DNA of 28,780 bases from a virus. The translations under genes and the position numbers were made by a program. Positions 1 to 28,780 of the stretch are shown one piece after another. Below the pieces are notes generated by a model, which saw only the letters and a program-made list of their open reading frames with translations, was not told where the DNA came from and searched no databases. The stretch's first letter is position 1. Each line of letters starts with the position of its first letter. The stretch covers positions 1-28,780 of the IMG/VR virus record IMGVR_UViG_3300020109_000105; one strand, written 5' to 3'.

Positions 1-543
1 CCATGGTAAATGGAAAAAAGCCCTGTATGGTGAATTTTCTGAGGATTCAAAAAGTGTTTTTCCTCTTACGTCAACAAAGTTTATAGTAATTTGTGGAACA
101 AAATTAGCCCCTTTTACATCGATGTTTATTGAATCAATACCAAATGTTTGTGCGGTTGGGTCTTTAAATTGGTCTTCACCAAATGTTACATCATATCCGT
201 CTTTATATGTGGATTCTTGTCCTTGAATTGGTTTTGGAACAAAGGCATCCGTCCATGTTGTGTCAAAGTTACCGTCTCCACTAGCGTTTCTTAAGAAATT
301 AAGATTACCCTTAGCAATTTGTGTTAAGGTATTTCCTAAATTATCATCAGCAATGAGAGTCGTTCTTGGAATTAAATCAGCTTCCAAGTTCGCATACATG
401 ACTAAGTTTTCTTGTTTATGTCCTCTTGGTTGAACTTCTCCGTTTGAATCGACAACACTATTTGGGTCAACATAAATAAGATTGTTTTGGTCAACTTTTA
501 CAAGTATGTTTTCATTATTTGGGTAATCATTATTGCTCGCCAT
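1..543 (-). CDS. Virion structural protein, probably baseplate (partial, C-terminus off left edge)
   Basis: This reading frame stays open from an ATG at 543 to the left edge of the window, giving 181 codons with no stop, so only the N-terminus is visible. The protein begins MASNNDYPNNENILVKV and the visible part ends with an aromatic stretch, PYRAFFHLPW. I do not recognise a specific family. It lies last in a minus-strand chain of tape measure, 1615-residue protein and LysM protein, and its start overlaps the end of the LysM gene by 14 bases, so it is translationally coupled to it. The position downstream of a gp53-like baseplate gene suggests another large baseplate or tail structural protein. 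That role is inferred from context only. Confidence 0.75.
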   Translation of the reverse strand, partial: MASNNDYPNNENILVKVDQNNLIYVDPNSVVDSNGEVQPRGHKQENLVMYANLEADLIPRTTLIADDNLGNTLTQIAKGNLNFLRNASGDGNFDTTWTDAFVPKPIQGQESTYKDGYDVTFGEDQFKDPTAQTFGIDSINIDVKGANFVPQITINFVDVRGKTLFESSENSPYRAFFHLPW

Positions 544-856
544 AATATAGATTATATAATTCTATACTTCTTTTATAATCTTGTAAAGACGTTGTAAGAG
601 GAAAGGGTACTCTAATAACAGTATTATCAGGTATTTCAAATTCAATACTTCCCGCCGTTGGATTTGCCTGTAATATTAACCATCCAAACACTGGTGAACC
701 ATAATAATCTTGCGATATTTTATCAAACCTATCTCTACCCTTTTTATAAAACATATATCTATCCGAAGATTTTATTGGGATTTCAATCCCTGGTACAATC
801 CTAAATTTACCGTCTTCAATAAAAAACTGATATCTATCAAAATACTGTCTACTCAT
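530..856 (-). CDS. LysM-like baseplate wedge protein (T4 gp53-like)
   Basis: This 108-residue protein has the signature of LysM-type tail and baseplate proteins such as T4 gp53. The central part reads DRFDKISQDYYGSPVFGWLI, the typical 'run/start the organelle, settle, Y-G-x-P-x-x-W-x-I' pattern, followed by an N-P pair and a closing IPDNTVIRVP strand. Such proteins join baseplate wedges or bind peptidoglycan during tail assembly. The start codon overlaps the stop of the 1615-residue gene in a TAATG junction, and its own end overlaps the next gene by 14 bases, so the three are one translationally coupled unit. The length is short compared with T4 gp53 (about 196 residues), as in many phages that keep only the LysM core. 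Family assignment is by motif recognition. Confidence 0.75.
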   Translation of the reverse strand: MSRQYFDRYQFFIEDGKFRIVPGIEIPIKSSDRYMFYKKGRDRFDKISQDYYGSPVFGWLILQANPTAGSIEFEIPDNTVIRVPFPLTTSLQDYKRSIELYNLYYGEQ

Positions 857-3800
857 TATTGTGGTCTATAATAATTTAATTTATCTGTAACTTCGTTTGA
901 TGTTGAAAAGATTTGGTTCGCTTCATCTATTATTGTTTGGTTTGTTTCATCTGTTGTGGATGAAATTCCAAACTTAATTTCTTTATCGCTTTTCCTTTTT
1001 TTGAATTTTGTTAATTTAAATTTCTGTTCTTCTGGTTTTTCAACAAATTTATTTAATCTTTTTTTCAATTGATTTTTTAAATGGTCTTTATATAACAAAG
1101 GGTCTTTTAGCTCTGATATAAATGCTTCTACTTTATCGAATAACAATTGTTTCATCATAAATTCAAAATCCGCCGATTGTATTGTTGGATTTAAAAATGT
1201 AATATTGGTAGATAAACCATCAACTAATTTCGGTGCGTTTGTCTCAATATAATCAACACATGTACTGTATTCGTTATATAACAAATCCGAAGTAAAACCA
1301 CTTATTGCAACAGATTTAACAATACTATCTTGTACTGTTGAATCTTTACCATTTTTAATAACAAAATTAACCCTATCTAAATCAGATATTAATTGATTTC
1401 TTGATTTTTCCAATTCATCCAATATTTGAGTAGAATCGGTGAGTTCATTTATTTTATTTTCAATTATCTCTTTAGTTATAAAATCTTTTAATTTGACATT
1501 TGTATCTGTAAGTATTGAGCCGGTCATTTCTTTATCAAACTCAACCATATTAACTAAATAAGTTGAAGACGAGTCATTAAGAAAATTAGCCAACCCTGTT
1601 TTTAATCCTGATGTATAAACGGTTAATTCTTGTGTCTTTTTATATAAACCAAGTAATGATAATGTTTTACCCGGTGTTGGTGATGTTGAGGTGTAAATGT
1701 CGTATTGATTTATTGGTCTATATTCACCCTTAAATAAAAGAGCAGTAATATCTTTACCGTATTTTGTATAAACTTTGTTATACGTGTCTTGATACTTATC
1801 AAAATAACTTTCTGTTGAGGTGAAGACGGATTTAATTATGTCCGTATATTTTATACTGTTACCATCAAGGGTACCCATATAATTTCCATCTTTTACATTT
1901 TTAGTATTTTGAGATTGATTGTTTTTGTTAATGGCGTTTGTATAAGTTTTGTTCAAATCTGCTAAAAATTCACGAGTAAATTCTTCAGCATTTCTACCTC
2001 CAATAGTTTCGTTTGTTGCGATTGACCTCTCATCGTACATTTCTGTGTTTGCAAAGAAATTAGATGATAAGGCGTTTTGTAATCTTTCAACAGGTTTAGA
2101 TAATCCTTGTCCACCAATAAAATTTATAGATAATGTTACCGACGCAATCATAGGTTGAACTCCAATGCCTTCGGGGTTCAAATCAAATAGTATTTGCCCA
2201 CCGTCATCATAAGAAATGTTTACATCTCTAATTACTATTTTTGAGTGATAAAAATCACCAATTCTTAAGACACAAACAGGCGGTGGTCCAAACGCGGTGT
2301 TTCTTGCTCTAACATCTGATTCTTCCGAAATACCTTTAATTGGGATGGTGTCTCCCGGTCTAATACATTGTTGTAAAAATGTAAGTCTAGCATTTAAACC
2401 TTCAGGTGTTGTTGAATGAAATGCTGGATGAAAATATTTTAATTTTTCTTTAAGTGATGAGAAAACAATCGGGTCAGTTTCTTCTAATTTTTTAAAGTAA
2501 AAACATTCGGATAGTGTTTTTGCGATAATTCTTTTTAGTGGGTCAATGGCGGGTTTTCTTGTTGGTGGGTTCACAACAACCTGTCCATTTTCTTCTATTT
2601 TTGTTATAGGTGGTTGTGGTGTTGGTGTATCGGGTTGTTTCTTCTCTGATTTATTATTGTACTTTAAAGACATTGCCGTTTGTCTACAATAGAACGCAAT
2701 TGGTGAGTATTGTTTTAATTTTGGTACTCTAACGAAATCTTTATTAACACAATCTTTATCAGGTTGGGTCCCAGTTAATGTTTCACCATAATTGACCGAT
2801 TCTACAATAATTTTAGTATCATGTTCAAATCCAAAATCTTTTGTATTATACTCTTTTAATATAACAATCGGTTGTCCTTGTTGAATTATTTCTTTATCGT
2901 TTTCAGAGTTATCTTTGTTTACTAAATTTAAATTTTCTGGCCATTTTATTTGCCATTCTTTTTTTCCTCCGACAGCCGATAATCTATCAAAAATATCTTG
3001 AATTACGGAGTGACTTCTTCTTAGTGATAATCTTTCGTTGTAATCATTAGTCGCAACTGATGAACATGAAGATAAAATTTGAAATCTAATTGTTTCCGCC
3101 GTTTTACCAGATATGTCTGATATTAAACTATTTAAACTAGATACGTATTTATTAAATGACACATCAGCTTGGTCAAAATAATCACCGATTTTTGTTTTTT
3201 GAGCATCAATGTCGGATTGTGTTATAACGTGATTAGCATCACCAAAAATAAAAGATTTTTCTGTTTTTACTTGAGTGTCTGTTTGAGACAAACCAGTTAA
3301 AGTATTTAACGCGGCACCTAATTCATCAATATAAGCTTGTTTTTGGCCTTTGTAATCGTCGTATAATTCTGTATAATTTTTTGTGGTATCAAGGTCTAAA
3401 CTTGGTCCCGGTCTATCATTTTCATACTTTAATTTAATTATAACCTCATCAACAGGTTTAGAATCTGCTTCGTTACCTTGTGTTGTCGTGTTTGTTGGTG
3501 TTGTCTCTGTTGGGTACTCAGTGGTTACCTTATATTGTTTGATAGTTTCAGGGTCTTGTCCTTGATTTAATAAACTTTGAATCAGTTTTATATCGTTTGT
3601 ATCTAATTGAGTAAATCTTCTAATTAATTCGTAGAAATCCAATTCCTTACAACCAGCAAAAAAAGCGTTGATATAATTTTCAGATTCTTCCTCTGACATT
3701 CCTTTGAAAAGTTCTCTCACTAATAAATTTAAGATACTCGGGTGGTCAACAACAACCTTAAATGATAATTGCCCACTTCTTGATGTGTCTTGATATGTAT

Positions 3801-5703
3801 ATATTGGTTCGGGTCTACCCAAAAAAGTATTGTCTTGCCATCTCGCTTGGTTGTTTTCACTAATCTTTAAATCGTATGGTGGAAACCACATAACCCTACC
3901 CCCATTGTTACCTCTTTCACAAAATGGTAAATCATTGTATGTAAATCCTGGTGTATTTGATGTTCTCCATGCTAAGTTTTCAATTGAAAACATATATTTT
4001 TTAGCATAAAATCCATCACCCGTTCCGACACCGTTTGGTGTTTCAAATATATTTGTTGAGTTTTTAGACCCAAATGAATTTTTAAAACTATTTTTTGCAT
4101 CATAGTTTCCGCTTGATATAGGTGCAATATTAATATTATACGGTCTACTATCACCACCCATTACACTATCATCGAACTTTCTAATATTAGCGGTTCTTTT
4201 CATTGTATCTGAATAGTTCATATAGGACCTATCTTTAGTCCAAACACGACAATATTCAGCTCCTGTTTCTTGTTTATACTTATCAACAAACTTAATTGCG
4301 GAACCTCGTGACAACATACTATCACCCTCTTTAAAGATTCTACTGGTTTGGTCAATAACGTTACCAACATGTGTTCTTGTTGCTTGACCATCTTTAGGCA
4401 TTGAATCCAATATTTCTTGAGTTTTACCTAAAATTGAATCTTCTCTAAATCCGTATTTTGTTGAAATTGAATTGTTATAATCGTTACTTTCTCTTGATTG
4501 GAATTCCTCGTTCCATAATCCAATCTTATTCTTTGAGTTTTTACTAATCCACGTAAGTTTACCACTAATTGGTCCACCTTGGGAAATATTTCTTTGTCTC
4601 TCAAATAAAGCGGCTTGTACCGGGTCAAACATTAAACTTAAGAAGTAACTACTTTTAACCATGTTGTCATTAAAATCTGACATAGTATATTTTACGTCTT
4701 CCGCTCTATCGTCTCCAATATAAGCAACACCTTTTGGTGCTTCAAGTCCTAAAAAGTTTTTAATTCCACCGGCAACATTGTTTGCAAAATTAAAAAGTTT
4801 TGATGATTGTTGTGACCTTGCTGTTGTTGTGTAATTTGGTGCGTATGTTGAATATGATAATTGGTCAAACAAAATTTGTTTCTGACCCTCACCTAAGTAT
4901 TCAACCATTAAGTCAGATGGTTTTCTACCTAATTTTGGTCTTCTTTGAATACCAACTAAACTACCTAAAACACCTGTTACATCTTGTAATATCGCACCCG
5001 CTTCGGTTTTTGGTGTCGGTCTATTTACAATAGGGTTTCTTGGGTTGCTTAAATAATCTCCTGGTATTTCACTAAATGGAAATTCAATACCCGCAACCGT
5101 TTGGAGAAAATCTACACCTTTACCTAATAAACTTTTAGCAACAGTAATTTTATAGTTTTTTTCAATTAGAGGTTCTCTTCCTGTAACTATGTTTATCGCT
5201 GTTGCGATGTTACCATCCAATGCGTCAAGTATTCTAGCCCTACCTAAAGTTGCTGATTCTAAATTTTGTTGTAGTCTGGCTAATACAGGACCTTGTTTGT
5301 TTTCTCTAATATTTTGTGTAGCAAATTTCATTAACCTCGAATCGTCATCGAAGTTTTGACCCGCCATAATACTAACTAAATTAGTTGTTTGGGGTTCAAA
5401 CGAATTAATATAACCCGCAGATAAAATACCACCATTTAGTTGTGATAAAGTTGGTAAAGACGTGTTTGTGTATTCCTCAATAGTGCTATTTGGTGGAATA
5501 TATAGGTTAATAAAATTTTGACCAAAGTATACCGACCAATTTGTTTTAACATCACCAGGGTCAACATTAGCAAAATTGTTTAGATTTTGAACAACGTAAT
5601 TTGTATCAGTAAACGTTTGAGGTCCATTGGGTCTGTTTAGGGTTTTTGAAATTAAAAAATCTCTAAACGCTTTGGTAGTATTAAAATCTAAATATGTTGG
5701 CAT
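856..5703 (-). CDS. Giant baseplate / tail-hub structural protein (1615 aa)
   Basis: This is the largest gene in the window. Two regions resemble tail-tube-like modules. Around residues 629-655 a FLGRPEPIYTYQDTSRSG stretch is followed by a LSFKV strand, a pattern seen in tail-tube-initiator-type proteins. Around residues 1139-1205 a PPPVCVLRIGDFYHSKIVI stretch, then a short acidic segment and a VTLSINFIGG strand, resembles the N-terminal tube domain of contractile injection system LysM proteins. A Pro-rich linker (PDTPTPQPPITK) lies just before it. No signal peptide or membrane helix was seen. The C-terminal ~400 residues are helical and Lys/Glu-rich. It follows the tape measure and is coupled to the LysM gene, so a baseplate hub or tube-initiator role is likely. 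Such proteins are usually several separate genes, so this may be a fusion. ATG at 5703 is chosen because a TATTTAT promoter-like motif lies just upstream. Confidence 0.8.
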   Translation of the reverse strand: MPTYLDFNTTKAFRDFLISKTLNRPNGPQTFTDTNYVVQNLNNFANVDPGDVKTNWSVYFGQNFINLYIPPNSTIEEYTNTSLPTLSQLNGGILSAGYINSFEPQTTNLVSIMAGQNFDDDSRLMKFATQNIRENKQGPVLARLQQNLESATLGRARILDALDGNIATAINIVTGREPLIEKNYKITVAKSLLGKGVDFLQTVAGIEFPFSEIPGDYLSNPRNPIVNRPTPKTEAGAILQDVTGVLGSLVGIQRRPKLGRKPSDLMVEYLGEGQKQILFDQLSYSTYAPNYTTTARSQQSSKLFNFANNVAGGIKNFLGLEAPKGVAYIGDDRAEDVKYTMSDFNDNMVKSSYFLSLMFDPVQAALFERQRNISQGGPISGKLTWISKNSKNKIGLWNEEFQSRESNDYNNSISTKYGFREDSILGKTQEILDSMPKDGQATRTHVGNVIDQTSRIFKEGDSMLSRGSAIKFVDKYKQETGAEYCRVWTKDRSYMNYSDTMKRTANIRKFDDSVMGGDSRPYNINIAPISSGNYDAKNSFKNSFGSKNSTNIFETPNGVGTGDGFYAKKYMFSIENLAWRTSNTPGFTYNDLPFCERGNNGGRVMWFPPYDLKISENNQARWQDNTFLGRPEPIYTYQDTSRSGQLSFKVVVDHPSILNLLVRELFKGMSEEESENYINAFFAGCKELDFYELIRRFTQLDTNDIKLIQSLLNQGQDPETIKQYKVTTEYPTETTPTNTTTQGNEADSKPVDEVIIKLKYENDRPGPSLDLDTTKNYTELYDDYKGQKQAYIDELGAALNTLTGLSQTDTQVKTEKSFIFGDANHVITQSDIDAQKTKIGDYFDQADVSFNKYVSSLNSLISDISGKTAETIRFQILSSCSSVATNDYNERLSLRRSHSVIQDIFDRLSAVGGKKEWQIKWPENLNLVNKDNSENDKEIIQQGQPIVILKEYNTKDFGFEHDTKIIVESVNYGETLTGTQPDKDCVNKDFVRVPKLKQYSPIAFYCRQTAMSLKYNNKSEKKQPDTPTPQPPITKIEENGQVVVNPPTRKPAIDPLKRIIAKTLSECFYFKKLEETDPIVFSSLKEKLKYFHPAFHSTTPEGLNARLTFLQQCIRPGDTIPIKGISEESDVRARNTAFGPPPVCVLRIGDFYHSKIVIRDVNISYDDGGQILFDLNPEGIGVQPMIASVTLSINFIGGQGLSKPVERLQNALSSNFFANTEMYDERSIATNETIGGRNAEEFTREFLADLNKTYTNAINKNNQSQNTKNVKDGNYMGTLDGNSIKYTDIIKSVFTSTESYFDKYQDTYNKVYTKYGKDITALLFKGEYRPINQYDIYTSTSPTPGKTLSLLGLYKKTQELTVYTSGLKTGLANFLNDSSSTYLVNMVEFDKEMTGSILTDTNVKLKDFITKEIIENKINELTDSTQILDELEKSRNQLISDLDRVNFVIKNGKDSTVQDSIVKSVAISGFTSDLLYNEYSTCVDYIETNAPKLVDGLSTNITFLNPTIQSADFEFMMKQLLFDKVEAFISELKDPLLYKDHLKNQLKKRLNKFVEKPEEQKFKLTKFKKRKSDKEIKFGISSTTDETNQTIIDEANQIFSTSNEVTDKLNYYRPQ

Positions 5704-5710
5704 TTACATT

Positions 5711-5717
5711 ATAAATA
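5711..5717 (-). promoter_or_regulatory. Late-type promoter motif before 1615-aa gene
   Basis: On the minus strand TTTCTATTTATAATGTAA with the TATTTAT core at 5711-5717 lies just before the ATG at 5703. The core is only 8 bases from the start, close for a promoter. Confidence 0.35.
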
Positions 5718-5731
5718 GAAACTTTTTAATT

Positions 5732-7693
5732 TTAATTAAATTGAGGTGGCAAGGTAAAAGATGTGTAATCTAATTGTGAAGGTGTAACCGTTTGACGCAT
5801 TTCATTTACCACTGATGGACTTTTATACATTTCCCGAACAACCGCATCCAAAACAGGACCATTTGTTTTAAAGTTATGTTCGTGTTTATAATTAACCACT
5901 GCGGCCGTTTGATTTGAGTTTTGATTATTGGTATTACCTTTTAATTTATTTTCCAAATCAGATTCACTTACACCCATACTTTTAGCAACCAAAGCTTTAG
6001 CGGGTGCAACTGCTTCACTAACCATCTTAGAAAATAACTCTTCGTCCGTTTTTTGTAACCCACCTAAACTTGTTTTTTCTTTTAAATTTTCAGATAACTC
6101 TAACCCTTCAATGTATTTGTCAAATTCAGCTAAAGGTTGTCTTATTGTCGCGGCCGCTTGTACCTTAGCAACTGTTAATAATGCACTTATGTCTTTTTGC
6201 ATATTTTGGGTTGCGGTATATTGGTCTCTTGCAATATCTTCAACAGACATATCTTCAAAAGCTTTTTGGTTCTCTAATAAACCTTTTGCAATTGTTGGAC
6301 TTAATTCATCTAATGCAACTTTAGTATCCTGCAATCCTAATTCTTTTGCCAAGGATTGAGGGATGTCAATAACCATTCTACCACCCTCCATTTTAGAGAT
6401 GTTGGTTAAGAACTCTTTTTCTTTTTCGTCAATTTGTAGACCTGATGATAACAACGCGGTTGCTGCTGACGACCTTTCCGCAGCTTTGATTGCGGTTTTA
6501 GACATCTCTTCCATACTCATACCCATTTGGTCCGCTAATGCTTTAGATTTTCTAAGATTAGCTCCTGTGATTTCAAACCTACCTAATTCAGTATTATATG
6601 TGGCTAATGAACCTGCAACACCTATCATAGCATCTTGTAATCCACCAGCATCGTTGGTCGCCATATACATTAATTTTAATGGGTCATTAAAGTCACCAAT
6701 AGCGCCTCCTATAGCTTGTAATTCAGCAGATAACGCAATTGCTTGGTCCGGGTCAAAAAGTTTTTCCGCCATTGTTTTAACCTTTTCAATATTCATATTA
6801 AATTCAATAGACTTCTGAACCATTCTGGTTAATCCCTCAACACCATTTTTAAATCCAATGGTATTTAATTTGTCCATATTAGCACCAACATCCGCCACTA
6901 CTTTTCTTGCATTTAAACCAAGAGTTAATGAACTTTTACCCGCTTTGTCAATTTCTTTGATTGCATCTTTTGCACCAATACCTATTTTGTCAAAACTATC
7001 TAACGCGGCACCCAATCTATATAAATCACCATAAAATGCTCTTGCTGTTTTTTGAGATTCTTGTAAAACATCTTTACCGAATGTTGTCATCTTACCAGTT
7101 TGTTCAACCATTTGTACTGAATAATCTTTCACATCCTCAAAACTAAATCCCATGGCGGTTGCGGCTGGTAATGTTTCAAATATATTGTTTCTAAATTGTC
7201 TCGATAATTCACCGGTTAAACCAAGTTCAGAATTAATTTTATTTCTTAATTCCACTTCTTGTTTTTGTATTTTTTCCAATTCTTTACCGAGAAAAGACAC
7301 CATTTCACTAGTTCCTTTAACACCTAATTGAACCATAAAATCAGGTAGATTTTTTGATTCTCTCGCTATTTTACCTATTGTTTCAGATATGGTGCTAAAT
7401 TGAAATACAGTATCTTTTTGTAATGATAATGATGAAACAGGATTTGAATACCCTAAGTCCGCAATGTCTTGTGTTTTTAGTAAGTCGGTTGCATAAGACG
7501 CTGTTTTACTACCCGCACCTCCTGTGTTCCCTCCGCTTGATGGTTCTTTTTGGTTATAAAATGACCAATAATCATCTACTTTACCCATTAAAGAACTATT
7601 ATTCTGTACTGATTGCAATTTTAAGAACTCGTTTTTGAATTGAGTATAATTTAAACCTGCTCTTAGTTTGGATACCTCTTCATTAATTGTCAT
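5732..7693 (-). CDS. Tail tape measure protein
   Basis: This 653-residue protein is mostly helical, with long amphipathic stretches (for example residues 140-330), a central small-residue segment (LQAIGGAIGDFNDP) and a Gln/Asn/Gly-rich N-terminal patch near residue 50. That composition, and its place directly after the tail-assembly-chaperone pair and before the baseplate genes, is the classic tape measure position. Tape measure proteins set tail length and are carried inside the tube. At roughly 1.5 angstroms per residue, a known rule of thumb, this length would give a tail near 100 nm, similar to T4. No peptidase or lysozyme domain is visible. ATG at 7693 follows an AATATTTATAG motif by only a few bases. 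Confidence 0.8.
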   Translation of the reverse strand: MTINEEVSKLRAGLNYTQFKNEFLKLQSVQNNSSLMGKVDDYWSFYNQKEPSSGGNTGGAGSKTASYATDLLKTQDIADLGYSNPVSSLSLQKDTVFQFSTISETIGKIARESKNLPDFMVQLGVKGTSEMVSFLGKELEKIQKQEVELRNKINSELGLTGELSRQFRNNIFETLPAATAMGFSFEDVKDYSVQMVEQTGKMTTFGKDVLQESQKTARAFYGDLYRLGAALDSFDKIGIGAKDAIKEIDKAGKSSLTLGLNARKVVADVGANMDKLNTIGFKNGVEGLTRMVQKSIEFNMNIEKVKTMAEKLFDPDQAIALSAELQAIGGAIGDFNDPLKLMYMATNDAGGLQDAMIGVAGSLATYNTELGRFEITGANLRKSKALADQMGMSMEEMSKTAIKAAERSSAATALLSSGLQIDEKEKEFLTNISKMEGGRMVIDIPQSLAKELGLQDTKVALDELSPTIAKGLLENQKAFEDMSVEDIARDQYTATQNMQKDISALLTVAKVQAAATIRQPLAEFDKYIEGLELSENLKEKTSLGGLQKTDEELFSKMVSEAVAPAKALVAKSMGVSESDLENKLKGNTNNQNSNQTAAVVNYKHEHNFKTNGPVLDAVVREMYKSPSVVNEMRQTVTPSQLDYTSFTLPPQFN

Positions 7694-7697
7694 ATCT

Positions 7698-7704
7698 ATA
7701 AATA
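7698..7704 (-). promoter_or_regulatory. Late-type promoter motif before tape measure gene
   Basis: The minus strand reads ATAATATTTATAGATATG, with TATTTAT at 7698-7704 and the ATG of the tape measure directly after. It lies just after the stop codon of the chaperone second ORF. Confidence 0.35.
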
Positions 7705-7848
7705 TTATTTAGGAGCGTTTTCTAATTCAATAATATACTCCACGTAATATCTACGTATGAAAACGGGCATGGTGATAATATCACCATAACTAAAACCTCT
7801 TTTGATTAAAAATAAAATTTCATCTAACTGTCCTTTCTTATAAGCCAT
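7705..7848 (-). CDS. Tail assembly chaperone second ORF (frameshift extension candidate)
   Basis: This short ORF encodes MAYKKGQLDEILFLIKRG, then a segment with a Met-Pro and an R-R-Y-Y motif (MPVFIRRYYVEYII), 47 residues from ATG at 7848. The frame is open farther upstream, with a possible TTG at 7887. The 'helix, F-S-Y-x-D-I, x-M-P-x-x-x-R-R' pattern is typical of the short C-terminal pieces of phage tail assembly chaperones. It overlaps the end of the 249-residue gp26-like gene in another frame and sits directly before the tape measure, the canonical place of the lambda G/GT pair. It may be made only as a frameshift fusion (about 293 residues) rather than from its own start. The ATG has no good ribosome binding site. 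Confidence 0.6.
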   Translation of the reverse strand: MAYKKGQLDEILFLIKRGFSYGDIITMPVFIRRYYVEYIIELENAPK

Positions 7849-8587
7849 AGAAAGGGCGAAAAAACTCAACCCCGAACCCAATTTCAACTTGGGTGTCTTC
7901 TCCTGACGGGGTTTTTACTGTTTTTGTTAAATCTAATCCTGGTTTATTTTCTTTTACAAATTTTTTGAAATCTTGGGAATCTTTGATTGGTAATCTTTCC
8001 ACAAAATTGTGAATATTCATCATATCCTTGTTTCCTGCAACAGATTTAATCATCATTTCTAATTGTTTTGTCACGATAGGTGCAACACCTTGACCGTTCC
8101 AACTTCTTTTTAAATCATCAAGTTCTTTTTCTTGTTTTGGTGTTAAAAATTTAAATGTAATTTGAACTTTTGATTTTTCCATAAAATATGGGTATTCACC
8201 ATTCGAATCGCATTCTAAATTAAAATCTTTGAATTTTAATTCACTCATATCAACAGATACTTCAAATTCCTTTTCGGTTTTAGGGTCTGTTAAATAGAAT
8301 TTATATTCAGGACCGAAAGCGGTGTTTCTTAAAAATATTAATACCGCTTGTCTATCTTCTTCAACAATATCTTCAATTTGAATATCTCTATCCAAAATTT
8401 TTCTTTTTAATAATTCATCTATTACACCATTCGAGGCAATAAGATTTTGAGCTGATAATATATTTTCATCGGCGGCTGTTAAATACGCAACCTTGAGTGA
8501 TTTCTTTTTATTTTGATAGTGTATACCTCTTGAGGGTAGTTCAACAACATCATATGCAATTGTTGGGTCAACTCTAAATTCTTCCAT
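7838..8587 (-). CDS. T4 gp26-like baseplate / tail assembly protein (chaperone first ORF)
   Basis: The 249-residue product resembles the T4 base plate protein family (gp26/gp51-like). Near the N-terminus VVELPSRGIHYQNK matches the 'L-P-S-x-G-x-x-Y' opening, followed by LTAADENILSAQNLI, then RDIQIEDIVEEDRQAVLIFLR and a following G-P-E-Y. These are the conserved landmarks of the family. The C-terminal half is charged and helical. In tailed phages the gene between the tail tube and tape measure encodes the tail assembly chaperone that coats the tape measure, so that role is inferred from position. Its last codons overlap a second ORF in the +1/-2 frame, and the overlap contains a run of six U in the mRNA. 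ATG at 8587 is the natural start, and a terminator for the tail tube gene lies upstream. Confidence 0.75.
   Translation of the reverse strand: MEEFRVDPTIAYDVVELPSRGIHYQNKKKSLKVAYLTAADENILSAQNLIASNGVIDELLKRKILDRDIQIEDIVEEDRQAVLIFLRNTAFGPEYKFYLTDPKTEKEFEVSVDMSELKFKDFNLECDSNGEYPYFMEKSKVQITFKFLTPKQEKELDDLKRSWNGQGVAPIVTKQLEMMIKSVAGNKDMMNIHNFVERLPIKDSQDFKKFVKENKPGLDLTKTVKTPSGEDTQVEIGFGVEFFRPFYGL
7853..7867 (-). promoter_or_regulatory. Candidate programmed frameshift site in tail assembly chaperone gene
   Basis: In the mRNA sense the overlap reads GAG UUU UUU CGC CCU UUC, with the six-U run at 7859-7864. Slipping one base forward at UUU-C, or two bases back, would join the gp26-like protein after residue 243 to the downstream ORF, giving about 293 or 294 residues. 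CGC is expected to be a rare codon in so AT-rich a genome and could pause the ribosome. The zero-frame stop codon lies 18 bases farther on. Frameshifting here is common in tailed phages, usually -1, with -2 in phage Mu. Confidence 0.45.
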
Positions 8588-8627
8588 ATTTTTTATTTTA
8601 TAACTAGTATAGTTTACGAAAACTTTT

Positions 8628-8661
8628 AAAAAAAGTAAAGGTCTCCTTTTGAGAGACCTTT
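8628..8661 (-). terminator. Rho-independent terminator after tail tube gene
   Basis: A perfect 9-bp stem, AAAGGTCTC at 8637-8645 and its complement at 8653-8661, encloses a 7-base loop. Read on the minus strand the stem is followed by a run of seven T (8628-8634). It lies 25 bases past the stop of the tail tube gene and before the gp26-like gene, so it can raise tail tube output relative to the genes downstream. Confidence 0.8.
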
Positions 8662-8686
8662 TATTGACAGATTTTTTATTATTTGA

Positions 8687-9175
8687 TTAGTAAACTAAAA
8701 TACATCTATCCATTCTTAACGAACATGTGATAGATGCAATATCATCTCTTGAATAATCAAGTTCGTTAAAGTTTAAGTCGGTTATGAAAGAACCTTGAAG
8801 TATCCATTTTTCAACCACAACCCCCGTTGGGTCTAACATCTCTAATTCAATATCCTTTTTATAACCAGCTGCGTAACCCATACGACCTGTTACTGATTCG
8901 GCGTGTAGACGGAACCATTCCATCAACGCTTGTGACGCTGAAGGACCAATTGGGTCTTTGAAGGTTACTCTTATTTCACTCCATTCAAATCTACCAGCAA
9001 CATATGTTGAGGTGTTTATAAAAGGAATTGCAACTGAATTTATTTTTGCGCTTGGTCTTGCACTTGATGTTACATACCATTCATTTATTCCTAATGATGA
9101 AGGAAATCTAAGTATGAATCGGTTAACTCTTTTCGGTTCGTAAGGAACCGGCATTTTCATTAATAAATCTGCCAT
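8687..9175 (-). CDS. Tail tube protein (T4 gp19-like)
   Basis: The 162-residue product has the size (T4 gp19 is 163) and layout of a T4-type tail tube protein. It opens with basic and Pro-rich residues (MADLLMKMPVPYEPKRVNRF), then an alternation of beta strands including FEWSEIRVTFKDPIGPSASQ, followed by LMEWFRLHAESVTGRMGYAAGYKKD, and a closing ELDYSRDDIASITCSLRMDR. Stacked hexamers of this protein form the inner tube through which DNA is ejected. It sits downstream of the sheath but is separated from it by a terminator and a 348-base noncoding block, and it has its own promoter-like motif and terminator, as expected for a very abundant virion protein. Identity is by strong motif recognition. 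Confidence 0.92.
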   Translation of the reverse strand: MADLLMKMPVPYEPKRVNRFILRFPSSLGINEWYVTSSARPSAKINSVAIPFINTSTYVAGRFEWSEIRVTFKDPIGPSASQALMEWFRLHAESVTGRMGYAAGYKKDIELEMLDPTGVVVEKWILQGSFITDLNFNELDYSRDDIASITCSLRMDRCILVY

Positions 9176-9298
9176 GTCAATATTTGTTTTTTATTTTTTT
9201 TATTTTTAATCTTTCTTATAAATATGTTGTATATGAAAAAACAAAAAAAATCTTCTCAATACTTGATTTTGTGAAAATTATTTCGTATTTTTTCCATA
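9176..9298 (-). promoter_or_regulatory. Tail tube 5' leader and promoter region
   Basis: This AT-rich stretch leads into the tail tube gene. On the minus strand it contains ACATATTTATAAGAAAGA, with the TATTTAT core at 9218-9224, 43 bases before the ATG. The leader that follows is almost pure A and T with no Shine-Dalgarno sequence, as is common in Bacteroidota. The motif matches those before other transcription-unit heads here. Confidence 0.5.
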
Positions 9299-9395
9299 CT
9301 AGTACTAGATGCTAGTAAATTAAGAACTAGATTAAAGAAACTAGAATAACTAGAAAGAAATAAACTAGATAAAAATAAACTAGAACTAGAACTAG
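9299..9395. repeat. Array of ten CTAG sites (AACTAGA-type repeats)
   Basis: CTAG occurs ten times in 97 bases, at 9299, 9305, 9312, 9327, 9341, 9350, 9365, 9380, 9386 and 9392. Most copies are extended to AACTAGA, and the last three form a direct hexamer repeat of AACTAG. Successive spacings are 6, 7, 15, 14, 9, 15, 15, 6 and 6 bases. CTAG is normally rare in bacterial and phage DNA. Stops occur in all frames, so it is not coding. It could be an iteron-like protein binding array, but no function is known. Confidence 0.85.
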
Positions 9396-9474
9396 AATAC
9401 TGGTGCATATACTGGGTAATTTATAATTTTATTTTTTTTATATTTAGTAGTTCCGTAGGTCACACTATATTATA

Positions 9475-9492
9475 ATGTTCCACGTGGAACAT
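9475..9492. promoter_or_regulatory. parS-like centromere palindrome
   Basis: ATGTTCCACGTGGAACAT is a perfect 18-bp palindrome with no loop. Its core GTTCCACGTGGAAC is a known form of the bacterial chromosomal parS site bound by ParB/Spo0J, close to the consensus TGTTTCACGTGAAACA. A perfect palindrome without a spacer is a poor hairpin, which favours a protein-binding site. It sits between the CTAG array and the sheath terminator. No parA or parB gene is visible in the window, so any ParB would have to come from the host or from elsewhere in the phage. Confidence 0.65.
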
Positions 9493-9498
9493 AAAATA

Positions 9499-9522
9499 GG
9501 GAGGGTTTCCCCTCCCCTTTTT
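9499..9522 (-). terminator. Terminator after tail sheath gene
   Basis: A GC-rich stem, GGGAGGG at 9499-9505 with CCCTCCC at 9510-9516, closes a 4-base loop that reads GAAA on the minus strand, a stable GNRA-type tetraloop. It lies directly after the sheath stop codon, with A-rich sequence before and T-rich sequence after in the minus sense. A T-run also follows on the plus strand, so it could act in both directions. Confidence 0.8.
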
Positions 9523-9523
9523 A

Positions 9524-12379
9524 TTAGATATCATCAAATGATGCTCCTGTTGGTGTAATTATGAACTCAACATCTATGAATTCTAGAGCTCTTGTTGGTT
9601 TGATATAAATCTTACCTCTCAAAGTATTAGAGTCAATGTCTTCTGGGTCGTTGGAAACCGTAACACGGAATTCATATAAACCCCTTTCCCTTTTAATTGC
9701 ATCTAATATTGGGTTAACCAATCTCAAGAATTCATTACGAACTTGTTCGTCATTTTGTTCGAATAACAATCTTACCGCTACTGCCGAAATTAATTTTCTA
9801 GCCCTTAACAATAATCTTCTTACGTTAATTCTATCCAACGCCGATTCACGAATTTGAAGGGTTTTGTTACCCCATATAATTGTGCCGGTATCTGCGTATG
9901 TTGCTATTGGGTTAATTCTAGCTTTGTATAGGTCATCTCTTTCATCTAAAGTTAATTTCTTAACCGCTTTAATTGAATTTACTAATCCTCTTGAATAACC
10001 CGCTACCGCAAACCAAGGGAAAGATACGTTATCGGTTAACGCAATATTTCTTAAAACTTCACCAGTTGGTGGTAGATATATTTGTACGGCGTTGTCTACG
10101 TCTCTAACTTGAATCCAAGGCCAATAAACAGCTGAATAATTACTATCAATCGACACACCGTCCAAAGCGTCTATTACTTCATCCGCAGTACTGTAGTTTG
10201 GTGGTGAAATTACGTAAAGAGAATCCGCTCTATCGTCTTCAATCATATCAATTGCATATGACGTTAAAGAACTATTGTCATAGAAGTTAATACCCGGTGT
10301 TGCAAAAATGTTTATATCAACTGATTCAGGATTTGAGAAGGTGTCAATACCTTGGGCGTAAGCGTAGTAATCAGAGTTTCCCGATACCGTGCTAAACACG
10401 CCTCCATTATTGGTATTACCACTTGTGTAAGTGTTTTTACCAAAGATGAATCCATCACCGTAGGTTCTCACATTTCTATAGATATCCCAACCATCAAATC
10501 CTCCAGCAGCGGTAAAAGTGAACTTACGATAATTGATGTTTGTCAATACGTTACTAACTCCACCTGTTTGACCCTCTAAATCATACGATGTAGTTAAGAA
10601 AGTTGTTCCTGTGATTGTAGACGCGTTTGTTGATAAGTGGAAACCCTTAGTCGTACCAGCCGCTGAAGTTCCTTTGAATTTAAATAAGTCCCTATCGTAT
10701 GTTACTTTATTGGTTGGACTTGATAAACCAAAGTATGTTTTTCTCACTTTATCACCTGAAGATAAAACCGGTGTTCCATCTGCGAGATAAGATTCGGTAT
10801 CACCAGCATTAAAGAATGTAGTTTTGTAAATCACAGAACCCAAAGTGTCTGAACCGAAAGTACTGTTATTCGGGAATCCTTTAAATCCGGCGGGATATGC
10901 GTCAACGGGGTGATTATCAGACATTAACAGCATAATGTATTTTGAACGTATTTCATATTCACCATCGGATGTACCAACCTTTTTAGCCACATAATTAGGT
11001 AAATCTGGATTCATACTACATCTACTAAATTTTTCAAGTACGACAATATTATTGTCTGTATCGTTAAAATCTCTAACAATTAAGTCAAAGTCACCCGTGT
11101 CTATATTGATATTAATAATAGAAATTTTTACCTCAAAGTTCGCTGCGTCCCCGTCTGATATTGTAATTACATCAAATAAATCATTGACTTCACCACCTCT
11201 TACTTCAGAAACAACAGTTGGTGATATTGGAGTATCATAAGACGTTTTAAAGTCATTACCAACAGTTTCATAAGATTCTGTTAAGCTTAAACCTCTAATA
11301 TATCCTTCTTCATAAGCTCTTAACAAATAATTTGGATAAGCTTCAAATACATAAATAGGAACGTCACCTTTTAATTTGTCATAAACATCTGTACCAAATA
11401 CTTTTGTTACATATTTTGATGACGACGCATCCATACTACAAGTAAATGATTTTGCTCCGCTCGTTGAACCTGTAATATTCACTGTAAATTCAGCTAAAGG
11501 ATTTGTAGTAATTCCTGAACCTGTCACAATGAAATTAGCATTCCCCGTGGACTCTAAGTTTAAAGTTTGTTGGCTGTAAGAGCCTCTTGGTCTGAACGCT
11601 AAAACAACCTGATTATTATATGCCGTATTGAGTGTTGCGTTGTAGGTGAACTTAGTCACATCAAATCTACTTGCACCACTGTTGTATACAAATAAGTAAG
11701 AATACACTTCAGAACCCGCGGAATTTACTAAAACATTATACCATTCCTTATTGTTATTATTATTTGCGTTATTTAAACCTGTTAGAGGAGAAAGTTCTTC
11801 AAGTGATGCGGTTTGACCAGAGGTTTGTGAAGTTGGTACTTCACCCATAACAAACCACTCTCCATGATTAGATGATGTGTTACCACTAAAGTTTGCCACA
11901 ATATAATCTGTAATATAATTTCCATCTACAGATATTTTATCTGATAGTTCACTATAAATCGTACTTGCCGTGATTGTTGTGGTCTGTGCTGACATTGTTA
12001 AACCCGTGGTTGTACCACTAAGCGATTCCAATATAACACCAGCAATTGTCTTAACCCCGTAAGTTTTAACAGGTAAGTAACCCGTTAAACCCAATATTTT
12101 TGTTACAAATAATTGGTTTGATTCTTCTAAATAAGATTTTGCAAAATAAGGTAATTCATATTTTGGGTTATTGTTGTTGTCTTTTAAGGGACTTGTTCCT
12201 CCAAAATATGACTTGAATTCGTCAAAATTAGTTATTAATAAAGGTTCAAAAGCGGGACCCTTTAAGGTTTCACCCACCAAACCTAATGTGCTGACACCAA
12301 CACTTTGTGCCACGAATGTTAAGTCTTTTTCGGATGTGTATACACCCGGAGATACAAAAACTCTATTTGAATTTGCCAT
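9524..12379 (-). CDS. Tail sheath protein (T4 gp18-like), enlarged
   Basis: The 951-residue protein starts with the hallmark sheath opening VFVSPGVYTSEKDLTFV, then GVSTLGLVGETLKGPAFEP and an ITNFDEFKSYFGG segment. The C-terminus has the conserved contractile core, including GVNSIKAV-type helices (RGLVNSIKAVKKLTLDERD), RINPIATYADTGTIIWGNKT, RINVRRLLLRARKLI and FRVTVSNDPEDIDSNTL. These regions form the sheath core that drives contraction and ejection. T4 gp18 has about 659 residues. The extra ~290 lie in the middle, roughly residues 130-650, and are rich in Gly, Ser, Thr and Asn, probably outer-surface domains. It has its own promoter-like motif upstream and a strong terminator downstream, as suits a very abundant protein. 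Confidence 0.95.
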   Translation of the reverse strand: MANSNRVFVSPGVYTSEKDLTFVAQSVGVSTLGLVGETLKGPAFEPLLITNFDEFKSYFGGTSPLKDNNNNPKYELPYFAKSYLEESNQLFVTKILGLTGYLPVKTYGVKTIAGVILESLSGTTTGLTMSAQTTTITASTIYSELSDKISVDGNYITDYIVANFSGNTSSNHGEWFVMGEVPTSQTSGQTASLEELSPLTGLNNANNNNNKEWYNVLVNSAGSEVYSYLFVYNSGASRFDVTKFTYNATLNTAYNNQVVLAFRPRGSYSQQTLNLESTGNANFIVTGSGITTNPLAEFTVNITGSTSGAKSFTCSMDASSSKYVTKVFGTDVYDKLKGDVPIYVFEAYPNYLLRAYEEGYIRGLSLTESYETVGNDFKTSYDTPISPTVVSEVRGGEVNDLFDVITISDGDAANFEVKISIININIDTGDFDLIVRDFNDTDNNIVVLEKFSRCSMNPDLPNYVAKKVGTSDGEYEIRSKYIMLLMSDNHPVDAYPAGFKGFPNNSTFGSDTLGSVIYKTTFFNAGDTESYLADGTPVLSSGDKVRKTYFGLSSPTNKVTYDRDLFKFKGTSAAGTTKGFHLSTNASTITGTTFLTTSYDLEGQTGGVSNVLTNINYRKFTFTAAGGFDGWDIYRNVRTYGDGFIFGKNTYTSGNTNNGGVFSTVSGNSDYYAYAQGIDTFSNPESVDINIFATPGINFYDNSSLTSYAIDMIEDDRADSLYVISPPNYSTADEVIDALDGVSIDSNYSAVYWPWIQVRDVDNAVQIYLPPTGEVLRNIALTDNVSFPWFAVAGYSRGLVNSIKAVKKLTLDERDDLYKARINPIATYADTGTIIWGNKTLQIRESALDRINVRRLLLRARKLISAVAVRLLFEQNDEQVRNEFLRLVNPILDAIKRERGLYEFRVTVSNDPEDIDSNTLRGKIYIKPTRALEFIDVEFIITPTGASFDDI

Positions 12380-12407
12380 TTTTAAATTGTTTGGTTAATT
12401 AATTTTA

Positions 12408-12430
12408 TTTCTTTATCAATAAATATCTTT
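12408..12430 (-). promoter_or_regulatory. Late-type promoter motif before sheath gene
   Basis: On the minus strand this reads AAAGATATTTATTGATAA, with the core TATTTAT at 12419-12425. It is identical over 18 bases to the motif before the gp13-like gene on the other strand (18173-18190 region), which argues for a shared regulatory element rather than chance AT richness. Confidence 0.55.
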
Positions 12431-12502
12431 GTTTTTAGCAAAGATTCCCTTGATTTTTTTAAAAATGGTACTTATGGATACTAATTTATACTTTAATATC
12501 TA

Positions 12503-12509
12503 TATTTAT
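12503..12509 (+). promoter_or_regulatory. Late-type promoter motif before small RHH-like gene
   Basis: The sequence TATATTTATCTTTATC ends directly at the ATG of the 58-residue gene. It has the TATTTAT core in the sense orientation. The region 12380-12516 between this gene and the sheath is a divergent promoter region. Confidence 0.35.
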
Positions 12510-12516
12510 CTTTATC

Positions 12517-12693
12517 ATGAAAAACTCCTCGAAAAATATAAAGGTTAGTGAAAATCATCATAAAATGTTAAAAGAACATTGCGATAAAAATGGATTAAAA
12601 ATTTACAAGGTTGTTCAAAAATGGATTGATGAGTTTTGTAAAACAGGAAAGGTGAATGATTCACCTAAGAAAAAAGACCTATACGGGGATTAA
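12517..12693 (+). CDS. Small ribbon-helix-helix-like protein (58 aa)
   Basis: This small ORF lies in what would otherwise be a 324-base gap. It encodes 58 residues with a strand-like IKVSEN start, helix HHKMLKEHCDKNGLKI and helix YKVVQKWIDEFC, then a Lys-rich tail ending KKKDLYGD. A short beta strand followed by two helices, and a 'x-V-S-E-x-x-H-x-x-L-K' opening, is the layout of Arc/MetJ/CopG DNA-binding proteins. It is on the plus strand, opposite to both flanking structural genes, is convergent with the gp15-like gene (10-base gap) and divergent from the sheath gene. It could be a phage regulator of nearby late genes. The fold call is by eye from a short sequence and is tentative, but the ORF is well supported by its composition and promoter motif. 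Confidence 0.6.
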   Translation: MKNSSKNIKVSENHHKMLKEHCDKNGLKIYKVVQKWIDEFCKTGKVNDSPKKKDLYGD

Positions 12694-12703
12694 TTGAATA
12701 TTA

Positions 12704-14698
12704 TTAAGCACCATTTGTTGAAGACGGTGTTGGAGTAACAGATGGTGTAGGAGTAACACTTGGAGTAACAGATGGTGTTATCGATGCACTTACTGATGGG
12801 GTAAGAGAACTTGTTGGGGTCACAGATGGCGTTGGGGATGGTGGGGTGACTAAATCAATTTGCAACGTATCATTATCACCGATACTTTGAGTTAAAATAT
12901 ATGTTTCAGTGTTCGGTGCATTACCGGTATATCCACTTATTAGGTGACCATTTTCATAAACACGTAGAACATATCCGGTTCCACCAGTAATCGAGACAAA
13001 CAAAAAATCACCAGCAACGCTTGAATTAATAAACGCGTTTTGACTTACCCCATATAAAATAGGAAATTCAAAGTTCCACATAGCCGAAAAACTACTACCA
13101 AAAGATGATATTACAGAACCATTAGTATTAGTATTTGTAAACAATAAATTTCTGAAAGGCGTGGGTGTTGGTGTTAATGTTGGAGTTGGGGTTGGGGTTA
13201 ATGATGGAGTTAATGATGGTGTTGGTGTTATTGATGGTGTAATAGAAGGGGTAATTGTTGGTGTAACAGATGGTGTCATGGATGGTGTGGTAGATGGCGT
13301 TATCGACGGTGTGACTGAACTAGTTTGAGTTACAGAAGGTGTAATTGATGGTGTTGGTGTTATCGACGAACTTACTGATGGGGTAATAGAACTTGTTGGG
13401 GTTACTGACGGAGTTAATGATGGTGTTGGCGTTATCGACGAGCTTACTGATGGGGTAATAGAACTTGTTGGGGTTACTGACGGAGTTAATGATGGTGTTG
13501 GCGTTATCGACGAACTTACTGATGGGGTAATAGAACTTGTTGGGGTTACTGACGGAGTTAATGATGGTGTTGGTGTCGGTGTTGGAGGTATCGTAAAAGT
13601 TGATTGGGTGATTACATCGTACCTATATTTTGTTTTTCCAATTGTATCGACTTCAATGGAACCAAAAGTGTTTGTTTGTGTTAAATTACTAAATGTACCA
13701 TCAATAGTATATTGAGTGGTTCCACTATATTGATTTGATTCAATAAAAATTTTCACTGGTATACTTATAGAACTACCAGTAACCGTCGATAACGTATCTG
13801 TAAAAGATATTTCAACGGTTTTATCCACTTTTTTAGTTGATGTTGCAGTGTATTGTGCAATGATTGAACCACTTGAGTAATTTGATGATATAGTTATTAT
13901 ATTTTCAGATTTATCGATTGATGGTATACTTCTTAAATCAGGTTCAATCATCGTTATACTTCTATTTACCGCTGGTGAAACTTCGAACTCCTCATCATCA
14001 ATTAGAAACCCTAACATTGTAAATCCATAATTTTGAACGTAGAATCTTCTACCATCCAAGGTGTCCATTGGGGTATTATCTTCAATTCTATCTAACACGA
14101 TTGGAATGTAGTGTCCTTTCACTCGGGTGTATCCCTGACGAGACGAAAACTTTTGTAAAACCTTTTGATTGAATTTATTTATGTCTCTAAATTTTGTACA
14201 GACAATTGTTACATCAAAACTAATGTCAACCGCAATTGGTTGAGGGATTTTATAGATATCAGCACCCATTTGGTTTCCATCCCAAGTTGGAACCGAAGCG
14301 TAAAAGAAATCTCTTCTATCAGGGATGGTTCTTTGAATTGATGGATTAGTACCTAATTGAACTTCAGGTTTTCTTACAACCGCGATAAACGGTAATTTAA
14401 TATTTCCATCTTCATCACTAAAAGACCAATTATTGGTGTATTCACCCCACCTTTGAATTGTTAAAATTTTTGGAATCATAGGTATTTGGTCACCATCGGA
14501 AATTACTTTGAAATTTTCTTTCACAAATTCCAACATACCTAAATCAAGGTCGTCATGTAATATTGAATCAGGAAGGAATGTGTCAGATTTTATAATTTCT
14601 TCTAACAATTCTTTTCTTCTACCCATTATTGCAGGACCATCGGCGTTTTGGTTTGCGCCATATACTTTAATATCTTTTTTTCTTTTTGGTAATCCCAT
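12704..14698 (-). CDS. gp15-like tail terminator / neck protein with Pro-Thr-Ser repeat stalk
   Basis: The 664-residue protein is modular. Residues 1-240 carry beta strands and helices ([17 protein letters not shown], then [22 protein letters not shown] and [18 protein letters not shown]) that resemble the T4 gp15 tail-terminator fold, and the place between neck and sheath genes fits. Residues ~250-370 look like an Ig-like beta domain. Residues ~373-515 are Pro/Thr/Ser repeats ([18 protein letters not shown]), including three near-identical 24-residue units. Residues ~518-622 form another beta-rich domain, and the last ~40 residues are again Pro/Thr/Ser-rich. The start lies 2 bases after the stop of the preceding gene, so they are coupled. 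The repeats probably make an extended stalk exposed at the neck. The gp15 assignment is moderate; the repeats are certain. Confidence 0.65.
13160..13580 (-). repeat. Low-complexity Pro/Thr/Ser coding repeat with 72-bp tandem units
   Basis: The GGGGTAATAGAAC block recurs at 13380, 13452 and 13524, exactly 72 bases apart. The three units are nearly identical at the DNA level, with only about one difference seen (A/G in the GACGAACTTAC segment), and encode a 24-residue unit of the [18 protein letters not shown] type. More diverged copies continue to about 13160. The 72-bp period keeps the frame. Array length can vary by slippage or recombination. Confidence 0.9.
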
Positions 14699-14700
14699 AA

Positions 14701-15213
14701 TTAAATTCCTCTAAATTCAGATTCTTGGGCTATTGCACAAGTGATGGTTCTATAATGAGGTCTGAAACCAAACATATTATGTTTATTATCTGAAGTAACC
14801 TTTCCATCGTTTACTACCGTATAGTATCTAATTCTTTCTTCTGATTCGGGATATCCAATAAAGTCACCATATCTAATATCAATATCCATTTCTTCAAGAT
14901 GTTTGATGTATACGGATACTGTCATATTACCAGGTTCCAAATATCTATTTACACCTTTAGTGTATGAATTATTTTTAGGTTCTTCAATTTTAACCAATCC
15001 AAAAAATTCAGTAGGTGGTAAAAATTTAATTTGGTCTTTACCCACCTCACCATAAACATCATCTGTGTCGGTTTTTTGTCTATCTACCCTAAATAGAACT
15101 AATTTCATACCCAAATCACCATGCAAATATTCTTCACCTAACTGAACATTTAAATCAAAATCAGTTTCAGAAAAGAACTTACTTAGCCTGGTTATTGGTA
15201 GTTTATTTTTCAT
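14701..15213 (-). CDS. Putative neck / head-tail connector protein
   Basis: The 170-residue protein is mostly beta-rich, with motifs [58 protein letters not shown] and a C-terminal [17 protein letters not shown] do not recognise it with certainty. It is immediately upstream of, and coupled to, the gp15-like gene and two genes from the sheath, where T4 has gp13 and gp14 neck genes, so a neck or head-closure role is likely. The gp13-like protein is encoded separately at 18201-19319. ATG at 15213 has the sense motif GAACTATTTATAAG just upstream, and it diverges from the helicase gene across a 53-base gap. Confidence 0.6.
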
Positions 15214-15218
15214 TTCTT

Positions 15219-15257
15219 ATAAATAGTTCATTTATTGATTCTATTTTAGTATATTTA
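15219..15257. promoter_or_regulatory. Divergent promoter region, neck gene (-) and helicase gene (+)
   Basis: The 53-base gap 15214-15266 holds back-to-back signals. On the minus strand there is CTATTTATAAG (core at 15219-15225) before the neck gene. On the plus strand there is a CATTTATTGATTC variant at 15229-15240 and TATATTTA at 15250-15257 before the helicase. T4 UvsW helicase is a late gene, so a late-type signal here would fit. Confidence 0.4.
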
Positions 15258-15266
15258 ATTTATTGT

Positions 15267-17021
15267 ATGCAGAGTCAGATTCCTGAGATAGAAGCGAGAA
15301 AAATTTTATCAACTTATCAAGGTTTTAATAACCAACTAATTGAGTGGAAAAGAAAATTATCCGAAGTGAGAGGTTTTCAGTTAACAAGACCTCAAGCCGA
15401 TTATGTTTTAAAATACCATGATGTGGTCCCCCGAGTTGCAAAAAAATATATTAGTATTGTTGATGGGTTTGCGGACAAGTTGATGGAATCTAAATATCTA
15501 ACAAAACCACCCGAAAAAATATGGTGTGAAAAGTTATTATGTGAAAGTGATATGGCGTATCACATATGGGGTAAAATTTTTGAAAGTGAAAAAAATTCAG
15601 CTATGTGGGTTCCCAAATCTGCTATTATACAAGAAGAAAAAAAATTAAATAGAGTAGTTGATTATTCCCCTTACGATAATAGACCTCCATTATCACATCA
15701 AAAAACGGCGATTGAAAAATTATTAGCCAACGACAAATATATTCTCGCTGATGATATGGGATTAGGTAAAACGACTTCAGCGATTATTGCTTCGTTAGAA
15801 AGCGGCGCAAAAAAGATTTTAATAATATGTCCAGCGTCTCTAAAGATTAATTGGCAAAGAGAAATTGAAAATTACTCAGACAAGAAAACTTTAATTGTTG
15901 AGGGTCGTAAGTGGGGTTCAACATTTAATTACTACATTATTAATTATGATATTATAAAGAACTATCATTCAACTGATACACATGAAATTGGTCAAGAAAA
16001 TACCAATTTAATAACTAATGAAAAATTTGATTTAGTAATAGTAGATGAGGCTCACTATATATCAAATACAAGTGCTCAGAGAACTAAATTAATAAATGAC
16101 ATGTTAAAAAATATACCAAAAGTTTGGTTACTAACAGGCACACCCATAACCTCTAAACCAATCAATTATTATAATCTATTAAGAATTGTAAATTCAAATG
16201 TTACATTAAATTGGCAAGGTTATGTTAAGAGATATTGTGGTGGTTACCAATTTACAGTAAACAAAAAAAAAATATGGAACACTAACGGTGCAACAAATTT
16301 AGATGAACTTAGGATGAGAACAAAAAATCTTGTTCTGAGAAGGATGAAAACAGACATTTTGGATTTACCTGATAAAATTATTACACCAATTTTCTTAGAT
16401 TTAAAAAGCACTTATTACGATGAAGAACTTGAAGACTTTTTAAGAATTACAAGTGAGGCTAAAAACAAAGAATCATTATCGGTGACAATTAATCGTTTAA
16501 TGAAAGTTAGACAGATAATTTCACAAGAAAAAATTAATTACACGTGTGAGATTATTGATAAGTGTTTAGAACAGGGTAAAAAAGTAATCGTGTTTACTAA
16601 TTTTACAATGTCATTGAATACGATACACGAAAAATACAAAAAGAACTCGGTAGTTTTAGATGGTAAAATGTCCAAAGATAAAAGACAACAATCAGTTGAC
16701 CGTTTTCAAAGTGAGGATAAAGTTAAGGTATTTATTTCAAATATAGTTGCGGGAGGAGTTGGTATTACCTTAACATCTGCGGAGGTTGTAATTATGAATG
16801 ACCTATCATTTGTGCCCGCACATCATAGCCAAGCGGAAGACAGAGCTTTTAGGTACGGACAGAAAAAAAATGTGTTAGTATACTATCCAATTTTTGAAAA
16901 CACCATAGAAAAAATAGTTTATAATATGCTTCAAAAGAAAAAGAACATTATTGACCAAGTGATGGGTGATGGTGATTATTCTGAAAGTTTTGCCCAATCA
17001 ATTCTTAAAGAGATTCTTTAA
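15267..17021 (+). CDS. SNF2-family DEAH helicase / DNA translocase (UvsW-like role)
   Basis: The gene encodes 584 residues from ATG at 15267; an upstream TTG at 15195 is rejected because it would overlap the divergent neck gene and add a 24-residue hydrophobic leader. SF2 helicase motifs are clear: Walker A ADDMGLGKTTSAI (~residues 161-173), DEAH in VIVDEAHYIS (~257-266), LTGTP (~289), GVGITLTSAE (~496) and the arginine-finger motif QAEDRAFRYGQKKNV (~523). The R-A-F-R-Y-G-Q form is that of SNF2/SMARCAL1-type translocases. Such proteins remodel DNA forks or strip DNA, as UvsW does late in T4 replication. An N-terminal ~150-residue domain is unassigned. It overlaps the convergent gene by 24 bases. 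Confidence 0.9.
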   Translation: MQSQIPEIEARKILSTYQGFNNQLIEWKRKLSEVRGFQLTRPQADYVLKYHDVVPRVAKKYISIVDGFADKLMESKYLTKPPEKIWCEKLLCESDMAYHIWGKIFESEKNSAMWVPKSAIIQEEKKLNRVVDYSPYDNRPPLSHQKTAIEKLLANDKYILADDMGLGKTTSAIIASLESGAKKILIICPASLKINWQREIENYSDKKTLIVEGRKWGSTFNYYIINYDIIKNYHSTDTHEIGQENTNLITNEKFDLVIVDEAHYISNTSAQRTKLINDMLKNIPKVWLLTGTPITSKPINYYNLLRIVNSNVTLNWQGYVKRYCGGYQFTVNKKKIWNTNGATNLDELRMRTKNLVLRRMKTDILDLPDKIITPIFLDLKSTYYDEELEDFLRITSEAKNKESLSVTINRLMKVRQIISQEKINYTCEIIDKCLEQGKKVIVFTNFTMSLNTIHEKYKKNSVVLDGKMSKDKRQQSVDRFQSEDKVKVFISNIVAGGVGITLTSAEVVIMNDLSFVPAHHSQAEDRAFRYGQKKNVLVYYPIFENTIEKIVYNMLQKKKNIIDQVMGDGDYSESFAQSILKEIL

Positions 17022-18146
17022 GGTATTTGTCATAAAGTCAATATCTTCTTTTTTCTGAGAAATACTATTAATTATTTCAATCCATGTATCGTGAATTTTA
17101 TTGATATCAAAATTTTCGACACTTGAAGGTAAACTCACACAAACTTTTCTTTCTTCTTCTATAAAATTTAAGTTTGTGTTTTCAGAAACTTCAAGAGAAA
17201 ACTCTACATCGTTTTTTGAACAATACATAAAAAACTCAAAGAAAATTTTTGAGTTAAAAACATCATCAATTTTTTCTTCCATAAGTACATTATTTTTGTT
17301 ATATGTATACCAACCATTTAATTCGGGTATAATTGTATCTTCTTTAAGATGTAAAAAAACCATTCTCGTTGGGCTCACAGTATGAAATCTAAAATCATAG
17401 TTCAATGATACCAAAACCAAAAAATCAATGTTTTTACCAATGTAGTCCTTTACATCTATTATGTTTTTAAAACTATCACCTTGAAATTTAACAACCTTAC
17501 TTTGAATCCTTTTTACTTTTGTGTCATCCTTATTATTCACCGTGAACAAATCACAACCATTAATCATATCAATCAAAGAACCTCTATATAAAGATGTCCT
17601 GTAAATATTCACCGATTTTACATTTTTTTTAAAATAGTACTCAATACATAATTCTGCAAACGTACCTATTCCCATAGTTTTCGATGCGATGTTAAAAAGT
17701 TCATATAAAAAATCATTTATCCCAATAATTTTATGGTCAATTAATATACGGTCTTTGTATTCTCTAAACCATTTAAAATAGTTAATTATTTCTTCTTCAA
17801 CTGATAAACTATCATCAAAAGTGATATCCCTTAATGGTTTTCCATTTAGGTTATTAATTCCTTTAAAAAAATAATCCTGAAAAATCCATTCATTTAATTT
17901 TTCAATTATTTTTATATTGATAAGATAGTTTGTGTTAAACTGATTCACGGGTGACCAAGAACCTTTAGGGGTTAATACACCATAAGTTCCATTTTTTTGA
18001 CAAAAACCATATTGATTTTTATTAAAATAACATTCTTTAAAAACCTCTCTCCACTCACTCAAAAAAAGGTCCTTAGTGGGTCCCTTTATTGTGCAAATCT
18101 TTTTTATATGATTTTCAATGTTTTTTGAGATTTCAGCAGAATACAT
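16998..18146 (-). CDS. Unrecognised protein with PD-(D/E)XK nuclease-like motifs
   Basis: The 382-residue product has no close match that I recognise. It has the spacing of a PD-(D/E)XK nuclease core: helix GTFAELCIEYYFKK (Glu near 163), then GSLIDMINGCDLFTVN (Asp near 199), then RIQSKVVKF (Gln-x-Lys near 215), followed by DVKDYIGKNIDFLVLVSLN. These are strand-helix landmarks of restriction-type and related nucleases. The N-terminal 150 residues and the C-terminal ~130 residues are unassigned. It is convergent with the helicase, with a 24-base overlap, and divergent from the gp13-like gene. Upstream is a TATATTTG box at 18166-18173, unlike the late motif elsewhere. It could be a nuclease in DNA processing, packaging or host interference. 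The motif reading is tentative. Confidence 0.75.
   Translation of the reverse strand: MYSAEISKNIENHIKKICTIKGPTKDLFLSEWREVFKECYFNKNQYGFCQKNGTYGVLTPKGSWSPVNQFNTNYLINIKIIEKLNEWIFQDYFFKGINNLNGKPLRDITFDDSLSVEEEIINYFKWFREYKDRILIDHKIIGINDFLYELFNIASKTMGIGTFAELCIEYYFKKNVKSVNIYRTSLYRGSLIDMINGCDLFTVNNKDDTKVKRIQSKVVKFQGDSFKNIIDVKDYIGKNIDFLVLVSLNYDFRFHTVSPTRMVFLHLKEDTIIPELNGWYTYNKNNVLMEEKIDDVFNSKIFFEFFMYCSKNDVEFSLEVSENTNLNFIEEERKVCVSLPSSVENFDINKIHDTWIEIINSISQKKEDIDFMTNTLKNLFKN
17004..17022. other. 8-bp inverted repeat at the helicase/nuclease-like convergent overlap
   Basis: CTTAAAGA GAT TCTTTAAG is a perfect 8-bp inverted repeat with a 3-base loop at the point where the two convergent genes overlap. It spans the helicase stop codon. 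The stem is AT-rich and no T-run follows, so terminator strength is doubtful. Confidence 0.4.
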
Positions 18147-18165
18147 GTCATTTAAAATATTAAAA

Positions 18166-18173
18166 CAAATATA
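18166..18173 (-). promoter_or_regulatory. Host-like promoter -7 box before nuclease-like gene
   Basis: On the minus strand this is TATATTTG, matching the Bacteroidota -7 consensus TAnnTTTG, 20 bases before the ATG. No clear TTG -33 element lies at the usual 19-21 base spacing; only a T-rich stretch is there. The same box precedes the DNA polymerase gene. Confidence 0.4.
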
Positions 18174-18190
18174 AAGATATTTATTGATAA
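18173..18190 (+). promoter_or_regulatory. Late-type promoter motif before gp13-like gene
   Basis: AAAGATATTTATTGATAA with the core TATTTAT at 18178-18184 is identical over 18 bases to the motif before the sheath gene on the opposite strand. It lies about 17 bases before the ATG. Confidence 0.55.
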
Positions 18191-18200
18191 ATAAAAATCA

Positions 18201-19319
18201 ATGTCAACCACTGTAATTTCAAATACTGAAAAACAAAAATTGTACTCGCAAGTCTTTCACTTGTTAGGTCTACCAGTTAGAGGTGTGGAACTAACGGAGG
18301 AACAGATGGACACTTTTTTGGAATTATCCGTGTCTGAGTATGAACAATACGTAAGTGATTGGTTAATTGAATCACAATGGTCAGCGCTTGCGGGTCTTAA
18401 CGTTGATACACAATCATTGTCGCGAGCGTTTACAACAAGAAGTTTAGATTATGAAACACAATACACCCATTCTTATTCCAAGATTGTTGGATTACAGACG
18501 GGAGGTAATAGTGAATTAAAAAAAGATTACATTTCATTGTCCGCAAATACACAAACTTATGTAGTACCGGCCGGTAGAGAAATTAACGAGTTGCTATGGT
18601 TCTCAAGGGCAGAATTGACCGACTCTATTGTTGACCCGTTTTTAGGTGGTTTTGGTGGTCTTGGAGGTGTGGCTTTTGGTGGTGTTGGTGGATTTGCACA
18701 ACAAGGCGCGTCTGGCTCATATTTCTTATTACCCGCTTATGATTTACTTTTAAGAATGGGTGATAGAAATATTAAAAATCGTTTAATAGGTGGCGACTTA
18801 ACATATAGAATTACAGCAGGACCTAACGGAACGAAAATAGTTCACTTATATAACGTACCGGGTGGCAGATTTGATTTTGGTTCAATTCAAAATAATAGAC
18901 AAAAAGTTTGGTATTGGTATTATGACACTACAGACCCTGATACGTGTTTAGATAAAAATAGTGGTATAGTAAAATTACCATCAGATGTAGAAACCGAAGA
19001 ACTAACTTGGGATATGTTAAATAAACCTGCACAAAACTGGGTTAGAAAATACTTGATTGCATATTCTAAAGAGGGTTTAGGTAGGATATATGGTAAATTT
19101 TCAGGTGATTTACAAGTGCCCGATAGCTCGGTAAAATTAGATTATTCAAGTCTGCTCCAAGAAGGTAAAGACGAAAAATTAAAACTGATAGAGGAATTAA
19201 TGAATCGTTTAGAAAGACTAAGACCCGACAAATTATTGGAAAGAAAAGGTATGGAAGCTGAAAACATAAACAAAGCTCTTAAATACAGACCTTTCCAATC
19301 ACCATTTAACGTTATATAA
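18201..19319 (+). CDS. Neck / head completion protein (T4 gp13-like)
   Basis: The 372-residue protein begins with a helical region ending in LGLPVRGVELTEEQMDTFLE and LSVSEYEQYVSDWL, matching the N-terminal 'L-G-x-P-V, D-x-x-L-E-x-F-x-E-Y' pattern of gp13-like neck proteins. The C-terminal helices, WVRKYLIAYSKEGLGRIYGK then FSGDLQVPDSSVKLDYSSLL and KLKLIEELMNRLERL, are the hallmark 'W-x-K-x-Y, G-x-x-x-K-F' region. Residues ~148-175 are a Gly-rich run (LGGFGGLGGVAFGGVGGF) not expected in gp13. The protein joins the DNA-filled head to the tail. It is on the plus strand with its own late-type motif, apart from the other neck genes, and ends 1 base from the convergent polymerase gene. Confidence 0.82.
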   Translation: MSTTVISNTEKQKLYSQVFHLLGLPVRGVELTEEQMDTFLELSVSEYEQYVSDWLIESQWSALAGLNVDTQSLSRAFTTRSLDYETQYTHSYSKIVGLQTGGNSELKKDYISLSANTQTYVVPAGREINELLWFSRAELTDSIVDPFLGGFGGLGGVAFGGVGGFAQQGASGSYFLLPAYDLLLRMGDRNIKNRLIGGDLTYRITAGPNGTKIVHLYNVPGGRFDFGSIQNNRQKVWYWYYDTTDPDTCLDKNSGIVKLPSDVETEELTWDMLNKPAQNWVRKYLIAYSKEGLGRIYGKFSGDLQVPDSSVKLDYSSLLQEGKDEKLKLIEELMNRLERLRPDKLLERKGMEAENINKALKYRPFQSPFNVI

Positions 19320-19320
19320 T

Positions 19321-22218
19321 TCAGATATTAGTTGCGTGGTAAGCGAAATCGTTACCATTTGTTTGTATTATTTCGTCTTCATTACTCCTAATACTTTCGG
19401 CTTGAAGAGAAACTACCTTTCTATTTAAATCAACCCAATATGGGTCAGCAAGATTTAAACTATCTTCTACATACATAAAAAATGGGTCCTTATTTACTCT
19501 ATTCCAAAACAAAACTTCACTGTCAGAAAGAGTCATGACATCATCGTATTTGTCTTGGCCATCTTCTTTTAATGGGAATCCACCCACTAATTCACATTGT
19601 GTTCTGGTAAAATACTGTCTATCCTCAGGTTTTTCAACCAAAATATCGTGACGTATTTCAGGTTTAAAGACAACTAAAAGTGTTTCGATTCTTTTGTTAA
19701 AATTGGTCAAATATCTAGACACATTATAATTTCCCGTCATATCTGGATTGTCAGATAATTCTTTTTCAGAAATCATATAACAATTGATTTGAATGTAATT
19801 ATCTGGCATTGGTTTACCATTTTGTTGAGTAAACTCTTCCTGTTGTTTTTTACTTGGTTTAGTTATCTTTTGCACATCGCCATCAGATTTATTCTGACCA
19901 TTATTAATATAATAAATTGTCTCACCAAGAGTTGCGGGGTAGTTATTTTTAATAACCAATTCCATATGTGCTTGACGAGACATTAATGACCCCGCTTTTG
20001 TTGTTTTCTTGATGTGTTTCTTATAATCCTCTACCGATTGTTTAACACGAGATTTGTTAGCCATTTTAGACAATGGTATTTTTTTATCATAAATTTCTTG
20101 AACATATTTGTAATAAAGTTCAACAAAAGACAATCCATCACCATTTAATAAATGTTTTAAACCCTCATCCAAAAATTCAACAACATACTGTTGTAGTTTT
20201 TTTGATTTAATCGTATTTCCGGTTAATTTAATCTTCTCTTTTCCCTTCTTAATAATTTTGATGATATAGTTTTTTCTTGATACATTAATACAAGCCGGTG
20301 CGGTGTAATCAATATCAAGACCCATTTCATTTCTCATAAATGTATCATTAAATTCTGCGGTGTCGGCTTCAATACCCACATATTCTATACCATCTTGTAC
20401 TAATTCATTTAAACCTTTACCAACGTAAATGTGGGTATCAACATCATCAGGAGTAGAAAAATTTACTCCGTCCGTATCCATAACCAATGGAACATAACCT
20501 TTTTTCTCAAAAAACATAATCATCATACGGAGACATTGACGGCCAGTACAAGTAATTGTTTCACCCATATTCATATCGCCCCACGGAAATACTTGAGGAG
20601 CCGATAATGAACCAAAATATGCATTAATGAAAATTTTAATTGGTAATTGTTTACGGTCATACATTTCGGCCTCATCTGGATTTGATTTTGATAATTGACT
20701 TGCGAGTCTTTTGTATTTGATACGAATGTTTCGGAAATACTTTAACATTGATTTCTGAACACCCATAACATCACACTCAGGAAAAACATCATAAACCAAT
20801 TGAATTGATGGATAAAGTGAAGCATAGTCAAACTTCACAATATTCTTAGAGTATCCAACATTCAATAGTCTTGAAAGACCCCCTGTGATTGCTCTTTTCT
20901 CATCTTTAGTAGGAATTGCTAACCCATTTTCATACGACCACGCTAACATGATAATTTTCCAAAGAGTCGCTGTACCCATGGTTGCAATTCTTTCATAAGT
21001 GGTTGGTACCAATTTAGATAGTAAAAATGTTGATTGTGAAAATGAATCATCAACAATCATTGTTTCATATAAGTCATCGTCAAGATATTGTTCCACAATT
21101 CTTTGACCGGGCCATATTTCATACTTATTTGGGTACTTGTCCAATAAGTTTTCGGTACCAAGTTCACCAATTCTTTTATATTTACCTGTTTTAGGATTAA
21201 CGTAATAACTATGGTTTTCTAAATATATTTTGGAAATGAACGCACCATCAACATACACTCTATTAGGTTTTTCTTTCTCTAAATACTGAGTGATATATTT
21301 CAATCCCCAAGATTTAATTTCTGAATTGATTGCTTGGGCTCTTCTAACCGCGTGTGAGATGTCTACAATATTGTGACCCCAAATCACGTGTTGTGTATAA
21401 GGTTCAATTTCGTTTGCTAATTTAAGTAGACCCTCTTTTTGTTTAATACCATCAGATGTCAATATTGAAGTACACTCAACAATGTCAACACCTAAAATTT
21501 CCGCTCTTTTAAGTATAAATGGAAAGTCAAATGATGCTGAGTTATAACCACCAATAATTGTTGGTTTCAATTCTTTTATGATTTCAAAAAACTCCTCAAT
21601 ACATTTCTTTTCACCATCAGGACCAAAAGCGGAGATTGTTTTTTGTAAACCACGATTGTCTTTAACTCCAATAAGAATTATCTCATTAGTTATTGGTTCA
21701 AGACCAGTGGTCTCAATATCAAATACAAATCTGTGTACACCCGAGTAATCATCAATACCCTTGAAAAGTCTTTTTTTCTTTTGAATTAGATATTGTTCAA
21801 CAGGAGACAATATAGTAAATAGATGTTTAAACTTATCACCCCATGGGTCAACTCCACCCTGTTTGAAAAAATTGATTAGTTCTCGGTATCCTTTTAAACT
21901 CTTTATCAAATAGTTTTGACCATTTTCGAGCCTTTCGTTACCGTAAGTCTTAAGTTTATCAATAATAATCCCATATTCACCCATTTTTTTCTTTTGAGTG
22001 GATTTACTACCTTGATAAAAATTACAAGAACTTAAATCGCCAACCCAAAGGAATGGCGTGAAAGAATCTGGTTTAACCAATTTACCCCTTTCAGGGTCTT
22101 GAATAATTTTGTAAATTTTGTTGTTTTGATAATCGTATTCAACCCCAACAATAAATTCTTCAGGGTCCCACCCGTTTAAAAAGTTCTCGATTACCTCTTG
22201 AGAAATAACTTCTGACAT
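19321..22218 (-). CDS. Family B DNA polymerase (T4 gp43-like)
   Basis: The 965-residue polymerase has an N-terminal 3'-5' exonuclease with FVFDIETTGLEP (Exo I, ~167-178), GGYNSASFDFPFI (Exo II, ~222) and QYLDDDLYET (Exo III-like). The polymerase motifs are VKFDYASLYPSIQ (motif A, ~462), KIFINAYFGSL (motif B, ~527) and VMDTDGVNFS (motif C, ~577). All catalytic Asp residues are visible, so it should be active for synthesis and proofreading. T4 gp43 is 898 residues, so this is slightly longer. No intein or intron interrupts it. It has a TATATTTG box (22280-22287) and a leader with a 7-bp inverted repeat (22249-22265), and it lacks the late motif. This is the phage replicative polymerase. Confidence 0.95.
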   Translation of the reverse strand: MSEVISQEVIENFLNGWDPEEFIVGVEYDYQNNKIYKIIQDPERGKLVKPDSFTPFLWVGDLSSCNFYQGSKSTQKKKMGEYGIIIDKLKTYGNERLENGQNYLIKSLKGYRELINFFKQGGVDPWGDKFKHLFTILSPVEQYLIQKKKRLFKGIDDYSGVHRFVFDIETTGLEPITNEIILIGVKDNRGLQKTISAFGPDGEKKCIEEFFEIIKELKPTIIGGYNSASFDFPFILKRAEILGVDIVECTSILTSDGIKQKEGLLKLANEIEPYTQHVIWGHNIVDISHAVRRAQAINSEIKSWGLKYITQYLEKEKPNRVYVDGAFISKIYLENHSYYVNPKTGKYKRIGELGTENLLDKYPNKYEIWPGQRIVEQYLDDDLYETMIVDDSFSQSTFLLSKLVPTTYERIATMGTATLWKIIMLAWSYENGLAIPTKDEKRAITGGLSRLLNVGYSKNIVKFDYASLYPSIQLVYDVFPECDVMGVQKSMLKYFRNIRIKYKRLASQLSKSNPDEAEMYDRKQLPIKIFINAYFGSLSAPQVFPWGDMNMGETITCTGRQCLRMMIMFFEKKGYVPLVMDTDGVNFSTPDDVDTHIYVGKGLNELVQDGIEYVGIEADTAEFNDTFMRNEMGLDIDYTAPACINVSRKNYIIKIIKKGKEKIKLTGNTIKSKKLQQYVVEFLDEGLKHLLNGDGLSFVELYYKYVQEIYDKKIPLSKMANKSRVKQSVEDYKKHIKKTTKAGSLMSRQAHMELVIKNNYPATLGETIYYINNGQNKSDGDVQKITKPSKKQQEEFTQQNGKPMPDNYIQINCYMISEKELSDNPDMTGNYNVSRYLTNFNKRIETLLVVFKPEIRHDILVEKPEDRQYFTRTQCELVGGFPLKEDGQDKYDDVMTLSDSEVLFWNRVNKDPFFMYVEDSLNLADPYWVDLNRKVVSLQAESIRSNEDEIIQTNGNDFAYHATNI

Positions 22219-22248
22219 ATCATATAAATTTGTTTTGACACATTTGCT

Positions 22249-22265
22249 TACAACAAAATGTTGTA
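22249..22265 (-). promoter_or_regulatory. Inverted repeat in DNA polymerase leader (possible operator)
   Basis: TACAACA AAA TGTTGTA is a perfect 7-bp inverted repeat with a 3-base loop, about 30 bases before the polymerase ATG and downstream of the candidate promoter. It could be a DNA operator or an mRNA hairpin. T4 and RB69 gp43 bind a hairpin in their own mRNA to repress translation, but there the hairpin overlaps the ribosome binding site. Confidence 0.4.
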
Positions 22266-22279
22266 GTTTGTCTTACTAA

Positions 22280-22287
22280 CAAATATA
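22280..22287 (-). promoter_or_regulatory. Host-like promoter -7 box before DNA polymerase
   Basis: TATATTTG on the minus strand matches the Bacteroidota -7 consensus TAnnTTTG. A T-rich stretch lies 21-26 bases upstream but no clear TTG. The distance to the ATG leaves a leader of about 55 bases. Confidence 0.45.
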
Positions 22288-22305
22288 CGAAACTTTTCTC
22301 ACATC

Positions 22306-22674
22306 TTAAAAAATGGTAATAAATAGTTTTTCTTTAACGGGAAGTATCAGTTTTGTGGTTGGATTTAAACTTGTATTTAAAAATTGAACGGTTATTTTAC
22401 CTTCGTATTTACCAACTATAGCGGTTTGAGATTCGGTAAATTGATGAGTGATATAATATTCGTCGGTCGTTTGATTGTATTTTTTATCTCTTGTTGTAAT
22501 CAAACATGTGGAGTTCAATATCTCGGGTTCACCCGTTTCCACATCGTACATATCAAAAGTAATGTCACAACTTTCTAACATGTCATTAAATCCTGACTTA
22601 TCATTTTTTCCATCATCAATAAGTCTCATTTTTAAAATTGGTTGCGACGCTCCCTGTCTTATAAAAAATTCCAT
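22306..22674 (-). CDS. BppU-N-like virion surface/baseplate protein
   Basis: The 122-residue protein reads like the N-terminal domain of phage baseplate upper proteins (BppU-N): an opening RQGASQPILKMRLIDDGK, an ITFDMYDVETGEPEI strand pair, then EYYITHQFTESQTAIVGKYEG and a closing ITVQF segment. That is the 'polarity of input, T-x-x-D-M, transition, G-x-Y-x-G-x-x-x-V-x-F' pattern of the family, which attaches receptor-binding parts in some phages. No fibre domain follows here. It is downstream of the 573-residue lectin-like gene and a 60-residue gene on the same strand, and has its own motif AATATTTATAAAATATG. The role as an adaptor or decoration protein is inferred. Confidence 0.55.
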   Translation of the reverse strand: MEFFIRQGASQPILKMRLIDDGKNDKSGFNDMLESCDITFDMYDVETGEPEILNSTCLITTRDKKYNQTTDEYYITHQFTESQTAIVGKYEGKITVQFLNTSLNPTTKLILPVKEKLFITIF

Positions 22675-22679
22675 ATTTT

Positions 22680-22686
22680 ATAAATA
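22680..22686 (-). promoter_or_regulatory. Late-type promoter motif before BppU-N-like gene
   Basis: On the minus strand this is TATTTAT within AAATATTTATAAAATATG, ending at the ATG of the 122-residue gene. It follows the same pattern as at the other transcription-unit heads. Confidence 0.4.
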
Positions 22687-22758
22687 TTTTAAAATTAGTA
22701 AATTATTATTATTTAACAGATTCAACTTCAGAACAACAAAATGCACTAATAGGGCCGA

Positions 22759-22941
22759 TTACTTATAGTGGTTGTATAATGTACTACTAGCTCTTCTGTT
22801 TGAAATTGGTGTGGGATATCTACCTGAAACAGGTTTGTTCGCACCACTATAAGTCTTACTTGGTCGTGGCATGTTAATCTGAGCCTTCATTTGTTTTTGA
22901 AGGTACTCAGCAATATCCAACATCATTCCATCAACCGCCAT
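22759..22941 (-). CDS. Small hypothetical virion-associated protein (60 aa)
   Basis: The 60-residue product starts MAVDGMMLDIAEYLQKQM and has a basic, Pro-rich middle (PRPSKTYSGANKPVSGRY) and an ending NRRASSTLYNHYK. The 'helix, P-x-P, S-G-R-x-P-x-P-I-x-N, A-S-S-x-L-Y-N' pattern recalls the start of small tail-completion proteins, but it is too short to assign. It starts 3 bases after the stop of the 573-residue gene, so it is translationally coupled and probably structural. Past its stop, the -1 frame stays open for 17 codons (GPISAFCCSEVESVK), with no start codon, so the gene may be truncated or use frameshifting. Coupling to a real gene and the absence of another ORF here support it as real. 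Confidence 0.55.
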   Translation of the reverse strand: MAVDGMMLDIAEYLQKQMKAQINMPRPSKTYSGANKPVSGRYPTPISNRRASSTLYNHYK

Positions 22942-22944
22942 AGA

Positions 22945-24666
22945 TTAGTAAATTACAATATAGTTAGGGCATGGGTCAAACACAGAGTTAATTGTTACTG
23001 ATACAAGATTTTCACCAGGTATTAACGAATTGATATTAACTTGTTTGTGATGCTGGTTTGTTGACATAACTGTCGTAGCGTTTGCTGTCCCACCTAAACT
23101 ACCCAAAACACTAAAGTTTATTGTGACATTACATAACGCTTGTGCTGGTATTGTATGACCGCTGTCTTCCCATAAATGGAAATCTGCGTTATTATTATTC
23201 AATCTAACCCCCGTTAAGTATTGGGTTGTTATAGAAGTAGATGTCGGGGTTGGAGTGGGAGTAGGAGTCGCAGTTGGTGTAATTGAAGGAGTCGGTGTAG
23301 AGGTTGTTGTTAAAGAGGTCATACTATCAATACAATCTGTGACACACTCAGTTATATTATAATATGGTTTAGTGGATACTAAATAATTGTGACTAACTCT
23401 AACAAAATTTAATGGTTCTTCATAGTATCTAATTCTTTTATAATTAAAACATGAAATTCCCATATTATGTATTCCTCCCGAATATTGGGTACCACCCGCC
23501 CACGATTGAATCATAGGTTGATACCCCCTTGTTGAGGGTATAACTTCCTCCCACCCTTTTAATTTATATATTGTTCTACCATTTAAGTAAATTTTCAAAG
23601 TACCCACTCTTCTTCCTCTTTCTAAAGCCCATTTTTTATTTAAAACTTCAATGTCTTCAAATGTTGGGGTGGCTCCGGTTAACCAATCACTAATTGCGGT
23701 TGTAAGTGTTCGTCCAGTAATTAAATCGTTCCAACCACCATCATTTTCTATTCTACAATCTGTATAATATTTGTCTCTTTCAAAAGAAATTGTGATATTA
23801 AAATCATTTGACGTTCCGTCTGTACATAAAACAGGTGTTTGTCCTGAGGAAGTATAAAAGGTTTCGGTGAATCCGCTATTTGTTACACATATTCCCGAAT
23901 ATCTAATTGACCTCCATTGTATTCTACCATCATTTGTAAATGAAAATGATAAATTATTATCGGCATAATCTAATAAATCGTTCTCACCACGAACACCTAA
24001 ATAATAAATAGTTCTACCGCTTATCCAATCTAAACCATTTCTATTTAGTACTAGGTCAATAGTCCAACCTTTTTCTGTTCTTCTATGTACTTTATATGAA
24101 CAGTTATCAGCGCCGGCACCGTGGTTAATTTGATAAGCCCATGGTTTCGCTTCGGGTATGGAATCTTGAGGGCAACAATTATCTGTATCGGCTAATTTAG
24201 CGACACAAGCGTAAGACGCTCCCGTTATTCCTGTTGTGAAACCTGAAGTGTTGAGTGAAAATGGGTTTGAAATTGAATTATTGTATCCGTTATTCCTCAA
24301 ATAGTGAGTATTACTATAAAGTTTGTAAGAGTATACGTCGTTTTGTAAAATAATATCTGAATTTCCTAATGTGTTGGTAAACGCCGAGTAACTTAAAGTC
24401 CAAGTTAATGCAGAATACGTGTAACCACTGTCATTCACACTATTGTTATACTCAATTAAAGATATCGTATCTCTAACGCAATCAGTGTTTTGTAGCGATG
24501 TTGTATTAATTGTTAGTGCGGTATAAGTTATGGCGGTATTTAAATCTAAAACTAATTCATCATAGTCGTCTTGAGTTTTTGATATTTCATAATCATAGTA
24601 CTCCGATGAATCTAATTGTAAATCTAACCTACTACCATAATATTTGAGTATGTTTTGACTATTCAT
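22945..24666 (-). CDS. Lectin/jelly-roll-like virion surface protein with Pro-Thr linker
   Basis: The 573-residue protein has a beta-rich body (residues 1-~455) and a Pro/Thr/Ser linker (SITPTATPTPTPTPTSTS), then a C-terminal ~100-residue beta domain starting TGVRLNNNNADFHLWEDSGH. In the body, GWTIDLVLNRNGLDWISG, SFSFTNDGRIQWRS and GTLKIYLNGRTIYKLKGWE resemble concanavalin/LamG-type jelly-roll strands that bind sugars. There are many Cys residues (for example DNCCPQD). It likely sits on the virion surface as a fibre or decoration protein with a host-binding role. It has its own late-type motif (GATATTTATAG) and is followed by two small coupled genes. The lectin fold is a judgement by eye. Confidence 0.6.
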   Translation of the reverse strand: MNSQNILKYYGSRLDLQLDSSEYYDYEISKTQDDYDELVLDLNTAITYTALTINTTSLQNTDCVRDTISLIEYNNSVNDSGYTYSALTWTLSYSAFTNTLGNSDIILQNDVYSYKLYSNTHYLRNNGYNNSISNPFSLNTSGFTTGITGASYACVAKLADTDNCCPQDSIPEAKPWAYQINHGAGADNCSYKVHRRTEKGWTIDLVLNRNGLDWISGRTIYYLGVRGENDLLDYADNNLSFSFTNDGRIQWRSIRYSGICVTNSGFTETFYTSSGQTPVLCTDGTSNDFNITISFERDKYYTDCRIENDGGWNDLITGRTLTTAISDWLTGATPTFEDIEVLNKKWALERGRRVGTLKIYLNGRTIYKLKGWEEVIPSTRGYQPMIQSWAGGTQYSGGIHNMGISCFNYKRIRYYEEPLNFVRVSHNYLVSTKPYYNITECVTDCIDSMTSLTTTSTPTPSITPTATPTPTPTPTSTSITTQYLTGVRLNNNNADFHLWEDSGHTIPAQALCNVTINFSVLGSLGGTANATTVMSTNQHHKQVNINSLIPGENLVSVTINSVFDPCPNYIVIY

Positions 24667-24674
24667 GCTATTCT

Positions 24675-24705
24675 ATAAATATCTTTCCTTTCTTTTGATA
24701 TTTAT
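24675..24705. promoter_or_regulatory. Divergent late-type promoters, lectin-like gene (-) and 252-aa gene (+)
   Basis: Two TATTTAT cores lie back to back in a 56-base gap. The minus-strand copy (24675-24681) is within AAAGATATTTATAGAATA. The plus-strand copy (24699-24705) is within TTGATATTTATTATAAAA. Each is in the sense orientation of its own gene. Confidence 0.5.
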
Positions 24706-24722
24706 TATAAAAAGATTATTGC

Positions 24723-25481
24723 ATGGATAAATACATTAAAAATATTATTGAGGAAACATTTGCATCAAAAAAACAACAAAGATTCTTCTACGCAAAAGCC
24801 AATGACAAGTCAACATCAAAGAAGGAAAGAAATAAATGGTCAAAATGGGCTAAAGAATATTCTGACGATACTGACTTTAAAAAAATACCAGAAAAGGTTG
24901 AAACCGAGGTAGATGAAATTGTGGACGAAAAGGGTAATGTGGCCAGAAAAAAAATTCCTCTTACCAAAGCAACTAAAGGGGGTTCTCGTTCAATAACCGA
25001 CAAAGTTGTTAAAACCAGTGCCGGTAGTATGGGTACTCACGGGGTTCACGGTACTCACACATCCTTAAGATATTGGGCCGAATCAGACTTAAGTAAGGCT
25101 TTAGGATTTGAAAAAACTTTAGGTCAAGACGAGAATATTGAAGGGGCTTATGAATACTTTGAAGATGATTTAGGTATGAGTGATGATGAAACCGAGGAAA
25201 GATTATCTTCTTATGGTTACGATAAAAAATTAAAAGGAGATAAAGTAAGACTTATTGAAAACCCCAAAAAATTTGTAAATGACTATGTTGAAAGTGTTTT
25301 GAATAAAAAATCAACTCATAGTGATTTAGTAAAAAAAGACCAAACAGAAGATATTGAAGTTGAATTAAGTCCAATCATAAAAAGACAAGTAATGTCTTTA
25401 AAAAATACCATGTCAAAAAACAATATATCTGTTGAAGATGTGATAAATATTCTTAAAAAAGAAGAAAATACCGGTGAATAA
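24723..25481 (+). CDS. Conserved hypothetical phage protein (252 aa)
   Basis: The 252-residue protein is highly charged, with an N-terminal basic helix region (SKKQQRFFYAKANDKSTSKK, then WSKWAKEYSDDTDFKKIPEK), a His/Gly-rich middle (SAGSMGTHGVHGTHTSLRYW) and an acidic C-terminal half. The 'S-K-x-Q-Q-R-F-F-Y, W-A-K-E-Y-S-x-x-T-D-F-x-x-I-P' opening recurs in small phage proteins of unknown function. It heads a four-gene coupled plus-strand operon (24723-27348) and has a late-type motif. High charge and the lack of catalytic motifs suggest a scaffold-, core- or DNA-associated protein, but this is inference. Its last 8 bases overlap the next gene. Confidence 0.7.
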   Translation: MDKYIKNIIEETFASKKQQRFFYAKANDKSTSKKERNKWSKWAKEYSDDTDFKKIPEKVETEVDEIVDEKGNVARKKIPLTKATKGGSRSITDKVVKTSAGSMGTHGVHGTHTSLRYWAESDLSKALGFEKTLGQDENIEGAYEYFEDDLGMSDDETEERLSSYGYDKKLKGDKVRLIENPKKFVNDYVESVLNKKSTHSDLVKKDQTEDIEVELSPIIKRQVMSLKNTMSKNNISVEDVINILKKEENTGE

Positions 25482-25971
25482 AGAATTAAAAGATAGAATT
25501 TTTGATATTCCACAAGATATTTTAGACAAGATAAACCATACAGTAATCGGTTTAAATGGTGAAAATACGCGAGGTATCGAAAGAGCTAAAAAACTTTTAA
25601 TCGATAAAAAAGTAAAATATGGTCAACTGAAAAGAATTATTCACGATATCCAAAATATGGATAAAACAAAAGATAAAACCAAGTATGACTTATGTGGTGG
25701 AGACCTAATGGAAAAATGGGCTAAACAATTTTTACAAGGAGAACGAGATTTAATAAGTGGTAGAAAAGATTCAAGAAAAAAAGCCGATGAAATCACATCA
25801 ATAACAGGAGAAAGAAAAAATAGTCATCTCAAAACTCATAAAAAAAGATTTGGTTTTAAAATTCCAACCAATTTAGTTAAAAGTAATTCTCATAAAACAA
25901 GTGTATCTCCACTCACATCAATGAAATTATTTGAAGAAATAGACAAAATAAAAAAATTAATTAGTTATTAA
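25474..25971 (+). CDS. Conserved hypothetical protein, coupled to 252-aa gene (GTG start)
   Basis: The 165-residue product starts with GTG, overlapping the previous stop by 8 bases. It is strongly basic. Landmarks are NGENTRGIERAKKLLIDKK, QLKRIIHDIQNM, and LCGGDLMEKWAKQFLQGERD, followed by a Lys/Arg-rich part. The 'G-G-D-L-M-x-K-W-A, L-x-G-E-R' block looks like a conserved family signature, but I cannot name the family. It sits between two unrecognised genes in the same operon. The GTG is chosen over later ATG codons because it preserves the overlap and the N-terminal helix. Function unknown. Confidence 0.7.
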   Translation: MNKELKDRIFDIPQDILDKINHTVIGLNGENTRGIERAKKLLIDKKVKYGQLKRIIHDIQNMDKTKDKTKYDLCGGDLMEKWAKQFLQGERDLISGRKDSRKKADEITSITGERKNSHLKTHKKRFGFKIPTNLVKSNSHKTSVSPLTSMKLFEEIDKIKKLISY

Positions 25972-25972
25972 T

Positions 25973-26494
25973 ATGCCAACACAATTAGAAATAATCGGAG
26001 ATAGAGAAAGAAATATTCTCATGTCTAAAAATGAGTACAATCTTGGAGATTTGTATAGTTCAAATAATACTGGAGCGCTGTCAGATGGCGATGAAAGAGG
26101 TAAAGGAGAATTAAATAATAGTATTGGTTCTAAAACAGATATTGTAGAAAGAACTTCTTTAGTTGCAAAAAATCTTTACGGCCCAACAAATGAATACAGT
26201 AGTGGTAACCCCAATGCACTATCAGATGGCGATGAAAGAGGTAAAGGAGAATTAAATAATAGTATTGGTTCTAAAACAGATATTGTAGAAAGAAACGGTC
26301 TTTTGTCTAAAAACATTTATAATAATTCTTTTGAATATTCTTCGGGCAACCCTAACGCCTTATCAGATGGCGACGAGAAAGGTAGAGGAGAAAACAATAC
26401 GGGTGGAGTTGGTACCTTAACAGATATTAACGAAAGAACGACTTTAGGCGCTAAAAACAAATACGGTAGTACAAAAACTTACCCCGATTTTTAA
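25973..26494 (+). CDS. Repeat protein of unknown function (three 47-aa repeats)
   Basis: This 173-residue protein is built from a 47-residue unit, repeated three times after a divergent N-terminal partial copy. The unit reads ALSDGDERGKGELNNSIGSK then TDIVERxxLxxKNxYxxxxEYSSGNPN. The first two units are identical at the DNA level over 73 bases (26081-26153 and 26222-26294), and the third starts 141 bases later at 26363. The Asp-Gly-Asp-Glu-Arg-Gly core resembles acidic loop repeats but no calcium-binding motif is certain. It follows the preceding stop by one base and its stop overlaps the next ATG (TAATG). A structural or decoration role in the virion is possible. Function unknown. Confidence 0.75.
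   Translation: MPTQLEIIGDRERNILMSKNEYNLGDLYSSNNTGALSDGDERGKGELNNSIGSKTDIVERTSLVAKNLYGPTNEYSSGNPNALSDGDERGKGELNNSIGSKTDIVERNGLLSKNIYNNSFEYSSGNPNALSDGDEKGRGENNTGGVGTLTDINERTTLGAKNKYGSTKTYPDF
26081..26435 (+). repeat. 141-bp in-frame tandem repeats within the 173-aa gene
   Basis: Repeat starts marked by TCAGATGGCGA are at 26081, 26222 and 26363, exactly 141 bases apart. Copies 1 and 2 are identical over 73 bases including third codon positions, which points to recent duplication or gene conversion. Copy 3 is more diverged. Confidence 0.9.
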
Positions 26495-27348
26495 TGATAA
26501 AATTTCAATCAATATTAACAAACATTTTATCCGAAGCGCCTACAAGAAGTACACAAAAAACCCTTGAAAACGCAATCAAAAATAGAATGCCTGTGTCTTT
26601 TGATTATAGAGGACCCAAAGGAGAGGTTCAACCTGGTAGAAGAATCAAAACGGAATTAGTTGCATCGGGATTAACAAAAAAAGGAAATTTAGCGGTAAGG
26701 GGTTATGTTAAACCACCATCAGTATCTAAAAAAGGATTTAGAAAACATGGATGGAGAACATTTATTATAGATAGAATATCGTCAGGTTCAATCCAAGTTT
26801 ATGAGGATGAACAATTCAATCAGAAAAGACCCGGATATAAAGAAGGTGATGATAATAGTTTTTCTACAACATATGTTACAAGTGATTGGGGAGCAATGAA
26901 ACAACCCCAACAAACAAAACCAACACCATCACCAGAACCAAAAAGAAAAGAAGAACCCAAAAAACAAGAACTACCACAACCAAAACCAAAAGAAAAACCA
27001 TCCACTGTCCCTGTTGAAACACCAAAAAGAGAAGTTGAGGTTTTCAATGATTTAAAAACAAAGGTTAAAGTTGTTGACAATATCAAACAAATTAGTCCTG
27101 AAGAATTTAAAACCGCCATTGAAGATTTATACAAAAAGAAAATGGACGATTGGAAAAAATCTCAAGTAGATATTGGGGGAAATTTAAACGCTGGCGAAGG
27201 TACGAGAAGAAGAATTGAAAAAGACTCGGAATTAGATTTAGATAGATTATTAAAACAAGATAACATTAAAGTTATTGAACCCCCATCAGAAGAAACTGTT
27301 GAGTTACAAGAACAATTAAAAAGAATCAAGACTTTAATTTTGTTTTAA
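26494..27348 (+). CDS. WYL-domain-like protein with Pro/Lys-rich linker
   Basis: Residues ~22-110 of the 284-residue protein resemble a WYL domain: LENAIKNRMPVSFDYRG, then RRIKTELVASGLTKKG, LAVRGYVKP and GWRTFIIDRISS. WYL domains bind ligands or nucleic acid and occur in regulators and in phage-defence gene control. The middle (~residues 140-180) is a Pro/Lys/Glu-rich linker (EPKRKEEPKKQELPQPKPKE), and the C-terminal ~100 residues are helical (FKTAIEDLYKKKMDDWKK). No helix-turn-helix is visible, unlike typical WYL regulators. The start overlaps the previous stop (TAATG), making it the last gene of the coupled operon. A role as a regulator or virion protein is open. Confidence 0.65.
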   Translation: MIKFQSILTNILSEAPTRSTQKTLENAIKNRMPVSFDYRGPKGEVQPGRRIKTELVASGLTKKGNLAVRGYVKPPSVSKKGFRKHGWRTFIIDRISSGSIQVYEDEQFNQKRPGYKEGDDNSFSTTYVTSDWGAMKQPQQTKPTPSPEPKRKEEPKKQELPQPKPKEKPSTVPVETPKREVEVFNDLKTKVKVVDNIKQISPEEFKTAIEDLYKKKMDDWKKSQVDIGGNLNAGEGTRRRIEKDSELDLDRLLKQDNIKVIEPPSEETVELQEQLKRIKTLILF

Positions 27349-27375
27349 AAATACTTATTTTATAAAAAAATCAAT

Positions 27376-27957
27376 ATGGAAAAAACAGGACAAGGCGTAA
27401 TATCACAAAATGATTTAATGCAAAGATTAGTGCAAGCCAAAAAAGTGTTGAACAAAGTTGAGACTGGTGACTTTGAAACAGGTAATGTTAATGAAGAAAT
27501 ACTAAGAAGTAACCCTGAAGATATTTTATCGTCAACAACTCAAAACCTACAAGTAAGACAACCACAACAACCAAATTTACAAAAAATACAAGAATCTAAA
27601 TTACCCGAAGTAATCAAAAGAGCGATGATTGAAAATCCAATACCACAAATTAGTTTATCGGATTCTTTAGATTTAAACTTTGTCGAAAAAACAAAAAAAC
27701 TAATGGAATCAGAGGGTGTTGTCACAAAAAAATCTACACAACAAAGGAGTTCACAAGTAGATAGTTCAGATTTGGTTAAACAACTTACACCAATAATTGA
27801 AAACATTGTAAGAAAAACTGTAGTCGAAATAATGGATTCCAAACTTAATCAAATTTTAACAGCGCAACAAACCATGAGTATTAATGAAAATTTAGTATTA
27901 AAGGTTGGTGATTCCGTCTTTAAAGGTAAAATTACAGGGGTAAATAAATCTAAGTAA
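27376..27957 (+). CDS. Conserved hypothetical phage protein (193 aa)
   Basis: The 193-residue product is helical at both ends with a disordered Gln/Pro-rich middle (NLQVRQPQQPNLQK). The C-terminus, LVKQLTPIIENIVRKTVVEI followed by NENLVLKVGDSVFKGKITGV, looks like a coiled helix and a small beta unit. I cannot name a family. A motif TACTTAT, one mismatch from the late core, lies 18 bases upstream of the ATG, so it may be its own unit after the four-gene operon. Place and composition suggest a virion or assembly protein, but function is unknown. Confidence 0.65.
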   Translation: MEKTGQGVISQNDLMQRLVQAKKVLNKVETGDFETGNVNEEILRSNPEDILSSTTQNLQVRQPQQPNLQKIQESKLPEVIKRAMIENPIPQISLSDSLDLNFVEKTKKLMESEGVVTKKSTQQRSSQVDSSDLVKQLTPIIENIVRKTVVEIMDSKLNQILTAQQTMSINENLVLKVGDSVFKGKITGVNKSK

Positions 27958-28009
27958 GTTTGACTTTTTCAATTTCTTTTCTTATAATTTATAAAAAGAA
28001 AAGATTTGA

Positions 28010-28780
28010 ATGTCAAAAATTAAAATTTTAGCAATACCCCCCGATACACATGGTGTAGGTAAATATAGAATATTAGACCCATATAAATTTATTGGAGACC
28101 ATTATAGTGACGAATTTCATGTCGACATTACATTCTCTGCTGAAAACAACGATAATTTCTTTAAGAACTACGATATTGTGGTCTTCCACAGTTTTATCCA
28201 TCAAACGAGTCACGAAGAAAATATTTCAAGAATTAAGTGGTTAAAATCTCAGGGTATTAAAACCGTAATGGATATTGATGACCATTGGTCTCCCGACCAC
28301 AGACACCCAATGTATTTTCACATTAGAGAAAGTGAGCTACCAAAGAAAAAAGCTGACATGATGAAAGAGTCGGACTACGTTACGTGTACGACTGAATATT
28401 TTGCCGATACTTTAAGAAAAAGATTAAATTTAAAAAATGTTTTAGTATTCCCTAACGCAATCGACCCAAATGAGAGCCAATTTAAACCTAAACCCACACA
28501 ATCAGATAGACTTAGATTTGGGTGGCTTGGAGGTTCAACCCACTTACATGATTTAGAACAAATTAGAGGTGGAATTTCAATGATTAATAATGAATACGAT
28601 AATATTCAATTTGTCTTGTGTGGTTACGATTTAAGGGGTTCTATTACTGAGGTAAATCAACAAACAGGTGAAAAAAAAACACGACAAATTCAACCCACGG
28701 AAACGGTTTGGTACAAATACGAACAAATATTTACGGACAATTACAAAACAATTGACTCTGAGTATAAATCATATTTAATG
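28010..28780 (+). CDS. Glycosyltransferase, GT-B type (partial, runs off right edge)
   Basis: The frame is open from ATG at 28010 to the window end (257 codons). The visible N-terminal part has an opening ILAIPPDTHGVGKYRILDP, a Rossmann-like strand DIVVFHSFIH, TVMDIDDHWSPD, KESDYVTCTTEYFADTLRKR, NVLVFPNAIDP and RFGWLGGSTHLHDLE, landmarks of the N-terminal domain and linker of GT-B glycosyltransferases (GT4-like). The C-terminal donor-binding domain is off the edge. Phage glycosyltransferases modify DNA or virion surface proteins, or alter host glycans. The target is not shown by the sequence. An AATTTAT variant of the late-type motif (27986-27992) lies upstream. Confidence 0.85.
   Translation, partial: MSKIKILAIPPDTHGVGKYRILDPYKFIGDHYSDEFHVDITFSAENNDNFFKNYDIVVFHSFIHQTSHEENISRIKWLKSQGIKTVMDIDDHWSPDHRHPMYFHIRESELPKKKADMMKESDYVTCTTEYFADTLRKRLNLKNVLVFPNAIDPNESQFKPKPTQSDRLRFGWLGGSTHLHDLEQIRGGISMINNEYDNIQFVLCGYDLRGSITEVNQQTGEKKTRQIQPTETVWYKYEQIFTDNYKTIDSEYKSYLM

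Follow-up and report, generated by a model that had tools for sequence, protein, structure and literature searches.

A parS-form palindrome between the tail sheath and tail tube genes of a T4-like phage lineage, kept by its relatives as at least one half-site

The window, i.e. the whole stretch of 28,780 nucleotides that was analysed (IMG/VR record IMGVR_UViG_3300020109_000105), encodes a tail sheath protein (9524..12379, minus strand; PHROG 23, E 3.9e-59, with Pfam sheath domains above the cut-off), a gp19-like tail tube protein (8687..9175, minus strand; PHROG 4542, E 2.5e-24, with Pfam gp19 at 4.8e-05, below the cut-off) and a T4-type baseplate protein (7838-8587). These genes confirm the T4-like tail context proposed by an earlier, sequence-only reading of the same DNA. 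The sheath and tube genes are separated by a gap of 348 bp containing an 18-bp perfect palindrome, ATGTTCCACGTGGAACAT (9475..9492). The earlier description of this gap as the only gene-free stretch has to be corrected: it is the longest one without a listed open reading frame, but another, of 305 bp, is located at 12399-12703. Along the minus strand the following elements are arranged successively: the sheath stop codon, a GC-rich terminator-like hairpin, the palindrome, an AT-rich stretch, a CCAG/CTAG array, the motif TATTTATA and the tube ATG. Elsewhere in the window, the protein encoded at 12704-14698 contains long repeats and that at 22945-24666 a short TPTPTPT stretch; in a 288-kb relative, an extreme GC skew (-0.74) at 110-120 kb perhaps reflects repeats like those of the former protein.

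The hairpin (GGGGAGGGG AAA CCCTCCC; 9499..9517, minus strand), recognised from the sequence and its folds and followed by a T-rich tract, is terminator-like and may end the sheath transcription unit. In relatives, the stretch between the sheath stop and the counterpart of the palindrome folds below -6 kcal in 68 of the 68 cases (among 84) in which the stop was found. The motif TATTTATA (9217..9224, minus strand) lies about 45 nt upstream of the tube start and resembles a late promoter, although it differs from the T4 late promoter consensus, TATAAATA. All six copies in the window, this one and five others, are placed directly upstream of minus-strand genes, and TATTTATW was found in 107 of 107 distinct tube-upstream regions of the family (median position -47, among the matches listed). 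In the 288-kb relative, TATTTATA stands within 60 nt upstream of a same-strand ORF start in 31 of 60 cases, against 7 of 60 for its complement; the motif appears to behave as a strand-specific promoter element. Given this promoter-like motif and the order of elements on the minus strand, the palindrome most likely lies between two transcription units, roughly 200 bp upstream of the late-promoter motif.

The array of CTAG/CCAG boxes (CYRG; 9299..9416, minus strand), delimited by box positions and by the folds of relatives, also holds CTGG, and its outer arms CCAGTAT/ATACTGG can pair in several relatives. Its unusual character, already pointed out before, is real, as the 288-kb relative, with 146 CTAG in the record, has a single cluster of this kind (9 within 150 bp, at most 2 elsewhere). 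For the array, RNA z-scores average -1.86 in 102 of the 107 regions (the other five being too short) and are below -2 in 43 per cent, which is no more than suggestive. The palindrome and the array are adjacent and each occurs once in the 288-kb record, which, together with the AT-rich spacer and the pairing arms in several relatives, would suit a single-copy replication origin or packaging site formed by both. Such a role is very unlikely, however, as no clear GC-skew switch is seen at the site (the skew in the 288-kb relative is dominated by the strongly skewed 110-130 kb region and tells little about an origin) and 22 relatives with enough sequence have no palindrome beside the tube gene.

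The ParB/parS system is the bacterial chromosome's own segregation device. The window carries a 16-bp palindrome, TGTTNCACGTGNAACA, which is letter for letter the chromosomal parS form TGTTCCACGTGGAACA as printed in the available parts of PMC5450999 and PMC7022226; the earlier claim of a known parS form at the core is thus upheld. The full site consists of two inverted GTTCCAC half-parS arms, both intact. It is the sole match to ATGTTCCACGTGGAACAT in the window at up to three mismatches (0.03 expected). The exact 18-mer occurs in at least 120 stretches in IMG/VR, whereas three control palindromes matched in base composition, two of them with identical arms, gave 2, 6 and 0. A chance origin of the palindrome was rejected on the basis of these control counts, the window match expectation and the conservation within the family.

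Relatives were collected by searching the tube protein three times in IMG/VR, which gave, counting the window, at least 228 sequences matching the tube. After exclusion of 18 with less than 200 nt upstream, the remaining 210 yielded 107 distinct upstream regions, of which up to 420 nt each were examined. Among the matches listed, the element (up to three mismatches to TGTTCCACGTGGAACA) is present in 84 of the 107 regions, window included, 234-338 nt upstream of the tube start. The distribution of mismatches has a clear gap, with 84 regions at three or fewer, one at five and 22 at six or more, one of the latter (L224) having only 227 nt and being too short to judge. Gain and loss of the element amount to about 7 changes on the tube-gene tree. 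Twelve larger records were searched whole; seven of them (52-310 kb) contain exactly one site within one mismatch of GTTCCACGTGGAAC, always upstream of the tube gene, and the other five contain no site within two mismatches of it. At two mismatches to the 14-bp core the large records yield a few additional sites, but a reversed control pattern matches them at this level as well, which marks it as background. Two relatives deserve mention: in L013 the palindrome is extended to 24 bp, and in L075 the sheath and tube genes are parted by an inserted SGNH-hydrolase-like gene (identified by eye; 4116-4751) that runs on the opposite strand and whose start adjoins the parS-like site. The latter is one case where the site stays on the tube side, cut off from the sheath gene.

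The refuting condition named by the sequence-only reading applies by half: most relatives with the flanking genes lack the perfect palindrome itself, but a variant of the element occurs in 84 of the 107 regions. The perfect 16-mer is carried by 7 of the 84 elements, where independent columns predict 8.6, and the strict core by 15 of the 84, rising to 34 with positions 7 and 10 also freed. Compared with GTTYCACGTGRAAC, the 107 regions show no mismatch in 15, one in 56, two in 13, three in 1 and four or more in 22. The central CG is retained in 61 of the 84 elements and missing in 23. The parsimony changes at positions 1-16 are 11, 3, 9, 0, 5, 2, 1, 3, 14, 12, 2, 4, 0, 1, 3 and 21, respectively; the flanks take 9-21 and third codon positions within the tube gene 11.1. 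Nine positions (G2, T4, C6, A7, C8, G11, A13, A14 and C15) have just 0-3 changes each, the variation of the left arm falls mostly on positions 1, 3 and 5, its three most variable ones, and positions 9 and 10 of the right arm, with 14 and 12 changes, evolve at the flank rate. Since the strict core is found in only 15 of 84 elements and perfect copies are no commoner than independent columns predict, the full palindrome is not what is kept by selection, though most copies are one step away from it. Judged by these alignments, the perfect palindrome of the window is one allele of a degenerate element.

These counts bear directly on the notion of a bona fide full parS, i.e. a centromere and clamp-loading site served either by a partition system that the phage encodes beyond the window or by a host ParABS in plasmid-like maintenance. 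The perfect window copy, the 24-bp palindrome of L013 and the 71 of 107 regions within one mismatch of GTTYCACGTGRAAC speak for it, and a marine phage family described below shows that strict parS can persist in phages. However, few elements have the strict core, perfect copies are as frequent as independent columns predict, the relatives neither keep the central CG throughout nor confine their changes to positions 1/16 and 5/12, and half-parS sites gave only narrow ParB peaks of at most 0.6 kb in the available parts of PMC7022226. The ParB_N domain (PF02195), and with it a parB gene of a phage-encoded ParABS, was found neither in the 12 tube-family records nor in the window, records that are possibly incomplete. 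A phage centromere is consequently unlikely, and the full parS is the least probable of the explanations considered here; neither a partition system encoded outside the window nor a full clamp-loading centromere as the conserved function, both suggested earlier, finds support.

What the family retains is a single arm. At least one intact GTTYCAC is present in 81 of the 84 elements: the left arm only in 42 (e.g. TGTTCCACAAGGAACC), the right only in 24 (e.g. TGCTCCACGTGGAACA), both in 15 and neither in 3 (e.g. TGTTCTACGTAGAACA), so that the left arm is intact in 57 and the right in 39. Arm states changed about 12 times per arm on the tube-gene tree. In simulations of independent arms on this tree, which was built on one short gene, a mean of 14.1 elements had both arms broken (1st percentile 5), as against the three seen (P 0.003). 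The cut-off of three mismatches biases against doubly broken sites; just one sequence lies between three and six mismatches, and with this five-mismatch sequence added both arms are broken in 4 of 85. With one representative per 95-per-cent tube-gene cluster, the figure is 3 of 55, versus 8.7 under independence. Extra GTTYCAC/GTGRAAC heptamers within 40 nt of the element were identified in 12 of the 84 regions (mononucleotide shuffles gave 0.55, and never more than 4 in 200 rounds) in three arrangements: direct, inverted-overlapping and distal. The 23 regions without the element contain no GTTYCAC heptamer in the last 330 nt (227 nt in the case of L224). Selection within the clade thus retains one intact half-site or more and not a full parS.

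The same arms, transcribed, could form an RNA hairpin (GUUCC-ACNN-GGAAC) that would follow the sheath gene and act as an additional terminator, an attenuator or a processing signal. The element does follow the terminator-like hairpin and its T-run, within 6 nt in 40 of 84 regions, and the 5-bp stem is intact in 57 of 84 elements in the sense and 71 of 84 in the antisense orientation, with 93.3 per cent of cells paired compared with 26-58 per cent after sliding of the partner, a contrast to be expected of near-palindromes in general. The covariation test, performed on 21 hand-chosen family sequences, with stem breaks counted on all 84, revealed no covarying stem (the score was reached by 141 of 500 shuffles), and C.A breaks occur at pair 3-14 in 20 of the 84. 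Moreover, in the minimum-energy RNA fold of the window the left arm is paired to a GGAAC further downstream and the hairpin of the palindrome itself is not formed, the inserted gene of L075 parts the element from the sheath gene, and same-arm palindromes with other centres are rare among viral contigs. Rfam models gave no hit in the window up to an E of 1. A single retained arm would be useless for a hairpin and sensible for a DNA-binding dimer, which makes the RNA reading improbable.

Published binding data, as given in the available parts of the sources, allow the retained unit to be compared with ParB sites. In the Burkholderia site parSc1, symmetrical changes abolish ParB binding except at 1/16 and 5/12, binding is still high after the one-arm changes T1G, T1A, T3C, T3A and T5A, and a single arm gives intermediate binding (PMC5450999). 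The variable positions 1, 3 and 5 of the phage left arm are ones at which parSc1 tolerates the one-arm changes just named. The half-parS heptamers GTTCCAC and GTTTCAC are occupied by the ParB of Pseudomonas aeruginosa (PMC7022226), and five other ParBs bind them as well, whereas four bind weakly and for nine no binding was seen (PMC7022226, PMC10419367). The ParB of Bacillus subtilis is reported to lack half-parS binding. The biological relevance of half-parS binding is an open question in the ParB field (PMC7022226).

The distribution of the 18-mer outside the tube family was also analysed. Of the 120 listed stretches, 11 belong to the tube-family set; outside it, a simple ORF test places 65 of 105 distinct occurrences among the matches listed between genes, compared with 20 per cent of random positions. 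ParB_N was detected in 3 of 50 records outside the tube family, hand-picked from the 120 stretches, and some 18-mer contigs in IMG/VR may be host or prophage DNA. Three contigs (L109 at 6307-10458, L125 and L167) contain 3-5 exact 18-mers within a few kilobases, mostly between small genes, and are reminiscent of repeated operators or stoperators.

A second, marine phage family (L099 and its relatives L478-L557; also L092, L107, L119, L122 and L142), named by its terminase large-subunit gene from the annotation of DNA matches, carries parS before that gene. Of its 80 listed loci, 76 were analysed (four with a short upstream part were omitted by hand), and de-duplication in two ways after dropping those below 90 nt gave 72 and 67 regions. 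Among the 67 distinct upstream regions, 35 hold the strict GTTYCACGTGRAAC, one has a single mismatch and 31 have four or more. The strict sites vary at 1/16 and 5/12 and are represented by TGTTTCACGTGAAACA and TGTTCCACGTGGAACA, one or two per record, their order being swapped between members. Some are located just downstream of a sigma-70-like promoter, as judged by eye. ParB_N was found in none of 12 marine records chosen for having the site, each with one or two sites, and sites of this type are absent from the stretches examined of the annotated relatives HTVC027P and 023Pt_psg01. This pattern of substitution is the one expected of a parS selected by ParB, an indication that strict parS sites are kept by phages in which no ParB was detected. 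The tube family of the window represents a relaxed, half-site version.

As to the possible source of a ParB, several Bacteroidota carry TGTTCCACGTGGAACA among the matches listed, and four Bacteroidota genomes chosen for carrying the 16-mer possess 1-5 parS-form sites and one ParB_N gene each, the 16-mer never being on the contig of the ParB_N gene. We know of no test of half-site binding by a Bacteroidota ParB. The host search found no relatives of the tube protein in cellular genomes, and no named phage relatives were found by DNA. Among named phages, the tube protein comes closest to that of Microcystis phage Mel-JY01 (41.8 per cent), followed by the Flavobacterium phages immuto at 36 per cent and Rhodothermus phage RM378 at 34 per cent; over part of the tube, 43.3 per cent is reached by an uncultured phage record. 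Bacteroidota as host are only a guess. That the binder is a host ParB is something we infer, since cellular genomes gave no pointer to a host and Mel-JY01, the closest named phage by its tube, has a cyanobacterium as host.

Taken together, the exact parS form, the half-site kept in 81 of 84 elements, the strict parS of the marine family and the four Bacteroidota genomes with ParB_N make recruitment of host ParB a serious reading, and to this extent the interpretation offered by the sequence-only reading stands, its full centromere and phage partition system excepted. The palindrome would be a DNA docking site of the parS/half-parS type, probably for host ParB, to which we assign a probability of about 45 per cent. 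The binding protein, of ParB type and provided in trans, would most likely be the chromosomal ParB of the host and would recognise the GTTYCAC half-site, positioned between the sheath terminator and the tube late promoter; the window copy with both arms, as a complete parS, would in principle be able to load the ParB clamp. The effect would be docking, with the phage DNA tethered to the host segregation and condensin machinery or ParB titrated, or a local one at the tube promoter, rather than partition. Several results argue against docking: the central CG has disappeared from 23 of the 84 elements and positions 9 and 10 change at the flank rate, where symmetrical changes in parSc1 abolish binding (PMC5450999, available parts); 23 of 107 regions have neither element nor half-site (L224 being too short to judge); half-site binding is reported for only some ParBs in the available parts of PMC7022226; and the nearest named tube match, a Microcystis phage, does not favour Bacteroidota.

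The main rival of the docking site is an operator for another dimeric regulator, of phage or host, reading GTTYCAC and acting on the tube late promoter or the CTAG array, one arm being enough. All DNA-level evidence, namely conservation, the arm rule and the extra half-sites, fits such an operator equally well, and a half-site-tolerant dimeric regulator of GTTYCAC specificity would leave the same trace. The site is separated from the first CCAG box by 30-34 bp in 63 of 84 regions (60 in the window, for which reason no helical phasing of element and array is claimed), it precedes the promoter motif by the distance given above, and in L075 it stands directly before the inserted, oppositely oriented gene. 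An operator of this kind requires a coincidence with both the chromosomal parS form and the published half-parS heptamers, and it is considered possible but doubtful.

The docking site, if true of both families, would have a wider meaning. At least two phage families that differ in their signature genes, both apparently without ParB, would maintain parS or half-parS sites of host type, selected for at a constant intergenic position, and in the infected cell the host ParB CTPase would be tethered to the phage genome or loaded on it; this general proposal, drawn from comparative sequence data, is put forward tentatively and as rather less probable than its opposite. No report of parS sites in ParB-less phages was recognised among the open-licence PMC papers listed. 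If phages keep such sites but not the proteins, they would parasitise or titrate the host segregation and condensin-loading machinery, and the rule of at least one half-site would be natural evidence that half-parS binding matters biologically.

The window site shares with chromosomal parS (TGTTCCACGTGGAACA in Pseudomonas, TGTTTCACGTGAAACA in most species) the 16-mer, the intergenic place and the few copies per genome. However, the two differ: the site of the window belongs to the tail operon of a phage in which no ParB gene was found, the central CG or one arm is missing from many relatives, and chromosomal parS forms an origin-proximal cluster whereas the phage has one site. The phage-plasmids P1 and N15 are likewise phage genomes with a ParB site, but they encode their own ParAB and a parS site of different sequence, whereas no ParB_N was found in the window family. 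The conserved unit of the phage family is the same heptamer as the half-parS of P. aeruginosa, in either orientation and sometimes with extra copies. In the host chromosome, according to the available parts of PMC7022226, such sites number hundreds, and only 15 per cent of the enriched ones are intergenic with initiation signals; in contrast, the phage family keeps its unit at one fixed intergenic place. The marine terminase family is similar in being a phage family with no ParB_N in 12 chosen records and with a fixed intergenic place. It differs in that its 14-bp core is strict in 35 of the 36 site-bearing regions, whereas the family of the window keeps only half.
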